DNA of 64,000 nucleotides from Methyloterricola oryzae. Its GTDB lineage: Bacteria; Pseudomonadota; Gammaproteobacteria; Methylococcales; Methylococcaceae. The translations under genes were made by a program, and so were the position numbers. The stretch covers positions 124,001 to 188,000 of the forward strand of contig NZ_JYNS01000001.1 of NCBI RefSeq assembly GCF_000934725.1. The letters run 5' to 3'. Under the pieces are notes generated by a model. It searched no databases and had not been told where the DNA came from. It was given only the letters and a program-made list of their open reading frames with translations. Of this stretch, positions 1 through 64,000 are shown piece after piece; position 1 is the stretch's first letter, and the number at the start of each line of letters is the position of its first letter.

Positions 1-584
1 GCCCGGCGGCCCTGGCGGAGCTGATGGGCATCCTGCTTAGTGGGGGCCTGCGTTACCCCATGAACCGCTTCGACACGGTGCACTTCGCCGCCGCCACCCC
101 CTACGAGATGGAGATGGCCCTGCCCCAAGCGGAACCGAAGCGGGTGATGTTGCCGGAAGTGGCCGCGGCGGCCCGCAAGGCACTGACCGGGGTGGTGGAA
201 AACGGCACCGCCGTGCGCGTGCGCGGCGCCTACAAACTGGGCGGACAGGCGCTGATCATCGCCGGCAAGACCGGCACCGGCGACCACCGCCGCCGCATCA
301 ATGGACCCGGTGGCCGCTTGCTGGCGGAGGAAGTGGTCAGCCGCACCGCCACATTCACCTTCATGCTCGGCGACCGCCACTTCGGCGCACTCACCGCCTA
401 CGTCAAGGGACCGGCGGCCAGCCGTTTCCACTTCACCAGCGCGCTGCCGGTGCAGGTGTTGAAATCGCTATCGCCGACCCTGATTCCCATGCTTGCGCGC
501 TCGGAAACCCCGGCGGCGCCCACCCGGGAGAATGCCCTGGCGGCCGTCAGCGAGGCTGGCCCGGCGAAAGCGGCGGCGCGCTGA
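1..584 (+). CDS. Penicillin-binding protein, C-terminal transpeptidase part (5' end outside window)
   Basis: The open frame runs in from the left edge (codons begin at base 3) and stops at 584, so only about 193 residues are seen. The KTGTG box followed by DHRR, near base 270, is the third active-site motif of the penicillin-binding transpeptidase fold. The preceding segment (a VENGTAV-type stretch and a helix before KTG) is also typical. The protein would cross-link peptidoglycan in the periplasm. The tail after the KTG box is alanine-rich. The catalytic SxxK and SxN motifs and any glycosyltransferase domain lie upstream of the window, so class A is probable but unproven. The convergent aldehyde dehydrogenase gene ends 26 bases away. 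Confidence 0.85.
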   Translation, partial: PAALAELMGILLSGGLRYPMNRFDTVHFAAATPYEMEMALPQAEPKRVMLPEVAAAARKALTGVVENGTAVRVRGAYKLGGQALIIAGKTGTGDHRRRINGPGGRLLAEEVVSRTATFTFMLGDRHFGALTAYVKGPAASRFHFTSALPVQVLKSLSPTLIPMLARSETPAAPTRENALAAVSEAGPAKAAAR

Positions 585-610
585 AGGGCGCCGCCCGCGC
601 GGAGCGAAGC

Positions 611-2116
611 CTAGGCGTCCAGGTTGACGGTGACCGCCTTCACCTCGGTGTAGTTGTTGAGCACATCGTGCCCCATCTCCCGACCCCACCCGGACTGCTT
701 GTAGCCACCGAAGGGCAGCGCGGCGTCGAACACGTGGTAGCAGTTGATCCACACCGAACCCGCCCGTAGCCGCGCCGCCGTGCGGTGGGCCTTGCCGATG
801 TCGCGGGTCCATACCCCGGCCGCCAGGCCGTAGATGGTGTCGTTGGCCACCGGCAGCACCTCTTCCGGCTCGCGGAAGGGCATCGCGGTCACCACCGGCC
901 CGAAGATTTCCTCGCGCACCACCTTCATGTCCGGCTGCACATCCACCAGAACCGTGGGTTCCACAAAATAGCCGCGCTCGCCGCAGCGCTTGCCGCCCAC
1001 CAGGGCGCGGGCGCCCGCGGCCAAACCCGACTCCAGGTAGCCGGAGACAGTGTTCTGCTGCTCCTGCGACACCATCGGGCCCATCTGCGTCTGCGGGTCC
1101 AGGCCGGGTCCTAGGCGAATCCTTCCGGCCACCTCGGCCACGCCTTCCACCACCCGGTCAAAGACCTTCTCCTGGATGTAGAGCCTTGAGCCTGCGTTGC
1201 AGCACTGGCCATGGTTGAAGAAGATGGCGTGGGCCGCGCCGGGGATGGCCAGATCCAGATCGGCATCCGCATACACCACATTGGGCGACTTGCCGCCCAG
1301 TTCCAGGGTGAGCTTCTTCAAGTTGCCCGCCGCAGCCTTGACGATGAGCTTGCCCACTTCCGTCGAACCGGTGAAGGCCACCTTATCCACGTCCGGGTGC
1401 GCCGCGATGGCCGCCCCGGGCACCGGGCCGCCGGTGACGATGTTCACCACGCCGGGGGGAATACCCGCTTCCAGTATGAGTTCACCCAGGCGCAGGGCCG
1501 ACATGGGCGTTTGCTCGGCGGGCTTGAGCACCACCGTGCAACCAGTAGCCAGCGCGGGCCCCAGTTTCCAGGCCGCCATCAGCAGCGGGAAGTTCCACGG
1601 GATGATCTGCCCAACCACGCCCACCGGCTCGCGTAGCGTGTACGAGAGAAACCGGGAGCCGGGCATATACGGCACGCTGATGGGCACTGTCGTGCCCTCC
1701 AGCTTGGTGGGCCAGCCCGCCATGTAGCGGAACATCTCGATGGAGAGCGCGACGTCGGAGGCCAGGGCGACACGCTTGGGCTTGCCGTTGTCCAGGCTCT
1801 CGATCTCGGCAAACTCTTCCGCGTGCGCCTCCAGCAAATCCGCCAGCTTCCAGATCAGCCGGCTGCGTTCGGACGGCTTGAGATCGCGCCAGGGGCCTGA
1901 CTCGAACGCCGCCCGCGCCGCGCGCACGGCGCGGTTGACGTCCTCCTCTCCGCCATCGGCCGCCTGGCTGACGGTCTCGCCGGTTGCCGGATCGATGACT
2001 GCAAAGCTGGCCCCCGACGCCGCGTCGACCCAATCCTGGCCGATCAGCAAGCGGTGTCTGCGGTTGAAAAATGCCTGTACCGGGGCGCTGGCCCCTTTGC
2101 CTGTCAAACTGCTCAT
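611..2116 (-). CDS. NAD(P)-dependent aldehyde dehydrogenase
   Basis: A full-length (501 aa) member of the aldehyde dehydrogenase superfamily, which oxidises an aldehyde to the carboxylic acid in the cytoplasm. The Rossmann and catalytic landmarks are all present: PWNFP near residue 173, FTGSTEVGK at about 248, the general-base glutamate in LELGGKSPN (E272) and the nucleophilic cysteine in GQCCNAGSR (C306). Overall it resembles the betaine-aldehyde, phenylacetaldehyde and retinal-type class, but the substrate cannot be told from sequence. It stands alone on the minus strand, with the CoA-binding protein gene upstream in the same direction at a gap of about 115 bases. Confidence 0.9.
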   Translation of the reverse strand: MSSLTGKGASAPVQAFFNRRHRLLIGQDWVDAASGASFAVIDPATGETVSQAADGGEEDVNRAVRAARAAFESGPWRDLKPSERSRLIWKLADLLEAHAEEFAEIESLDNGKPKRVALASDVALSIEMFRYMAGWPTKLEGTTVPISVPYMPGSRFLSYTLREPVGVVGQIIPWNFPLLMAAWKLGPALATGCTVVLKPAEQTPMSALRLGELILEAGIPPGVVNIVTGGPVPGAAIAAHPDVDKVAFTGSTEVGKLIVKAAAGNLKKLTLELGGKSPNVVYADADLDLAIPGAAHAIFFNHGQCCNAGSRLYIQEKVFDRVVEGVAEVAGRIRLGPGLDPQTQMGPMVSQEQQNTVSGYLESGLAAGARALVGGKRCGERGYFVEPTVLVDVQPDMKVVREEIFGPVVTAMPFREPEEVLPVANDTIYGLAAGVWTRDIGKAHRTAARLRAGSVWINCYHVFDAALPFGGYKQSGWGREMGHDVLNNYTEVKAVTVNLDA

Positions 2117-2231
2117 GCCTCCTCCTTCTCTCTTCTTGTGGTGTTAAGCGCTTCGGCTCCTTATCGGCAGCGCGTAGGCTCTTCAGCGCGTACTGCTTTG
2201 ACGCGCCCGGACGCCAGCCGTTCCCCGGTCG

Positions 2232-2690
2232 TCAGGCGCGCACCGGCAGAGCGTGGGCATAGCGCCGGTATTCGACCATCAGACAGCGGTCCTGAACCAC
2301 CAGGATGCCTTCGGCCGCAAGGCGTTCCGCCACCGCATCATGGCGGATGCCGGACTGGAACCAAACCGCGCGCGGGCGTATGGCAAGGAGTTCTTCCAGG
2401 TGGGCCGGCAGGTCCACCGGGCGGCGAAACACATCCACCAGGTCCAGGGTTCCCGGCACCTCCGCCAGGCTGTGGTAAACCGGTTGCCCCAGGATATGAG
2501 TCACTGCCGGTTCGTGCAGGGCCACGGGGACGATCTCCAGACCCATGTGCGCCAAGGCGGCGGGGACGTAGAAGGCGGGCCTGTCCCGGTAGGCCTCGGA
2601 GCGAATGCCCAACACCGCCACGCGCCGGACCTGCGACAAGAGTCCCGCGATCTGGACGTCGGTGGTCAAGACTCGTGGATTCTCCGCCAT
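2232..2690 (-). CDS. CoA-binding domain protein (YccU-like)
   Basis: A 152-residue single-domain protein. It shows the small CoA-binding Rossmann fold related to the N-terminal part of succinyl-CoA synthetase alpha: VAVLGIRSEAYRDRP near the start, the FRRPVD segment in the middle, and VWFQSGIRHDAVAERLAAEGI with VVQDRCLMVEYRR near the end. These proteins are cytoplasmic and their physiological role is poorly defined. The start at 2690 is chosen because a GGAAGG ribosome site lies six bases upstream; an in-frame extension to 2711 lacks one. It may be co-transcribed with the aldehyde dehydrogenase downstream. Confidence 0.85.
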   Translation of the reverse strand: MAENPRVLTTDVQIAGLLSQVRRVAVLGIRSEAYRDRPAFYVPAALAHMGLEIVPVALHEPAVTHILGQPVYHSLAEVPGTLDLVDVFRRPVDLPAHLEELLAIRPRAVWFQSGIRHDAVAERLAAEGILVVQDRCLMVEYRRYAHALPVRA

Positions 2691-3077
2691 GTCATGCCTT
2701 CCTCTCCGCACAGCGGAATCTAGATAAACGGCGCCAAAAGCGCACTTCGCGAATAAGCGTAGGCAGAAGATGCCAGCAACCCGTGAAGCCGCGGCAACCA
2801 GAAATTTCTTTATAATCTGCGGGCCATCGACGATAAAATGCCGCTATGACGCACCCATGAAGCGACCAGGGCACGACCTAGAAAGCCACTTCGCGCCTGC
2901 CGCGGGCTGCCGCCGTATCCTCAGCCAGATGCAGTCGCAGCTTGCCGCGCCCGCCCCGTGCAAGGCCACTTTCGAGATACGGCACTATAAGCTGCGCCTC
3001 ATCAATAAACCATCCGCGCATTCTGGGAACCCAGGTTGGGACATCGACCCACTCACGCACAATTAGGAGTCACCCCG
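2691..3077. other. Intergenic region between divergent genes
   Basis: This 387-base stretch separates the divergent CoA-binding protein and SGNH-like protein genes. A perfect TATAAT on the plus strand at 2811-2816 could be a -10 box, but no good -35 lies 16 to 18 bases before it. A 69-codon open frame (2857-3066, plus) ends 11 bases before the next start. It has no clear ribosome site or recognisable motif, so I do not call it a gene. Confidence 0.4.
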
Positions 3078-3914
3078 ATGAGAATTCTGCCCTACATCGC
3101 CTGCCTCGGGCTCATGCTCTGGCTGCCAGCCAAGGCCCCGCTCGCCGGCATGCTCACCAAGGAATTGGTCGGAATGCCCAGCGTGCCGGCGGTAATCGTC
3201 ACCGGCGCCTCCATCGGATCGGGCCAGTGGCCGGTGTTGCGGCGCCGCATCGGGCTCCTGACGCCACACAGCGAGACCTCGTCCATACCGGGCTATTTTG
3301 GCCTTGGCAGCGTGCTCGTGGAAAGAGCTCAGGGTGCGCTGCAGGTATTCACCCTGGCTCGGGCCGCAACCACCTCCTACGATCTGCCCAACGGGCGCTA
3401 CGATGCCGTGGGCGACGGCAGCGTGCCGTTCTGGCCAAGCCTGAAAAACCAGTTCGATCAGGGTTTCCGATACAGCCAAGTGCCTACCGGCGCCGGTCTG
3501 GCCTCGACCGCGACGCATCTGATCATCACCCTGCCGGACGATTGCTATTTCGCCGTAGATTTCGCCGTGCCCGGCTGTGTCACCCGCATGATCGCCAACA
3601 CCGAAAGGGCTGTGCAAGCGGCGCGCGCGAAAGGCCTCAGCGTCATCGTGGAACTCCAGAACAACCTCGATGACCTTAATATCGAGGGCGTCCCCGGTCT
3701 CATCACGACGGAGCAGTATCTGGCGCTTTCCGCCGCCTGGGATAATGCCTTCAAGAACCGGGAGCAGGATAAGATCTTCACCATCAACCTCTACCAAGCG
3801 GCGCATGTCGACCCTGCCGTTGATCTGCTGGATGGCGTAAACCATTTGACCCATGCAGCCATGGTGCGCGCCGCCGACCAGATGCTGCAACTGATATACG
3901 CCACCGCGCCTTGA
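3078..3914 (+). CDS. Secreted protein resembling SGNH/GDSL hydrolases
   Basis: A 278-residue protein with an N-terminal signal-like segment (a positively charged start, then LPYIACLGLMLWLPAKAPLAG). The first motif after it, VTGASIGSGQWP, resembles block I of SGNH hydrolases (GxS). DGVNHLTHAAMVRAAD near the C-terminus resembles block V (DxxH). A central region carries VIVELQNN. If this reading is right it is an extracytoplasmic esterase or acyl-hydrolase, but the match is by motif only and no substrate can be inferred. The start at 3078 has an AGGAG box seven bases upstream. Its stop codon overlaps the proposed TTG start of the P450 gene, so the two are probably translated together. Confidence 0.6.
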   Translation: MRILPYIACLGLMLWLPAKAPLAGMLTKELVGMPSVPAVIVTGASIGSGQWPVLRRRIGLLTPHSETSSIPGYFGLGSVLVERAQGALQVFTLARAATTSYDLPNGRYDAVGDGSVPFWPSLKNQFDQGFRYSQVPTGAGLASTATHLIITLPDDCYFAVDFAVPGCVTRMIANTERAVQAARAKGLSVIVELQNNLDDLNIEGVPGLITTEQYLALSAAWDNAFKNREQDKIFTINLYQAAHVDPAVDLLDGVNHLTHAAMVRAADQMLQLIYATAP

Positions 3915-5302
3915 GGCCCGGCGTGAGCGCGCCCCTGCCCTCCCGAGCGCCCACGCTGGCTCCCGGGCCGCCAGGTGATTTTCTGCTCGGCAACCTCGGG
4001 ACTTTCAAACGCCACCCGCTGCAGCAGATGGGCGAATGGTTCGACACTTACGGCGACCTGGTGCGCTTTAGGCTCGGAACCCATGTGCTGCACATGCTCA
4101 GCCACCCGCGGTTGGCGCAGCAGGCCCTGATCGATCAGCCGGAGCTCTTCGTAAAGACCTACCGGCCGGAGCAGCCGCGGGGCATCGCCCTGGTGCTGGG
4201 CCAAGGCCTGGTAACCAGCAGCGGAGCCCTGTGGAAGCGGCAACGCCGTCTCATCCAACCCCTGTTCCATCGCAGTTCCGTGGGCGCCATGGAAGACGAA
4301 ATCATCGGCGCGGGTGAGCGGCTGCTGGAACGTTGGAACCGGCTCGGCGACGGCTCGGTGGTGGATGTGGGCGAGGAGATGATGCGGCTGACCTTGGAGA
4401 TCATCACCCGCACCATGTTCGGCACCAGCGTGTTGGACCAAGTCCACGTGCTCGGACCTGCCCTGAAGACCGCATTGGAATACGCCGCGCAGAGCATGCA
4501 GAACCCCTTCCTGCGGCCAGTCTGGGTGCCGACGCCAGGCAATCTGCGCTTTAGGCGCGCCAAGGGCATTCTGCACCGGCTGATCGGTGGGCTGATCGCG
4601 CAGCGGCGTCAAGGGGGGATGCGCCGCGGCGACCTGCTGGACCTGCTGTTGGAAGCGCGCGACCCGGAAAGCGGCCAGGGCATGGACGACGCCTTGATCC
4701 GCGACGAGGCGCTGACCGTGTTTGCCGCGGGCCACGAAACCACGGCGGTGGCGCTGACCTGGACCTGGTACCTGCTGGGACGGCACCCCGAGGCGAAAGA
4801 CCGGCTCCAGCGGGAACTGAGCGACGTTCTGGGCGGGCGCAATCCCCGCGTGGATGACCTGCCCCGACTGCCCTTCACCCGCGCGGTCTTCGAGGAGGCG
4901 CTGCGGCTCTATCCGCCCGCCGTCGGCATCATGCGCCGGGTGACGCAGGATACGCACATGGAAGGCTGCCTGCTGCCTCGCGGCTCGACGGTCTTCGTGA
5001 ACATCCGCAATATCCACCGCCACCCGGAATACTGGAGCGATCCGCACCGGTTCCAACCCGAACGCTTCCTGGACGAAGCCGGCAAGCCCGCGCACCGCCT
5101 GGCTTTCATGCCTTTCGGCGCAGGGCCCCGGGTCTGCGTGGGGAATCACCTCGCGCTCACCGAAGCCTGCCTGATGCTGGCCCTCATCGCCCAGTTCTAT
5201 GATTTGGAGCCGGTGTCACCAGAACCGGTCGAGCCGGCACTGGCGGTGACACAGAAACCCGACCCGGGCCTATTCATGCGCCTGCGCCGCCGCGCAGCCT
5301 GA
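3911..5302 (+). CDS. Cytochrome P450 monooxygenase
   Basis: This 463-residue heme-thiolate monooxygenase has all the family hallmarks. It has the proline-rich N-terminal lead (APGPPGDFLLGN), the I-helix oxygen-activation motif AGHETTA, the K-helix ExxR in EEALRLYPP, the PERF segment, and the heme-binding loop FGAGPRVCVGNH with the axial cysteine. It resembles the eukaryote-like bacterial P450s (fatty-acid or terpenoid hydroxylase types) more than CYP51. The substrate is unknown, and no ferredoxin or reductase gene lies nearby. The start is TTG at 3911, overlapping the upstream stop, or GTG at 3923; both are in frame. Translational coupling with the secreted SGNH-like gene suggests a shared pathway. 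Confidence 0.92.
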   Translation: MRPGVSAPLPSRAPTLAPGPPGDFLLGNLGTFKRHPLQQMGEWFDTYGDLVRFRLGTHVLHMLSHPRLAQQALIDQPELFVKTYRPEQPRGIALVLGQGLVTSSGALWKRQRRLIQPLFHRSSVGAMEDEIIGAGERLLERWNRLGDGSVVDVGEEMMRLTLEIITRTMFGTSVLDQVHVLGPALKTALEYAAQSMQNPFLRPVWVPTPGNLRFRRAKGILHRLIGGLIAQRRQGGMRRGDLLDLLLEARDPESGQGMDDALIRDEALTVFAAGHETTAVALTWTWYLLGRHPEAKDRLQRELSDVLGGRNPRVDDLPRLPFTRAVFEEALRLYPPAVGIMRRVTQDTHMEGCLLPRGSTVFVNIRNIHRHPEYWSDPHRFQPERFLDEAGKPAHRLAFMPFGAGPRVCVGNHLALTEACLMLALIAQFYDLEPVSPEPVEPALAVTQKPDPGLFMRLRRRAA

Positions 5303-5409
5303 AGCGATCGCCGCCCTGCTCGGCACCCGCAGTTGGCGTGCCGTCTCGTCGAGAACGGATTTTGACCCGCTCGTTCCAATGGCTTGGCTGCTTGAACGAA
5401 GCCGCGGCC

Positions 5410-5625
5410 TCAATAATGGGGCGGTCTTTCCTCTGCAGCGGGATCGGCACCTTCCGCCAGCGCCGACAGGCGCTGCACCCGATCCAGCAAGACCCTGACC
5501 GTGGCCTCCAGTCGGTCGATCTGCAGTTGCTGACGGCTGACGACATCGTTCAGCGTCACCACCAGATCGTCCTGATAAGCCAGCCGGCTTTCCAACTCCA
5601 CCAGTCTTTGCGTCAGTATGTCCAT
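5410..5625 (-). CDS. slyX: SlyX family protein
   Basis: A small 71-residue coiled-coil protein (MDILTQRLVELESRLAYQDD onward) ending in the PPHY tail typical of SlyX. Function is unclear: the name comes from an E. coli gene next to the prolyl isomerase slyD. The ATG at 5625 fits the family length; an in-frame extension to 5655 would add ten residues that the family does not have. It lies downstream of hflC in the same direction (gap 42 bases) and may be read from that operon. Confidence 0.85.
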   Translation of the reverse strand: MDILTQRLVELESRLAYQDDLVVTLNDVVSRQQLQIDRLEATVRVLLDRVQRLSALAEGADPAAEERPPHY

Positions 5626-5667
5626 GGATACCTGCCCGATGTGCCCGTGGTTCAAAATCCCGGCGAC

Positions 5668-6639
5668 TCAGTGGCCGCCCTTGTCCTCCGCGCGCTTGAG
5701 CAGCGCGTAGAGATCGCTGCGGGTGGACAGCACCAGGGTGGCATCGCCATCCACCACCCGGCGGTAGGTGTCCATGCTCTTGAGGAAGCGGTAGAACTCG
5801 GCCGCCTCCGGCTTTTGCGTGTAAGCCTTGGCATAGATCTCCGTGGCCTTGGCGTCGGCCTCGCCGCGGATCTCCTGCACCCGCTTGTAGGCGGTGGAGG
5901 CGATCTCGTTGATGTCGCGCTCCTTGTTGCCGTTGATGCGGGCGGCCTCGCCCTCGCCTTCCGAGCGGAAACGCTGGGCGATCTGCAGGCGCTCGCTGAT
6001 CATGCGCTGATAGATGCGCTCCAGCACCTCCGGGTTGTAATTGATGCGCTTGAAGCGCACGTCCAGCAACTCGATGCCAAACTCCGCCAGCTTGGGCGCG
6101 GCCGCGGCGAAGATGCCCTTCTCGATGGCCACCCGCCCACTGTGGATGGGGCGCAGCTGACCCAGATTGCCCAGGCTGGAAGCGGCGTCCATCAGGCTCT
6201 GATCCTGCAGCGGCTGCCGGTCCTTGTCGGTGCGCACCACCTCGATCAGCTCATGACGGGCAATGGCGGTGCGCGTTTCGCTTCCGAGTATGTCCTCCAG
6301 GCGCGACTGCGCGCTGCGCTCGTCGCGCAGCCGCAAGTAATAGCGCATGGGATCGGTGATGCGCCAGCGCGCAAAAGTGTCCACCTGCACGTAGGTCTTG
6401 TCCTTGGTGGACATCTCCACCATGGGGCCGTCCCAGGCCAGATAGCGCTTGTCGAAACGGTTCACCTGCTGGATCAGGGGCAGCTTGAAATGCAGGCCCG
6501 GCTCAGTGATGGGGTCGCCTACCGGTCGGCCGAACTGGGTGACGATCACCTGTTCGGTCTGGTCCACGGTAAAGGCGGCACTCAGCGCCACCAGGCCAAT
6601 GAATGCGATGGCAAGGGCCAGCTTGGGCGAGAGGTTCAT
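5668..6639 (-). CDS. hflC: Membrane protease regulator HflC
   Basis: A 323-residue SPFH/Band-7 protein: one N-terminal membrane segment (LALAIAFIGLVALSAAFTV), the VDQTEQVIVTQFGRPVG start of the SPFH domain, and a long helical C-terminus rich in Ala/Glu (FRSEGEGEAARINGNKERD). With HflK it forms the periplasm-facing HflKC complex, which surrounds and modulates the FtsH protease. Its start codon overlaps the end of hflK by four bases (ATGA), the usual arrangement. The usual hflX-hfq neighbours are absent. Confidence 0.95.
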   Translation of the reverse strand: MNLSPKLALAIAFIGLVALSAAFTVDQTEQVIVTQFGRPVGDPITEPGLHFKLPLIQQVNRFDKRYLAWDGPMVEMSTKDKTYVQVDTFARWRITDPMRYYLRLRDERSAQSRLEDILGSETRTAIARHELIEVVRTDKDRQPLQDQSLMDAASSLGNLGQLRPIHSGRVAIEKGIFAAAAPKLAEFGIELLDVRFKRINYNPEVLERIYQRMISERLQIAQRFRSEGEGEAARINGNKERDINEIASTAYKRVQEIRGEADAKATEIYAKAYTQKPEAAEFYRFLKSMDTYRRVVDGDATLVLSTRSDLYALLKRAEDKGGH

Positions 6640-7610
6640 TTCGATGCCTCCGGCGGCGTCGGGAAGGGCAGCATGGGCAGGATCTGCTGCACCGTGTCAT
6701 CGACGATGATCTGTTGGCGCGCCTGGGGCAACACCTCGCCCAGGGTCTCCAGGTAGATGCGTGTGCGGGTCACCTCGGGCGCCTTGACGTACTGCTCCAG
6801 GACCGCGCCGAAAGCCGCCACATCGCCCTCGGCCTCGTTGATGCGCTTGAAGCGATAGCCTTCCGCCGCACGCACCTGCTGGTCCGCCTCGCCCCGGGCG
6901 CGCGGCACCGCCTTGTTGTACTCACCATTGGCCAGGTTGATGACATTCTCCCGGTCCTGCTGCGCCCGGTTGACCTCGTTGAACGAAGGCTGCACCGGCT
7001 CCGGCGGATTGACATTCTTGAGCTGCACCTGATTGATGGACACGCCGAGTTGATAGAGCCCGGCCAGGTCCTTGATGCGCAACAGTGCCGCCTCCTCGAT
7101 TTCCTGACGCCCGATGGTGATGATCTCGTCCACCGTGCGGTCGCCCACAACCTCGCGCATCACCGCTTCCGAGATATCGCGCAGGGTCAGGCCGGGCTGG
7201 CGCACATCGAACAGGTATTTTTCGGGCTCGGTGATGCGGTACTGCACGATCCACTCCACCAGGGCGGAATTCAGGTCGCCCGTCACCATGGAGCGTTCCT
7301 TGTCCGGGTCAACACCGACCTGGTCCGGATTGGTGTATTCCGACGTGGCGAAACCGAACTCCAGCTTCTGCTGGCGCTGCGTCGGCACCACCGTCACCTG
7401 ATCCACGCCGAATGGAATCTTGAAGTGCAGGCCCGGCGGCACCTTGGCGATGAACTTGCCGAAGCGCAGCACCACGCCCTCTGACTCGGCGGGAATGGTG
7501 TAATAACTGGTCCAGAGAAACACGAGCACCAGCAGGACGGACAGAACCGTGCGCAGCGGCACCCGGGTCGAGACGGCAGGCAAATCCCAGCGAGGCTTAT
7601 CGCCATTCAT
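6636..7610 (-). CDS. hflK: Membrane protease regulator HflK
   Basis: The 324-residue partner of HflC. After a short cytoplasmic start comes one membrane helix (TVLSVLLVLVFLWTSYYTI), then an SPFH domain beginning PAESEGVVLRFGKFIAKVPPGLH. It ends with a long helical segment (RARGEADQQVRAAEGYRFKR), as in HflK. The start at 7610 is preferred because AGGAGA sits seven bases upstream; an extension to 7628 would place the start inside that ribosome site. The N-terminus lacks the long Gly-rich stretch seen in E. coli HflK, so this is a shorter version. Confidence 0.95.
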   Translation of the reverse strand: MNGDKPRWDLPAVSTRVPLRTVLSVLLVLVFLWTSYYTIPAESEGVVLRFGKFIAKVPPGLHFKIPFGVDQVTVVPTQRQQKLEFGFATSEYTNPDQVGVDPDKERSMVTGDLNSALVEWIVQYRITEPEKYLFDVRQPGLTLRDISEAVMREVVGDRTVDEIITIGRQEIEEAALLRIKDLAGLYQLGVSINQVQLKNVNPPEPVQPSFNEVNRAQQDRENVINLANGEYNKAVPRARGEADQQVRAAEGYRFKRINEAEGDVAAFGAVLEQYVKAPEVTRTRIYLETLGEVLPQARQQIIVDDTVQQILPMLPFPTPPEASK

Positions 7611-7663
7611 GACAGAGTCTCCTTCCATTGGCCTGTCCGAAACATTCGGGCACGGCCTTTACA

Positions 7664-8701
7664 TCACCGGCAGCCGCCCCGAGAGGCGAGCACTGCGGGG
7701 CAAGCGCGCTGAATGAAGCCATCCCGCTGAACGATATAGGGTTTGATGTCGTTCTGAAAGCTGATGACGCCCGGCTTCTCGGGTTGGTCCCAGACGATGT
7801 AATTCAATGCCAGGCCTGACGGCGGATCACTGGTGCCGAAATCGAAGATCGCCCGCACGTCGCTGCCGTTGAGCACGGTTTTTTGTACGCGTGGATCCTG
7901 CACCGACATTTCCAGGGGTATCTTGTGGGCGTATTGCTGCCAGGGCGCGGGATACGCCCAGGTCTTCAACTTGGGATCCAGGTCCGGGGCGCCGACGCCG
8001 ATGCCGAGACTACATGCGTGAGCGAAAAGCTCCGGTATGCCGGGCCCCCAGTTCAGCCATTTGAACACCACCGTATGCGGAAAGGCCTGAGCCAATGCGC
8101 TCATGCCGCGCTTGGACTGATCGATATAGGCGCGATCGCTGTAGCCGTCCAAGTTAGTGCCCTTTTTCTCCATGCTGTCTTCCTCCATCATGACCGCCTC
8201 AAAGTTCGGGTGGCTGTCATAGCGTTGACCCAAGGCCTGGTACAGAGCGATCAAACGGTCCTGCACCGCCGGATTGTGCCGTAGCACCGTGCACTTTTTA
8301 CCGACGCGGGACTGCCCGCCGCCAAAAGCCGGCGTCCGCAAGTAGGCCGGTGCGCAGTCCTGATCCTTGAAGCTCCGATCCGCAACCTGAATGATGAGTT
8401 GCAGGCCGGCTGATTGAACGGCCTCCAGTTCACGGTCTATCGCGCTGAAATCGTACTGGTCCTTGTCCTTCTCCAGATCCCACCAGCCATGAATGACACT
8501 GATGCCTTTGAAGGCAGGGCTGGATTGAGCCTGCCGTATCTGGACTGAAATGTACTTGCCCCAGTAGGCATTGAGGTAATGCCCAGGGTGCCACTTGTAA
8601 CCTGGCGAATGGATCACCGCATCGGGCTTCGAACCGGGCTCGGAACAGCCGCTCGCGGCGAGCAGGCACAGGAACACCCCGGCTAAACGGAACTTGGACA
8701 T
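7664..8701 (-). CDS. Lipoprotein with glycoside-hydrolase-like features
   Basis: A 345-residue protein with a clear lipoprotein signal peptide (LAGVFLCLLAASGC; the lipobox cysteine is near residue 19). The segment HGWWDLEKDKDQYDFSAID followed by ELEAVQSAGLQLIIQVADRSF resembles the start of clan-A (beta/alpha)8 glycosidases, where a Trp-x-x-Glu-Pro/Lys-Tyr-Asp-Phe pattern precedes a helix and a beta strand. MMEEDSM in the middle could hold an acidic catalytic residue. The family is not recognised with certainty and the substrate is unknown. The start at 8701 gives the signal peptide directly; an extension to 8761 would bury it. Confidence 0.6.
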   Translation of the reverse strand: MSKFRLAGVFLCLLAASGCSEPGSKPDAVIHSPGYKWHPGHYLNAYWGKYISVQIRQAQSSPAFKGISVIHGWWDLEKDKDQYDFSAIDRELEAVQSAGLQLIIQVADRSFKDQDCAPAYLRTPAFGGGQSRVGKKCTVLRHNPAVQDRLIALYQALGQRYDSHPNFEAVMMEEDSMEKKGTNLDGYSDRAYIDQSKRGMSALAQAFPHTVVFKWLNWGPGIPELFAHACSLGIGVGAPDLDPKLKTWAYPAPWQQYAHKIPLEMSVQDPRVQKTVLNGSDVRAIFDFGTSDPPSGLALNYIVWDQPEKPGVISFQNDIKPYIVQRDGFIQRACPAVLASRGGCR

Positions 8702-8774
8702 CGCGATCTTTCCCCCGTAGATAAAATTGCCGTGGCCCGCGCCACGATGAACTCCTGGCAAGAACAGACTGCCC

Positions 8775-9911
8775 TCAGCCTCGTCCGAACGGCCCTAGGT
8801 CCCCAAGGAAATCGTCAAACGCGCGCGGCTTCGGAACCTTGTAGGCCTTGAGCCACGCCTTGAGGTTCTGGGTATCGGCATGCGCAGCCAGGTCCCGTTT
8901 GACCATGGCGATCTGGTAGCGCAAGCCCTGGATGTCATCGCGCAATCGGGCCATCAAGGCCCTGGGCGTCACCACGGCATAGGGCGGCAGGTTCAGCTGC
9001 ATCTTCCATTCCCGTTCGATTTCAGCAATTTCCCGCTGCAATTCATCGGACTGCTCCTTGAGCAAGCGGTTATAGGACTCGAGGCGGTCCTCGGCGATCT
9101 GGTTGATGTGGCCCTGATCGATCTGCTCCGCCTGCAACTGCAGTTCCAGCAATGCAAGCAGGTCTTTCTTGCCATAAGCCTGGTTGACTTCCTGCATCAG
9201 CCGCGTCTTGCGCTCGCGCTCGTGGGGGTCAGGCTCCCGGTCTGGATGCAACTGGGTGGCCAGTTTGCGGTAGATCTCCTGGATGGATTGCTTGATGCGG
9301 AGACGCTCGGCCTCCTGTTGCGCCTCCAGCGCCACTTGCTTCTTGCTCTTCTTGCGTTTGGCCTGGCGGGCCTCGCGTTCGGCCCGCTCCGCCTGCATCT
9401 GGTCCTGAAGAAAATCCTGGAGCTTTTCCGGCGAGCTCGTGTCCACATGCTTTAGGTCCATCCCCAGCATGTCCTCCATCATCGACTTGATATATTCGCC
9501 CGCACTCGCCTCCATGGCGCGCTGGTCCTCATCATAATCGGCGTCACTGTGCCGGTTGTAGATTTCCTTCAATTCATCGTCGCGCCCCCCCGTGATGAGC
9601 GAACCGGCGACCTCACGGATCAGATGGCTGAGTTTGCGGCGCTCGGGCTTCTTGAAGGCGGAGTTTGAATGGGCCTCATCCAGCAGGCGCAGATGCTGGG
9701 TCTCCAGGGCACGGTACTCGTCAATCAGCGGTTCGTAATCCTTCGCCGCATACTGATGAATGCGGGGTATGGATTCGGACCACTCGTTGAGGCTCGCCTT
9801 CTGCTTGTCCAGCTTCTTGATCAGGCTATTGAAGCGCTTCTGTGCCCTGCTCAAGCCCGCCGGGCCAGTTCTGGCGACGATCTGCACGGAGTTTGGAGGA
9901 ATCGGCTTCAT
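8775..9911 (-). CDS. Coiled-coil protein with a J domain
   Basis: A 378-residue, highly charged, mostly helical protein. Residues about 205 to 255 form a DnaJ-like domain: a basic helix (EIYRKLATQLHPDRE) with the HPD tripeptide that stimulates DnaK, then MQEVNQAYGKKDLLALLELQ. Helices rich in Glu, Lys and Gln flank it on both sides. It lacks the Gly/Phe and zinc-finger regions of DnaJ, so it is a stand-alone J-domain co-chaperone whose client is unknown. It is on the same strand as, and just upstream of, the lipoprotein gene (gap about 73 bases). Confidence 0.7.
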   Translation of the reverse strand: MKPIPPNSVQIVARTGPAGLSRAQKRFNSLIKKLDKQKASLNEWSESIPRIHQYAAKDYEPLIDEYRALETQHLRLLDEAHSNSAFKKPERRKLSHLIREVAGSLITGGRDDELKEIYNRHSDADYDEDQRAMEASAGEYIKSMMEDMLGMDLKHVDTSSPEKLQDFLQDQMQAERAEREARQAKRKKSKKQVALEAQQEAERLRIKQSIQEIYRKLATQLHPDREPDPHERERKTRLMQEVNQAYGKKDLLALLELQLQAEQIDQGHINQIAEDRLESYNRLLKEQSDELQREIAEIEREWKMQLNLPPYAVVTPRALMARLRDDIQGLRYQIAMVKRDLAAHADTQNLKAWLKAYKVPKPRAFDDFLGDLGPFGRG

Positions 9912-10003
9912 CGTGCGTGAGGATGAGATGGATGGAGGTGCCTCATTGTATCAGCGCCGCTCGCGGCGCCGAAAACCTCATGCCACGCCGGAACCCCGGA
10001 CAC

Positions 10004-10030
10004 AAAAAAGGCCCGGAAACTATCCGGGCC
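10004..10030 (-). terminator. Intrinsic terminator of the tRNA gene
   Basis: On the minus strand a GGCCCGG / CCGGGCC stem (10010-10016 with 10024-10030, seven-base loop) is followed directly by six T residues (10009-10004). It starts nine bases after the CCA end of the tRNA. Confidence 0.85.
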
Positions 10031-10038
10031 CTGGTGTC

Positions 10039-10114
<76 letters not shown>

Positions 10115-10137
10115 GACTGCCGCATGGCGGCGATCCA

Positions 10138-10166
10138 ACTGTATGACCATGTCAGCAAATTTGCAA
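10138..10166 (-). promoter_or_regulatory. Probable sigma-70 promoter of tRNA-Ala
   Basis: On the minus strand TTGCAA (10166-10161) is followed after 17 bases by TACAGT (10143-10138), about 24 bases upstream of the tRNA 5' end. Both boxes match the housekeeping consensus at four or more positions. Confidence 0.55.
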
Positions 10167-10213
10167 GACATCGGCACCGCGTCAGGCGGAATTACGCATA
10201 CCTCGCATCGGCG

Positions 10214-12568
10214 CTAGCGCGAGCGGCCGTTGCCGCTGAGGCGGGACAAAGAACGCAGTTTTGACACCGCTTTGGCGTTCACCGTGGCCGCCGCAATGCC
10301 GGTCAGCAAGGCAAGAGCCTCGTCCACGGAATCCACGGAGTACACCGCGAAGTCGCCGCGCGTCGCGGCTTCCACCACATCCTGCTCCAGCATCAGGCTG
10401 CTGAGGTTGGCCTTGGGGATGATCACCCCGTGTTCGCCATGGAACCCGCGCTCGGCGCACAACCGGAAAAAACCCTCGATCTTCTCGTTAACGCCGCCCA
10501 CCGCCTGAACTTCGCCGTACTGGTTGATGGACCCGGTGGTGGCGAGGGACTGGCGAATGGGGATGCCGGTAAGCGCCGAGATGAGGGCGCACACTTCGGC
10601 CAGGGAGGCGCTGTCGCCGTCCACATAGCCGTAGGACTGCTCGATGGCGATGTTGGCGGATACGGCCAGCGGGAAATCCCGCGCATAGCGATGCCCCAAA
10701 TAGCCCGAGAGGATCATGATGCCCTTGGAATGAATCGCCTGCCCCAGCAGCACCTCGCGCTCGATGTCCACCACCCCTCGGGTGCCAGGGTACAGGGTTG
10801 CCGTGATGCGCGCCGGCATGCCGAAACGGCTGTCGCCCACTTCCAGCACGGTCAGCCCGTTGATCTTGCCCACGGCGGACCCGGCGGTGTCGATGAGCAC
10901 CCTCCCCTCCAGCACTTCCTCCCGCAACTGCTGGCTGATGCGGCCCAGGCGCTGCTCGCGAAGGCGCAGGGCGGACTCCACGTGGGACTGGTCGATCGCG
11001 GCGCCGCCCTCACGCCCGCGGAGCAAGTCCGCTTCGCCCACCAGTTCAAACAGATCGCCGATGCGTGCGGACAAACGCCCGGTATGCCCGGCGTGGCGGA
11101 TGCTGACCTCCACCAGCCGCGCCACCGCCGCCGGCGTCAGGGCCGGGCAGCCAGTTTCATCCGCATGGGCCCTGATGAGGCGGGCCAGGTCCAGGGTTGT
11201 GGCGGCATTGCGGGTCAGGTGGTCATCGAAATCCGCCAGCACACGGAACAGCTCATTGAACTCATCGTCCAGGGCCTGCATGACGTAATAAAGTTCGGCG
11301 TCGCCGATGAGCACGATCTTGACCCGCAGCGGTATTTCCTCGGGATTGAGGGTCACCACCGCCACCTGGCCGGGATCCTGCTGGGGCGCCTCGATGCGGA
11401 TCTGGCGGTTCTTCAAGGCCCGCTTCAGCGCCGGCCACACATGCGGCTCGGACACCAGCTTCTCCGCATCGAGGATCAGGTAACCGCCATTGGCCTGGTG
11501 CACGGCCCCCGGATAAATCAACTTGTAATGGGTGACCAGGGCGCCCTGCTCGTTCACGTATTCCACCCGGCCGAACAGGTTGCCGTAGGTGGGATTGGGT
11601 TCATACACCACCGGCGCATCCTCGCCGGCGTGGCTCACCAGCAGCTTGGGGCAGTAGCGGTTGACCAGGTCCTGGCGCTTGCTCACTTCATCCCGCCCCT
11701 CCAGCGGCCGGTCTTCCATGAGCATCTCGGCCACCGTGCGCAGCAGGTCGTGCCGGGCATCCTCCAGATAGCGCAGCAGCGCCGGCGCCTCGCCATAGGT
11801 TTCGGCTAGGCCGACCAGCAGGGGCTCCACCGCCTGGGTGATGGTATCCTGCTGTAGCTGCCGCAGGCGCTCGCTGCTCTCCCGCTTCCACTGGGGTAGG
11901 GCCATCAGCGCGTCGTTGAGGTTTTTCTCCAGGCGCTTGGCCGTGGCATGAAAAGCCTCCCGCTCCTCCTCGGGGAACCCGGCGAACTCCTCCTCGCTCA
12001 CCGGCTCGCCACCCAGCATGGGCGAGAAGGACACGGAATCACCTTCGCGGAATAGGGCGATGCTCTCGGCGCGCGCGGCGGCTTCCACTTCGTCGATGGC
12101 GCGGCTGTAACGCTGGTTGAATTCCAGTTCGATGGCCTGCTTGCCGCGCTGGAAGGCGGGGTTTTCGAAGGCGGTGGGAAAGGTCGCCATCAGATTGTCG
12201 ACGAAGGCCTCCATGTCGGCCACCAGGGACTTGCCCTTCCCCGCCGGCAGTTCCAAGGCCAGGGGTTGGCGAATATCGGTGAAATTGTTGAGGTAGAGCC
12301 AGTCGGAGGGCACCGCCAGGTCGTGTGCCCGGGTCTGCAGGTAATGGGTGACCAGGGACAGCCGGCCGCAGCCGGGATCGCCCATGACAAATATGTTGTA
12401 ACCCGGCCGCTGCATGGCGACGCCGAATTCGATGGCGGCCTGCGCCCGCTCCTGTCCCAGCACACCCAGGTAGGGTTCCAGTTCATCGGTGCTGGCGAAA
12501 TCGAAACCGGCAGGATCGACCCGAAAACGAAGCAACTCGGGCGGGACAGGCGTTCGGCAATCGCTCAT
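10214..12568 (-). CDS. Lon-type ATP-dependent protease (AAA+/S16 family)
   Basis: A 784-residue protein of the Lon-like family that lacks the classic Lon N-domain. The N-terminal third has a Walker-A-like nucleotide loop (FVMGDPGCGRLSLV) and a helical insert. The C-terminal third is the S16 serine protease, with the catalytic Ser in GDSASLAEVCALISAL and the catalytic Lys in GGVNEKIEGFFRLC. NGLTVLEVGDSRFGMPARITATLYPG is the usual start of that domain. It probably degrades damaged or regulatory proteins in the cytoplasm. A P-loop reading GDPGCGR rather than GxxGxGK[ST] means the nucleotide lysine is replaced, so ATP use should not be assumed. Confidence 0.85.
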   Translation of the reverse strand: MSDCRTPVPPELLRFRVDPAGFDFASTDELEPYLGVLGQERAQAAIEFGVAMQRPGYNIFVMGDPGCGRLSLVTHYLQTRAHDLAVPSDWLYLNNFTDIRQPLALELPAGKGKSLVADMEAFVDNLMATFPTAFENPAFQRGKQAIELEFNQRYSRAIDEVEAAARAESIALFREGDSVSFSPMLGGEPVSEEEFAGFPEEEREAFHATAKRLEKNLNDALMALPQWKRESSERLRQLQQDTITQAVEPLLVGLAETYGEAPALLRYLEDARHDLLRTVAEMLMEDRPLEGRDEVSKRQDLVNRYCPKLLVSHAGEDAPVVYEPNPTYGNLFGRVEYVNEQGALVTHYKLIYPGAVHQANGGYLILDAEKLVSEPHVWPALKRALKNRQIRIEAPQQDPGQVAVVTLNPEEIPLRVKIVLIGDAELYYVMQALDDEFNELFRVLADFDDHLTRNAATTLDLARLIRAHADETGCPALTPAAVARLVEVSIRHAGHTGRLSARIGDLFELVGEADLLRGREGGAAIDQSHVESALRLREQRLGRISQQLREEVLEGRVLIDTAGSAVGKINGLTVLEVGDSRFGMPARITATLYPGTRGVVDIEREVLLGQAIHSKGIMILSGYLGHRYARDFPLAVSANIAIEQSYGYVDGDSASLAEVCALISALTGIPIRQSLATTGSINQYGEVQAVGGVNEKIEGFFRLCAERGFHGEHGVIIPKANLSSLMLEQDVVEAATRGDFAVYSVDSVDEALALLTGIAAATVNAKAVSKLRSLSRLSGNGRSR

Positions 12569-12872
12569 GGTTCAGTCCTTGCGCGTTTTTGCTCAACAGT
12601 AAAGCAGAGAATCAGGGTCAGCGCGATGTGACCGCCGGATACCCTGTCGCTGGGCAAGCATTGATGAGCCCTGGCAGGCCAAGCTCTCGCTGGACTAGCT
12701 TGTGGCGACTTTGGTATAGTCGAAAGTCAACGATTTCCGCCCGTCCCCGTCGCATGACGGCGACGGCCGGGGCCGCCGATGCGGGTCATTCCGCACCCAG
12801 CTGCCACAGAATCGGGCCGGTTCGGGCACGCTGAAGACCCCCCTAAGAACAGAAGAACATTGACCAGGAGAC
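12569..12872. other. Intergenic region upstream of gap
   Basis: This 304-base stretch between the divergent Lon-like and gap genes holds no convincing open frame. It contains a candidate extended -10 promoter for gap and then a GC-rich leader (about 12740-12840) with several possible hairpins, but no riboswitch class I recognise. Confidence 0.5.
12712..12720 (+). promoter_or_regulatory. Candidate extended -10 promoter for gap
   Basis: TGG directly before TATAGT forms an extended -10 element (TGn-TATAGT) about 150 bases upstream of gap. No good -35 is seen 16 to 18 bases before it, which is tolerated in extended -10 promoters. Confidence 0.4.
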
Positions 12873-13889
12873 ATGGCTATGACGATTAAAGTCGCGATCA
12901 ACGGATACGGACGCATCGGCCGCAACGTGCTGCGCGCCATTTACGAATCCGGACGCACGGATGTGAAGGTCGTCGCCATCAATGACCTGGGGGATGCCCG
13001 CATCAATGCCCACCTGACCAAGCACGACACCGTCCACGGCCCCTTCCAGGGCACCGTGACCATCGAGGACGGCGACCTGGTGGTGAACGGCGACCGCATC
13101 AAGGTGCTGTCCGAGCGCGATCCGTCAAAGCTGCCTTGGGGCGCTCTCGGCGTGGACGTGGTGCATGAATGCACCGGCGTGTTCCGCAACAAGGCCAAAT
13201 GCCAGGCGCATATCGACGCCGGCGCGAAGAAAGTAATCATCTCCGCCCCCGCGGACAAGAACGAAGCCGACGCCACCATCGTTTACGGCGTCAACCATAG
13301 CGTGCTGAAGGGCAGCGATACGGTGATCTCCAACGCGTCCTGCACCACCAACTGCCTGGCGCCCCTGGTGAAGCCCCTGCAGGACAAGATCGGCATCGTT
13401 TCCGGCCTGATGACCACCATCCATTCCTACACCAACGACCAGGTGCTGACGGACGTCTACCACAGCGACCTGTACCGCGCCCGCGCCGCAGCCCTGAACA
13501 TGATCCCGACCAAGACCGGCGCCGCCCAGGCCGTGGGCCTAGTGTTGCCGGAACTGAACGGCAAGCTGTCCGGCTTTGCCGTGCGCGTCCCCACCGCGAA
13601 CGTCTCGGTGGTGGACCTGACCTTCATCGCCAGCCGCGAAACCACCGCCGAGGAAATCAACGGCATCATGAAGGCGGCATCCGAAGGCGAACTCAAGGGC
13701 ATTCTGCACTACAACGACCAGCCCCTGGTCTCCAGCGACTTCAACCACACCACCGCATCGTCCAATTTCGATTCCACCCAGACCAAGGTGATCGGCAATC
13801 TGGTGAAGGTTCTCAGCTGGTATGACAACGAGTGGGGCTTCTCCTGCCGAATGCTGGACACGACCGTCGCCCTGATGAACGCGCGTTGA
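12873..13889 (+). CDS. gap: Glyceraldehyde-3-phosphate dehydrogenase, type I
   Basis: A 338-residue enzyme of glycolysis/gluconeogenesis converting glyceraldehyde-3-phosphate to 1,3-bisphosphoglycerate in the cytoplasm. It has the NAD-binding start [14 protein letters not shown], an Asp at the end of the second strand (AINDLG) that favours NAD, the catalytic cysteine motif [12 protein letters not shown], and [11 protein letters not shown] at the end. An AGGAGA box precedes the start. It heads a carbon-metabolism run with pyk (gap about 41 bases) and fbp, so the cell can work the pathway in both directions. Confidence 0.97.
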
Positions 13890-13930
13890 GGAGAGAACGC
13901 GCATTCGCAGGGATCAATCCATGAACAGGA

Positions 13931-15391
13931 ATGAAGACATTTCGTCGCACTAAGATCATCGCAACCTTAGGGCCTGCCTGCGAGGCCCCGGAAACCCTCG
14001 AAAAACTCCTCCGAGCCGGCGCCGATGTGGTCCGGCTCAATTTTTCCCACGGCAGCGCCGAGGAACACCAGGCGCGCGCCGAACTGGTCCGCGACATCGC
14101 CCGCCGCCTGGGCACCCATGTGGGCATCCTCGCCGACCTGCAAGGCCCCAAGATCCGCGTCGCCTGCTTCAAGGGCGGCAAGGTCACCCTGCAGGACGGC
14201 CAGAGCTTCGACCTGGACACCGCGCTTCCCCACGACGATGGCGACGCCACCCAGGTGGGCTGCTCCTACGAGGCCCTCCCGCGAGACGTGAAGGCCGGCG
14301 ACAAGTTGCTGCTCAACGATGGCCTGATCGAACTCAAAGTCAAAGCCGTGGCCGGCACGCGGGTCCATTGCGTGGTGACCAGCGGCGGCGTGCTGTCCGA
14401 TCACAAGGGCATCAACAAGCAGGGCGGCGGATTGTCCGCCCCGGCCCTCACCGACAAGGACCGCGCGGACCTGCGCACCGCGGTGATGATCGGCGCCGAT
14501 TACCTGGCCATTTCCTTTCCCCGCTCCAAGTACGACATCCTCGAGGCCCGCACGCTGTTGCGCAGCGAAGGCAGCGACATGGGCATCGTCGCCAAGATCG
14601 AGCGCGCCGACGCCATCGCCAAGGGTGTGATCGAGGAGATCATCGAGGCTTCCGACGCCATCATGGTGGCGCGCGGCGACCTGGGTGTGGAGATCGGCGA
14701 CGCCCTGCTGCCCCACGAGCAGAAACGCCTCATCCGCCTGGCGCGCCAGCACAACAAGGTAGCGATCACGGCGACCCAGATGATGGAGTCCATGATCGAG
14801 AATCCGCAGCCCACCCGCGCCGAGGTGTCCGACGTGGCTAACGCGGTGCTGGACGGCACCGACGCGGTAATGCTTTCCGCCGAGACCGCCGCCGGGCGCT
14901 TCCCCGACCGCGCCGTCGCGGCCATGGCGCGGGTTTGCCTGGAGGCCGAGAAATACCCTAGGATGCGGCAATCCAACCACCGCAATGACCAGCGCTTCCA
15001 CAAGATCGACGAGGCCATCGCCATGTCGGCCATGTACATCGCCAATCACCTGCCAGTGCGCGCCATCGGCGCGCTGACGGAAACGGGCCACACGCCCCTG
15101 TGGATGTCCCGCATCAGTTCCGGCATCCCCATCTTCGCCCTGACCGCCCACGAGAAGACCTGCCGGCGCGTGACCCTGTTGCGGGGGGTGTATCCCATCA
15201 GCTTCAGCGAAACAGGCATTTCCGACCACGCCGTGCTGAACAAGGCCATCGTCCAGGAATTTTTAGATCGCAAGCTTGTGACCCAGGACGATTTGGTGAT
15301 CCTGACCAAGGGCGATCTGACCGGCCACAGCGGCGCCACCAATGCCCTGAAGATTTCCAGCGTGCGTGACGTGCTGGCCACGGCGGCCTAG
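13931..15391 (+). CDS. pyk: Pyruvate kinase
   Basis: A 486-residue enzyme transferring phosphate from phosphoenolpyruvate to ADP, in the cytoplasm. Visible landmarks are the start KIIATLGPACEAPETLEKLL, NFSHGSAEEH, LADLQGPKIRV, the signature with catalytic Lys and metal-binding Glu (GIVAKIERADAI), MVARGDLGVEIG, and ATQMMESMIENPQPTRAEV. The length is normal for a bacterial enzyme. It lies between gap and fbp on the same strand, probably in one transcript. Confidence 0.97.
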   Translation: MKTFRRTKIIATLGPACEAPETLEKLLRAGADVVRLNFSHGSAEEHQARAELVRDIARRLGTHVGILADLQGPKIRVACFKGGKVTLQDGQSFDLDTALPHDDGDATQVGCSYEALPRDVKAGDKLLLNDGLIELKVKAVAGTRVHCVVTSGGVLSDHKGINKQGGGLSAPALTDKDRADLRTAVMIGADYLAISFPRSKYDILEARTLLRSEGSDMGIVAKIERADAIAKGVIEEIIEASDAIMVARGDLGVEIGDALLPHEQKRLIRLARQHNKVAITATQMMESMIENPQPTRAEVSDVANAVLDGTDAVMLSAETAAGRFPDRAVAAMARVCLEAEKYPRMRQSNHRNDQRFHKIDEAIAMSAMYIANHLPVRAIGALTETGHTPLWMSRISSGIPIFALTAHEKTCRRVTLLRGVYPISFSETGISDHAVLNKAIVQEFLDRKLVTQDDLVILTKGDLTGHSGATNALKISSVRDVLATAA

Positions 15392-15433
15392 CCCGAACGC
15401 GCGCTCCGACCGCCCCAAGACCCGCGAGGCAGC

Positions 15434-16441
15434 ATGAAAGGCGAATCCCTGACCCAGTTCATCATCCGCGAACAGCGCAAGTCCCCCAAGGCGACGGGCG
15501 AGTTCACCCTGCTGGTCAACGACGTGGCCAGCGCCTGCAAGGCCATCGCCCACGAGGTGAACCGGGGCAGCCTGGCCGGCAACCTGGGGCTGGCGGGGTC
15601 GGAGAACATCCAGGGCGAGGTGCAGAAGAAGCTGGACGTGATCACCAACGACATCTTCATCCGCTCCCTGGAATGGACCGGACACCTGGCGGGCATGGCC
15701 TCTGAAGAAAACGACGAGATCATCCAGATTCCTTCCGGCTACCCGAGAGGCAAGTACCTGATCTGCTTCGACCCACTGGACGGCTCGTCGAACATCGACG
15801 TGAACATCTCGGTCGGCACCATCTTTTCCATCCTGCGCGCGCCGGAAGCCGGGGGCAATCTCACCGCCGAAGACTTCCTGCAGCCCGGCACCCAGCAGGT
15901 TTGCGCGGGCTTTTGCGTGTACGGTCCCACCACCATGATGGTGCTGACCACGGGGAACGGCGTCAACGGCTTCACCCTGGACCGCGACGTGGGCGAGTTC
16001 ATCCTGACCCACCCCAATATGCGCATCCCCGAAGATACCGCCGAGTTCGCCATCAACATGTCCAACCAGCGCTTCTGGGAAGAACCGGTGCAGCGCTATG
16101 TGGCCGAATGCGTCAAGGGCAAGGACGGCGGGCGGGAGAAGAATTTCAACATGCGCTGGATCGCCTCCATGGTGGCCGAGGTCTACCGCATACTCACCCG
16201 CGGCGGCATCTTCATGTACCCCCTGGATACCAAGGATCCCGGCAAGGGCGGCAAGCTGCGCCTGATGTACGAGGCCAACCCCATGAGCTTCATCATCGAG
16301 CAGGCAGGCGGTGCCAGTTCAACCGGACGCGAGCGCATCATGAGCCTGACGCCGCAGAACATCCACCAGCGCGTGCCGGTGATCCTGGGCTCGCGCAAGG
16401 AAGTGGAGCGCGTGGTCAGTTATCACCTGGAGTCAATCTGA
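15434..16441 (+). CDS. fbp: Fructose-1,6-bisphosphatase, class I
   Basis: A 335-residue phosphatase that removes the 1-phosphate of fructose-1,6-bisphosphate in gluconeogenesis or a sugar-phosphate cycle. Metal-binding and active-site motifs are clear: [30 protein letters not shown], and [37 protein letters not shown]. It follows pyk by 42 bases. Having a pyruvate kinase and this enzyme side by side implies opposite fluxes controlled mainly at enzyme level. Confidence 0.97.
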
Positions 16442-16466
16442 GCGCTCACGCGCCGAACGCATAATC

Positions 16467-17066
16467 TTGCGCAGTTTCACCACCCTGGCGGCCCCCAGCC
16501 AGCACCAGGAAATCGTCAAGAACTCCAGCTTCATCGCCTACGCGGCGCGGGCCGACAACGCCCGCGAGGCCGCCGCGTTCCTGCAGTCGGTGGCGCAGCG
16601 CCACGCGGATGCCTCGCACCTGTGCTGGGCCTATCGGATAGCCGGCGAGTACCGTTTCAGCGACGGCGGCGAACCCGGCGGCACGGCGGGCCAGCCCATC
16701 CTGCGCGCCATCGAGGGCCAGGACCTAGACCATGTAGTGGTCGGCGTAATCCGCTATTTCGGCGGTACCAAGCTGGGCACCGGCGGCCTGGTCCGGGCCT
16801 ACGGCGGCACGGCGGCCGAGGCTCTGCGGCAGGCAGAACGCAAGACCGAATCGCCCCGGGTGGAACTGATCGCGGAAGTGGCCTTCGAGCACATGGGCAG
16901 CCTGTACCGGCTGCTGGATGCGGCGGAGGCGGAACGGGGCGGAGAGGAATACACGGACGCGGGCGTGCGTATCCTGATCAGCCTGGAATCGGGCAAGTTC
17001 GAGGCCCTGGGCATGGCCCTGCGCGACGCAACCCGGGGCGAATACCGGCTGGAACCGGCGCACTAA
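16467..17066 (+). CDS. yigZ: YigZ/IMPACT family protein
   Basis: A 199-residue protein with the UPF0029/IMPACT N-terminal domain (KNSSFIAYAARADNAREAAAFLQSV, then the signature region DGGEPGGTAGQPIL and VGVIRYFGGTKLGTGGLVRAYG). It ends in a small ferredoxin-like domain. Its role is poorly defined; the eukaryotic relative affects translation regulation. The start used is TTG at 16467, 25 bases after fbp stops, because it keeps the conserved N-terminus and no ATG is available. The ribosome site is weak. Confidence 0.9.
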   Translation: MRSFTTLAAPSQHQEIVKNSSFIAYAARADNAREAAAFLQSVAQRHADASHLCWAYRIAGEYRFSDGGEPGGTAGQPILRAIEGQDLDHVVVGVIRYFGGTKLGTGGLVRAYGGTAAEALRQAERKTESPRVELIAEVAFEHMGSLYRLLDAAEAERGGEEYTDAGVRILISLESGKFEALGMALRDATRGEYRLEPAH

Positions 17067-17142
17067 GAAATTTTTGTTGCCGGCAGGTGACAGTCGGTGA
17101 TATCAAGGAGCGGCGATAACAACAATACAAGGAGACCTTCCA

Positions 17143-17838
17143 ATGCCCATCGTCAATCGCGCTTCCGCGGAGTTCTTTGGTACTTTCTGGCTCGTCTTCG
17201 GTGGTTGCGGCAGTGCCGTGCTGGCAGCCGCCTTTCCGGAACTCGGGATCGGTTTTGTCGGCGTCGCCCTGGCCTTCGGCCTGACAGTGCTGACCATGGC
17301 CTATGCCATCGGCCACATTTCCGGTTGCCATCTCAACCCGGCGGTTTCCATTGGCCTGTGCGTGGGAGGCCGCTTTCCAGCCAGCGAATTGCTACCCTAC
17401 ATCGGCGCGCAGGTACTGGGCGGGATCGTGGGGGCCGGAGTCCTCTACCTGATCGCCACCGGCAAGGCGGGCTTTGACGTGTCCGGCGGTTTTGCCTCCA
17501 ACGGCTACGGCGAGCATTCGCCCGGCCACTACTCCCTCACCGCCTGCTTCATTGCCGAGGTGGTGCTGACCTTCTTTTTCCTGTTCATCATCCTGGGCTC
17601 GACCGACTCCCGCGCTCCGGCGGGCTTCGCGCCCATCGCCATCGGCCTCGGGCTCACCCTGATCCACCTGATCGGAATTCCCGTCACCAACCTCTCGGTC
17701 AACCCGGCACGTAGCACGGCGGTGGCGGTCTATGTGGGCGACTGGGCCGTGCTGCAGTTGTGGCTGTTCTGGCTCGCGCCCATTCTCGGCGGCGCCCTGG
17801 CAGGTTTTGTGTATCCACGTCTCGCCAAGGCAAGTTGA
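17143..17838 (+). CDS. aqpZ: Aquaporin Z
   Basis: A 231-residue inner-membrane water channel with six membrane helices and two half-helices carrying NPA motifs (HLNPAVSIG and [11 protein letters not shown]). The water-selective filter residues are present: His in LTLIHLIG, Thr in PVTNLSV and Arg in NPARS, together matching AqpZ rather than the glycerol facilitator. AAGGAG sits eight bases upstream of the start. A strong hairpin terminator follows. Confidence 0.95.
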
Positions 17839-17860
17839 AAACTCAGAGCACGCTGAAAAG

Positions 17861-17884
17861 AAAAGCCGCCCAAGGGCGGCTTTT
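17861..17884. terminator. Bidirectional intrinsic terminator between aqpZ and dsbC
   Basis: AAAAGCCGCC and GGCGGCTTTT form a ten-base-pair stem with a CAAG loop, with T runs on both strands, between two convergent genes. Confidence 0.85.
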
Positions 17885-17912
17885 CTCGTTCTGCAAAGGG
17901 CTTAGATAGACG

Positions 17913-18659
17913 TCAGCGTGAAGCGCTCTTGTTGGTGCTGGCCTCGGTTTCCAGAATCTTGGCCAGTTGCTTGGCCGGCACATAGCCCGGCAGAACATTT
18001 CCCTTCTCCGTTACGATCATGGGTGTGCCCTGTGCGCCGATGGCGTTGCCGAGGGCATAGTGCTCAGCAACCGGGTTGTCGCACGACTTGGATTCCACCG
18101 TTTCACCCTTTTTGGCCTTGGTCAGCGCACCGTTGCGGTCGCTGGAGCACCAGACGGAGATGGCCTTTTTCCAGGAGTCGCTCCCTTCCCCGGCGCGGGG
18201 GAAGAACAGGTAACTGATCTCGATGCCTTCCTTGCCATACTGATCGATCTCGGAATGCAGCTTACGGCAGTACCCGCAATCGATATCGGTGAACACGTAG
18301 GCATGATGCTTGGTGATCTTGGGCTTGAAGCTGATCATGCGATTACCACCCACCTTGTTTAGCGCACCCATGCGGGCCTCTGCCACGCGCGGCTCGGTGA
18401 GATCTTCCTTGGCCTTCACGTCGATCAGGCTGCCCTGGATCAGGTAATTGCCATCGCCCGACACATAGAACAGCTTGGGACCCACCATGACTTCGTAGAG
18501 GCCGCTGATCGGACTGGGTTTGATGCTGTCGGGCTTCATGCCAGGCAACGCCAGCTTGAGGGAATCCTCAATGGCTTTGGTCGCGCCGGGAGCTTCCGCC
18601 GCCACCGCGGAGACCGCCGTCAGTCCGGCGATCATGAATGTCAGAAAACGTTTCTTCAT
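17913..18659 (-). CDS. dsbC: Periplasmic thiol:disulfide isomerase DsbC
   Basis: A 248-residue protein with a cleavable signal peptide (MKKRFLTFMIAGLTAVSAVAA), a short N-terminal dimerisation domain (VMVGPKLFYVSGDGNYLIQG), and a thioredoxin fold with active-site CGYC in FTDIDCGYCRKLH. A second cysteine pair sits later (VWCSS and SKSCDN). It reshuffles wrong disulfides in the periplasm. The start at 18659 gives the signal peptide; a longer in-frame reading has no signal and overlaps rseP. It is the last gene of the minus-strand block. Confidence 0.95.
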   Translation of the reverse strand: MKKRFLTFMIAGLTAVSAVAAEAPGATKAIEDSLKLALPGMKPDSIKPSPISGLYEVMVGPKLFYVSGDGNYLIQGSLIDVKAKEDLTEPRVAEARMGALNKVGGNRMISFKPKITKHHAYVFTDIDCGYCRKLHSEIDQYGKEGIEISYLFFPRAGEGSDSWKKAISVWCSSDRNGALTKAKKGETVESKSCDNPVAEHYALGNAIGAQGTPMIVTEKGNVLPGYVPAKQLAKILETEASTNKSASR

Positions 18660-18726
18660 GGATGAGGTCCGTGGTTGAGGCGAAATTGGATTCCGCAGTT
18701 TGGAAAAGCCGGTAAAGCAGCCGATT

Positions 18727-20076
18727 TCACGATAACAGGCGTTCGATGTCCAGAAAAAACGCCAGCGCCATGAGGGACAACAATAGAAATATGCCAACCT
18801 GCTGACAAAACGCCTGCACATTTTCGGACAGCGGGCTGCCCTTCAAAGCCTCGATCAGATAGAACAACAGGTGTCCGCCATCGAGTACCGGAATGGGCAG
18901 GAGATTCAGCACGGCCAGGCTGATACTGACGATGGCCAGAAACTTGAAGAACTGCACCAGGCCCATGCGCGCCGATTGCCCGGCGTATTGTGCAATGCTG
19001 ATGGGACCGCTGAGATTCTCGATGGCCGCCTCGCCTATGACCATGCGCCCCATCATCTTCAGGGTCATCACCGAATATTCGCCGGTGCGCAGGAAAGCGG
19101 CCCCCAAGGCCGGCAAGGCATCCAGCTTGTATTCGGCTTTCATCGCATCCATCACACCCTCGGGCACCTTGACCATGGCGCCGATACGCCCCACCTTGCC
19201 CTGCGGGGAGTCGATGCCCGTCGGCGTGATAGACAGGTTGACGGTCACCCCGTCACGTTCGATGGCAAGGCGCAGCGGCTCGCCGGGGTGCGCGCGCACA
19301 TGCTCCACCCATTGCTGCCAGGTGTCGATGACGGTCCCGTCCACGCTCACCAGTCGGTCGCCGCCGCGCAAACCCGCAGCTTCCGCCGGGCTCCCTGGCT
19401 CGACACGCTCCACCACGGGTTCCAGGAGGGGCTGCCAGGGTTTCATGCCCAGTTGTTCGTACAACTTTTCCGGCTGCTCCGCCAGTTCCGAGGGCACGCG
19501 GAGTTCGCGCTGAATGGAGCGTCCATCGCGATCCTTCACCATGAATCGAACCTTCTCATCGATCAGCATGGCTTCCAGAAAGGCATTCATGGCGAGGTTC
19601 CAGGTCGGCGTCTCGGTATCGCCCACCTGCACGATCTCATCGCCTTCGGTAAAGCCCGCATCCGCTGCCAGGGTCTGCGGCGGCACCGGACCCAACACCG
19701 GCTTAGTGCCGGTTTCCCCGATCATGAACACGGCCCAGTACAGAAGGATGGCCAGAAGGAAATTGAAAACGGGGCCGGCGGCAACGATGATGGACCGCTT
19801 CAGCAGGCTTTGGCGGTTGAACGCATACGGAAGATCGGCTGGATCCACCACTTCCTCGCGCTCGTCCACCATTTTCACATAGCCCCCAAGGGGCAGCACG
19901 CCGATGACGAATTCAGTCTGGTCCGGGGCTTTCTGGTATCGCCACAGGGTTCTGCCGAACCCCAGGGAGAAACGCAGCACCTTGACGCCCAGCTTTCGCG
20001 CGGCGATGAAGTGCCCGTACTCGTGAAAACTGATCAGGACGCCCAACGCAAGCAGGAAATAAAACAATGTATGCAT
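18727..20076 (-). CDS. rseP: Site-2 protease RseP
   Basis: A 449-residue inner-membrane zinc metalloprotease that cuts anti-sigma factor RseA and cleared signal peptides. The HEYGH zinc motif lies in the first membrane helix (residues 18-22). A PDZ region follows (VERVEPGSPAEAAGLRGGDRLVSVDG), and the third metal ligand is in NLLPIPVLDGGH near residue 400. It follows dxr by 27 bases, as in other gammaproteobacteria. The usual next gene, bamA, is missing here and dsbC takes its place. Confidence 0.96.
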   Translation of the reverse strand: MHTLFYFLLALGVLISFHEYGHFIAARKLGVKVLRFSLGFGRTLWRYQKAPDQTEFVIGVLPLGGYVKMVDEREEVVDPADLPYAFNRQSLLKRSIIVAAGPVFNFLLAILLYWAVFMIGETGTKPVLGPVPPQTLAADAGFTEGDEIVQVGDTETPTWNLAMNAFLEAMLIDEKVRFMVKDRDGRSIQRELRVPSELAEQPEKLYEQLGMKPWQPLLEPVVERVEPGSPAEAAGLRGGDRLVSVDGTVIDTWQQWVEHVRAHPGEPLRLAIERDGVTVNLSITPTGIDSPQGKVGRIGAMVKVPEGVMDAMKAEYKLDALPALGAAFLRTGEYSVMTLKMMGRMVIGEAAIENLSGPISIAQYAGQSARMGLVQFFKFLAIVSISLAVLNLLPIPVLDGGHLLFYLIEALKGSPLSENVQAFCQQVGIFLLLSLMALAFFLDIERLLS

Positions 20077-20103
20077 GGCCTGGCAAACCTGGGTAGTGGG
20101 AGA

Positions 20104-21282
20104 TTACATGCGCGCTATGTAAGCCTCGGCGGCCGCGCGGGCCTCGGTGTCGGCCGCCAGGACCCCCTCGATGGAGTCCACTGGACGGGACGGGATGGCT
20201 TCCATGCAGTATTCGTTGATGGCGGGAATCGCCGTGAATGGAATTTTTCCGGCGAGAAAGGCCGCTACCGCCACTTCGTTTCCTGCGTTGAGCACCGCGG
20301 GGGTGATGCCGCCGGCGCGGACCGCCTCGTAGGCCAGCCCCAAGTTCGGGAAGCGCTCGAAATCGGGACTCCGGAAATTCAGTTGTTCGACCGCGAATAA
20401 GTCCAGAGGTTCCGCGCCCGAGTCAAAGCGGTCGGGCCAGGCCAGCGCATGGGCGATGGGAATGCGCATATCCGGGTTGCCCATCTGGGCCAGCACTGTG
20501 CCGTCCACATAATCCACCATGGAATGGATCACGCTCTGCGGATGCACCACTACCTGCACCTGCTCCGGCGCCACATTGAACAGCAGGCAGGCCTCGATCA
20601 CCTCCAGGCCCTTGTTCATCATGGTGGCGGAATCAACGGAAATCTTGCGACCCATCACCCAGTTGGGATGGGCGCAGGCCTCATCCGGCGTCACCTCGTG
20701 CAGTTCGTCGACGCCCTTGTTGAGGAAAGGCCCACCCGAGGCCGTTAGAAGAATGCGCCGCACTTGCGGCGGATTGCGCCCGGCATGGTAACCCGCTGGC
20801 ATGCACTGGAAGATGGCATTATGCTCGCTGTCGATGGGCAGCAACTCGGCGCCGAACTCCACCACCGCCTGCATGAACAAGGGCCCGGACATCACCAGGG
20901 CTTCCTTGTTGGCAAGCAACACGCTCTTGCCGGCACGCGCCGCCGCGAGGGTGGGCAACAACCCCGCCGCGCCGACGATGGCCGCCATGACGCTATCCAC
21001 CTCGGGCAGTGTGGCGACTTCCTCCAGGGCCTTGGCACCGCAAAGCACCTGGATTCCCGACAGGCCCTCGGCAATCAGACGATGGCGGAATTCGGCCGCC
21101 TTCGTTTCATCCAGCAGCACGGTATAGCTTGGGCGGTGCGCCCGGCACTGCTCCAGCAATCGATCCAGGTTGTTGTTGGCCGTAAGCGCCACCACGCGGT
21201 AGGCGCCGGGATGGCGCCCCACCACGTCCAGAGTGGAAACGCCGATAGATCCGGTGGAACCCAGGACGCAGATGCCTTTCAC
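20104..21282 (-). CDS. dxr: 1-deoxy-D-xylulose 5-phosphate reductoisomerase
   Basis: A 392-residue enzyme of the MEP isoprenoid pathway that makes 2-C-methyl-D-erythritol 4-phosphate with NADPH. The NADPH loop [15 protein letters not shown] is at the N-terminus. Metal and substrate residues appear in [25 protein letters not shown] and [27 protein letters not shown]. Its start overlaps the cdsA stop by four bases, giving translational coupling. Confidence 0.97.
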
Positions 21283-22094
21283 AGAAAAATCTCCCTCAGG
21301 AACGAACCCAGGTAGAAGACGGACACCGCTGCCAGCAGACTGTCTATCCGGTCAAGGACGCCGCCGTGGCCCGGCAGCAGCGAACCGCTGTCCTTGACTC
21401 CACGGACACGCTTGGCCAGGCTCTCGAACAGGTCACCGATGACGGACACCACGACCGCAAGTACGGAGATGAGTGCAAAATCGGCGATGAGCACTGGATT
21501 CAGGCCCTTGTAAAATCCAACGGCAACGGCAAACAAAGCGGCGGCTACGAGTGCGCCGTACAATCCTTCCACGGTCTTGCCCGGGCTGATCTCCGGCGAC
21601 AGCTTGGTCAGGCCGAAACGCTTGCCGGCAAAATAAGCGGCGACGTCGGCCAGCCACACCAGCAGCAGCAGGTAAAGCACCTGCATGGTGCCAAAGTTGG
21701 CGCGCACCCAGACCAACAGGATCCAGGAAGCGATCAGCACGAAAAGGCCGATGCCGAGCTTGAGGGCCGTAGGGTAGTTCCAGGCCAGGAGCTTGTCAGG
21801 TATGCGCCGCACCAGGATGCTGAACACGAACCACCAGGCCACCACCACCCAGGGCAGCCAGTCGAGGGCGAAATCCCCCCACTGCGGTCCCGTGAACATG
21901 AATGCGCCGCAAGCGGCGACGAACAGCAGGCGGGGAACCGGCGTGGAGAGCCCCGCCAGATCCGCCCACTCCCAGGAGGCAACGGCCACCACGGCGCCCC
22001 ACACCACGGCGAACCAGAAGGCTGGCAGGAAGAGAATGGCTACGATGATCAGCGGAGCCAGGACAAGAGCGGTGATTACGCGGTTACGCAGCAT
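21279..22094 (-). CDS. cdsA: Phosphatidate cytidylyltransferase
   Basis: A 271-residue inner-membrane enzyme with about eight hydrophobic segments that makes CDP-diacylglycerol for phospholipid synthesis. The family signature is complete near the C-terminus: [20 protein letters not shown], then [13 protein letters not shown]. It lies 31 bases downstream of uppS and overlaps dxr, in the conserved order. Confidence 0.96.
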
Positions 22095-22125
22095 ATGAAT
22101 TTCTTGTTATTGCGGAAGCGGCGCC

Positions 22126-22896
22126 TCAGCGCCCTCCCTGGTTCACGGAAAGCATTTCCACCTGATCCCCGGTATAGCCGAAACGACGCTGACGGCTGGC
22201 ATAGTCGCGGATGGCGGCTTCCAGTTCCTGCTCGTCGAAATCGGGCCACAGGGCAGCGCTGAAATACAGTTCGGTGTAGGCCATCTGCCACAGCAGAAAA
22301 TTACTGATCCGCTGTTCACCGCCGGTGCGGATGAACAGGTCGGGCTCCGGCAGACCGGCAAGGCTGGTGCGGCTGTCGAACAGTTCGGCATCGATCTGCG
22401 AAGGCTGCAGCGCCCCTGCGGCGACTTGCTCAGCCAGGCTTCGCGCCGCCTGGACGATATCCCAGCGCCCCCCATAATTGGCGGCAATATTGAGGCAAAG
22501 ACCCTGGTTGGCCTCTGTCATGCGTTCGGCCGCAGCGATGCGGGCCTGCAGTTCGGCGGAAAACGCCGAGCGGTCGCCGATAACGCGCAGCCGCACGTTG
22601 TTCTGATGCAGCTTGTCGGTCTCCTTCTCCAGGGTAGTCAGGAATAGTTCCATTAGCACCGACACTTCCTGGGCCGGCCGGCGCCAATTTTCGCTGCTGA
22701 ATGCGAACAGGGTCAGGGCCGCAACCCCCTTTTTGGCGCAGTACTCAACCGCCTTGCGCACCGAGCCGACGCCGGCGCGATGGCCTGCGGTCCTGGGCAG
22801 AAAGCGCTGCTTGGCCCAGCGCCCATTGCCGTCCATGATGATCGCGATATGCCGCGGTATGCGCTCGTCGCTGGACTCTGTATTGTCGATTTCCAC
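22126..22896 (-). CDS. uppS: Undecaprenyl diphosphate synthase
   Basis: A 256-residue cis-prenyltransferase that builds the lipid carrier for peptidoglycan synthesis. The catalytic region IAIIMDGNGRWAKQR is near the start, and the C-terminal signature DLFIRTGGEQRISNFLLWQMAYTE is present apart from small variation. It sits between frr and cdsA. Confidence 0.97.
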   Translation of the reverse strand: MEIDNTESSDERIPRHIAIIMDGNGRWAKQRFLPRTAGHRAGVGSVRKAVEYCAKKGVAALTLFAFSSENWRRPAQEVSVLMELFLTTLEKETDKLHQNNVRLRVIGDRSAFSAELQARIAAAERMTEANQGLCLNIAANYGGRWDIVQAARSLAEQVAAGALQPSQIDAELFDSRTSLAGLPEPDLFIRTGGEQRISNFLLWQMAYTELYFSAALWPDFDEQELEAAIRDYASRQRRFGYTGDQVEMLSVNQGGR

Positions 22897-22954
22897 TACT
22901 TGGTTTCCGTCTTAAGGGAAGCTAACTGCACCGGTAGCACGGGGGTCGCCGGTC

Positions 22955-23512
22955 TCAGATGGCCATCAGGTCGGCTTCCTTCTCCGTCAGCAGCCCTTCG
23001 ATTTCCTTGATGTATTGGTCCGTCAGCTTCTGTATCTGGTCCCCGCTGCGCTTCTCCTCGTCCTCCGAAATCTGCTTGTCCTTGAGGGCCGCCTTCAGTT
23101 CATTGTTGGCGTCGCGGCGGATATTGCGGATCGCCACGCGGCCATTTTCCGCCTCGGCGCGCACGACCTTGATCAGGTCCTTGCGCCGCTGCTCGGTCAG
23201 GGGGGGCAGTGGCACCCGGATCACGGGGCCATTGGTGGCGGGGTTCAGACCCAGATCGGACGCGAGGATGGCCTTCTCGATCACCGGAATCATCGCCCGC
23301 TCCCAGGGAGTGATGGAGAGCGTACGGGCATCCTCCACCGCAACATTGGCGGCCTGGGACAGGGGCACTTCGTTGCCGTAGTAATTGACGCTGACATGTT
23401 CCAGCAGGCTGGGGTGCGCCCGGCCCGTGCGGATCTTGGAAAACTCGTGCTTGAGCGCTTCGATGCTCTTCTTCATGCGCTCGCTGGTCCGTTTTTGTAT
23501 GTCGTCGATCAT
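22955..23512 (-). CDS. frr: Ribosome recycling factor
   Basis: A 185-residue factor that splits post-termination ribosomes with EF-G. The sequence is typical throughout, with a three-helix bundle and the conserved [14 protein letters not shown] and ISDEDE-like hinge ([23 protein letters not shown]). It follows pyrH by 69 bases. Confidence 0.97.
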
Positions 23513-23581
23513 CGCTATGTTCCGATTTCAGTCAAATTCTCGGGAGGGCTTCGCCTGCCCAACCGCGGAGCCGCCCTCGCC

Positions 23582-24310
<729 letters not shown>

Positions 24311-24410
24311 TCTGTTCCTTCTCTGGATTGCTGCAAATGCGGGCCTGCGGCATGGCGCGCTGCCATGCCACCGGCCCGGGGTATCAGGAGGCGGGTAGGC
24401 CCCAGGCCGA

Positions 24411-25295
24411 TCAGGAAGCGCGCACCTGCGCCATGACTTCCTCGGCGAAGTTGCTCTCCTCCTTCTCGATGCCCTCACCCACCTCGAAGCGGATGAAGCG
24501 CAGCACGCTGGCGCCTTTGCCCTTGAGCAGGGCGCCTACCGTCTGATCCGGATCCTTGACGAAAGGCTGACCGACCAGGGTCACCTCGCCCAGGAACTTC
24601 TTGATGCGGCCCTCAACCATCTTCTCGATGATATTGGCCGGCTTGCCGCTGGCTTCAGCTTGGGCGGAGAAGATTTCCCGCTCCTTGGCGACACTCTCGG
24701 CGGGCACGCCGGCCTCGTCGACGCAGACCGGCCGGCTCGCGGCCACGTGCATGGCAATATCCTTGCCGAGAGCGGCATCGCCGCCCGACAGTTCCACCAA
24801 CACGCCAATGCGGGTGCCGTGCAGATAGCTCGCGGTAATGCCGGAATCTGAGGCGAAGCGCTCGAAACGGCGCACATTGATGTTCTCGCCCAATTTCGCG
24901 ATCAGTTCCTTGCGGCGCTCATCGAAGCTGATGCCGGCGCTGGGCAGCACGGTACCCAGAAGCTCATCAACCGACGCCACGGACGAATCCAGCACGCCGG
25001 CCGCCACATCGTTGGCGTAGGCGATGAAGTCGTCGTTCTTGGCCACGAAATCGGTCTCGCAGTTGACCTCCACCATGGCGGCACGCTTGCCATCGGCGCT
25101 GCTCTTCACGCAGAGGCAGCCCTCGGCAGCCGTGCGGCTGGACTTCTTGTCGGCCTTGGCCAGACCCGCCTTGCGCATGATCTCGATGGCGGCTTCCAGG
25201 TCGCCGCTGGCCTCCACCAGGGCCTTCTTGCATTCCATCATGCCGGAGCCGGTCCGCTCACGCAGCTCCTTCACCATCGATGCTGAAATGTTCAT
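24411..25295 (-). CDS. tsf: Elongation factor Ts
   Basis: A 294-residue guanine nucleotide exchange factor for EF-Tu. The UBA-like start ([31 protein letters not shown]) and the core [15 protein letters not shown] with [13 protein letters not shown] are clear. ATG at 25295 is preferred over TTG one codon earlier. A hairpin in the gap to rpsB probably lowers read-through into this gene. Confidence 0.97.
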
Positions 25296-25330
25296 CAAAT
25301 ACCTCTTAGATTAACTGGTTGATTCTTATG

Positions 25331-25355
25331 AAAACGCCCCCGAAAGGAGGCGTTT
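25331..25355 (-). terminator. Attenuator-like hairpin between rpsB and tsf
   Basis: On the minus strand AAACGCC and GGCGTTT arms (25355-25349 with 25338-25332) close a ten-base loop and are followed by a short T run. It lies between rpsB and tsf, where E. coli also has a partial terminator. Confidence 0.5.
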
Positions 25356-25402
25356 CCGAGTTCCTCTGGAGAATCGGGTTCGCAGCCTTACCGGCGGCTC
25401 CC

Positions 25403-26188
25403 TTACTCGCTCAGTCCGGCGGCAGCTTCCGCCTCGACGACCGGCGCAGCGGCGCTGGCGTCCATCTCCACGAATTCGTCTTCACCGCCGGCAGCGAAGT
25501 TCACGCCATTGGCCTTACCCTGCAGGATGGACGCGGCAGCACTCTGTGCATACAGTTGCACGGCGCGGATCGAGTCATCGTTGCCCGGGATGATGTAGTC
25601 GATGCCAGCCGGGTTGTTGTTGGTATCGACGATACCAACCACGGGGATACCCAGCTTCTTCGCCTCGCAGATGGCATTCTTCTCGTAGCCCACGTCCATT
25701 ACAAACAGCACGTCGGGCAGACGATCCATATCGCGGATGCCGCCCATGCTCTGGGTCAGCTTGTCCAACTCGCGCATCATGCCCAGGGCTTCCTTCTTGC
25801 TGAAGCGGTGCAGGCGGCCATCATCACGCATGGCTTCAAGCTCCTTCATACGCGACACGGACTGCTTGATGGTCTTGAAATTGGTCAACATGCCGCCCAA
25901 CCAGCGATAATTGACGTAGGGCATGCCGCAGCGGCTCGCTTCCTCTTCAATGACCTTGCGGGTGGTTTTCTTGGTGCCTACAAACAGAATTCGGCCGCGG
26001 TTCGCGGCGGTTTCTTCGAGGTATTTCATCGCCTCGTTGAACAGGGGCAGCGTCTTTTCCAGATTGATGATGTGGATGTTGCTGCGGGCGCCGAAAATGA
26101 AAGGCGCCATCTTGGGATTCCAATACCGCGTCTGATGACCGAAATGAACACCGGCTTCGAGCATCTGACGCATGGTTACGGTCGACAT
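25403..26188 (-). CDS. rpsB: 30S ribosomal protein S2
   Basis: A 261-residue ribosomal protein. It begins [22 protein letters not shown], with [23 protein letters not shown] and [32 protein letters not shown] later. An AGGAG box lies eight bases upstream of the ATG at 26188. An in-frame extension continues to 27205 through the promoter and across the opposite-strand map gene, and is rejected. The C-terminal tail is acidic and alanine-rich, a normal feature. Confidence 0.97.
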
Positions 26189-26202
26189 TGAAAAACTCCT
26201 GA

Positions 26203-26230
26203 TGTAAAAAAGGCCGCGAACAAAAGCCGG
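26203..26230 (-). promoter_or_regulatory. Hairpin plus T run in the rpsB leader
   Basis: On the minus strand GGCCG...CGGCC closes an 11-base loop and is followed by six T residues, just before the rpsB ribosome site. It looks like an attenuator or part of an S2 autoregulatory leader. Known gammaproteobacterial rpsB leaders are structured, but I cannot confirm that this is the same motif. Confidence 0.4.
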
Positions 26231-26338
26231 CCGGGGGGTTAAGCCTCCACCCATCCCACCCGGCGACCAGGCACTTGGTGCACTGGCACCCCGCAGGGCG
26301 TGACGATGAGTGTGTGTGGTTGCCAAAACAAGCCATGC

Positions 26339-26367
26339 TTTATACCATAAAGCGGATTCATCAACAA
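26339..26367 (-). promoter_or_regulatory. Promoter of rpsB operon
   Basis: On the minus strand TTGTTG (26367-26362), a 17-base spacer and TATAAA (26344-26339) preceded by TGG form a strong housekeeping promoter with an extended -10. The predicted transcript has a leader of about 140 bases. On the opposite strand TTGCCA (26320-26325) and TATACC (26341-26346) may serve map, so the two promoters would overlap. Confidence 0.7.
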
Positions 26368-26434
26368 TCCACGCGGCATCCATCAACCGCCCGAGGCGTC
26401 CGTCGCACACCCTCATCATCTCCCCTGGCCGCGC

Positions 26435-27229
26435 ATGAGCATCATCCTGAAAACACCCGCCGAAATCGAAAAAATGCGCGTGGCTGGCCGCCTTGCCGCC
26501 GAAGTGCTGGAAATGATCGAACCCTACGTGGTGCCTGGCGTCACCACCGAGGAATTGGATCGCATCTGCCACGACTACATCGTAAATACGCAGCAGGCAA
26601 TTCCGGCCCCGCTGAACTACAAGGGCTTTCCGAAATCCATCTGCACATCGGTCAACCACCAGGTTTGCCATGGCATTCCCGGACCGAAGAAGCTCAAGAA
26701 CGGGGACATCGTCAACATCGATATCACCGTGATCAAGGACGGCTATCACGGCGACACCAGCAAGATGTTCCTGGTCGGGGAAGCCGCCATACGCGCCAAG
26801 CGTCTGGTCCGATTGACCCAGGAATGCATGTATCTGGGTATCCGCCAGGTACGCCCGGGCGCGCACCTCGGCGACATCGGACACGCCATCCAGAAGCACG
26901 CGGAAAGCCACGGCTGCTCGGTCGTGCAGGAGTTCTGCGGGCATGGGATCGGGCGCGGCTTCCACGAGGAACCTCAGGTGCTGCACTACGGAAAGCCGGG
27001 CGAGGGCGCCCGCTTGCAGGCAGGGATGATCTTTACCGTGGAGCCCATGATCAACCTGGGCAAGCGCTACGTTAAGATATTGCCCGACGGATGGACCGCC
27101 GTGACTAAGGACCACAGCCTGTCGGCCCAGTGGGAGCACACGGTGCTGGTGACATCGGACGGTTACGAGATCCTGACCCTCAGGCAAGAAGAAGCCATTG
27201 AACAACCCAGCCTTCGAGTCGCGAACTGA
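26435..27229 (+). CDS. map: Methionine aminopeptidase, type I
   Basis: A 264-residue enzyme that removes the initiator methionine. The five metal ligands can be traced: Asp in [15 protein letters not shown] (two), His in [13 protein letters not shown], Glu in FTVEPM, and Glu in [11 protein letters not shown]. It is divergent from rpsB, the classic arrangement. The start of glnD lies inside its 3' end. Confidence 0.97.
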
Positions 27230-29855
27230 ATCCGGCGCTGTCTGCGACTACCGCGACGAAAGGCGCTGCAAGACACTCATTCAGGCCAACAACGCCGAAT
27301 TGGCGCGCCAATTTCGCGCGGGAACGTCCATCGCCCGCCTGATCAGGGCGCGCGCCGACTTCATGGACGGGCTACTGCTCGCCGCCTGGAGTCAACAACT
27401 GGGGGAGTTAGCCGAAGGGCTGAGCTTGATCGCCGTCGGCGGTTACGGCCGGCAGGAACTCCACCTGCATTCGGATATCGACCTGCTGGTGCTGTTGCCG
27501 GAGGAGGACGGCGAGTCGATAGCCGAACCCGACTACCAGCCTCGCTTGGCTGAATTCTTCAGGTTCCTATGGGACATCGGCCTGAAGCTGGGACAGGCGG
27601 CCCGCACCATCGCCAGCTGCGTCGAACTGGCACGCGCCGACCAGACCGTGATGACCAACCTGCTGGAAGCTAGGCTTCTGCACGGTTCCGAGCCGCTCTT
27701 CAACACCCTGCTCGCGCGTCTGGGCCCGGAGCACCTGTGGCCATCGCCCGCCTTTTTCGAAGCGAAGATGGCGGAGCAGCAGGCACGCTACGCCAAATAC
27801 CACGATACCGCCTACAACCTGGAACCCAATATCAAGGAAGGGCCCGGCGGGCTGCGCGACATCCAGATCATCGGCTGGATCATCAAGCGCCATTACAATT
27901 CCCGTGACCTGCGCGACCTGATCGTCCACGGTTGGCTCACTGCGGCAGAATTCGATGAACTGCTAGAGGCGCAGAATTTCCTCTGGCAAGTCCGCTTTGC
28001 CTTGCACGCCCTGACCGGACGCAGCGAGGACAGACTGCTTTTCGACTACCAGAAGGATCTGGCCCGACAGTTCGGCCATAACGACGCCGACATCAATGAG
28101 GCCGTCGAGCACTTCATGCAGCGCTATTTCCGCACCGTCGTGGGCCTGGAACGGCTCAACGAAATGGTGCTGCAATTGTTCAAGGAAGTCATTCTGCACA
28201 ACCAGGACGAATCCTTGATGTTGCCCATCAACACGTGCTTCCAGGCCGTCAATCACTACATCGAGGCCCTGCACCCGCGCGTTTTCGCCGAGAACCCGCT
28301 GGCGCTATTGGAAATCTTCCTGATCCTGCAACAAAACTCCGACCTTCAGGGCATCCGCGCCTCCACCATACGCCTCATTCGCCAGCACCTCTATCTGATC
28401 GATGAGGATTTCCGCAGGAACCCGGATGCCTGCAAGCTGTTCATGGAAATCCTGCGGCAGCCGGGCGGCATCACCCACCAACTGCGCCGCATGAACCGTT
28501 ACGGCCTCCTGGCCGCCTACCTGCCCGCCTTCGGCAACGTGGTGGGCCGGATGCAATACGATCTGTTCCACGTCTACACGGTGGACGAACACACCCTGTT
28601 CGTGATTCGCAACCTCCGGCGCTTCGCCCTGGAGCGGCACCGCTCGGAAAACCCGCACTGCTACGAGATATTCCAACTCATCGAGCGCCCGGAGATTCTG
28701 TATATCGCGGCACTCTTCCATGACATCGCCAAGGGCGGCGGTGGCGACCATTCGCTGCTGGGGGAAGGCATCGCGGGCGACTTCTGCCGCCGCCACAACA
28801 TCTCCGAGGACGATACGCGCCTGGTGCAGTGGCTGGTGCGCCACCATCTGCTCATGTCCATGACGGCCCAGCGCAAGGACATCAACGACCCGGAGGTGAT
28901 CCGGGAGTTCGCCACCGTCGTGGGCGACCCGACCCACCTCAATCACTTGTATTTATTGACCGTCGCCGACATCCGCGCAACCAACCCCAACCTGTGGAAC
29001 TCGTGGAAAGGGGCCTTGCTTCGTGAACTGTTCACCGCGACGCGCTGGGCATTCCGGCGCGGCCTGGAAAATCCGCCGGATCTGGCCGAGAAGATACGGG
29101 CCTCGCGCGAGGAGTCGCGCGCCTTGCTGCACCGACTGGGATTGCGGGAATCATCTGTCAACCAGGTCTGGAGGACTTTCGTCGATGACTATTTCCTCCG
29201 CTACCTGCCGGATGAAATCGCCTGGCATACCATCGCCATTGCCTCGACACCGGAACAGGATTTGCCGCTGGTCCTGCTGCGCCCGGTCAGCCAGCGGGGC
29301 AGCGCAGAAGTCTTCCTATACGCGCAGGATCAGGATTTCATCTTTTCCCACAGCACCGCCGTCCTCGACCAACTGGGCCTCACCATCTTCGACGCCAAGG
29401 TGATCACCACCGGAAACGGCTTCGTGCTCAGCAGCTATCATGTGCTCGAACAGTCGGGCGCTCCCATCCGCGACCAGCACCGCCAGGTGCAGATCTGCTC
29501 CAAACTGCGCGAGTGTCTGCTGCATCCCACCGAGGAACCGATTGCGGTGCAGCGCCGCGAACCCCGTGTGATCAAGCACTTCACGGTTCCGACCCAGGTC
29601 TATTTCCACGAGGATCCGCACAACCGCCATACCATCATCGAGTTGATCGCGACCGACCGCCCCGGCCTTTTATCAAAGGTCGGACAGGCTTTCGACAGGT
29701 CACACATCCGATTGCGCAATGCCAAGATTTCCACCATCGGCAGCCGCGCGGAAGATATCTTCTACATCACCGACGAGAACGACCTGCCACTGACGGATGA
29801 CGCGCGCAAGAAGCAGTTGTGCCAGAACCTCATCCAATTGGTTGGAGAAAACTGA
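27198..29855 (+). CDS. glnD: PII uridylyltransferase/uridylyl-removing enzyme
   Basis: An 885-residue nitrogen sensor that uridylylates PII proteins when glutamine is low and reverses this when it is high. It has the nucleotidyltransferase motif [19 protein letters not shown] near residue 78, a PII-uridylyltransferase linker, an HD domain around residue 507 ([15 protein letters not shown]) for de-uridylylation, and two C-terminal ACT domains, the last starting [16 protein letters not shown]. The TTG at 27198 overlaps map by 32 bases and is needed to keep the conserved N-terminal helix. Confidence 0.95.
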
Positions 29856-29956
29856 GCGCGCGGGTTTTCAGCTCAGACAAGGGTTGCGGCCGGGCGATCC
29901 GTGCTATTCTTGGCCTGCAGGCCCGCGAGTGACAGTCAAGCGGCAGGAGAGCAGCC

Positions 29957-30268
29957 ATGAGCAACGTGAGTCCTATTTTGCAGGAGTGGTACCAGGATCT
30001 GGCGAGCGGCAGGACTTTCCGTATCGTCGCCCTGGACGAGGACAACGATTCCATCGAGGTTCAGTACTACAACGGCGATATCGGGGAATTCGACTTCGCT
30101 TCGTGGGAAGACTCGGTCTTTACACCGATTGAGGCGCCCGAGGACTGGAGCGCTCCCTACGACGACCTGGAAGTGGATGACCTCGGCTACTCTGACCCCG
30201 ACTTGCATGGTCGGGACTCCCAGGACATCACCCTCGACGACTTGCTGGACGGTCAAGACGAATACTGA
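29957..30268 (+). CDS. Small acidic protein, possibly DUF6763
   Basis: A 103-residue, strongly acidic protein (many Asp/Glu, ends DDLLDGQDEY) with an AGGAG-type ribosome site. The N-terminal half (WYQDLASGRTFRIVALDEDNDSIEVQYYNGDIGEF) looks like a small all-beta domain. The C-terminal half is a disordered acid tail. It resembles an uncharacterised gammaproteobacterial family that I recall as DUF6763; function unknown. It follows glnD by about 100 bases. Confidence 0.7.
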   Translation: MSNVSPILQEWYQDLASGRTFRIVALDEDNDSIEVQYYNGDIGEFDFASWEDSVFTPIEAPEDWSAPYDDLEVDDLGYSDPDLHGRDSQDITLDDLLDGQDEY

Positions 30269-30317
30269 GGCGACGAGCACACAGTCTCCGAGGCAGCCAC
30301 TGGCACTCTCAGGAGCG

Positions 30318-31424
30318 CTACAGCGGATTCCAGTCCTGGTATTTTTCCAGCATGCCCAAGGCCTCTGCGACCGGCCGGCAGGTGATGTGACCACGGTGGA
30401 CATTGAGCGCCTTGGAGAAGCCCGGGTCACCGCGTAAGGCGTCCAACCCCCGCTCCGCAAGCTTGGCCAAGTAGGGAAACGTCGCCTCCGTCAAGGCCAA
30501 GGTCGAGGTCCTGGGATAAGCCCCCGGCATATTAGTCACGCAGTAATGAATCACGCCCTCTGAAACATATACCGGATCCGAGTGGCGGGTCGGCCGCGAA
30601 GTTTCGATGCAGCCGCCCTGATCGATGCTCACGTCCACCAGCACGGACCCCGGCTCCATGCCGGCAACCATGTCGCGGCTCACCACGTAATCAGCCCGCG
30701 CACCATGTTGCAACACGGCGCCGACCAGCAGATCAGCCCGCCTTAGCTCCTCTGCAATAGCCCTGGGCTCTGACAGAAAAAAGCCGAGATCCGGACCAAT
30801 TTCAGCGCGCATCCGCGCAGCCTTGTCGGCATCGAGCCCAGCAACGGTAACATGGGCTCCGAGACCATACGCAGTCCGAGCGGCATGAAAGCCGACGACG
30901 CCGTCGCCGATGATCAATACCCGACCGTGACGAATCCCCAGCACCTGACCCAGTTGCACACCCTTGCCGCCATGGGCTCGCGCCAGGTAATAGGCACCGA
31001 CGAGCGAGGCCATGTTGCCAGCGATAGCACTCATGGGCGCCAACAGTGGAAGGCGGCCCGCAGCGTCCTCGAGGGTTTCATAGGCAATCGCCGTTGTCCC
31101 GCTTTCCAGCAGGGTACGCGTCAGATGTGGCGGACAACCGGCGAGGTGAAAATAGGTGAAGACGCTCTGCCCGGCCAGAAATGGGTATTCGGACTCGAGA
31201 GGCTCCTTGACCTTGACAACCAGATCCACGTCCCAAGCTTCCTCAACGTCGCCGATACGTGCGCCGGCCGCCGCATACTCGGCATCCGCAAACCCGGAGC
31301 CAACCCCTGCCCCTTCCTGCACCACCACGCTACTCCCAGAAGCGCAGAGTTGCGCTACCCCGCGCGGGGTCATGGCAACGCGGTTTTCGTTATCCTTGGT
31401 CTCTCTGGGCAGTCCGATCTTCAT
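30318..31424 (-). CDS. ald: Alanine dehydrogenase
   Basis: A 368-residue NAD-dependent enzyme interconverting alanine with pyruvate and ammonia. It begins MKIGLPRETKDNENRVAMTP, has EGAGVGSGFADAEYAAAGA, the substrate region VKVKEPL, and the NAD fold VLIIGDGVVGFHAA. It may assimilate ammonia or burn alanine. A TTGAGC-17-TATTTT promoter precedes it. Confidence 0.95.
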   Translation of the reverse strand: MKIGLPRETKDNENRVAMTPRGVAQLCASGSSVVVQEGAGVGSGFADAEYAAAGARIGDVEEAWDVDLVVKVKEPLESEYPFLAGQSVFTYFHLAGCPPHLTRTLLESGTTAIAYETLEDAAGRLPLLAPMSAIAGNMASLVGAYYLARAHGGKGVQLGQVLGIRHGRVLIIGDGVVGFHAARTAYGLGAHVTVAGLDADKAARMRAEIGPDLGFFLSEPRAIAEELRRADLLVGAVLQHGARADYVVSRDMVAGMEPGSVLVDVSIDQGGCIETSRPTRHSDPVYVSEGVIHYCVTNMPGAYPRTSTLALTEATFPYLAKLAERGLDALRGDPGFSKALNVHRGHITCRPVAEALGMLEKYQDWNPL

Positions 31425-31453
31425 GAGGGCTCTTTCGACGATTTGGAGCGATT

Positions 31454-31482
31454 AAAATAACCGCCCCGAGCGGCGCGCTCAA
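31454..31482 (-). promoter_or_regulatory. Probable promoter of ald
   Basis: On the minus strand TTGAGC (31482-31477) and TATTTT (31459-31454) are 17 bases apart. The predicted start site leaves a leader of about 23 bases before the ald start codon. Confidence 0.5.
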
Positions 31483-31719
31483 CACGCTGCGCGGCAAGCA
31501 GAAAACTATACCGAGGAAAATTCGCTGCGCGGCGAACGCGCGTCAACTCAGGAGATCCGGTGCAACCCTTGAGCGCCCGGCATTGGACGGCCAGCTGCCG
31601 GCATCAGGTATGTTTGCGATCTGCGTGGAACCGGCGGCACTCTATTTCCGTAGCGCGTCAATCTCAGGCGAAAACCAGACCATCAGGCAGTCCAGGCTCG
31701 ACGCACGGGGAACGCTGCG

Positions 31720-31929
31720 TTACCGACGCCACTCGGCCACCAGGCGGCGGCAGTCATCGCGCCACTCACATTCGCTTTCCTGGCACTTGAAGCGGGTATC
31801 CCCAAGAAAGCAGGTATCCTCGCCCCTCGCTCTCTGTATAGCCCACACCAACTGCTTTTCGCTGCTGAACATCTGCAGGTCGGAAATACCATTGAAACGG
31901 GCGATAGACCTTAATTCCGCTACGTTCAT
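31720..31929 (-). CDS. SAP-like domain cysteine-rich microprotein
   Basis: A 69-residue protein. The first half (VAELRSIARFNGISDLQMF, then SSEKQLVWAIQRA) is a SAP-like two-helix DNA/RNA-binding motif. The second half has four cysteines (C40, C49, C54, C60) in the pattern C-x8-C-x4-C-x5-C ending ECEWRDDCRRL. Short SAP proteins with a C-terminal CLWREDCL-like signature occur in many proteobacteria and are uncharacterised. AGGAG lies six bases before the ATG at 31929; an ATG one codon earlier is the alternative. A strong promoter lies about 110 bases upstream. Confidence 0.75.
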   Translation of the reverse strand: MNVAELRSIARFNGISDLQMFSSEKQLVWAIQRARGEDTCFLGDTRFKCQESECEWRDDCRRLVAEWRR

Positions 31930-31932
31930 CAT

Positions 31933-32352
31933 ATGCTCCTGCCGGACAATTCCGGCTCCATGCGGGACGACGAAGACAGACACGATATGCGGGTTGCATG
32001 CACTCAGCGCCTAGGATTCACCCGAGACGCGGATCACGTGACGGTATATACGTCTGAGCCGAAACCACGTCAAGGGGTTGCCCGACGCTCAAACAAGTCG
32101 GCGCTTAAAGGCTGCGATCAAGCGCGTCGGCGATCTGATGAAGCAAAACGTGAGCCACTGTGGAAGCTTTGCATCAATTTACTGAGTTCGGCCCCAAAGC
32201 GCCCCTCCATACCGCGCAAAGACTGAAATCTTGCACACGACGCAAGTTCGCGTGAGCCATCCGGTCGCTCTAGCGTGAGCATGCCAACTGCGGGAATTGC
32301 CGCAAACTTTTATGCCAATTCACCCACGTTTTCGCTCCAAGCTTCCGTAGCC
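31933..32352. other. Intergenic region upstream of the SAP microprotein
   Basis: This 420-base stretch has no convincing gene. It holds one good minus-strand promoter (32045-32073), leaving a leader of about 105 bases for the SAP gene. The rest (32074-32352) has no feature I can support. Confidence 0.5.
32045..32073 (-). promoter_or_regulatory. Promoter of the SAP-domain microprotein
   Basis: On the minus strand TTGACG (32073-32068), a 17-base spacer and TATATA (32050-32045) form a near-consensus housekeeping promoter, one of the best in the window. Confidence 0.65.
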
Positions 32353-32826
32353 TTAGTAACCTTTGTGTTCCACGTAGATATCGGCATTTCCCTGCTTGTC
32401 GAACGCAATCACCGAGAAGTCATCTTTGTGCCCCCCCATTTCCATGCCTGGCGAACCCGCAGGCATTCCGGGCGCAGCCAGTCCCAGAAACGCCGCCTTC
32501 TCGTTCAGCATTTTCTTAATATCCTTGGCCGGCACATGCCCCTCGACCACATACCCCCCCAACTCAGCCGTATGGCACGACTCCAGAACCTTGGGGACTC
32601 CCGCGCGACGCTTGACTGCATCCATGTCCGATTCCTTGATGTCCTTGATCACAAATCCGCTGTTCCGCATGTGCTCGATCCATTTGCCGCAACATCCGCA
32701 GCTTGGACTCCGATGCACTGTCACCTCGACAGGCTTGGCGAGTGGCACACCGGACTCCTCCCAGGCGCTTCCCGCCGAAGCCTGTAGCGAAACGAACAGC
32801 AGCCCGAGCAAAAATATCTTGTTCAT
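32353..32826 (-). CDS. DUF411 metal-binding secreted protein
   Basis: A 157-residue protein with a signal peptide (MNKIFLLGLLFVSLQASAGS). It has the DUF411 core: VEVTVHRSPSCGCCGKWIEH with CxCC at residues 43-46, VPKVLESCHTAELGGYVVEGHVPA, and a Met/His-rich tail (APGMPAGSPGMEMGGH). Proteins of this family are linked to copper or other metal handling in the periplasm, and the Met-rich stretch supports copper. It lies 30 bases downstream of yjbQ. Confidence 0.88.
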   Translation of the reverse strand: MNKIFLLGLLFVSLQASAGSAWEESGVPLAKPVEVTVHRSPSCGCCGKWIEHMRNSGFVIKDIKESDMDAVKRRAGVPKVLESCHTAELGGYVVEGHVPAKDIKKMLNEKAAFLGLAAPGMPAGSPGMEMGGHKDDFSVIAFDKQGNADIYVEHKGY

Positions 32827-32856
32827 CGTCGACAGTCTCCCACAATCTGTTTCGAT

Positions 32857-33282
32857 TCAGGCCGCCTCGCCGTTCAAGGTGGCAACCAAGGTTCTAGCAC
32901 CTGCGGCCTCGCGATGCTCCCCCAGATAAACTCCCTGCCAAGTGCCCAAGAGAAGCCTGCCACCTCCAACCGGAATCGACAGACTCGATCCAATCAGGCA
33001 TGCCTTGATATGACCCGGCATGTCGTCATCGCCTTCCTGGGTGTGGCGAAAATGCGCCGCACCATCGGGAATGAGGTACCGCATATGTACTTCGAGATCT
33101 CGACGGACGGTGGGATCCGCATTTTCATTGATCACCAGCGACGCCGACGTATGGCGGATAAACAAATGCAGCACCCCTACCCTGAATTGCCGGATCTCCG
33201 GCAGAGCCTGCACCAATTCGTCTGTGACCAAGTGGAATCCGCGGTCACGTGACTTGAGGCTTATGGTTTTCTGGAGCCACAT
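32857..33282 (-). CDS. yjbQ: YjbQ (UPF0047) family protein
   Basis: A protein of about 141 residues with the single-domain YjbQ fold. Conserved residues are in FIRHTSASLVINENADPTVRRDLE, the histidine in FRHTQEGDDDMPGHIKACLIGSS, and the end GTWQGVYLGEHR. Some members show thiamine-phosphate synthase activity in vitro, but the physiological role is open. The start is uncertain: ATG at 33282, or TTG at 33291, which is closer to a GGAG box. Confidence 0.9.
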   Translation of the reverse strand: MWLQKTISLKSRDRGFHLVTDELVQALPEIRQFRVGVLHLFIRHTSASLVINENADPTVRRDLEVHMRYLIPDGAAHFRHTQEGDDDMPGHIKACLIGSSLSIPVGGGRLLLGTWQGVYLGEHREAAGARTLVATLNGEAA

Positions 33283-33503
33283 ACCCTTCAACGCTCTCCG
33301 ATGACTTCGTGACGTTCGGCTGTCCGAGATACGGGACCCAGATTCGCCTCAACCGAATTTCCAGCACTGCACGCCTGCCAAATCAGGCGCCACGGCCATG
33401 ATGGGCATGCAAACTCGAAAAATGGAATGTGAAGTAGTCTACACTACCATGGGAGTTTTCGTATGTATGGCGCATGGACCGTGAAAAAATCTCACGACCC
33501 GCC

Positions 33504-33530
33504 TAAAGTTTTGTGAACTACTGCCGAAAA
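33504..33530 (+). promoter_or_regulatory. FliA (sigma-28) type promoter for the LuxR-family regulator
   Basis: TAAAGTTT (33504-33511), 11 bases, then GCCGAAAA (33523-33530). The enterobacterial sigma-28 consensus is TAAAGTTT-N11-GCCGATAA, so 15 of 16 defined positions match. It ends 34 bases before the start codon. Confidence 0.8.
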
Positions 33531-33564
33531 AGTAGATATTTTTCTGAATTTCAAGGACATGATG

Positions 33565-34257
33565 ATGACACAGTTGCTCATAATCGACCGGCACCCCGTT
33601 GTCCGCGCTGGCATCCGTTACTTTCTGGGACAACAATCGAATATCACTGTAATTGGTGAGGCCGAAAGCTATAGCGCAGCGTGGGACATGTACCGCCAAA
33701 CACGTCCCGATGTTGCCATCATGGATCTCTGCCTTGCAGACCACGAAGGATTTGAATTCGCCAGGAGGGTCTGCCACGAAGACAGGGATGCAGGTATTCT
33801 GGGATTCGCCGCTCAGCGCAACCCGATTCTGAAAGTTAGAGCCAGCAACGCAGGCATCAAGGGCCTTGTCTACAAGACGGACGAACCAAACCAGCTGCTC
33901 AGGGCCATCGAAACGCTGGCAAAAGGCGACAGCTTTTTTGACGAAGACCTTGAGGTCGGCAAGGATTCACTGTTTTGGGGCATACACCTCCTCACCCCAC
34001 GAGAGTTTGAAGTGTTCCGCTTTCTCGCCGAAGGCCACACAGTGATCGAAATCGCCGGGATATTGAAATCGAGCCCGAAAACCGTGGGCGTTCACCAGAC
34101 ACGCATCATAAAGAAACTTGGAGTGGAGAACTCTGCCCAATTGGCGCATATCGCACTGGGAGGCGGCGTCATCGAGCTCAAGCCCATCGCGGCATCCCCG
34201 GGCAAGTCCGAAGCTTCGGCGGCATACTACATGCCTCATGCCCGCACGGGATCCTGA
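33565..34257 (+). CDS. NarL/LuxR-family response regulator with atypical receiver
   Basis: A 230-residue, two-domain regulator. The receiver (residues about 3-120) keeps the phospho-acceptor Asp (IMDL, D54) and the Lys (VYKTD, K104). The usual acidic pair reads ID-R (D8, R9) and the switch Thr/Ser position reads GFAA, so signalling may be unusual. The C-terminal LuxR-type helix-turn-helix is intact (LTPREFEVFRFLAEGHTVIEIAGIL, then SPKTVGVHQTRIIKKLGV). Three in-frame ATGs occur; the third (33565) has AAGGA seven bases upstream. A FliA-type promoter suggests it belongs to the motility regulon. No kinase is adjacent. Confidence 0.88.
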   Translation: MTQLLIIDRHPVVRAGIRYFLGQQSNITVIGEAESYSAAWDMYRQTRPDVAIMDLCLADHEGFEFARRVCHEDRDAGILGFAAQRNPILKVRASNAGIKGLVYKTDEPNQLLRAIETLAKGDSFFDEDLEVGKDSLFWGIHLLTPREFEVFRFLAEGHTVIEIAGILKSSPKTVGVHQTRIIKKLGVENSAQLAHIALGGGVIELKPIAASPGKSEASAAYYMPHARTGS

Positions 34258-34284
34258 GCTCGATTGCGGTGGAGTTGCAGGCTG

Positions 34285-34920
34285 TCAGTGTTGCAATCTG
34301 CTGACTGAAGCGGCGCTGGGTTCGATTCCAAGACAGCGCAACCGGTGAGCCAGCCAAGTACTGCCGGTGCGCGACCAGTTTTCGTAGAGGCGGAGAGCGT
34401 CGCTTGGCGCGTCAGCGTGCGCGCTTTCCAAAACTTCGGCGAGTACGTGGACAAATTCGGAGAACTTCGTAGCCAATTCCCCGAATACAACCGCGTAGAG
34501 GCGGGCATGACTGGAGTCCATGGCCGCCTCAGCGAGAAAACCGTACGCGGCGGCACCCATGGAGAGGTAATATTCTGAAAAACCGGACTTGGCCGGAACC
34601 GACCCGGTTGCGCACAGACTGGCGGCAAGGAGTGCGACGTCTCCGAGACGGCGTAACGAATTCTGCTGCTCCTTGGGTGAATCAGCACCCACAGCACGCA
34701 TGTAAAGCCCAGCCAAAGGATGCTTGAAGACCCCTTCCTCGAGCTTTGAGAAGGAAACGTCGCCTCCGCTGTAGTAACCCAACAGATTGACGACGTAAAA
34801 GATCGTTTCGTCGGCGGCCTCGATGTGCTGATGCGACAGCGCAACGGCCAGGGAACTCCTCAAATAATCCGAAACATCGATTTCGGTCATCGTCCCACCA
34901 GCAGCGTGGTCATGTTCCAT
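34285..34920 (-). CDS. Hypothetical helical protein under a FliA-type promoter
   Basis: A protein of about 211 residues, mostly helical by eye, with no domain I recognise. Visible stretches include DETIFYVVNLLGYYSGGDVSF, KLEEGVFKHPLAGLYMRAVGA, and a Ser/Ala/Tyr-rich segment (GFSEYYLSMGAAAYGFLAEA). It has no signal peptide or clear membrane helix. The ATG at 34920 follows a G-rich ribosome-like stretch; GTG 34947 and ATG 34890 are alternatives. It is convergent with the LuxR-family regulator (27 bases apart), and both have FliA-type promoters, so a motility or chemotaxis role is inferred. Confidence 0.6.
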   Translation of the reverse strand: MEHDHAAGGTMTEIDVSDYLRSSLAVALSHQHIEAADETIFYVVNLLGYYSGGDVSFSKLEEGVFKHPLAGLYMRAVGADSPKEQQNSLRRLGDVALLAASLCATGSVPAKSGFSEYYLSMGAAAYGFLAEAAMDSSHARLYAVVFGELATKFSEFVHVLAEVLESAHADAPSDALRLYENWSRTGSTWLAHRLRCLGIEPSAASVSRLQH

Positions 34921-34980
34921 GGCGCCCCCCCCTCGTCGGTATTGCACGTTTCTGTTGATTCAGAAAACGCGTTCACCTTC

Positions 34981-35007
34981 TTATCGTCCAGCGCAGAAAA
35001 GCCTTGA
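34981..35007 (-). promoter_or_regulatory. FliA (sigma-28) type promoter for the hypothetical protein
   Basis: On the minus strand TCAAGGCT (35007-35000), 11 bases, then GACGATAA (34988-34981). The TCAAG form of the -35 element is common outside the enterics, and the -10 matches GCCGATAA at 7 of 8 positions. Confidence 0.65.
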
Positions 35008-35190
35008 CGGAGAAAAGCATCTTTTGCCGATTAATTGGCTGAACAGGGCGAAGCGCACCGAGACCCGTCAGCGCCTTGACGCGCGCCGGCCGGCTCGGGC
35101 AAAAAGATGAATCGAGGCAAACAAAAAGCGCCTGGCAAGAGCCAAGCGCTTCGCGGTGATATGCGGCCGGTGTGCGGCCGCTCCCAGATG

Positions 35191-36552
35191 TCAGCCGTTG
35201 ATGAGATAGTGCGTCAGGATGCTCGCCGCATATCCAGCGACAATGGCGGGCGTCCATTTAAGGTGGCTAAAGAACGTGTACATGCCGCGGGAGGTCCCCA
35301 TCAGCGCCACGCCAGCAGCGGATCCCACCGAAAGCATGGTGCCGCCCACGCCGGCGGTCAGCGTGACCAGCATCCACTGATAGAGACTCATGTCCGGATT
35401 CATTTGCAGTACTGCAAACATCACCGGGATATTGTCGACAATGGCGGACAGCACACCGATCAGGATATTGGCGGTAGTCGCTCCCAAGCCGTCATACATG
35501 GCAGCCGACGCCAGTTGCAGGTATCCAATGAAACCAAGACCGCCCACAGCGAAAACTACGCCGAAGAAAAACAGCAGGGTGTCCCACTCCGAATCACGGA
35601 CATGCTGAAACACGTCGAACTTGTCACCGCCCATGTTAAAGACCAATTTCAGGCGATAGCCGTAGAACATGAGGAAGGACAGACCCACCATCATGCCCAT
35701 GAAGGGCGGCAGGTGCAGGAACTGCTTGAAACTTACCGCAGTGACGATGGTCAGAAGAAATAATCCGCAAATCTGAATGGCACCCGGCTTCAGCACGACC
35801 TTTTCGTCTTCGCCACTGAAGGTGGGGGCATCGTCAGGAATAGCGAAATGCATGATCGCGGCCGGAACGCCGAAATTCACCACCGAAGGAATGAACAACA
35901 TGAAGAAGTCGAAGAACTCGGCCTTTCCCGCCTGCCAAACCATCAGCGTCGTGATGTCGCCGAACGGACTGAAGGCACCACCCGCGTTTGCCGCGCTCAC
36001 CAAATTGATGAACCCCAGGGCAACAAACTTCGGGCTGTTGACGCCGACGGCCATCACCACCGCACCGACCAACAGAGCCGAAGTCAGGTTGTCGGCGACG
36101 GAGGATAGGAAAAACGTAATGACGCCTGTGATCCAGAACAGCTTGCGGTAGCCGAAGCGACGGTTCACCAACCAGGCCCTGAGCGCCTCAAACACATTGC
36201 GCTCCGCCATGGCATTGATGTAGCTCATCGCGACCAACAGGAACAACATCAGTTCGGCAAACTCGGCCAGATTGTTTTCGAAGGCCTTGTGCACGGTTTC
36301 CGCCGGAACACCATTGGTACCTGCCATGTAGGCGACCTGAGCCCAAATGATGCCTGCCGCCAGGATAACTGGCTTAGATTTACGCAGGTGCGTAAATTCC
36401 TCTGTCATGACAAAGGCATAGGCAATGATGAAGATCAGTACGCAGTAAAAACCGCGCTGCGAGCCAGTCAGCCCCAAAACCTGCATCTCTTCCGCCGATA
36501 CCAGCGCCGGCACGGCAAAAAGCAGCGAGAACAAAGCGAGTGCGCGTAACAA
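35191..36552 (-). CDS. nhaD: Na+/H+ antiporter NhaD
   Basis: A 453-residue inner-membrane antiporter with about twelve hydrophobic helices. NhaD landmarks are visible: VMTEEFTHLRKSKPV, the half-way FLSSVADNLTSALLVGAVV, INLVSAANAGGAFSPFGDITTLMVW, and the C-terminal repeat IGVLSAIVDNIPVMFAVL and GVGGTMLSVGSAAGVALMG. It expels sodium in exchange for protons, for salt or alkaline tolerance. The start is TTG at 36552 because AAGAGGGG sits seven bases upstream and it opens a signal-like N-terminus (LRALALFSLLFAVPALVSA). Longer in-frame starts have no ribosome site. Confidence 0.93.
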   Translation of the reverse strand: MLRALALFSLLFAVPALVSAEEMQVLGLTGSQRGFYCVLIFIIAYAFVMTEEFTHLRKSKPVILAAGIIWAQVAYMAGTNGVPAETVHKAFENNLAEFAELMLFLLVAMSYINAMAERNVFEALRAWLVNRRFGYRKLFWITGVITFFLSSVADNLTSALLVGAVVMAVGVNSPKFVALGFINLVSAANAGGAFSPFGDITTLMVWQAGKAEFFDFFMLFIPSVVNFGVPAAIMHFAIPDDAPTFSGEDEKVVLKPGAIQICGLFLLTIVTAVSFKQFLHLPPFMGMMVGLSFLMFYGYRLKLVFNMGGDKFDVFQHVRDSEWDTLLFFFGVVFAVGGLGFIGYLQLASAAMYDGLGATTANILIGVLSAIVDNIPVMFAVLQMNPDMSLYQWMLVTLTAGVGGTMLSVGSAAGVALMGTSRGMYTFFSHLKWTPAIVAGYAASILTHYLING

Positions 36553-36899
36553 GGCAGAACCCCTCTTTATTTGTATAGAAACATTCACCCGGACGCCAAA
36601 AGCGCGCGTAGCGCCTTCTTCACGGCGACACAAGTCCCCTAAATACTTAAAGGCGTCGATTATATAGAAGAAAGTGTTATTCCATGTACAAATAAATGCC
36701 TCGACCTGCCAGGAACACGCGCCCTTTACCAATTGAAAGTGGCCTCACCCCCCAGGCTTGCTTTACAATTCCCGGCTCGATTAAAGATGAAACAGCCTTC
36801 TCCGCATGAGACCTCCAGGCACCGCGTTGAGGCGCGGGCGATTTTCGCAGCTTTGCAGTGGGTCTTTTTGGCGAAGCGCCCTTTTTGAAGATACGGACC
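36553..36899. other. Intergenic region between nhaD and cysI
   Basis: This 347-base divergent spacer contains a perfect minus-strand TATAAT (36664-36659) about 107 bases upstream of nhaD, but its -35 is poor. On the plus strand a TACAAT (36764-36769) has no partner at the right spacing. No gene is seen in it. Confidence 0.4.
36560..36567 (-). promoter_or_regulatory. Ribosome-binding site that fixes the nhaD start
   Basis: On the minus strand AAGAGGGG lies seven bases before a TTG. It decides in favour of a TTG start that yields a normal signal-like N-terminus, over GTG codons at 36588 and 36582. Confidence 0.6.
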
Positions 36900-38540
36900 A
36901 TGTACCAGTACGACCATTTTGACCAGGCACTCGTCGACGAGCGGGTTGCCCAGTTCCGGGATCAGACGCACCGTTTTCTCGCCGGGCAACTGACCGAGGA
37001 CCAATTTCGCCCGCTGCGATTGATGAATGGTCTGTATCTCCAGCGGCACGCTCCGATGCTGCGCATCGCCGTGCCGTACGGGCTGTTGTCCTCCCGTCAA
37101 ATGCGGATGCTGGCGCATATCTCGCGCAGGTACGACCGTGGCTATGGCCACTTCACGACCCGCCAAAACATTCAGTTCAATTGGCCCAAGTTGGAGGAAG
37201 TTCCTGACATCCTGGCTGACCTGGCATCCGTTCAGATGCACGCCATCCAGACCAGCGGCAATTGCATCCGCAATGTCACCAGCGATCACCTGGCCGGCGT
37301 GGCGATCGACGAATTGGAAGATCCGCGGCCCTATTGCGAAATCATCCGGCAATGGTCCACCCTGCACCCTGAATTTGCCTTTCTGCCGCGCAAGTTCAAG
37401 ATCGCAGTGAGCGGTGCCGCCAAGGACCGCGCTGCGACGCAGTTGCACGATATCGGCCTGCACTTGGTCAGAAACACCAACGGAGACGTAGGCTTCGAAG
37501 TCTTGGTCGGAGGCGGCCTGGGGCGCACGCCCATCATAGGTCGGACCATCCGCCCCTTCCTGGAAAAAGCGCATTTGCTGTCCTACCTGGAAGCGATCCT
37601 GCGGGTCTACAACCTGTTTGGCCGACGCGACAACAAGTACAAGGCACGCATCAAGATCCTACTAAAGGAGACTGGGATCGAAACCTTCACCCGCATGGTG
37701 GAAGACGAGTGGTCGCAGATTCGCGATTCGCTGGTCTTGGATACTGCGGAAATCCAGCGGGTTGCGCGATTCTTCACTCCGCCCGCCTACGATGCCGCGG
37801 CAAACACCGCGACCCCGTCGGACGCTTCGCCCGCCTTCGCCGCGTGGCTGCGCCATAACACGGCGGAGCACAAGGTGCCTGGCTATCGCGCCGTATTTCT
37901 CTCCCTGAAAGCCCCAGGCGTACCCCCGGGGGACTTGACGGCGCAGCAAATGGAGGCCGTTGCCGATCTGTGTGACCGATACAGCTTCGGTGAACTGCGC
38001 GTTACCCATACTCAGAACCTGGTATTTGCCGACGTCCGCCAGGATGAACTGCATACGCTATGGCTTGCACTCTCGGAACTGGGGCTTGCGACCGCCAATA
38101 TCGGCAAAGCCACCGACATGATTTGCTGCCCTGGCCTGGATTTCTGCTCTTTGGCCAATGCCAGCTCCATCCCGGTTGCGCAAGAAATCTATTCCCGCCT
38201 GGAAAACATGGATTATCTGTACGATCTGGGGGACCTCCGTATCAATATTTCCGGTTGCATGAACGGTTGCGGTCATCAGGCCGTAGGACATATCGGCATC
38301 CTTGGCGTCGACAAGAAAGGCGAAGAATGGTACCAGCTGACTCTGGGCGGATCCTCTTCCGACGATGCTTCACTGGGAGAGCGCCTGGGACCGGCAATTG
38401 CGAAAATGGATATCGCCGACGCCATTGAGTGCATTCTCAAGACCTATACGGAATTGCGGCTGGAGGAGGAACCTTTCCTCGAAACCGTGCGCCGTCTAGG
38501 CGTGGAACCCTTTCAGGAGAAGGTCTATGCAAATCATTAA
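36900..38540 (+). CDS. cysI: Sulfite reductase hemoprotein (siroheme/4Fe-4S)
   Basis: A 546-residue nitrite/sulfite-reductase-family hemoprotein. The first ferredoxin-like repeat includes LMNGLYLQRHAPMLRIAVPYG and YGHFTTRQNIQFNW. The siroheme-Fe4S4 cysteines are C410-x5-C416 (CCPGLDFC) and C453-x3-C457 (GCMNGCG). With the DUF934 partner overlapping its 3' end by 14 bases, it matches the assimilatory sulfite reductase of pseudomonads and relatives rather than E. coli CysI/CysJ. It would reduce sulfite to sulfide in the cytoplasm. The start at 36900 fits the family; an in-frame extension begins 42 bases earlier. Confidence 0.9.
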   Translation: MYQYDHFDQALVDERVAQFRDQTHRFLAGQLTEDQFRPLRLMNGLYLQRHAPMLRIAVPYGLLSSRQMRMLAHISRRYDRGYGHFTTRQNIQFNWPKLEEVPDILADLASVQMHAIQTSGNCIRNVTSDHLAGVAIDELEDPRPYCEIIRQWSTLHPEFAFLPRKFKIAVSGAAKDRAATQLHDIGLHLVRNTNGDVGFEVLVGGGLGRTPIIGRTIRPFLEKAHLLSYLEAILRVYNLFGRRDNKYKARIKILLKETGIETFTRMVEDEWSQIRDSLVLDTAEIQRVARFFTPPAYDAAANTATPSDASPAFAAWLRHNTAEHKVPGYRAVFLSLKAPGVPPGDLTAQQMEAVADLCDRYSFGELRVTHTQNLVFADVRQDELHTLWLALSELGLATANIGKATDMICCPGLDFCSLANASSIPVAQEIYSRLENMDYLYDLGDLRINISGCMNGCGHQAVGHIGILGVDKKGEEWYQLTLGGSSSDDASLGERLGPAIAKMDIADAIECILKTYTELRLEEEPFLETVRRLGVEPFQEKVYANH

Positions 38541-39006
38541 AGACGGTAACATCGTCACGGATGACTGGACTCATCTTTCGGACGACGACACGCCACCAGA
38601 GAGCCGTTTCACGGTCTCACTAAAGCGCTGGCTCCGTGATCGCGATACGCTGACCGACCGTGGACAAGCTTTGGGTTTGCGCGTGAAAGGCGAGGATGCG
38701 CCCGCTGAGTTCCTTGATGACCTGTCACGCTTTCAGCTGGTTTGCATCGAAATGCCCAGCATGACAGACGGGCGTGGTTTCTCCCTGGCCCGCCTACTAA
38801 GGGAACGCTACGGCTTCACAGGAGAGTTGAGGGTGCGCGGCGAATTCATTCGCGACCAGATGTTTTTCCTGTCTCGTGTCGGTGTCAATGCCTTTGAATT
38901 CCCTGCGGGTGCGGACCTATTGGCGCAACTCCCGGCGCTGCAGGACTTCACCGTAAAGTACCAGGCAGCGATCGACGAACGGCAACCGCTTTACCGGCGG
39001 CGATGA
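38527..39006 (+). CDS. DUF934 protein, partner of sulfite reductase
   Basis: A 159-residue protein of the DUF934 family, recognised by WLRDRDTL near the start, RGFSLARLLRERYGFTGELRVRGEFIRDQMFFLSRVGVNAFEF in the middle, and YQAAIDERQPLYRRR at the end. It almost always sits directly after this type of cysI and is thought to help electron delivery or assembly. The genes overlap by 14 bases. A terminator follows. Confidence 0.9.
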   Translation: MQIIKDGNIVTDDWTHLSDDDTPPESRFTVSLKRWLRDRDTLTDRGQALGLRVKGEDAPAEFLDDLSRFQLVCIEMPSMTDGRGFSLARLLRERYGFTGELRVRGEFIRDQMFFLSRVGVNAFEFPAGADLLAQLPALQDFTVKYQAAIDERQPLYRRR

Positions 39007-39010
39007 TATG

Positions 39011-39035
39011 AAAAGGGCGCCCGAGGCGCCCTTTT
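39011..39035. terminator. Bidirectional intrinsic terminator between DUF934 and ctpA
   Basis: AAAAGGGCGCC and GGCGCCCTTTT form an eleven-base-pair stem with a three-base loop, with T runs on both strands, between convergent genes. Confidence 0.88.
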
Positions 39036-39065
39036 CATTATTAGCGGAAACCCGCCGTACCGGCA

Positions 39066-40376
39066 TCAGTTCAGCTTGCCCTGCCGGACGATATTGATAC
39101 CCTTGAGCAGATTTAGGGCCTCATTGAGCGGATAGTCCTGAACCGCCAAGGATTCTTCTGTCTTTTCCTGCCCCTTCAAATCGTCCTTCTTGCCCGCCTT
39201 CTCGTTGCTGAGATGGTTCACCAGGTCGGCCTCCTTGATGGGAGAGAATTCGGACTGTTGCACCGTTTCCAGCTTCACCTTGGAGATTGGCACGTCAGGC
39301 GTAATGCCTTCCGCCTGGATAGAGCGGCCCGAGGGCGTGTAATAGCGCGCCGTGGTCAGCTTCACCGCTCCACCGTTACTGGTCGGGAGTATGGTCTGGA
39401 CCGATCCCTTGCCAAAGGTCTTTTCACCCATGATGATCGCGCGCTTATGGTCTTGCAGCGCCCCAGCCACAATCTCCGATGCGGAAGCGGAACCGGCGTT
39501 GATTAGTACCACAATGGGAGCACCCTTGAGCAGGTCGCCCGGTGTCGCATTGAACTTCATCTTCGCGTCTTCAATGCGGCCATCCGTGTATACCACCAAG
39601 CCACTTTCTAAAAAGGCATCGCTGACGGAAACGGCCGCGTTCAGCACACCGCCTGGGTTATTGCGGAGATCGAGCACCAGGCCTTTGAGATCGCCTGACT
39701 TCTTCATCTCGTTGACCGCTTCGGTGACATTATCCCCAGTCTTGGACTGGAAGCTGGTGATGCGCAAGTAGCCATAACCGTCCTCCAGCATGCGCTTCTT
39801 GACGCTCTGCACCTTGATCACGTCGCGGATCAGCTTGAACTTGAGCGGTTGCTCCACGCCTTCGCGGACGACGGTCAGCACGATCTCGCTGCCAGGCTCT
39901 CCACGCATCATCTTGACGGCGTCGTTGAGCGTCATGCCTTTCACAGGTTTGTCGTCGAGACGGATCACCAGGTCACCGGCCTTGATGCCTGCCCTTTGCG
40001 CCGGCGTGTCATCGATGGGGGCAATGACCTTAACGAAGCCATTTTCCATGCCTACCTCGATACCCAGACCGCCGAACTGTCCGGTGGTCCCGACTTTGAG
40101 TTCGTTGTACTGCTCCTGATCCAGGTAAGCCGAATGGGGGTCGAGACCGGAGAGCATGCCGCGAATTGCGTCCTCCAACAGCTTTGTATCAGGCACCGGT
40201 TCGACATAGTCCTGACGAATCCGGCCGTAGACCTCCGAGAACGTCTTCAGGCCCTCGAACGGGATACCATTCAAGTCACCGGTATCGCGCTCGGCCAGCG
40301 CGCTTCCGGCTGACGCCAACAATGCGCCCAGGCCCGCGCCAAACGCGACCAGCATCAGACTCTTTTGCTTCACCAT
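39066..40376 (-). CDS. ctpA: C-terminal processing protease (S41)
   Basis: A 436-residue periplasmic serine protease with a signal peptide (LMLVAFGAGLGALLASAGSALA). It has a PDZ domain (FGGLGIEVGMENGFVKVIAPIDDTPA, then GIKAGDLVIRLD) and the S41 active site: Ser in NAGSASASEIVAGALQD and Lys in MGEKTFGKGSVQT. It trims tails of periplasmic proteins. The start at 40376 has GGGAA eight bases upstream; ATG codons at 40397 and 40394 are possible. It lies 102 bases downstream of the envC-like gene. Confidence 0.93.
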   Translation of the reverse strand: MVKQKSLMLVAFGAGLGALLASAGSALAERDTGDLNGIPFEGLKTFSEVYGRIRQDYVEPVPDTKLLEDAIRGMLSGLDPHSAYLDQEQYNELKVGTTGQFGGLGIEVGMENGFVKVIAPIDDTPAQRAGIKAGDLVIRLDDKPVKGMTLNDAVKMMRGEPGSEIVLTVVREGVEQPLKFKLIRDVIKVQSVKKRMLEDGYGYLRITSFQSKTGDNVTEAVNEMKKSGDLKGLVLDLRNNPGGVLNAAVSVSDAFLESGLVVYTDGRIEDAKMKFNATPGDLLKGAPIVVLINAGSASASEIVAGALQDHKRAIIMGEKTFGKGSVQTILPTSNGGAVKLTTARYYTPSGRSIQAEGITPDVPISKVKLETVQQSEFSPIKEADLVNHLSNEKAGKKDDLKGQEKTEESLAVQDYPLNEALNLLKGINIVRQGKLN

Positions 40377-40478
40377 GGAGTAATTTCCCATCATCAAGAA
40401 TTCATGGATCCAGTCACAGTGGCTGTAACCGAATCGTCGCGGCCGCCCGGAACACCGGAACAGGGCGCCGCCGTGAAA

Positions 40479-41618
40479 TCAATGGCCACGCGCGCACCAG
40501 GCCATCGGATCGATCGGGCGTCCCTTCTCGCGAATACCGAAATACAAGCCGGGCTGGCGCCTGCCACCGCTCGCACCCACGTGGGCGATGGTTTCGCCCG
40601 CCTCGACCCAGTCACCGACGCTTTTCAGCAGGCTCTGATTGAAAGCATAAAGACTCATGTAGCCGTCTCCATGATCGACAATCGTCAATAGCCCGTAACC
40701 GCGCAACCAATCAGCGAAAGCTACGCGTCCTGCGGCCACGGATCGTACAGGAGTACCCTCGGACGCCCCGATCAAAACACCGTCCCACTTTCCCGACATC
40801 CTCGGTGCGCCAAACCCGGCCAGAACGGGACCTTTCACCGGCAGTCGCATGCCCTCCTCTGGCTGCGCGGCAGCGGAGCCCTCATCCCGTTGGGGAAACG
40901 CCGGCATCTCTGCCTGCAGTCTACCGATCAGGCCCTCAAGGCGATGCTCATCCTCCTGCAGCGACTTAAGCTCGTCACTCTTGTCCTTCGCCTCCAGCGT
41001 CAACTTCGCAAGCACCGTCTGCCGCTCCTTGCGGGCCTCGCTCAAGCGCTGCTGCTGCTGCGCCATCTCGCTGCGAGTGGATTCGAGACGGCCGCGCGCC
41101 GCGACTAGGTCTGCCTCGACCTGGGTCAGTTGGGAAAGATCCGTGTCCAGGGATTGAATGAGGGAAAACCGGGCTCGGTTCAGATATCCATAATAGGCCA
41201 GCATCCGACTGGCGCGGGCCGACTCTTCCTGGTTCAGCGCCAATTTGAGCCAATCTTGCCTTCCAGCAGCATAAGCCGAGCGCAACTGCCCTGCAAGAGC
41301 CTGGTTCTGCTGGCGAATGTCCGCCCTCAACTGCTCCTGGCGCTTGCCAAGAGACGCCAGGCGCCGGGCCCCCTCCTGCACCTCGTGTTCCAGTTTGCGC
41401 AAGGCCTTGGCAAACTCACCATACTGCCGTTCGATGCCCGCCAGTTGACCCGACAGGCTGCTCTGCTGATCCTCCAGACCTTGCAAGGACGCCTGTATCT
41501 CCCGGATGCGGCCGCGCACCTGCTCTAGGTCCACGTTCGGCGCGCCCCCCTCTTCCGCTGCCACCGGTCCCAGACAAACAGCCAACATCACGAAGCCCCA
41601 GCTCGTGCGCCGTTTCAT
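40479..41618 (-). CDS. envC: EnvC-like murein hydrolase activator
   Basis: A 379-residue secreted protein with a signal peptide (MKRRTSWGFVMLAVCLGPVAA). A long coiled coil follows (residues about 30-240), then a C-terminal LytM/M23 domain. The LytM domain lacks the zinc ligands of active peptidases (GVLIGASEGTPV in place of HxGxD; LYFGIREKG in place of HxH). That is the degenerate form found in EnvC, which activates AmiA/AmiB amidases at division. Pairing with ctpA is common in proteobacteria. Confidence 0.9.
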   Translation of the reverse strand: MKRRTSWGFVMLAVCLGPVAAEEGGAPNVDLEQVRGRIREIQASLQGLEDQQSSLSGQLAGIERQYGEFAKALRKLEHEVQEGARRLASLGKRQEQLRADIRQQNQALAGQLRSAYAAGRQDWLKLALNQEESARASRMLAYYGYLNRARFSLIQSLDTDLSQLTQVEADLVAARGRLESTRSEMAQQQQRLSEARKERQTVLAKLTLEAKDKSDELKSLQEDEHRLEGLIGRLQAEMPAFPQRDEGSAAAQPEEGMRLPVKGPVLAGFGAPRMSGKWDGVLIGASEGTPVRSVAAGRVAFADWLRGYGLLTIVDHGDGYMSLYAFNQSLLKSVGDWVEAGETIAHVGASGGRRQPGLYFGIREKGRPIDPMAWCARGH

Positions 41619-41897
41619 GGGCCACAGCCTGGCACGCGGTTTCGAGCCAGATTGCAGCAGACAAACACACTTGGTCCTTCGTCGCGAGGGGAAAGCCATA
41701 AACTATCGTCCGGGGTTTGGCCGAACCGGGCACGTGGAGATGATGCCGGCACAAGATCGACCTGAGCGCGCATCAGACCGGGCTCTAACGGTCAAGAAGG
41801 CCCCTGGCTGCCATTAGGTTCCTGCAGCAGGCGCCCCGCCAAAACCCCACAGGAAAAATTGATTCCTCAATGGGTTTAGGACAGCGCGAGTTACACG

Positions 41898-41903
41898 TAT
41901 AAT
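41898..41903 (+). promoter_or_regulatory. Candidate -10 box for the ArsR-family gene
   Basis: A perfect TATAAT. The sequence 17 bases upstream (TTTAGG, 41875-41880) matches the -35 consensus at only three positions, so control by an activator or repressor is plausible. The predicted start site is about 160 bases before the ATG. Confidence 0.45.
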
Positions 41904-41966
41904 CTCGGGCTTACTTAATAAGACGTCATCGTCACGCGGCGACCCTGCCGCTCACGGCCCCAAGTG

Positions 41967-41983
41967 CAAGATAGTTTATCTTG
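41967..41983. promoter_or_regulatory. Inverted repeat, candidate operator of the ArsR-family regulator
   Basis: CAAGATA-GTT-TATCTTG is a perfect 7-3-7 inverted repeat, AT-rich in a GC-rich genome. It sits 64 bases after the candidate -10 box and 87 bases before the regulator's start. Confidence 0.5.
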
Positions 41984-42069
41984 TTTTGTCGCGCCCGTCG
42001 TGCCTGTGTCAGGTTCGATAGAGGCCCTTAGGCCGCATGCCCAAGGTACCCGGGGAACCCAAGTCAGCC

Positions 42070-42387
42070 ATGAGCACAGTAGACGAACAGATTATCTCCA
42101 ATGATGCCGAGATTGCCCGGGCTGCCCAGTACCTCAAGGCCATGTCGCACCCGCTGCGTCTGAAGATACTGTGCACTCTGGGAAACGACCGGGTCAGCGT
42201 GCAGGATATCGTGGATCAGGTCGGGACCACGCAAAGCAACATTTCTCAGCACCTGGGCATATTGCGCGACAAAGGTATCTTGGCGTGCCGCAAGGATGCG
42301 AACCGGGTCTACTACTACATAGAAAATCCCAATACGCTGCAGCTCATATTTCAACTGAAGCAAATGTTCTGCCCCCACGGAGAATAG
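42070..42387 (+). CDS. ArsR-family regulator, probable persulfide sensor (BigR/SqrR-like)
   Basis: A 105-residue winged-helix repressor. The recognition region is VGTTQSNISQHLGILRDKGIL and the wing is NRVYYYIEN. Cysteines are at 35 (LKILCTL), 73 and 101 (QMFCPHGE). C35 and C101 are 66 residues apart. That is the spacing I recall for the redox pair in SqrR (C41/C107) and BigR (C42/C108), which sense persulfides; metal-site motifs of ArsR/SmtB are absent. A membrane-anchored rhodanese follows 154 bases downstream, which supports a sulfane-sulfur role. The start at 42070 avoids an unsupported 11-residue extension. Confidence 0.85.
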   Translation: MSTVDEQIISNDAEIARAAQYLKAMSHPLRLKILCTLGNDRVSVQDIVDQVGTTQSNISQHLGILRDKGILACRKDANRVYYYIENPNTLQLIFQLKQMFCPHGE

Positions 42388-42541
42388 CGCTCGAATGCCA
42401 CGCAGCGAATCTGGTCGGCTTGCGGCACTGCCCTAGAATAAAGCCCGGGGCAGCAGGCCGGCAGCTTCCGAACCGGTCTCCATCGGCGCTCCGATCAAAA
42501 GCCCATTACCCCTCTCACTTGTTTAGATATAGGCAACCTGC

Positions 42542-42982
42542 ATGGATTTCGAACGCATTGTAGAATTCATCAGCAATCACTGGATCTTGAGCAGCGGACT
42601 GTTTGTCGTCACCCTGCTCCTGGTTCAGGATCTGTTCGATAGCATCACCCGAAAGTACAAGGTGGTCTCCCCCACCGGTGCCGTCACACTGCTCAACGAT
42701 GACCGCACCATCGTCATCGATGTGCGGGAACCCCACGAATTTGCGAAGGGGCATATCGAAAGCGCGATGGCGATCCCGCTCGCGCGCGTCGATGACAAGC
42801 TTTATGAACTGGAGCCAAGAAAGCATACGCCGGTCATCGTGACGTGCCAGCAAGGCACGCGCTCCGCTCATGTCTGCAAAAAGCTGACGCAGGCCGGTTT
42901 TACTGAGGTCTACGATTTGAAAGGCGGCATGCTGGCCTGGGAAGACGCCAAATTGCCGATGGTAAAGAAGAAGGGCAAGTAA
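42542..42982 (+). CDS. Membrane-anchored rhodanese-domain protein
   Basis: A 146-residue protein with one N-terminal membrane helix (HWILSSGLFVVTLLLVQDLF) and a rhodanese domain (VIDVREPHEFAKGHIESAMAIPL). The catalytic cysteine is in VTCQQGTRSAHVC (C102), and the domain ends DLKGGMLAWEDAKLP. It is the YibN type found upstream of secB in gammaproteobacteria. It probably carries sulfane sulfur; the substrate is unknown. The grxC gene that often sits between rhodanese and secB is missing. Confidence 0.92.
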   Translation: MDFERIVEFISNHWILSSGLFVVTLLLVQDLFDSITRKYKVVSPTGAVTLLNDDRTIVIDVREPHEFAKGHIESAMAIPLARVDDKLYELEPRKHTPVIVTCQQGTRSAHVCKKLTQAGFTEVYDLKGGMLAWEDAKLPMVKKKGK

Positions 42983-43048
42983 CAGGCTCCAGACGACAGG
43001 CTCGCCCCGCATAACCCGTTCAAAGAACACCACCACCGAGGATATATC

Positions 43049-43504
43049 ATGGCTGAAGAGGAAAAGCAGTTCGCGCTGCAGAAACTGTACATCAAGGACG
43101 TTTCGTTCGAGACTCCCAACTCACCCGCCGTATTCACCCAGAAATGGGAACCCAAGGTCGAGTTCAACCTGGCCAGCAATGTGCAGAGCCTGCAAGAGGA
43201 CCTCTATGAAGTCAGCCTGACAGTAACGGTCACGGTAACTCTGGAAGAAAAGACCGCTTATCTGGTGGAAGTGTCGCAAGCTGGCATCTTCACCATTTCC
43301 GGTTTCAACGAACAGGAACTTTCGCCCATGATCGGCAGTTTCTGCCCCAACATCCTGTTCCCCTATGCGCGCGAGGCCGTCTCGGACCTGGTCATCAAGG
43401 GCGGCTTTCCCCCGATGCTGCTGGCGCCGGTGAATTTCGACGCGCTGTACATGCAGCACGTCCAGCAACAGCAGGCAACCGCCGGCAACACCAGCGTCAA
43501 CTGA
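43049..43504 (+). CDS. secB: Protein-export chaperone SecB
   Basis: A 151-residue chaperone that keeps preproteins unfolded and hands them to SecA. Typical sequence: FALQKLYIKDVSFETPNSP, VTVTVTLEEKTAYLVEVSQAGIF, and PYAREAVSDLVIKGGFPPMLLAPVNFD. It is followed by gpsA, a conserved neighbour. Confidence 0.97.
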   Translation: MAEEEKQFALQKLYIKDVSFETPNSPAVFTQKWEPKVEFNLASNVQSLQEDLYEVSLTVTVTVTLEEKTAYLVEVSQAGIFTISGFNEQELSPMIGSFCPNILFPYAREAVSDLVIKGGFPPMLLAPVNFDALYMQHVQQQQATAGNTSVN

Positions 43505-43532
43505 GCTTTCCCTTCGCTTCCAATCAATCGGC

Positions 43533-44540
43533 ATGACTATATCCGTCATCGGCGCTGGCTCCTGGGGAACGGCGCTTGCTTTACTGATCGCACGCAACGG
43601 GCATCAGGTGCTGCTTTGGGGTCACCACCCGGAACACATCGCCAACTTGGGCAGGGATCGCTGCAACAAGCGCTACCTTCCAGAGGCCCCGTTTCCTGAA
43701 ACCCTGCAGGTAACCGCGGATCTGGGCGAGGCTGTGGAACAATGCGAACTGGCGCTGGTCTCGGTGCCTAGCCACGCCTTTCGCGCAACCCTCATGGCCA
43801 TGCACCCCGCTATGCCTGATAGCGCCGGCCTGGCCTGGGCCACCAAGGGCCTGGAAAAGACCAGCGGGCGCCTGCTGAGTGATGTGGTGACGGATATCAT
43901 GGGTGCCGACCGCCCGGCCGCAGTGCTGTCGGGACCGACCTTCGCCAGCGAAGTTGCCGCCGGCAAGCCCACCGCTATCACAGTCGCCTCCCGTCAGACC
44001 GACATGGCGGCGAAAACCGCGGCATTGCTGCATAACAAGTACTTTCGCGCCTACACCACCAGCGACATTGTGGGTGTGCAACTGGGCGGCGCCACCAAGA
44101 ACGTGCTCGCCATCGCCGCCGGCATGGCGGACGGGTTGGGGTTCGGGGCGAACGCCAGGGCAGCCCTGATCACGCGTGGCTTGGCGGAGTTGCTGAGGCT
44201 CGGGCTCGCCATGGGAGGCCGCATGGAGACCTTGATGGGCTTGGCCGGCGTCGGTGACCTGTTGTTGACCTGCACCGACAATCAGTCGCGCAACCGGCGT
44301 TTCGGGCTGGGTCTCGGGCAAGGATTATCGCGTGAAGAGGTAACAGCCCAAATCGGCCAGGAGATTGAAGGCGCCACGGCGGCATCCATCATCTACAAGC
44401 TCGCGTGCGAGAAGGGCATCGAGATGCCGATCACCGAACAGGTGTACCGTATCCTGAACGAGGGCATGACACCGGCCGAAGCGGTGGACAACCTGCTGCT
44501 GCGGGAGCCTAAACCGGAAATGGCTCAAGGCATGGCCTGA
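43533..44540 (+). CDS. gpsA: Glycerol-3-phosphate dehydrogenase (NAD(P)+)
   Basis: A 335-residue enzyme that reduces dihydroxyacetone phosphate to sn-glycerol-3-phosphate for phospholipid synthesis. It has the cofactor loop IGAGSWGTALALLIA, WATKGLE, VLSGPTFASEVAAGKPTA, the catalytic-lysine region GGATKNVLAIAAGMADGLGFG, and GDLLLTC. It lies 28 bases after secB. Confidence 0.97.
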   Translation: MTISVIGAGSWGTALALLIARNGHQVLLWGHHPEHIANLGRDRCNKRYLPEAPFPETLQVTADLGEAVEQCELALVSVPSHAFRATLMAMHPAMPDSAGLAWATKGLEKTSGRLLSDVVTDIMGADRPAAVLSGPTFASEVAAGKPTAITVASRQTDMAAKTAALLHNKYFRAYTTSDIVGVQLGGATKNVLAIAAGMADGLGFGANARAALITRGLAELLRLGLAMGGRMETLMGLAGVGDLLLTCTDNQSRNRRFGLGLGQGLSREEVTAQIGQEIEGATAASIIYKLACEKGIEMPITEQVYRILNEGMTPAEAVDNLLLREPKPEMAQGMA

Positions 44541-44600
44541 GCCCCGAAACAGGCTCGGGACAAGCGACAAGACGGGAAGTAACGGCTCCGGAACTGGGGG

Positions 44601-45248
44601 CTAAAAGAGTTCCAGATCCCCAGCCACGGGGGTTTCCTTGATGGTCTCCACGTAGCAACGTTCCTGGTTGGCAATCACGTTATTGTGCAAGGAGCGCAGG
44701 CGCTTGACCTTCACCCGGCCCGAGGCAGGGAAATAAGCCACCATGCGCGGAAAGATGTCACCCACATCCTCCGCTACCACCTTGAGCCCTTCGTCACTCA
44801 GGAACTCACGCGCGAAGGCGATATTGCGTAGCCCCACATCCGACATATTGGGAATGATGCGCCCACCCCCGAATAGTTTCACCTCCAGATTCTGCCGCTT
44901 TCCGCCGTTGCGCAGAATATGGTTGATGAGTTGCTCCATCGCGTAAATGCCATACCGCGTTGCGGCGCTGGCAATGGCGTTGCCACCGCCCCAATTGTCC
45001 GGTCCGCCTGTCGGAAGCATAAAGTGATTCATGCCGCCTATGCCGCTGCTCTTGTCGCGAATGCAGGCGGCAATGCACGATCCCAAGGTAGTGGTGACGC
45101 CTTCGTCATGCAGGGTCACGTATAACTCCCCCGGCAATATGCGCGCGGTGTAGGCTCCAAACGTGGAATTCCAGACACGTTTGATATGTTCGAACCCGGC
45201 AATGGTGGGCCGCAGAGTTTGTCCCGTGCTGTTTGTCGTAGTTGTCAT
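44601..45248 (-). CDS. cheD: Chemoreceptor glutamine deamidase CheD
   Basis: A 215-residue enzyme that deamidates glutamines in chemoreceptors and tunes adaptation. The catalytic cysteine and histidine are in TTLGSCIAACIRD (C58) and GGMNHFMLP (H75). The rest is typical (AMEQLINHILRNGGKRQNLEVKLFGGG). The start at 45248 is the family start; the in-frame extension to 45515 is arginine-rich and overlaps the HDOD gene. No other che gene lies nearby, but it follows the HDOD gene by only 17 bases, so the two form an operon. Confidence 0.93.
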   Translation of the reverse strand: MTTTTNSTGQTLRPTIAGFEHIKRVWNSTFGAYTARILPGELYVTLHDEGVTTTLGSCIAACIRDKSSGIGGMNHFMLPTGGPDNWGGGNAIASAATRYGIYAMEQLINHILRNGGKRQNLEVKLFGGGRIIPNMSDVGLRNIAFAREFLSDEGLKVVAEDVGDIFPRMVAYFPASGRVKVKRLRSLHNNVIANQERCYVETIKETPVAGDLELF

Positions 45249-45265
45249 GGGATCCGTGTGTGAGA

Positions 45266-46141
45266 TCAGCTGGCTACGTCCACAAAGAGTTTCTGCGCCT
45301 CTTGAAGCTCTTCCTGAGCCTTGCGCACCGGCCCTTCCAGCATCTCGGGCGACAGTTCCGTGCGTTCCCAGGCCAGCGGGTCTATGGGTTCGACGTCGTC
45401 TGGGTCGAGGGAATCGACCTCCGCCATCAGGGCGCAAACGTTGGCGATATGTATCAGCGCGACTTCCTTCGGGTGCTGTTTGGCGCTGCCGATATTGTGA
45501 TGGCACGCGATGCATTCCTGGAGGACGGAAGGCAGGTTCCAGCGTTCTGCAAGCAAGCCGCCAACCAAGCTATGGTCAAATCCCATGACCTCCCGTTCAG
45601 CCGCATAGACACCCACTTCCTCGCCGCTGTCGAGCACCATGGTCAGCGCTTCGGCAGCCTTTTCTGGTAAGCGGTTGAAGATGATGAGTTCACCTATGTC
45701 ATGCAGCAGTCCCGCTGTAAACATTGCGTCCGGATCGCAGCGGCGACGCATTTCCGACGCGAGAAAGCGCGCACAAAGCGCACACAGGACGCTGTGCTTC
45801 CAGAAATTCTCCATGGAAACCAGGTCATTGGACAAGCCCGCAAAGCTACGCGCCACCGACATGGAGAGTACCAGATTGCGCACCTGGGCAATGCCGATGA
45901 GGGTGATGGCCTTGCCGACCGAGTCCACCTTCGCAGGACAACTGTAGAGCGCGCTGTTTGCCAGCTTCAGCAACCGGACCGTGAACGAAGCATCCTGGCT
46001 GACCGCCTTGGCGATGTCGGCACTGGAACTCTTGGGACTATCAATGGCCCGTGAAATACGGATGTAGACGTCAGGCAGGGTTACCAGACCGCTGACGTTT
46101 TCAACGAGTTGATTGGCATCGATAGGCGCTTGCTGCTGCAT
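45266..46141 (-). CDS. HDOD-domain signalling protein
   Basis: A 291-residue protein with one HDOD domain, a catalytically degenerate relative of HD hydrolases. Visible parts are PDVYIRISRAIDSPKSSSADIAKAVSQDASFTVRLLKLANSALYSCPAKV, AITLIGIAQVRNLVLSMSVARSF, and an HD-like GLLHDIGELIIFNRLP. HDOD proteins act in chemotaxis, motility or stress signalling, often by binding partner proteins. It follows the hybrid kinase by 135 bases and precedes cheD. Confidence 0.9.
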   Translation of the reverse strand: MQQQAPIDANQLVENVSGLVTLPDVYIRISRAIDSPKSSSADIAKAVSQDASFTVRLLKLANSALYSCPAKVDSVGKAITLIGIAQVRNLVLSMSVARSFAGLSNDLVSMENFWKHSVLCALCARFLASEMRRRCDPDAMFTAGLLHDIGELIIFNRLPEKAAEALTMVLDSGEEVGVYAAEREVMGFDHSLVGGLLAERWNLPSVLQECIACHHNIGSAKQHPKEVALIHIANVCALMAEVDSLDPDDVEPIDPLAWERTELSPEMLEGPVRKAQEELQEAQKLFVDVAS

Positions 46142-46231
46142 AAGGTCGACCGCTGTGAACCTTGGGATTGGCAGTAAAAATAGCAGAGATTCAGCCGGTC
46201 ATAGGTCGCTGCAAATAACCCCGGGGCCCAG

Positions 46232-46247
46232 TTCAAAACACTTTGAA
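46232..46247. repeat. Inverted repeat between the hybrid kinase and HDOD genes
   Basis: TTCAAA-ACAC-TTTGAA is a perfect 6-4-6 inverted repeat, 91 bases upstream of the HDOD start. It may be an operator; no known motif is matched. Confidence 0.35.
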
Positions 46248-46276
46248 GCGGTTCCGAAAAGTAACACCCTTAAGGA

Positions 46277-48304
46277 TCAGCGGCTTGAAGATGAAAGCAA
46301 TTTTGTAATGCGGTCGAACCGATAGTCCTCGACCCACTGGCGTAAAATCTGTGCGACATCGGCGGGCGCATCGCTCATGGCATGCAATGCCTCGCGCGCG
46401 GCGTCCGCGTCCAGGGTTTTAGCCGCCTGCAGCAGCTTATGCAACTGCTGGGAGGGAATCTGCGCAAGGTCCCCGGCTTCCAGGTCGCGGCTTGGTGCCA
46501 CAGCTCCGACGGCAGGCGTCGCAGCAGCAGGCGCATATCGGTATTGGACGCCGAGGAATTTACGCATGGTTGCAAAAGCGTCCTCGGCGGACATGGGCTT
46601 GATCAGGAAATCCGTGCAACAACCACTTGCCAGAACCTGATCCTGAGTGTCTTCATGAGCCGTGGCGCTGACGGCCACGATCGGCAGGCTTTCACATCCC
46701 GGAATGGCCCGAATCTGTGCGCAGGCCTCGATTCCGTTCATCACGGGCATGTGCACATCCATCCAGATGAAATGCGGGCGCCAGGTGGTGCAAAGGACCA
46801 GGGCGTCCCCGCCGTGCGCAGCGACCCGGACTTCGAAGCCGGCCCCCTGCAGAAGCTGGCTTAGCCACGTACGGCCATCCGCATCATCGTCGACCACCAG
46901 TACCCGCCAGTTCGGCTGTTCTTCCGACAGACCAACGATCTCGCCGATCCCGCAATCCCCGGCGGCAGGCGCCACGTCGCGCGCAAGCAAAGGCACCCGA
47001 AACGCGAAACGGCTACCCACCCCGACGCGGCTTTCCACCTGCAGCTCGCCGCCCATCAGGCGCACGTAATCACGGCTGATGGCGAGACCCAGACCGACCC
47101 CCTCACCCTGCTTCGACGCAAAATCGGTCTGGTAGAAGGATGTGAATACCTTTTCCCTTTCCGCCTCCGGTATCCCAATGCCTGTGTCCTCCACCGCGAA
47201 GCTGGCGTGCTGGCCATCCCAATCGACACGCAGCGTGACGCATCCCGCAATGGTGTACTTGATGCCATTGCTCAGGAGGTTGATCAAAACCTGCCGCAGA
47301 TGATGGCAGTCTCCCTCCACATGCGCGGGCAGTTCGGCCAAACACTCGCATGCTAGCTGGAGGCCTTTGGCCTGCGCCCGCCCCTGCACCATCTCCAGGA
47401 CCGTCTCCACCAGCGCCGCGAGACTGAAAGTCTCGGTCTTGAGCTGTAACTGCCCCGCCTCAATGCGACTGAGTTCCAGGATGTCATTGATCAGTTCCAG
47501 CAGATGCTGGCCGCTGTGCTGGATGGCCTGCAAGTTGGCGCGTTGTTTGGCGCCCAGCGTCGGCTCCCGCGCCAGCAATTGTGAAAATCCGAGAATCGCA
47601 TTCAGCGGGGTGCGCAGCTCGTGGCTCATATTGGCCAGGAAGCTGTTCTTGGCTCGGCTCGCGGCCTCGGCGGCTTCTCGCGCCGCGGCCAGCGAAAGAA
47701 TGGTTGCCTGCAGTTCGTCGTAAGCCTCCTTGAGCAGCCAGAATCCCTGAATGTCGTTTTTCAGCAAGGCGGCTGCGAAAGCGAAAAAGTTGGGCAGATA
47801 GGCCTGCATTTCCCGCGAGCTCATATGCAGATTCTCTATCTTGAGCACGCCTACCAGATCCTCCCCAACCGCCAGGGGGTAAATCCAGGTCCAAGCCCCT
47901 ACCATGGCCGAGGGGCGCATCTTGGCGCTCACTATATCGTGCTCGATTTGCAAAGGTTGCAGGTTGATGGCGGCCTCATCGACGCCAGGATCGTCAATAC
48001 CTTCCGGCTCGCAGCGATTGCCGTAAACATCCGCCCGATGCAGGACGCCCTTGATCCAGTAATACAGCAGCACATTGGTGCCGCCAATGGTGTCCGAAAC
48101 ACACTGAAGAAAGCCTTGAATCAGGTTGTCCAGCCCGGGCAGGTTACTCAGGCGGGTCATCAGGTGGTTGACCAGTTGCAGGTAGGCCTTGTCCGCCGCC
48201 AGGCGACGCAGCCGTTCGTTCAGCCGGGCCAGCTCACGTGCATCGCCCTCAAGACCGTTGCCGGGCGAATCGCCTGCTGTGGAGCCGTCATCCGCTCCAG
48301 GCAT
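46277..48304 (-). CDS. GAF-domain hybrid sensor histidine kinase
   Basis: A 675-residue soluble hybrid kinase. Order: an N-terminal coil (ARELARLNERLRRLAADKA), a GAF domain (residues about 45-185, with a CEPEGIDDPG insert), a HisKA domain with phospho-acceptor H228 (MSHELRTPLNAILGFSQLL), an ATPase domain (NGIKYTIAG and DTGIGIPEAEREKVF, then GVGLGLAISRDYVRLMGG), and a receiver with Asp in IWMDVHMPVMNGIEAC. A tail of about 90 residues is not a clear Hpt domain. There is no membrane helix, so the signal is cytoplasmic. Its start overlaps the end of the methyltransferase gene by 17 bases, which implies that the kinase is made together with the corrinoid/methyltransferase pair. Confidence 0.9.
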   Translation of the reverse strand: MPGADDGSTAGDSPGNGLEGDARELARLNERLRRLAADKAYLQLVNHLMTRLSNLPGLDNLIQGFLQCVSDTIGGTNVLLYYWIKGVLHRADVYGNRCEPEGIDDPGVDEAAINLQPLQIEHDIVSAKMRPSAMVGAWTWIYPLAVGEDLVGVLKIENLHMSSREMQAYLPNFFAFAAALLKNDIQGFWLLKEAYDELQATILSLAAAREAAEAASRAKNSFLANMSHELRTPLNAILGFSQLLAREPTLGAKQRANLQAIQHSGQHLLELINDILELSRIEAGQLQLKTETFSLAALVETVLEMVQGRAQAKGLQLACECLAELPAHVEGDCHHLRQVLINLLSNGIKYTIAGCVTLRVDWDGQHASFAVEDTGIGIPEAEREKVFTSFYQTDFASKQGEGVGLGLAISRDYVRLMGGELQVESRVGVGSRFAFRVPLLARDVAPAAGDCGIGEIVGLSEEQPNWRVLVVDDDADGRTWLSQLLQGAGFEVRVAAHGGDALVLCTTWRPHFIWMDVHMPVMNGIEACAQIRAIPGCESLPIVAVSATAHEDTQDQVLASGCCTDFLIKPMSAEDAFATMRKFLGVQYRYAPAAATPAVGAVAPSRDLEAGDLAQIPSQQLHKLLQAAKTLDADAAREALHAMSDAPADVAQILRQWVEDYRFDRITKLLSSSSR

Positions 48305-49331
48305 GCTCGAAGCTCCCGAACTCACGCGCCGCATCCAGCATGGCGTGGATGTTCTCCTCCGGAATCTGGTAAGGCATGAGAATGGTGCCAAACAGGAAGC
48401 GGCCGCCCGGCTTGCCGGCCGCGATCATCTCGCGAACCACCGCGCGGACCTCCGCCGGCGTCCAGCTCAGAAGCTTGATGTCATTGATCACGCCGCAGGT
48501 CAGCCCACGGCCTGCCACCAGGCGCTTGCCTTCCGCTATGTCATCCTCGGGCCCCAGGTAGAACGCACCCAGTCCGAGTTCCTTGATCACCTGGTCGATG
48601 ACCGGATTCATGCGCGCACCGCCGCAGTAGTAAACCACGTTGGCGGTTCCGCCTGGCTCAAGGTCCCGCTTCATCCAGGGCATCGACAATTCCTGAAAGT
48701 ACTTCTGGCCAAGAAAATAGGGCGAGCCGAAGGGATTGGAATACAGCAGCACATCCGCGCCAGCGGCGCGGTAGGCCGCTATCTCCTTGCGGAAGAATTC
48801 CGAGCACTTTTCCAGGAGCTCGTCGCGCACGTCCTCCGGCCCGGTCAGCAACAGCTCCAACCAGCGGTCCATACCCATGAGCAGCGCGGGCAAGGTCATG
48901 GAAGCCGTCAGATAGGCGCAGATGGGATACTTGCCGCCTGCCTCGGCGCGCAGGATGTTCAAGCACTTGGCGGTCTCCTCGAAGGCCGGGTGCGTCGCCA
49001 CATCCTCGGGAACTTCCAACCCGCTGACATCCTCGTAATTGTTGATCACGAAGTGCGCCACGTTAGGAGGGCCCTCATCGGAAAAAAGGATCTTGCGGCA
49101 ACCCAGCAATTCCGCCTCCTTGCCCACGTAGAACAAGCTCCAGACATTGTCGTGACCGTATTTTTCACGCAGCCGCAGTTGGCCCTCCGCGACGTACTCG
49201 CCCCTGGAATAATACTCGGCCATCGGTAGCCCCAGTTCGCGGGCACCCTGCTCCAGCATATTGCAAAAAATGGGAATGCGGTCGGCCGGCTCACCCTGGA
49301 TTGCGGCCTGCAAGCGTTGCAGAGCATTCAT
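48288..49331 (-). CDS. UroD-family corrinoid methyltransferase-like protein with degenerate zinc site
   Basis: A 347-residue protein of the uroporphyrinogen-decarboxylase superfamily, in the MtaA/MtbA/CmuA methyltransferase branch (start LQRLQAAIQGEPADRIPIFCN; end region TPAEVRAVVREMIAAGKPGGRFLFG). It is not HemE. In MtaA/MtbA, zinc is held by H-x-C and a later C. Here the first site reads Y234-Y-C236 (VVYYCGG), and the later Cys position reads GTILMPY (315-321). So two of the three ligands are missing and thiol activation by zinc is doubtful. Start and stop overlap both neighbours (ATGA with the corrinoid gene, 17 bases with the kinase), which is tight coupling. Confidence 0.85.
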   Translation of the reverse strand: MNALQRLQAAIQGEPADRIPIFCNMLEQGARELGLPMAEYYSRGEYVAEGQLRLREKYGHDNVWSLFYVGKEAELLGCRKILFSDEGPPNVAHFVINNYEDVSGLEVPEDVATHPAFEETAKCLNILRAEAGGKYPICAYLTASMTLPALLMGMDRWLELLLTGPEDVRDELLEKCSEFFRKEIAAYRAAGADVLLYSNPFGSPYFLGQKYFQELSMPWMKRDLEPGGTANVVYYCGGARMNPVIDQVIKELGLGAFYLGPEDDIAEGKRLVAGRGLTCGVINDIKLLSWTPAEVRAVVREMIAAGKPGGRFLFGTILMPYQIPEENIHAMLDAAREFGSFEHAWSG

Positions 49332-50017
49332 GACGGCTTGACCTCCCTGATAAGTTCGAGAATCACCCGCCCGGCGGTAATGCCGTCCTCCGCCCAGGCA
49401 TCCGCACCCACCTGCCTGAACAACTGCGGATCGAAACGGTATGGCGCCCCTCCAACCACGATGCGAACACGTTCTTCCAGTCCCCTCTCCTTGAGGAGCT
49501 GTCGCACTCGCACGCAACCTTGAGCGCTCCTGGCGGTGTGTACCATCATGGAGGAGATAGCGATTACCTGGGCCCCGTGCGCCTCGGCCTCATCGACAAA
49601 GCGCTCCGGCGGCACATTGATGCCCAGATCGACCACGTCCACCATCAGTGACTTGAGACACCCCACCACAATCCGCTTGCCCAGGGAATGCAGATCGCCC
49701 TGCGAGGTGCCGATGATCACGCGGCCCACTGTTTGAGGAGGCTGACTGAATTTGGCAAGCATCCTCTCGGTCACCTTGGTGGCGATCTGCGCGGTCATGA
49801 AGTGCTGCGCGAGGTTGGCGTCCGGATCGTGATTGATCTGCTCCATCATGGCCTCAAGCGCCGGAATGATGACCTTGAAGACGACGTCCTCCGGCGTCAG
49901 TCCCTGAGCCAACGCATCCTCGACCACCTGTAGCGCGCGCTCGCCATCGGTGTCATAGATGGCCTCGTTATAGGCTTTGACGATGGCGTGCCACGCTTCG
50001 ATATTCCGGTCGGACAT
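49328..50017 (-). CDS. Corrinoid (B12-binding) protein, MtaC/MtbC-like
   Basis: A 229-residue protein with an N-terminal helical cap (residues 1-90) and a C-terminal cobalamin-binding domain. The cobalt-ligand motif D108-x-H110-x-x-G113 (QGDLHSLGKRIV), the Ser-containing ISSMMVHTA and the VVGGAPYRF loop are complete, so it should bind a corrinoid with histidine as lower ligand. Such proteins shuttle a methyl group between two methyltransferases. Here only the UroD-type partner is present; no substrate-specific MtaB/MttB-type enzyme and no RamA-type activator is seen in the window. It lies 55 bases downstream of the HDOD/cNMP gene. Confidence 0.9.
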   Translation of the reverse strand: MSDRNIEAWHAIVKAYNEAIYDTDGERALQVVEDALAQGLTPEDVVFKVIIPALEAMMEQINHDPDANLAQHFMTAQIATKVTERMLAKFSQPPQTVGRVIIGTSQGDLHSLGKRIVVGCLKSLMVDVVDLGINVPPERFVDEAEAHGAQVIAISSMMVHTARSAQGCVRVRQLLKERGLEERVRIVVGGAPYRFDPQLFRQVGADAWAEDGITAGRVILELIREVKPS

Positions 50018-50072
50018 GGTTCAACCCCGTGTGTATGAGCGAACCGCAGCGGTCGCGGCTGGCTGGCAAGGC

Positions 50073-51524
50073 TCACGAGGCCAGCACTTTTGAGGTTTCG
50101 TCGATCTGGGCCTTGGATTTCTGCAACAAAGCCAGGGAGAACTCCGGCGTAAGCCTGGAACGCTTCAGCTTGCCGAATGAAGGCAATGCGACAATCGGCG
50201 GCAGGCTCCTCGCCCGCGGCTCTCCCAGATAGCTGTGCCAGACGGCTAGGCGCAGCAGATCGGGTAGGCCAAAGCTGTCGCCGGTATCGGCAAACCAGTC
50301 ATCGGCGAGCAGTGGCAAGTCCAGGTACTGCTCCGCGAAATCCCACTCGGTCAACACCATCTTGCCCACAGGCCCTGACAACAACGGGATCGCCGCCTCG
50401 ATTTCCTCAACGGTGTAACCGCCCTGAGGCAAATGATCCACGAAACTGAGAAAAGGAATCGCGCCGATGCGGTAGGTGAGCCCAGCCAGCAGTGCCTGAT
50501 CGGGCTCCACCTGTCCCAGTTCCTTGGCCAGCACCGAGGCCAGCACGGATACTTGCACGCTCTTGTGCCAGATCTGATTCATCAAGCGGTTGATCTGGGT
50601 ATTCTTGGAGCGGAATAATCCGCGCAGGCCGATGCTGACGACAAGATTCAGGGTCGCCTCCAAGCCGAGCCTGACCACTGCGCCATGGCAGGTGGCGATC
50701 CGCTGCGCCGCGAGATAAAGGGGCGAATTGGCCACCTGGATCAGCTTGGCTGTCGTGACCGGATCGATCTGCACGATCCGGGCGGCCTCTTCCAGATTGA
50801 TATCCTTGCTGCGCAAGGTTTCACGGAGCTTGAGCGCCACCGAGGGCAACGTCGGCAGCTTGACCTGACGGCTCTCGAAGGTCTGGCAGAATACGTAAAA
50901 CGCGCTGCTCCCCTTGAGGATAGGCGGCAGATCCATGGATTGGACGTCAATACCGCTAACATGGCGCTTTGCCGCTAATCCACTGGCCAGGGCCACGTCC
51001 CGGGGCAGACGCAGCACCTCCACCTGCGATTTCGCGATGCAGTCCGTCTGGTTCCGCTCGGCGCAGCCTAAAGGGAAACTGGCCTGCTCATCTTGCGCCT
51101 TCAGGGTCAGCGCGGCGCCCTCGCCGCTCACCAGCTCCACTTCCCCCTTCAACAGGTAGAACCCCCAGGGCAAGGCCTCATCACGCCGGAACAACAGGCT
51201 ACCCGCGGGAAATATAAGGCTGGGATGATCCGTCGCCAGGAGCGCGAGTTCCTCTTCGGACCAGAGGTTCAAAGGCTCAAACAGCTTGAGGATCTCCACC
51301 GGAGCGACGCTTCCGGCCACGGGCTCGGCAACAGATGCCGCCGAGACAGGGGTTTCCCTCGGCGGCGAAGGCGCAGGTTCCTGCTCCTTACGCTCCGGCA
51401 GTTCGGGCAACTCGGCCCGATCCGGCTCGACGCGTCTGCGGCTCCGCTTGTAGACATAGCGGGCAAGCAATCCCGCGGACACGCACAAGATGATCGTCGC
51501 AATCCAGAGTTCCACAGCATCCAT
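50073..51524 (-). CDS. Membrane protein with cNMP-binding-like and HDOD domains
   Basis: A 483-residue protein. It has an N-terminal membrane helix (LWIATIILCVSAGLLARYVY), a Pro/Glu-rich linker, a cyclic-nucleotide-binding-like domain (LKLFEPLNLWSEEELALLA, GSLLFRRDEALPWGFYLLKGEVELV), and a C-terminal HDOD domain (LPTLPSVALKLRETLRSKDINLEEAARIVQIDPVTTAKLIQVANSP). The nucleotide-binding domain lacks a clear phosphate-binding cassette, so ligand binding is uncertain. The start could also be GTG at 51554. It is divergent from the PAS kinase and leads the minus-strand signalling cluster. Confidence 0.85.
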   Translation of the reverse strand: MDAVELWIATIILCVSAGLLARYVYKRSRRRVEPDRAELPELPERKEQEPAPSPPRETPVSAASVAEPVAGSVAPVEILKLFEPLNLWSEEELALLATDHPSLIFPAGSLLFRRDEALPWGFYLLKGEVELVSGEGAALTLKAQDEQASFPLGCAERNQTDCIAKSQVEVLRLPRDVALASGLAAKRHVSGIDVQSMDLPPILKGSSAFYVFCQTFESRQVKLPTLPSVALKLRETLRSKDINLEEAARIVQIDPVTTAKLIQVANSPLYLAAQRIATCHGAVVRLGLEATLNLVVSIGLRGLFRSKNTQINRLMNQIWHKSVQVSVLASVLAKELGQVEPDQALLAGLTYRIGAIPFLSFVDHLPQGGYTVEEIEAAIPLLSGPVGKMVLTEWDFAEQYLDLPLLADDWFADTGDSFGLPDLLRLAVWHSYLGEPRARSLPPIVALPSFGKLKRSRLTPEFSLALLQKSKAQIDETSKVLAS

Positions 51525-51713
51525 CCAGCAGCAGCTATACAGCAGGATCTTCACCTACCGTGCTCATTCCGGCACCGCAGGCGCAGGCCATTTCTGTTAA
51601 TGCAGTTTAGCCCACCCTCGTTGAACGCTACGCCGAACCTGAACAGAGGCGTATCCGCGTGCTGCATTCAAGCTGGCCTATACTCAGCCGTATTGAGTGA
51701 TCGAGTCGATTTT

Positions 51714-53162
51714 ATGCCCCGTTCCTATCGTTACGCTCACCTGATTTCCAGTTTGTCTGCACTGGCGGGCCTGGCGTTTCCTGTGATTGGCTGCACCATG
51801 GAGATGCACTATCACGGCTTTCCGTTTTCTTTTGAGTCTGCAGTCGCCCTGCACCGGGAGTTTCTCAACCTATGGCTGTTGGATTCGGCCCCGCTTGTCA
51901 TGGGCCTGTATGGGTACTTTCTGGGCCGGGCCCTGGACAAGATTCACCTCGAGCTGGAAAACCGGACGGAGAGCGAACAACGACTGCGTTCCATCCTGAA
52001 CAACCTCAGCAGTGGTGTGCTCGTTATCAATGAATCGGGCGTAATTCAGAAATGCAATGCGGCTTTGTGCGCCATGTTTGGATTCGGTAACGACGAACTC
52101 ATCGCGCAGCATGTGAACGTGCTGATGCCGCCGGAAGTCGCCAGCTCACATGACCAGTATCTGAGACGCTTGAAGGAATCCGGTCGAAGTGACCTTTTTG
52201 GAAAGCGACGCGAATTGATGGCGCAGCGTCGCGACGGCAAGACCTTTCCCATCGAAATTGTGATTGGAGAGATGACATGCGCGGATGCGCGCTATTTCGT
52301 CGGCTCCATCACCGACATTACCCAGCGCAAGCAATTGGAGGCACAGCTGCATCAGGCTCAGCGCCTGGAATCCATCGGCCAGCTCGCGGCAGGCGTCGCT
52401 CACGAAATCAACACACCCATTCAGTACGTCGGGGACAACCTGCATGTCTTGCGGCAGAACTTCGAGGATCTCTCCGCGCTGATCGCGGAAATCCAACGTT
52501 GCGCCGAGTCGGTACCGGACGTGTGCAGGGAGCGCATGTTGGCCGCCGAGGAAAAATATGACCTGGCATTTATACTGGATGACACGCCCAAGGCCATCAG
52601 CCAGGCGATAGAAGGCACGGAGCGCGTTAGCCACATCGTCCGGGCGATGAAGGATTTCTCACATATCGACCGGGCAAAAGTTACCGCGGTCGATATCAAC
52701 GCCGCATTGCGCAACACGCTGACCATCGCTAAGAATGAATACAAGTATGTGGCCGATACCAAAACCCTGTTCGCTGAGCTACCGCTCGTGGAATGCTATG
52801 CGTCTGAATTGAACCAGGTATTCCTCAACCTCATCGTCAACGCGGCCCATGCCATCGCGGACAAAGGACCGGAACGCGGGTTGATCACGCTGGTCACGCA
52901 GAACACCGGCGGCTTTGCGCAGATCAGCATCAAGGACACCGGCACGGGCATACCCGAGGCAATTCAGGACCGGGTATTCGACCCCTTCTTCACTACCAAG
53001 GAGGTGGGTAAGGGCACCGGCCAGGGATTGCATATCGCCCATCAGGTCGTGGCCAAGCACGGCGGGCGGCTATGGTTCGAATCGGAGCCAGGCCAGGGCA
53101 CAACCTTCCACATCCAGATACCCTTGCAGTTGGAACAAAAGGCGGCAGCCGAACATGCCTGA
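51714..53162 (+). CDS. Membrane PAS sensor histidine kinase
   Basis: A 482-residue kinase. Two N-terminal membrane helices (LISSLSALAGLAFPVIGCTM, then SAPLVMGLYGYFLGRAL) bracket a short loop with MHYH. Then comes a PAS domain (LRSILNNLSSGVLVINESGVIQKCNAA, through FPIEIVIGEM) and a HisKA domain with His in GQLAAGVAHEINTPIQYVGDNL. It ends with an ATPase domain (NLIVNAAHAI, DTGTGIPEAIQDRVFDPFFTTKEVGKGTGQGL). The start at 51714 gives a normal N-terminus; longer in-frame readings run back through the spacer. Its stop overlaps the start of the REC-HDOD gene by eight bases. Confidence 0.9.
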   Translation: MPRSYRYAHLISSLSALAGLAFPVIGCTMEMHYHGFPFSFESAVALHREFLNLWLLDSAPLVMGLYGYFLGRALDKIHLELENRTESEQRLRSILNNLSSGVLVINESGVIQKCNAALCAMFGFGNDELIAQHVNVLMPPEVASSHDQYLRRLKESGRSDLFGKRRELMAQRRDGKTFPIEIVIGEMTCADARYFVGSITDITQRKQLEAQLHQAQRLESIGQLAAGVAHEINTPIQYVGDNLHVLRQNFEDLSALIAEIQRCAESVPDVCRERMLAAEEKYDLAFILDDTPKAISQAIEGTERVSHIVRAMKDFSHIDRAKVTAVDINAALRNTLTIAKNEYKYVADTKTLFAELPLVECYASELNQVFLNLIVNAAHAIADKGPERGLITLVTQNTGGFAQISIKDTGTGIPEAIQDRVFDPFFTTKEVGKGTGQGLHIAHQVVAKHGGRLWFESEPGQGTTFHIQIPLQLEQKAAAEHA

Positions 53163-54396
53163 AACGCCCCCCAAAAAACAGATCGTCTTCGTGGACGATG
53201 AGGAAAACGTGCTGTCCGGCATGCAGCGTGTCCTGCGCCGCCAGCGCACCGAATGGGACATGCACTTTGTCACCAGCGGCGAGGCCGCCTTGAAGATACT
53301 CGCCAGCCAGCCCGTGGACCTGCTCGTTACCGACATGAAGATGGCCGGGATGCAGGGCCACCAACTGCTGGAACACGTGATGCTGGATTATCCTTCCGTC
53401 GCACGCATCATCCTTAGTGGCCATGTGGAGGCCAGCGCCGCGACCCGCGTGGTGGAACTGGCCCACCAGTTCCTCACCAAGCCCTGCGATTCCGACACGC
53501 TATCGGCGGCCATCGTCCAGACCCTGAAAATCCGTGATTGCATCGAGAATCCGCGCATCCGCGCGGCGCTCGGCAATATCGGCAAGATTCCCGCGCTGCC
53601 TCGGGTCTACCAGGAGCTCAATGACGCGCTGCGCTCCGACTGCTGCGATGGCAAAACCATCGCCGCCATCATTGCCAAGGACATGTCCATCGCAGCCAAG
53701 CTGCTGCAAGTGGTCAACTCGTCGTTTTTCGGCTTGGGCCGGCGTGTCTCCAGCGTAAACGAGGCCGTAGCGTTGCTGGGCGTCAAGCAATTGCGCGCGC
53801 TGGTATTGAGCAGCTATGTATTCGAGTCCTTCTCTCCCGCCGTGAAGAACTTGCCTATCTCCATCGACAGCCTGTGGAACAGCTCGATCCAGACGGCCAA
53901 CCTGGCCCGCCGCATCACCCTGGCCCAGAACCTCGGCGACGACCGCCCCGACCAGGCGTACATGGGCGGCCTGTTGCACAATCTGGGGCTGCTGCTTTTC
54001 GTCACCCGCATGACCGACAAGTTCACCCAGGCGGTGCAGGCCATGACCGCGAACCCCTCGGCTTCCTTCGAGGACACGGAAAACCAGTTGCTCGGCACCA
54101 CCCATGCCGAAGCCGCGAGCTACGTCCTGGGCCTCTGGGCCCTGCCGCCGCGCATCGTGGAATCGGTTCTGCTGCAGCACCACCCCGGCGAACTCACCTA
54201 CCACGGTTTCTGCGGCGTAACGGCGGTGCATGCCGCGGTCGCCATCCTGGCCGAAAAGTCCGGTCCGCCCGAGCGATTCTTCGCGCACACGCTGGATATG
54301 GAATACCTGACGCGTATCGGTGTCAGCGAGAAAGTGGACCGCTGGCGGCAAATGGCGGACGATATCTTGGATCAAGGCAAGGGAGCTGCGGGATGA
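53155..54396 (+). CDS. Response regulator with HDOD output domain
   Basis: A 413-residue protein. The receiver (residues 8-125) has acidic residues in VFVDDEENVL, phospho-acceptor Asp in LLVTDMKMAGMQG and Lys in FLTKPCD. The rest is an HDOD domain (IPALPRVYQELNDALRSD, IAAIIAKDMSIAAKLLQVVNSSFFGLGRRV, MGGLLHNLGLLLF). Its start overlaps the kinase stop by eight bases and its stop overlaps the next start, so kinase, REC-HDOD and REC-HD-GYP form one tightly coupled relay. Confidence 0.92.
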   Translation: MPETPPKKQIVFVDDEENVLSGMQRVLRRQRTEWDMHFVTSGEAALKILASQPVDLLVTDMKMAGMQGHQLLEHVMLDYPSVARIILSGHVEASAATRVVELAHQFLTKPCDSDTLSAAIVQTLKIRDCIENPRIRAALGNIGKIPALPRVYQELNDALRSDCCDGKTIAAIIAKDMSIAAKLLQVVNSSFFGLGRRVSSVNEAVALLGVKQLRALVLSSYVFESFSPAVKNLPISIDSLWNSSIQTANLARRITLAQNLGDDRPDQAYMGGLLHNLGLLLFVTRMTDKFTQAVQAMTANPSASFEDTENQLLGTTHAEAASYVLGLWALPPRIVESVLLQHHPGELTYHGFCGVTAVHAAVAILAEKSGPPERFFAHTLDMEYLTRIGVSEKVDRWRQMADDILDQGKGAAG

Positions 54397-55994
54397 CGAA
54401 GCGGCGAATTCTGAGCGTCGACGATGAACCGAACATCCTTTCCGCACTCAGACGCCAGCTGCGCAGGGAGTATGACGTGATTACCGCAGGTAGCGGCTCC
54501 GAAGGCCTGGAGGTTTTCCAGAGCGAAGGGCCATTCGCGGTGGTCATGTCCGACTACAACATGCCGCGCATGGATGGCGTGGAGTTCCTGCGCCGAATCC
54601 GAGAACTCTCGTCCGACACGGTCTCGATCATGCTCACCGGCCGCGCCGAACTGGACGTGGCGGTGTCAGCCCTGCACCACGGCAATATCTTCCGTTTCCT
54701 AAACAAACCGGTCAGCCACGAAGTTCTGCTCAAGGCCCTGGATGACTCGTTCGAGCAACATCGCCTCATCACCGCCGAACGGGAACTGACCCGTCAGATC
54801 AACCAGGCAAACGCGGAACTGCAGCAACTGAATCTGCAACTGGAAGGCAAGGTCGCCGAGCGTACGCGGACGCTCAAACGACTCTACGAGTTCGTCTCCA
54901 CGCTGAATGGCCTCGAAAGCGTGGCCGCCGTAGCCAATCTGACGGTCAACACCACGTCAAAGATCTTGCTAAGCCCCTTGGTCTCACTGTGGGGGTTTGA
55001 CGCGGAAAAGGGGCAATTGCAGGCCTTGGGCGCCACGGACCCCAATATCCCAGGCACGACCCTGGAATCAGCCCAGTGTCTGGCGGGAAGCGTCCTGGCA
55101 AAGCGCCGCATCCAGGTTTTCGCGGATCCAGACGAGGTGAATCTCAACGCGGCGGACCGCACCCACCTGCTGGACTTTCCGATCCTGGCCGTACCGCTGC
55201 TGACCGGTTCCGAGCCGGTAGGCATCATGATGCTGTCTGGCACCAGCCGCGCGCCGTTCACGGAGGAGGCCATTGCGACAGCGAATTCCATCGCCGATTC
55301 GGCATCCATCGCCTTGCGCGGACGGCAGCATCACCAGGAGCGGGACGAGACTCAGGATGCGGTGATCATGGCCCTCGCCAAGCTCTCGGAATACCGGGAC
55401 CCGGAAACCGGGCAGCACCTGAATCGCCTGAAGGTTTATTGCCGGCTGCTCTGCGAGGCGCTGCGCAGCCATCCCGTGCTAGGACCGCAGATAACGCAGG
55501 CCTTCATCGAGGACGTGGTGCGTTCCTCTCCCCTGCACGACATCGGCAAGGTGGGCATTCCGGACCATATCCTGAAGAAACCCGGACGCCATACGGAAGA
55601 AGAGTTCGAGCTGATGAAGACCCATGCCAGCATCGGTGGCGATACCCTACGCTCGGTGCTAGAGGAATGCCGCTATCAAGGCTTCATCCGCACCGGCATG
55701 GACATCGCCTATTGCCATCACGAGCGCTGGGACGGCAGCGGCTACCCGAAGGGACTGAGCGGCGCCGAGATTCCACTGGCGGCCCGCGTCCTGGCCCTGG
55801 CCGACGTCTACGACGCCCTCACCACCGCCAGGGTTTACAAGCCCGCGTTTCCCCACGAAAAAGCGAGGCAGATCATCATCGAAGGCAGCGGCAGTCACTT
55901 CGACCCATCCATCGTCGATGCCTTCCTGAGCCGCGAACAGGAATTTGCGACCACCGCGCAAGCCCTGGCGGACAACAGCCACTGCCTGATGTGA
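54393..55994 (+). CDS. Response regulator with GAF and HD-GYP phosphodiesterase domains
   Basis: A 533-residue protein. It has a receiver (ILSVDDEPNILSALRRQ, Asp in VMSDYNMPRMDG, Lys in FLNKPVS), a coiled coil (residues about 125-160), a GAF domain, and an HD-GYP domain. The metal motif HDIGKVGIPDHIL and the signature HHERWDGSGYPKGLSGAEIPL are intact, so it is likely an active c-di-GMP phosphodiesterase. It would lower c-di-GMP when phosphorylated, probably by the PAS kinase two genes upstream. Confidence 0.93.
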   Translation: MTKRRILSVDDEPNILSALRRQLRREYDVITAGSGSEGLEVFQSEGPFAVVMSDYNMPRMDGVEFLRRIRELSSDTVSIMLTGRAELDVAVSALHHGNIFRFLNKPVSHEVLLKALDDSFEQHRLITAERELTRQINQANAELQQLNLQLEGKVAERTRTLKRLYEFVSTLNGLESVAAVANLTVNTTSKILLSPLVSLWGFDAEKGQLQALGATDPNIPGTTLESAQCLAGSVLAKRRIQVFADPDEVNLNAADRTHLLDFPILAVPLLTGSEPVGIMMLSGTSRAPFTEEAIATANSIADSASIALRGRQHHQERDETQDAVIMALAKLSEYRDPETGQHLNRLKVYCRLLCEALRSHPVLGPQITQAFIEDVVRSSPLHDIGKVGIPDHILKKPGRHTEEEFELMKTHASIGGDTLRSVLEECRYQGFIRTGMDIAYCHHERWDGSGYPKGLSGAEIPLAARVLALADVYDALTTARVYKPAFPHEKARQIIIEGSGSHFDPSIVDAFLSREQEFATTAQALADNSHCLM

Positions 55995-56012
55995 AACCGG
56001 CCGCGAGTCCGC

Positions 56013-56522
56013 TCAGACCTCATCGGGCGGGACGTAGCCCAGCGCGGTGATGTAATAGCGCGCCGTGCCAGCGGGCGTCGCCACCGTGACCTCATCGTCC
56101 AGGGCCTTGCCCAGCAAGGCACGGGCCACCGGCGAATCCATGCTGATCCAGCCCTTGCTGGGATCCAGTTCGTCGGGGCCGACAATGCGGTAGGTCGACT
56201 CACGGCCCGCCTCATCCTCGACAGTGACCCAGCAGCCGAAATAGATGCGGCCGCGCTTGCCCGCGGTTTCCGTCACCACCGTGAGATCGGGCAGGCGCTT
56301 CTGCAGGTAGCGGATCCGGCGGTCTATCTCGCGCAGTTCCTTCTTGCGGTAGATGTATTCGGCATTTTCGGAACGGTCACCCTCGGCGGCGGCCGCTGCC
56401 AACGCCGCCGTTACCTCATGACGCCGGGCCCACAGCGCCTGCTGCTCTTCCTGAAGCCGCGCATAACCCTCGGGGGTAATATAAGGGGACTTACGTTCCC
56501 CCGCGGGGCGCCAGCGCGTCAT
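56013..56522 (-). CDS. greB: Transcription elongation factor GreB
   Basis: A 169-residue factor that rescues backtracked RNA polymerase. It has an N-terminal coiled coil with acidic tip (YITPEGYARLQEEQQ, GDRSENAEYIYRKKELREIDRRIRYL) and a C-terminal FKBP-like domain ending WISMDSPVARALLGKALDDEVTV. The RSENAEYIYRKK pattern marks GreB rather than GreA. Start ATG at 56522. Confidence 0.95.
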   Translation of the reverse strand: MTRWRPAGERKSPYITPEGYARLQEEQQALWARRHEVTAALAAAAAEGDRSENAEYIYRKKELREIDRRIRYLQKRLPDLTVVTETAGKRGRIYFGCWVTVEDEAGRESTYRIVGPDELDPSKGWISMDSPVARALLGKALDDEVTVATPAGTARYYITALGYVPPDEV

Positions 56523-56694
56523 GGCTCTTGGCAATTTTGGAACATGGGTGGTGCCAGTGTGTCCTCAGGAATGAAGCCCGCCCCGATCGAAGTCACTGGC
56601 GGAGAACCTTTTGTTTCAATCCAATGTCTGTTTATACATCGCATCACGCCGCACACTTTTACGCGGGATTCACTCCGTACCTCAAGGGGCCTCA

Positions 56695-57348
56695 ATGAAG
56701 CACACGACCATGCCGGATAGCCGGACCGCCCTACCCGGGCGTTCCACCCCCATGCCAGTCCCTCAACACCATTTCGTGAACGGCCACAGCATGCCACCGC
56801 CCTACCCGGAAGGGCTGGAGACCGCGATCTTCGGTCTGGGCTGCTTCTGGGGCGCGGAGAGACGCTTCTGGCAGCAGGCCGGAGTATATATCACCGCCGT
56901 CGGCTACGCAGGTGGCTTCACGCCTAACCCGAGCTATGAGGAAGTCTGTGCCGGCCTCACGGGACATGCGGAAGTGGTGCTGGTGGTGTTCAACCCCGGT
57001 GTCATCTCCTATCAGGATCTGCTGCGTCTGTTCTGGACATCCCATGATCCCACCCAAGGCATGCGCCAGGGTAACGACTTCGGCACCCAGTACCGCTCCG
57101 CCATCTACACCTACTCGGAAGACCAGCGCAGGCTTGCTGTGGAAAGCCGGCAAATCTATCAGAAAGCGCTGCAACGGGCCGGCTTTGGAGCCATTACCAC
57201 CGAAATCGCGCCGGCGCCGGACTTCTATTACGCGGAAGCCTACCACCAGCAGTATCTGGCCAAGAACCCAAGCGGCTATTGCGGCCTGGGAGGCACTGGG
57301 GTGGCCTGCCCTGAAGCAGCGGCGGTGTCGCAGACCGGCGACGATTGA
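56695..57348 (+). CDS. msrA: Peptide methionine sulfoxide reductase MsrA
   Basis: A 217-residue repair enzyme reducing S-methionine sulfoxide in oxidised proteins. The active site [13 protein letters not shown] (C50) is intact, with [26 protein letters not shown] and FFWTSHDPT-like [26 protein letters not shown]-terminal [12 protein letters not shown] holds resolving cysteines. AAGGGG precedes the ATG at 56695 by five bases. It has the longer N-terminus of E. coli-type MsrA. Confidence 0.95.
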
Positions 57349-57405
57349 AGCCGCTCGCACGGTTTCGCTATCATCAGCGCCAGTTCTCAATTTATGGATT
57401 CCTGC

Positions 57406-58200
57406 ATGCCAAGACTGTTGGTCCTTCTGGGCGCTCTCCTGTTGCTCTCAGGCTGTGCGACCACCCCACTGGGGCGCACCCAATTCGCCATGATGCCGGA
57501 CAGCCAGATGGCACAGATGGGCAATCAGGCTTTCGTCAACATCAAGGGCAAAACTCCCTTGGACCGCGATCTTCGCGCCAATACCTACGTGGAATGCGTG
57601 GCCGGCGCCATCGTGAAAGAGACGGGTGGGCAATGGGAAGTGGTCGTCTTCCAGGACGCCACACCGAATGCCTTTGCCCTGCCGGGCGGCAAGATCGGGG
57701 TGCACAGCGGCATTTTCGCCGTGGCCACCAACCAAGACCAACTCGCTACGGTGCTGGCCCACGAGGTCGCCCACGTCCTGGCTCGTCATACCAACGAGCG
57801 CGTGTCCCAGCAAATGGCCCTGAGCCAAGGGCTCAATGTGCTGCAGGCGATCGCCAGCCCGACTAGCGCCACAGGCCAAAGCCTGATGGGGCTGCTCGGC
57901 GTGGGAGCGCAATACGGTATCCTGCTGCCTTACAACCGGCTGCAGGAGAGCGAGGCCGACCTGCTGGGTCTGGATCTAATGGCCAAGGCCGGATTCGACC
58001 CGCGTCAAAGCCTGGATCTGTGGCGAAATATGGACCGTGCCGGCGGAGGGTCCCAGCCGGTGGAATTTCTCTCCACCCATCCCTCACACGGCACGCGCAT
58101 GAAAGACCTGGAAGCGCGGATCCCGTCTGCCTTGACGCTCATGCAGCAAGCTCAAGCCGGGGGCAATAAACCGCAATGCGACAGCCTGCGGGCACGTTGA
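57406..58200 (+). CDS. M48 family metallopeptidase lipoprotein
   Basis: A 264-residue protein with a lipoprotein signal (LLVLLGALLLLSGC; lipobox Cys17) and an M48 zinc peptidase domain. The zinc motif is in ATVLAHEVAHVLARHTNERV (H119, E120, H123), and the downstream metal Glu is in RLQESEADLLGLDLMAKAGFDP. It is LoiP/YcaL-like and probably degrades misfolded envelope proteins. The start at 57406 places the signal peptide at the N-terminus; an earlier ATG (57394) adds four residues. Confidence 0.92.
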   Translation: MPRLLVLLGALLLLSGCATTPLGRTQFAMMPDSQMAQMGNQAFVNIKGKTPLDRDLRANTYVECVAGAIVKETGGQWEVVVFQDATPNAFALPGGKIGVHSGIFAVATNQDQLATVLAHEVAHVLARHTNERVSQQMALSQGLNVLQAIASPTSATGQSLMGLLGVGAQYGILLPYNRLQESEADLLGLDLMAKAGFDPRQSLDLWRNMDRAGGGSQPVEFLSTHPSHGTRMKDLEARIPSALTLMQQAQAGGNKPQCDSLRAR

Positions 58201-58244
58201 ATTCCGGGGGCTTGGGGCTGAAGGTTTCAGCAGGAAGTAGACAT

Positions 58245-58275
58245 AAAAAATGCAGGGATTTTTGGATCCCTGCAT
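58245..58275 (-). terminator. Intrinsic terminator on the minus strand
   Basis: On the minus strand a TGCAGGGAT / ATCCCTGCA stem (58274-58266 with 58259-58251, six-base loop) is followed by six T residues (58250-58245). On the plus strand the hairpin is followed by CTAAAG, so it does not look like an intrinsic terminator for the upstream gene. Confidence 0.8.
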
Positions 58276-58345
58276 CTAAAGAGGAGGTTTGAAACACACA
58301 GTTCGTGCATCAATCACTTGAAAAGGCAAATCCCCAACAAGTTGA
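58245..58345 (-). ncRNA. Candidate small RNA with anti-Shine-Dalgarno motif
   Basis: The minus-strand terminator has no minus-strand protein gene to serve: the next gene upstream on that strand is over 2 kb away, past regB and regA. Just before the hairpin the minus strand reads CCTCCTCTTTA (58287-58277), complementary to a strong ribosome site. Terminator plus an exposed C/U-rich seed is the architecture of several bacterial regulatory RNAs. The 5' end is unknown; no convincing promoter was found, so 58345 is only a placeholder. Confidence 0.35.
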
Positions 58346-58380
58346 GCGAAAGGTTACCAAGGGGTATTGACTTTTGGAAT

Positions 58381-58395
58381 GTGACAAATTGTCGC
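58381..58395. promoter_or_regulatory. Candidate RegA/PrrA binding site upstream of regB
   Basis: GTGAC-AAATT-GTCGC is an inverted repeat with half sites close to GCGAC/GTCGC. RegA/PrrA-type regulators are described to bind GCGNC-Nx-GNCGC. AATTGTCGC recurs at 58485-58493, nearer the regB start. Confidence 0.4.
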
Positions 58396-58518
58396 GTAAT
58401 CCGGGCGGTTGCGGCCGCAGGCCGTATTCAGCGACCCGGGTCAAACGGGTGAGTACCGGTTCCCGCCGAGCGGCAGACGCGGCGAATTGTCGCATGCTTG
58501 ATTCCTGCCTCCTGCTGC

Positions 58519-58524
58519 TAGAAT
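58519..58524 (+). promoter_or_regulatory. -10 box immediately upstream of regB
   Basis: TAGAAT lies seven bases before the regB ATG, with a weak TTGATT 15 bases further up. If used, the transcript would start at or within a base or two of the start codon, so it would be leaderless. Confidence 0.35.
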
Positions 58525-58531
58525 CGCGCGA

Positions 58532-59884
58532 ATGAACGCCGAACCGCTGATCAGCATCCCCATTCCGGCCATTTCCGACAGTTCCACTCGCAGGAACCTC
58601 GGCTGGCTGTTCATCCTGCGCAACCTGATGATCTGCGTGGAGGCGCTGACTGTCCTAATCAGCGTCTATGGCCTCGACATACCTTTGCACCAGGCGGCAC
58701 TCACCGGCATCATCACGGCCCAGGTCGCACTCAACTGGTATGCCTGGCTGCGCCTGAGCATCGACCGCCCGGTCACCGACATCGAACTGGCGGCGCAATT
58801 GGGCGCCGACGTGCTGGCCATCACCTCCATCCTGTACTGGACCGGCGGCGCCACCAATCCCATCGCCTGGTTCTTCCTGCTCCCCCTCATCATCGCGGCC
58901 ACCGTGCTGCCGCAGGCGTTCACCTGGTACATGGTGGTTTTCACCTCCGCCTGTTACACCATCCTCATGGGCTACTACGAACCCCTGCCCAAGATCGTGC
59001 CCATGACGCTCAACGAGGACACGCCACCCCACCTCCACGCCATGATGGAACACCACGACATCGAGTTGCACGTGTTCGGCATGTGGTTCGGCTTCGTCTT
59101 CAGCGCCGTGCTGGTAGCCTATTTCGTCGTCGGCATGGCAGAAACCCTGCGTGCCCGCGAGCGCAAGCTGGCGGAGGTGCGCGAGCAGGCCCTGCGCAAC
59201 GAGCGCGTCGTGGCGCTGGGCACCCTGGCCGCCGGCGCCGCCCATGAGATGGGCACGCCTCTGGGAACCATGGCCATCCTGATCCACGATCTGGAGCAGG
59301 AGTACGAACAGGCCGAATGCCCCGACATGCTGGAAAAGATGAAGATCCTCAGGGAGCAGGTGAACCGTTGCAAGGAAGCGCTTTCGGTCATGTCCGCTTC
59401 AGCCGGGGAGATGCGGGCGGAGGCGGGCCATGTGATGCCGGTTTCCAGCTACCTGGACGAAGTGGTGGAAAGCTGGCGGCAGCAGCGCCCCGGCTCCGCG
59501 CTGGAGTACCTCAAACAGGGTTATGAGCCCAGCCCGAGCATCCTGGCGGAGCGAACCCTCACCCACGCGCTCATCAATATCCTCAACAACGCCGCCGACG
59601 TATCCCCCCACAAGGTCGAACTGTCGGCCCGCTGGACCTTCGAATACGCCAGCCTGGAAATTCGCGACGAGGGTCCGGGCATCACCCCGGCGGTCTCCGC
59701 GCGCATCGGCAAGGCGCCCGTCTCCAGCAAGGAACATGGCCTGGGCGTGGGCCTGTTCCTGGCCTTCGCCGCCATTGAGCGCCTGGGCGGGCAGATCCAG
59801 ATGCTGCCGCGCAAGGATGGCACCGGAACCAAGACCCGCATCACCCTGCCACTTTCACCCTCGAACGAAAACTGGACCGCATGA
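58532..59884 (+). CDS. regB: Redox sensor histidine kinase RegB/PrrB/ActS family
   Basis: A 450-residue membrane kinase with six hydrophobic segments (residues about 25-200). It carries the family quinone-site motif GGATNPI (105-111; usual form GGxxNPF) and the H-box AAHEMGTPLGTMA with phospho-acceptor H238. A cysteine at 280 (QVNRCKEAL) matches the redox-active cysteine of RegB (C265). The ATPase domain follows (NILNNAADVSPH, IRDEGPGITP, GLGVGLFLAFAAIERLGG). It senses respiratory quinone/redox state and phosphorylates RegA. The start codon lies just after a -10-like box. The stop overlaps the regA start by four bases. Confidence 0.93.
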   Translation: MNAEPLISIPIPAISDSSTRRNLGWLFILRNLMICVEALTVLISVYGLDIPLHQAALTGIITAQVALNWYAWLRLSIDRPVTDIELAAQLGADVLAITSILYWTGGATNPIAWFFLLPLIIAATVLPQAFTWYMVVFTSACYTILMGYYEPLPKIVPMTLNEDTPPHLHAMMEHHDIELHVFGMWFGFVFSAVLVAYFVVGMAETLRARERKLAEVREQALRNERVVALGTLAAGAAHEMGTPLGTMAILIHDLEQEYEQAECPDMLEKMKILREQVNRCKEALSVMSASAGEMRAEAGHVMPVSSYLDEVVESWRQQRPGSALEYLKQGYEPSPSILAERTLTHALINILNNAADVSPHKVELSARWTFEYASLEIRDEGPGITPAVSARIGKAPVSSKEHGLGVGLFLAFAAIERLGGQIQMLPRKDGTGTKTRITLPLSPSNENWTA

Positions 59885-60435
59885 GCGACACGACCGAAAC
59901 CTCAGAGAATCCTCGCCTGCTGCTGGTGGACGACGACAAAACGTTCTGCATGGTGCTGCGGCAAGCCCTGGAGAAACGGCATTTCGAGGTCTTCGTCGCC
60001 CACGACCTGGAGGCCGGCATCGCCACCGCAGAGGAAGTGGAACCGGAGTATGCCGTCATCGACCTGCGCATCGGCCACGACTCGGGGCTGAACATGGTCA
60101 AGCGCCTGGTGGAACTGGACGACAATACGCGCATCGTCATGCTTACCGGGTTTGCCAGCATCGCCACCGCCGTGGAGGCCATCAAGCTTGGGGCCATCCA
60201 TTACCTCACCAAGCCGGCGGACGCGGACGAGATCATGACAGCGCTGCACAAGGACGCCGGCGATGACAAGGTGGAGATCAAGGACAAGCCCTTATCCGTG
60301 AAGCGTCTGGAATGGGAACACCTGCAGAAGGTGCTGGTGGAGCACGACGGCAACATCTCGGCGGCGGCACGCGCACTCGGGATGCATCGGCGCACCCTCC
60401 AAAGAAAACTTGAGAAGCGCCCGGTCAAGGACTGA
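59881..60435 (+). CDS. regA: Response regulator RegA/PrrA/ActR family
   Basis: A 184-residue regulator. The receiver has LLLVDDDKTFC, phospho-acceptor D61 (VIDLRIGHDSG), and MLTGFASIATAVEAIKLGAIHYLTKPADADEI. A Fis-type helix-turn-helix ends the protein (RLEWEHLQKVL, then HDGNISAAARALGMHRRTLQRKLEKRPV), the near-invariant end of this family. It controls genes of energy metabolism (respiration, carbon and nitrogen assimilation) in response to redox state; the targets here are unknown. Confidence 0.95.
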   Translation: MSDTTETSENPRLLLVDDDKTFCMVLRQALEKRHFEVFVAHDLEAGIATAEEVEPEYAVIDLRIGHDSGLNMVKRLVELDDNTRIVMLTGFASIATAVEAIKLGAIHYLTKPADADEIMTALHKDAGDDKVEIKDKPLSVKRLEWEHLQKVLVEHDGNISAAARALGMHRRTLQRKLEKRPVKD

Positions 60436-60446
60436 ACGCGCCCCCA

Positions 60447-60905
60447 TCACTCCAGGCCTAGGATGAACTCCCACTGGGCCTGGGTCACGGGCATCACCGA
60501 CAGGCGATTGCCGCGGCGAACCAGGGCAAAGCCGCCCAGTTCCGGCCGGTCCTTCAACTCGCTCAAGGGGATGGTGCGCTTGAGCTTGCGCTCGAACTGC
60601 ACGTCCACCATGAGCCAGCGCGGATTGGCCGGATCGCTGCCGGAATCGTAATGAATGTGCTGCGGGTCGAAGGCGGTGTGATCAGGGTAGGCTTCCCGCG
60701 CGATCCGGGCGATGCCGACGATGCCCGGCACCTCGCAGTTGGAGTGGTAGAAGAAGACCGGGTCGCCCACCTTCATCTCGTCGCGCATCATGTTGCGCGC
60801 CTGATAGTTGCGCACGCCATCCCAAGGCTCGGTCTGCCCGGGGCGGGACGCCAGGTCGTCGATGCTGAAGGCGCCCGGTTCGCTTTTCATCAGCCAGTAC
60901 CGCAT
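60447..60905 (-). CDS. EVE-domain protein
   Basis: A 152-residue PUA-like EVE-domain protein (YWLMKSEPGAFSIDDLA, WDGVRNYQARNMMRDEMKVGDPVFFYHSNC, GIVGIARI, and WLMVDVQFERKLKRTIPL). Family members bind modified bases in DNA or RNA. It overlaps the end of serB by 16 bases on the same strand. The cargo is unknown; it is a common housekeeping gene in proteobacteria and not by itself a defence marker. Confidence 0.92.
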   Translation of the reverse strand: MRYWLMKSEPGAFSIDDLASRPGQTEPWDGVRNYQARNMMRDEMKVGDPVFFYHSNCEVPGIVGIARIAREAYPDHTAFDPQHIHYDSGSDPANPRWLMVDVQFERKLKRTIPLSELKDRPELGGFALVRRGNRLSVMPVTQAQWEFILGLE

Positions 60906-61783
60906 TCCAACTCCTCGTCGTGTTTAGGAAATGCTGCGCCGGGCAGCGGAGACAAAAAATGGCAAAGGCTGTCCAGCCCGCCATGATTGATCACTACGTC
61001 GGCCTCCGCCTGCACCTTGGGCTTGGCGTGATAGGCCACGCCCAGCCCCGCCAGGTTCAGCATGGGCAGGTCGTTGGCACCATCGCCCACTGCAATGCTC
61101 TGGGCCAAGTCAATGTCCAGCTCCCGGCAGGTGCGTTCCAGAAATTCCGCCTTGGCCTCGGCTCCGCAGATGGTGCCCAGCACGCGGCCGGTGAGACGGC
61201 CTTCCGTCACTTCCAACTCGTTCGCCAGCGCATAATCCAAACCCAGCCGCTGACGCACGCGTTCGGTGAAGAAGGTGAAGCCGCCCGAGACGACAGCGGT
61301 CTTGATACCCAGCCTCCTCGCTGTTTCCATCAAGGTCTCGGCCCCCGGATTGAGCCGCAGGCGCTCGTCATACACCCGTTGCAGTTGTTCGGCCGGCAGG
61401 CCTTCCAGCAGGGCCACACGCCGGGTGAGAGCCTCCGCAAACTCCAGCTCGCCGCGCATGGCCGCCTCGGTGATAGCGGCCACCTGGGGTTTCAGTCCCA
61501 GCATGTCGGCGATCTCGTCGATGCACTCGATGGCGATCAGGGTGGAGTCCATGTCGCTGACGATCAGGCGCACCTCGCCCGGAACGAAACCCTCTGGCAG
61601 CGGATTGATGTCGAAGGGCAGCGCGGCACGCAGGTCGGCCAGCCCCGCCGGACCGATGGCCGCGGCGTGACACAACCAGCAGTGGTCCAGCGATTCTATG
61701 ATCTCACCGCCAACGCGGTCGAAAATGAGCTCACGTTGTTCCGGCGTCGGAGCGGCATGATGGATGATGCTGAGCCGGCTCAT
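60890..61783 (-). CDS. serB: Phosphoserine phosphatase
   Basis: A 297-residue HAD-superfamily enzyme for the last step of serine synthesis. The N-terminal part is a short regulatory domain. The HAD motifs are LIVSDMDSTLIAIECIDEIADM (DxDxT), TAVVSGGFTFFTERV, and SIAVGDGANDLPMLNLAGLGVAYHAKPKV. The start at 61783 is preferred over an in-frame extension to 61807. Confidence 0.95.
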   Translation of the reverse strand: MSRLSIIHHAAPTPEQRELIFDRVGGEIIESLDHCWLCHAAAIGPAGLADLRAALPFDINPLPEGFVPGEVRLIVSDMDSTLIAIECIDEIADMLGLKPQVAAITEAAMRGELEFAEALTRRVALLEGLPAEQLQRVYDERLRLNPGAETLMETARRLGIKTAVVSGGFTFFTERVRQRLGLDYALANELEVTEGRLTGRVLGTICGAEAKAEFLERTCRELDIDLAQSIAVGDGANDLPMLNLAGLGVAYHAKPKVQAEADVVINHGGLDSLCHFLSPLPGAAFPKHDEELECGTG

Positions 61784-61942
61784 GTGCCGAACCCACGTAA
61801 ACGGCAACCGGCGCTCAGACTGAATTGCAGCAACATAAGATATTCATCAGGAAAAACGTTGGATTAGCTTACATGGAATGGCGTATGGCTGACACCTCAC
61901 AGCGGCCTGATGGAGGGAAATTGATCGGCAAATCCTGTCGGC

Positions 61943-61971
61943 TTGACAGTCGCAGGGGCTTCCCGCATCCT
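61943..61971 (+). promoter_or_regulatory. Candidate promoter of the peptide transporter operon
   Basis: A perfect TTGACA (61943-61948) has, 17 bases downstream, CATCCT (61966-61971), a poor -10. It lies about 50 bases upstream of yejA. Confidence 0.35.
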
Positions 61972-62024
61972 TCGCTCGGCTAGTCATGGATACCTGCCGC
62001 CCATACCCGCACGTTTTCCGCCCG

Positions 62025-63860
62025 ATGAACTCCCCTCGCCCTTCACCCCTGAACGGGCCGCGCCTTGCGGCAGCGTTGCTCTGCCTGTGCAGTTCCCCCG
62101 CTTTCGCCGCCCACGGCATCGCCCAGTACGGCGAGCCCAAGTACCCGGCGGGCTTCGACCACTTCGGCTATGTCAATCCGCAGGCGCCCAAGGGCGGAAC
62201 GCTAACCCTCTCTCCCGTGCAGCAGCCCAGCTACGACAAGTTCAATCCCTTTTCCCTCAAGGGCATCGCCGCCCCGGACCTGGGGCCCATGCTGTTCGAG
62301 AGCCTGGCCACCGGCTCCAGCGACGAAATCGCCAGTGTCTACGGGCTGCTGGCGGACGATATCCGCCTGGCACCCGACCGGCTATCGGTGGTGTTCCATA
62401 TCAATCCCAAGGCGCATTTTTCCAATGGGGCGCCGGTGCTGGCCCAGGACGTGAAGGATTCCTTCGACACCCTGGTGAGCAAGCTGGCCAGCCCGCTGTT
62501 CCGTTCCATGTATGCGGACGTGGCCAAAGTCACCGTCATGTCCGAGCGCGAGATACGCTTCGAATTCAAGGTGCCCAACGCCGAACTGCCGCTGATCGTC
62601 GCCACCATGCCAGTGTTCTCCAAGGACTGGGGTCGCCAGCCGGACGGCAGCGTGACGCCCTTCGACAAGCTGGCCTATGAAAAGCCGGTCTCCAGCGGGC
62701 CTTACCTCATCGAGAAGTTCGATCCCGGCCGTTCCATCACCTACCGCCGCGATCCCAACTATTGGGGCAAGGACCTGAACGTGCGCAAGGGAATGTTCAA
62801 TTTCGACCGCATCGTCCACCAACTCTACCGGGACGACACGGCGCAACTGGAAGGCTTCAAGGCCGGGGATTTCGATGTCAGCTTCGAGTTCCGCGCCAAG
62901 AACTGGGCGCGCGGCTACCAGGGTCCGCGCTTTCGCAGCGGCGAGTTGATCAAGCACGAATTCCCCCATCACAACGGCGCCGGCATGCAGGGTTTCGTGA
63001 TGAACTTGCGCCGGCCGCTGTTTCAGGACATCCGCGTGCGCAAGGCGCTGGCCCTGGCCATCGACTTCGAGTGGATGAACCGGCAGTTGTTCTTCGGCCA
63101 ATACACCCGCCTCAACAGCTATTTCTTCGATACCGAACTGGCCGCCATCGGCACCCCCGGCAGCCTGCCTCGGACGGATGAGTTGAAACTGCTGGAGCCG
63201 CTGCGGGCGCAGCTTCTGCCTTCGGTGTTCGCACCGCTCCCGCCGCCGGCCAGCACCGCGCCGCCTTCCAGTCTGCGCGACAACCTGCGCAAGGCCAGGG
63301 CCTTGCTGGAAGAAGCCGGATGGCATTACCGCGACGGCGCGCTGCGCAATGACAAGGGCGAGCCCTTTGCCTTCGAACTGCTGGACAACGGCGTCATGTC
63401 CCGGGTCAACGGGGCCTATATCCGCAATCTGGAGCGCCTCGGCATCCGCGCCACCGAGCGCATCACTGACAATGCCCTGTACCAGAAGCGGGTGGAGGAT
63501 TTCGATTACGACATGATCGACGTGCCCTACCCCGCCACCCAGAGTCCGGGTAACGAGTTGATGGACCGCTTCGCTAGCCAGTCGGCGGAGGTCAAGGGTT
63601 CGGAGAACTATGTCGGGCTGCGTTCCCCGGCGGTGGATTCCATCATCCAGTCGGTACTCGGCGCCTCGACCCGGGCCGATCTAGTGGCTGCGGCCCGCGC
63701 CCTGGACCGGGTGCTCATGGCCGGTTTCTACATCGTGCCCCATTACACCAGCACCACCCACCGGGTCGCCTACCGGCGCGGCTTCGGATTCCCGGAAACC
63801 CTGCCCCTGTATTATCGGGCCGATGACTGGGTGGTCACCACCTGGTGGAAGGAGCCCTAG
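62025..63860 (+). CDS. yejA: Extracellular solute-binding protein, family 5 (YejA-like)
   Basis: A 611-residue periplasmic binding protein of the oligopeptide/dipeptide ABC class. It has a signal peptide (RLAAALLCLCSSPAFAAHG), then HGIAQYGEPKYPAGFDHFGYVNPQAPKGG, typical of YejA. Family-5 core motifs include VVFHINPKAHFSNGAPVLAQDV, SGPYLIEKFDPGRSITYRRDPNYWG and DIRVRKALALAIDFEWMNRQLF. It may deliver microcin-C-like peptides or other peptides. An ATG at 61986 is in frame but would add 13 residues before the signal. It is followed after four bases by the permease gene. Confidence 0.92.
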   Translation: MNSPRPSPLNGPRLAAALLCLCSSPAFAAHGIAQYGEPKYPAGFDHFGYVNPQAPKGGTLTLSPVQQPSYDKFNPFSLKGIAAPDLGPMLFESLATGSSDEIASVYGLLADDIRLAPDRLSVVFHINPKAHFSNGAPVLAQDVKDSFDTLVSKLASPLFRSMYADVAKVTVMSEREIRFEFKVPNAELPLIVATMPVFSKDWGRQPDGSVTPFDKLAYEKPVSSGPYLIEKFDPGRSITYRRDPNYWGKDLNVRKGMFNFDRIVHQLYRDDTAQLEGFKAGDFDVSFEFRAKNWARGYQGPRFRSGELIKHEFPHHNGAGMQGFVMNLRRPLFQDIRVRKALALAIDFEWMNRQLFFGQYTRLNSYFFDTELAAIGTPGSLPRTDELKLLEPLRAQLLPSVFAPLPPPASTAPPSSLRDNLRKARALLEEAGWHYRDGALRNDKGEPFAFELLDNGVMSRVNGAYIRNLERLGIRATERITDNALYQKRVEDFDYDMIDVPYPATQSPGNELMDRFASQSAEVKGSENYVGLRSPAVDSIIQSVLGASTRADLVAAARALDRVLMAGFYIVPHYTSTTHRVAYRRGFGFPETLPLYYRADDWVVTTWWKEP

Positions 63861-63864
63861 CCCC

Positions 63865-64000
63865 ATGTGGAGTTATCTGCTCAAGCGTATCCTGCTGATG
63901 CTGCCCACCCTGCTGGGGGTCATCACGTTGACCTTCGTGGTGATCCAGTTCGTGCCCGGCGGCCCGGTGGAGCAGATGATGACGGAGCTGCGCCACGGCC
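63865..64000 (+). CDS. yejB: ABC transporter permease YejB-like, N-terminal part (3' end outside window)
   Basis: Only the first 45 residues are seen. They begin MWSYLLKRILLMLPTLLGVI, a first membrane helix, then TLTFVVIQFVPGGPVEQMM, the signature N-terminus of the YejB/OppB permease family. It starts four bases after yejA stops, so it is the next gene of the same transporter operon. Confidence 0.92.
   Translation, partial: MWSYLLKRILLMLPTLLGVITLTFVVIQFVPGGPVEQMMTELRHG

Follow-up and report, generated by a model that had tools for sequence, protein, structure and literature searches.

How is a terminator-like hairpin to be explained when it stands on the minus strand between an M48 peptidase gene (end 58200) and regB (start 58532), with no protein gene leading into it? 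In the window, by which we mean the whole stretch of 64,000 nucleotides of Methyloterricola oryzae DNA that was analyzed, a first-pass annotation had placed in this interval an unannotated regulatory RNA linked to redox control. That reading gains support from a promoter with a RegA-type box, a covarying structure, an exposed CCUCC and a conserved divergence from regB. Judging from sequence, we consider it likely that the window encodes a RegA-activated, trans-acting anti-Shine-Dalgarno small RNA (sRNA) of ~99 nt. The features of the locus are collected in Table 1.

Table 1 Features of the predicted small RNA locus and neighboring genes, in window coordinates
Feature	Position	Strand	Basis or remark
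msrA, peptide methionine sulfoxide reductase, conserved convergent-side neighbor	56695..57348	+	PMSR
M48 peptidase gene, convergent with small RNA	57394..58200	+	Peptidase_M48
Small RNA gene, predicted, ~99 nt	58245..58343	-	Promoter spacing, covariance-model match, covariation
Intrinsic terminator hairpin	58248..58277, U-run 58250-58245	-	Fold; two-sided changes in 8/10 modeled pairs
Single-stranded CCUCCUCUU seed, anti-Shine-Dalgarno	58279..58287	-	Unpaired probability 0.96-1.0 in window RNA
Stem-loop 2, GCAC...GUGC type	58289..58313	-	Fold; two-sided changes in 3/4 modeled pairs
Stem-loop 1 as folded, variable sequence	58314..58345	-	Minimum-energy fold; folds of relatives
Extended -10, TGG-TAACCT	58351..58356	-	TA...T spacing conserved across boxes
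RegA/RegR-type box GCGACAATTTGTCACATT	58378..58395	-	Sole exact GCGRCAATWTGYCACATT match in own genome; same box upstream of relatives' RNAs
Second RegA-type box GCGGCGAATTGTCGCATG, facing regB	58479..58496	+	2 mismatches to GCGRCAANTTGYCRCATT
regB, redox sensor kinase, divergent from small RNA	58532..59884	+	HATPase_c; NCBIfam ActS/PrrB/RegB
regA, response regulator with Fis-type HTH	59881..60435	+	Response_reg + HTH_8; NCBIfam ActR/PrrA/RegA

Anatomy and conservation of the predicted RNA

The minus-strand hairpin, ATGCAGGGAT-ccaaaa-ATCCCTGCAT at 58275-58250, has 10 perfect pairs, and its terminator stem reaches 12 pairs when two flanking A-U pairs are counted (58277-58248). The nine pairs first described were thus an undercount, while the hairpin itself and a T-run confined to the minus strand were correctly seen: the run at 58250-58245 lies 3' of the hairpin, and the plus strand has no T-run after it. 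The C/U-rich motif that had been noted before the stem is CCTCCTCTTTA at 58287-58277, and the absence of a minus-strand protein gene for more than 2 kb upstream also holds, the nearest likely one being the open reading frame (ORF) at 60447-60905. Terminator-like sites in the region number 4 against a shuffle mean of 4.4, which is no excess, and the 58277-58248 hairpin has the longest stem. It is conservation that lifts this hairpin above chance.

The 109-nt stretch 58350-58242 has a fold z of -3.66, with equal stability in 1 of 200 shuffles, and its minimum-energy fold comprises three stem-loops and leaves the seed unpaired. The RNA start at 58343/58344 was inferred from the -10 element and the end was placed at the U-run. 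Over 21 members, the unpaired probability of CCUCCU averages 0.96 (lowest 0.75) and the unpaired fraction per RNA in the best fold is 0.34-0.49; the 5' part minus the terminator is of moderate stability only, with a mean z of -1.36 over 66 RNAs. In the folds of several relatives, the loop of stem-loop 1 contains CCUCC. The locus shows the conserved secondary structure and exposed seed by which a trans-acting bacterial sRNA is recognized. Three ORFs on the minus strand, 52-63 aa in length, overlap the RNA without lying wholly inside it; the 63-aa ORF, the one of the three that was scanned against Pfam, gave no match.

Conservation of the hairpin in relatives, which the first-pass annotation had named beforehand as a point to check, was found, and the reading as an RNA gene stands. 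When 61 genomes (its own and 60 relatives) were searched with the intergenic stretch, 22 matched, its own included; most matches center on the upstream palindrome-like box, away from the hairpin, and a few (for example L017, L020 and L024) lack an RNA of this kind. In many relatives, the box is followed in order by a -10-like element at near-constant distance, stem-loops, TCCTCCTCTT and a GCAGGG terminator. Because RNAalifold retained the terminator alone from a broad MAFFT alignment of the whole RNA, a covariance model (R1) was built from stem-loop 2 to the terminator, using 8 sequences and an author-made structure string and leaving the box out. R1 scores 70.7 bits on the window at 58245-58311, the window sequence being among the 8 model builders, and it has matches at E 0.01 or better in 49 of 301 genomes of the order, Methylococcales. 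All 64 matches were inspected. A box (at most 3 mismatches, 61-87 nt upstream) accompanies 38 of the 45 matches of at least 26 bits; five have no box, and the other two, both in G038 (L077, a clipped contig), were placed wrongly by the script, the box being present there under other locus ids. Since a box with at most 3 mismatches was seen in only 7 of the 19 matches under 26 bits, false matches probably account for some of the 49 genomes, and the failure of R1 to match the other 252 is probably due to fast sequence drift.

The fold of stem-loop 2 and the terminator is supported by covariation. Across 34 aligned members, two-sided changes occur in 11 of 14 modeled pairs and 94.7% of alignment cells are paired, a pair-change count or pairing reached by 0 of 500 shuffles, in an alignment that was fitted to the structure and holds related sequences, both of which favor this result. 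On a wider scale, when 84,980 species genomes were scanned for the box with CCTCCT after it, 33 stretches were returned against ~0.2 expected at equal base frequencies. These comprise 19 from Methylococcus-kind methanotrophs, 1 from an unplaced gammaproteobacterium, 12 from ammonia oxidizers and 1 from Desulfobulbaceae, and not all of them resemble the window RNA; L036 and L056, for example, look like coding sequence.

Promoter and the probable link to RegB/RegA

How would such an RNA be transcribed? It had been stated that no good promoter was found, a claim overturned by the RegA-type box at 58395-58378, which stands 21 nt upstream of the extended -10 at 58356-58351; from this -10, TGG-TAACCT, the RNA start is expected near 58343. 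The same spacing recurs elsewhere, as a TA...T element lies 19-30 nt downstream of the box in 80 of 82 exact boxes, at one single position in 61, compared with 10/82 and 4/82 in control stretches. The 82 usable boxes remain from 94 exact boxes in L118-L214 after the removal of 9 duplicates and 3 too close to a locus end; they represent the loci of two box searches and 40 further places picked to spread over genera, and many come from close relatives and are not independent. Toward regB, the second box stands 22 nt upstream of TAGAAT (58519-58524), and its orientation toward regB makes joint control of the kinase gene and the sRNA probable. The regB -10 (TAGAAT) ends 7 nt ahead of the ATG (window 58519-58532), with a similar appearance in Methylococcus-type relatives, and the regB message may be leaderless.

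Does the box serve RegA, or could the RNA be real and its box belong to another regulator? We consider another regulator unlikely. The placement of RegA at the box is predicted from sequence, and the RegR sites in the portion of PMC4064962 consulted, which resemble the window box, are loose and variably spaced. However, the box has the GCGNC...GNCGC-type form of the RegA/RegR regulon (its second half-site here is GTCAC), its half-sites GCGRC..GYCRC agree with RegR boxes, and boxes point toward regB as well as toward the sRNA. Of the 301 genomes of the order, 249 contain the exact box GCGRCAATWTGYCACATT and none contains the reversed pattern. Moreover, the box tracks RegA, which has a match at E 1e-30 in 279 of the 301 genomes: among good-quality genomes, the exact box is present in 195 of 220 with RegA versus 2 of 8 without (Fisher p = 9e-5, in a test that ignores kinship and on genomes that are partly fragmented). 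This co-occurrence is supportive of the RegA link, short of proof. The two good-quality genomes that carry the box and have no RegA match (G132 and G253), which would favor another regulator, are both in many contigs, and the absence of RegA from a genome can be an assembly gap. The association also holds inside one genus of Methylothermaceae (g19, n = 10), where 7 of 7 RegA-bearing genomes have an R1 match and the box, versus an exact box in 0 of 3 genomes without RegA (G060, G063 and G072; G063 has a weak boxless R1 match of 22.6 bits), and this looks like a natural co-loss of RegA and box.

The promoter anatomy suggests activation by a RegA-type regulator, and the neighboring genes encode a candidate pair. 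The top NCBIfam model for regB is ActS/PrrB/RegB at 236 bits, under its 350-bit cut-off, and that for regA is ActR/PrrA/RegA at 191 bits, under its 250-bit cut-off. In Methylomonas sp. DH-1, according to the portion of PMC13274454 consulted, RegB/RegA is activated by methanol redox stress and RegA was located by ChIP at the feo promoter, not at the sRNA boxes.

Gene neighborhood and sibling RNAs

The surroundings of the box were compared in fetched stretches of 0.7-3 kb, with more distant neighbors out of view. regB lies divergently upstream of 32 of the 82 boxes (two of these belong to regB itself and lack a terminator), M48 and/or msrA lie convergent downstream at 28 of the 32, and six further boxes have only M48 or msrA within the stretch. 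M48 is convergent in many Methylococcaceae relatives too, and msrA keeps to this side in other families of the order. Since the arrangement is common to Methylococcaceae and family f8, presumably the Methylomonadaceae, the sRNA locus is probably ancestral to the order.

An intrinsic terminator follows within 190 nt downstream in 68 of 82 boxes, against 8 of 82 on the mirror side and 89 of 582 random stretches (Fisher p = 2e-22). Since the box consensus derives from sRNA promoters, the 68/82 is partly ascertainment; it is no proof that most RegA sites head sRNAs, and RegA sites of weaker sequence at protein genes would escape such a search. The 14 boxes for which no terminator was found include several in family f6 and the two at regB; L166 was counted among them, yet R1 finds an RNA there (L070, 63.5 bits).

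Genomes of family f8 hold sibling RNAs with UAUCCUUCUCUU-type seeds, often with AUGCGGC terminators and in tandem in some loci. In G124, at least five box-headed siblings were identified by eye (L097, L122, L128, L134 and L145), one of which has msrA 0.2 kb downstream and regB ~1 kb upstream. Short, multi-copy RNAs with C/U-rich anti-ribosome-site motifs are also known as NmsR/RcoF in Neisseria and as CcsR/cuckoo RNAs in alphaproteobacteria, sibling sRNAs whose regulators and hosts are other than those of the window RNA. Seven Nitrosomonas-type loci (L046, L052, L054, L032, L038, L041 and L051) have the same box with a different structured RNA downstream, in which an outer TGCTTTCAGT...ACTGAAAGCA-type stem encloses an inner hairpin with CCCTCC; the four that were scanned (L046, L052, L054 and L041) gave no Rfam match, and ammonia oxidizers could have in it an independent RegA-type sRNA. 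At L034, in Desulfobulbaceae, the box and CCTCCT lie beside distant homologues of RegB (23% identity) and RegA (46%), for which transfer or convergence is possible.

An alternative hypothesis is that the sRNA works chiefly in cis, with divergent transcription or its product tuning regB and with no trans targets. Its place beside regB is conserved, the two boxes lie ~100 bp apart, and ArcZ is reported, in the part of PMC11331407 consulted, to feed back on arcB. We regard this as highly improbable, as sibling copies occur away from regB in other families, the anti-Shine-Dalgarno seed is the best-conserved part of the RNA, and regB appears nearly leaderless and so would present no ribosome-binding site for pairing. 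That no RNA gene exists, and that the hairpin is the M48 terminator or a product of chance, is scarcely credible: terminator-like sites are no commoner than in shuffles and the M48 gene ends 50 nt away, but the U-run is confined to the minus strand, the promoter, seed and covarying stems are conserved, and the same kind of unit occurs in other families without an adjoining M48 gene. On the box-terminator link, covariation and promoter spacing, this explanation was rejected.

Candidate targets and place among known sRNAs

If the RNA is trans-acting, as we favor, which messages would it address? The CCUCC seed is a generic motif; its largely unpaired state fits pairing at ribosome-binding sites, in the manner described for RoxS (PMC4409812). 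An hfq gene was found in the organism's own genome. Perfect complements of the 9-nt seed before an ATG (pattern AAGAGGAGGN{3,9}ATG) were sought in 8 genomes with a reversed control. The own genome has 4 sites versus 3 in the control, which is no excess; the other seven have 7, 4, 11, 39, 8, 3 and 7 sites versus 0, 2, 2, 4, 2, 0 and 1 reversed. In G026, a single repeated sequence ahead of a transposon-like ORF (read in three copies) accounts for 31 of the 39 sites, which were set aside; the reading of sites left out five others, four in G002 and one in G026. The four own sites precede both pmoB copies and the genes for an FKBP-type isomerase and a YgaP-like membrane protein. Seed complements also recur before a proton-pumping pyrophosphatase gene in three genomes (L227, L248 and L257) and before a Pfam-less gene of unknown function in four (L219, L241, L244 and L249), both being candidate targets.

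For pmoB, which was picked after the target sites had been seen, duplex energies were compared with a background of genes from 200 kb per genome, using hand-cut seeds and each gene's best-scoring candidate start. Genes scoring at least as well as pmoB number 0 of 133 in G040, 15 of 152 in G023, 3 of 139 in G013 (among the genomes that suggested pmoB) and 1 of 141 in G124, so that pmoB ranks first or close to it in G040, G013 and G124 and at about the tenth percentile of 152 in G023. With the ribosomal anti-Shine-Dalgarno tail in place of the seed, 80, 49, 64 and 30 genes match pmoB (G040, G023, G013 and G124), which argues that pmoB is not merely a strong Shine-Dalgarno site. A swap test then set each genome's own sRNA against those of other families on pmoB, using script-cut seeds. 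A pmoB match was present in 24 of 30 genomes and 22 were scored, G026 being dropped for lack of a terminator found by the script and G051 for not being entered. The own sRNA was best of all only in G040 and in G023 and G031, which have an identical seed and leader; it was middling in 17 genomes and poor in G012 (12 of 13 foreign sRNAs equal) and G185 (11 of 11 equal). Because the swap test was mixed, pmoB, which encodes part of the particulate methane monooxygenase, remains a candidate target only.

Rfam 15 at gathering thresholds returned no family at the window RNA or at 39 related loci; three weak signals fell below threshold, with ncS16 the best and FinP likewise only weak. Elsewhere in the window, at 26238-26332 and 10042-10114, both minus strand, Rfam reports a t44 RNA and a tRNA, which are unrelated. 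The ArcZ and RoxS/RsaE families are present in Rfam; the window RNA matches neither, and its likeness is one of function only with RoxS/RsaE and one of gene position and control only with ArcZ. For RoxS/RsaE, a redox two-component system (ResDE/SrrAB) activates an sRNA whose C-rich stretch hits the ribosome-binding site, as given in the portion of PMC4409812 consulted; these RNAs belong to Firmicutes (Bacillus subtilis and Staphylococcus aureus), whereas the window RNA has a RegA-type regulator and the seed CCUCCUCUU or UAUCCUUCUCUU. ArcZ of Enterobacterales adjoins the redox kinase gene arcB, is controlled by the cognate regulator and ends in a Rho-independent terminator, but lies downstream of arcB in reverse direction and is ArcA-repressed (PMC11331407, in part), whereas the window gene is divergent upstream of regB. 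PcrZ of Rhodobacter sphaeroides, likened here by description only, is in the network of PrrA, a RegA-family regulator, and differs in acting on photosynthesis genes (PMC4263372, in part). The weak signal for ncS16 (Burkholderia, RF02866) covers the seed and terminator of the window RNA; at 18.5 bits against a 48-bit cut-off this family was rejected, and it differs in having its own start within the 3'UTR of ompA (PMC5688073, in part).

The open-licence literature on RegA and sRNAs, on methanotroph small RNAs and on pmoB and small RNAs gave no description of the window RNA. In the portions consulted, a Methylomonas sp. DH-1 transcriptome names only rnpB, 6S, SRP RNA and tmRNA (PMC6373157), a Methylosinus sporium study names EcpR1 and alpha-r45, which are alphaproteobacterial RNAs (PMC12403871), and PMC7720504 concerns a synthetic sRNA; a term search of the main text of PMC13274454 found no occurrence of 'small RNA' or 'noncoding'. 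The window RNA seems to be a new sRNA family, seemingly undescribed before.

We propose that RegB would phosphorylate RegA, which would then bind the box at 58395-58378 and activate the extended -10 promoter. The transcript is predicted to fold into two stem-loops, a single-stranded seed and a GCAGGG terminator hairpin with a U-tail. The exposed C/U stretch would pair with GGAGG ribosome-binding sites of selected mRNAs and block their translation, and Hfq would probably assist this pairing. In Methylococcales, which also carry sibling copies, the sRNA would thereby add a post-transcriptional layer to redox control. It is possible, and we offer this only tentatively, that RegA in gammaproteobacterial methanotrophs governs a regulon of sibling sRNAs in several copies, of which one was fixed ancestrally in the place between msrA and regB, that the seeds of these sRNAs pair at the pmoB start, and that redox imbalance would thus directly throttle translation of the particulate methane monooxygenase.

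Little is understood of how methane oxidation responds to oxygen and to the redox state of the cell, and a conserved sRNA family that is apparently under redox control provides a definite gene for deletion in strains that can be cultured. It would add, beside RoxS/RsaE and ArcZ, a case of a redox two-component system working via a small RNA. Should targets come to include pmoB or other central genes, RegB/RegA would be tied to the main enzyme of biological methane consumption.
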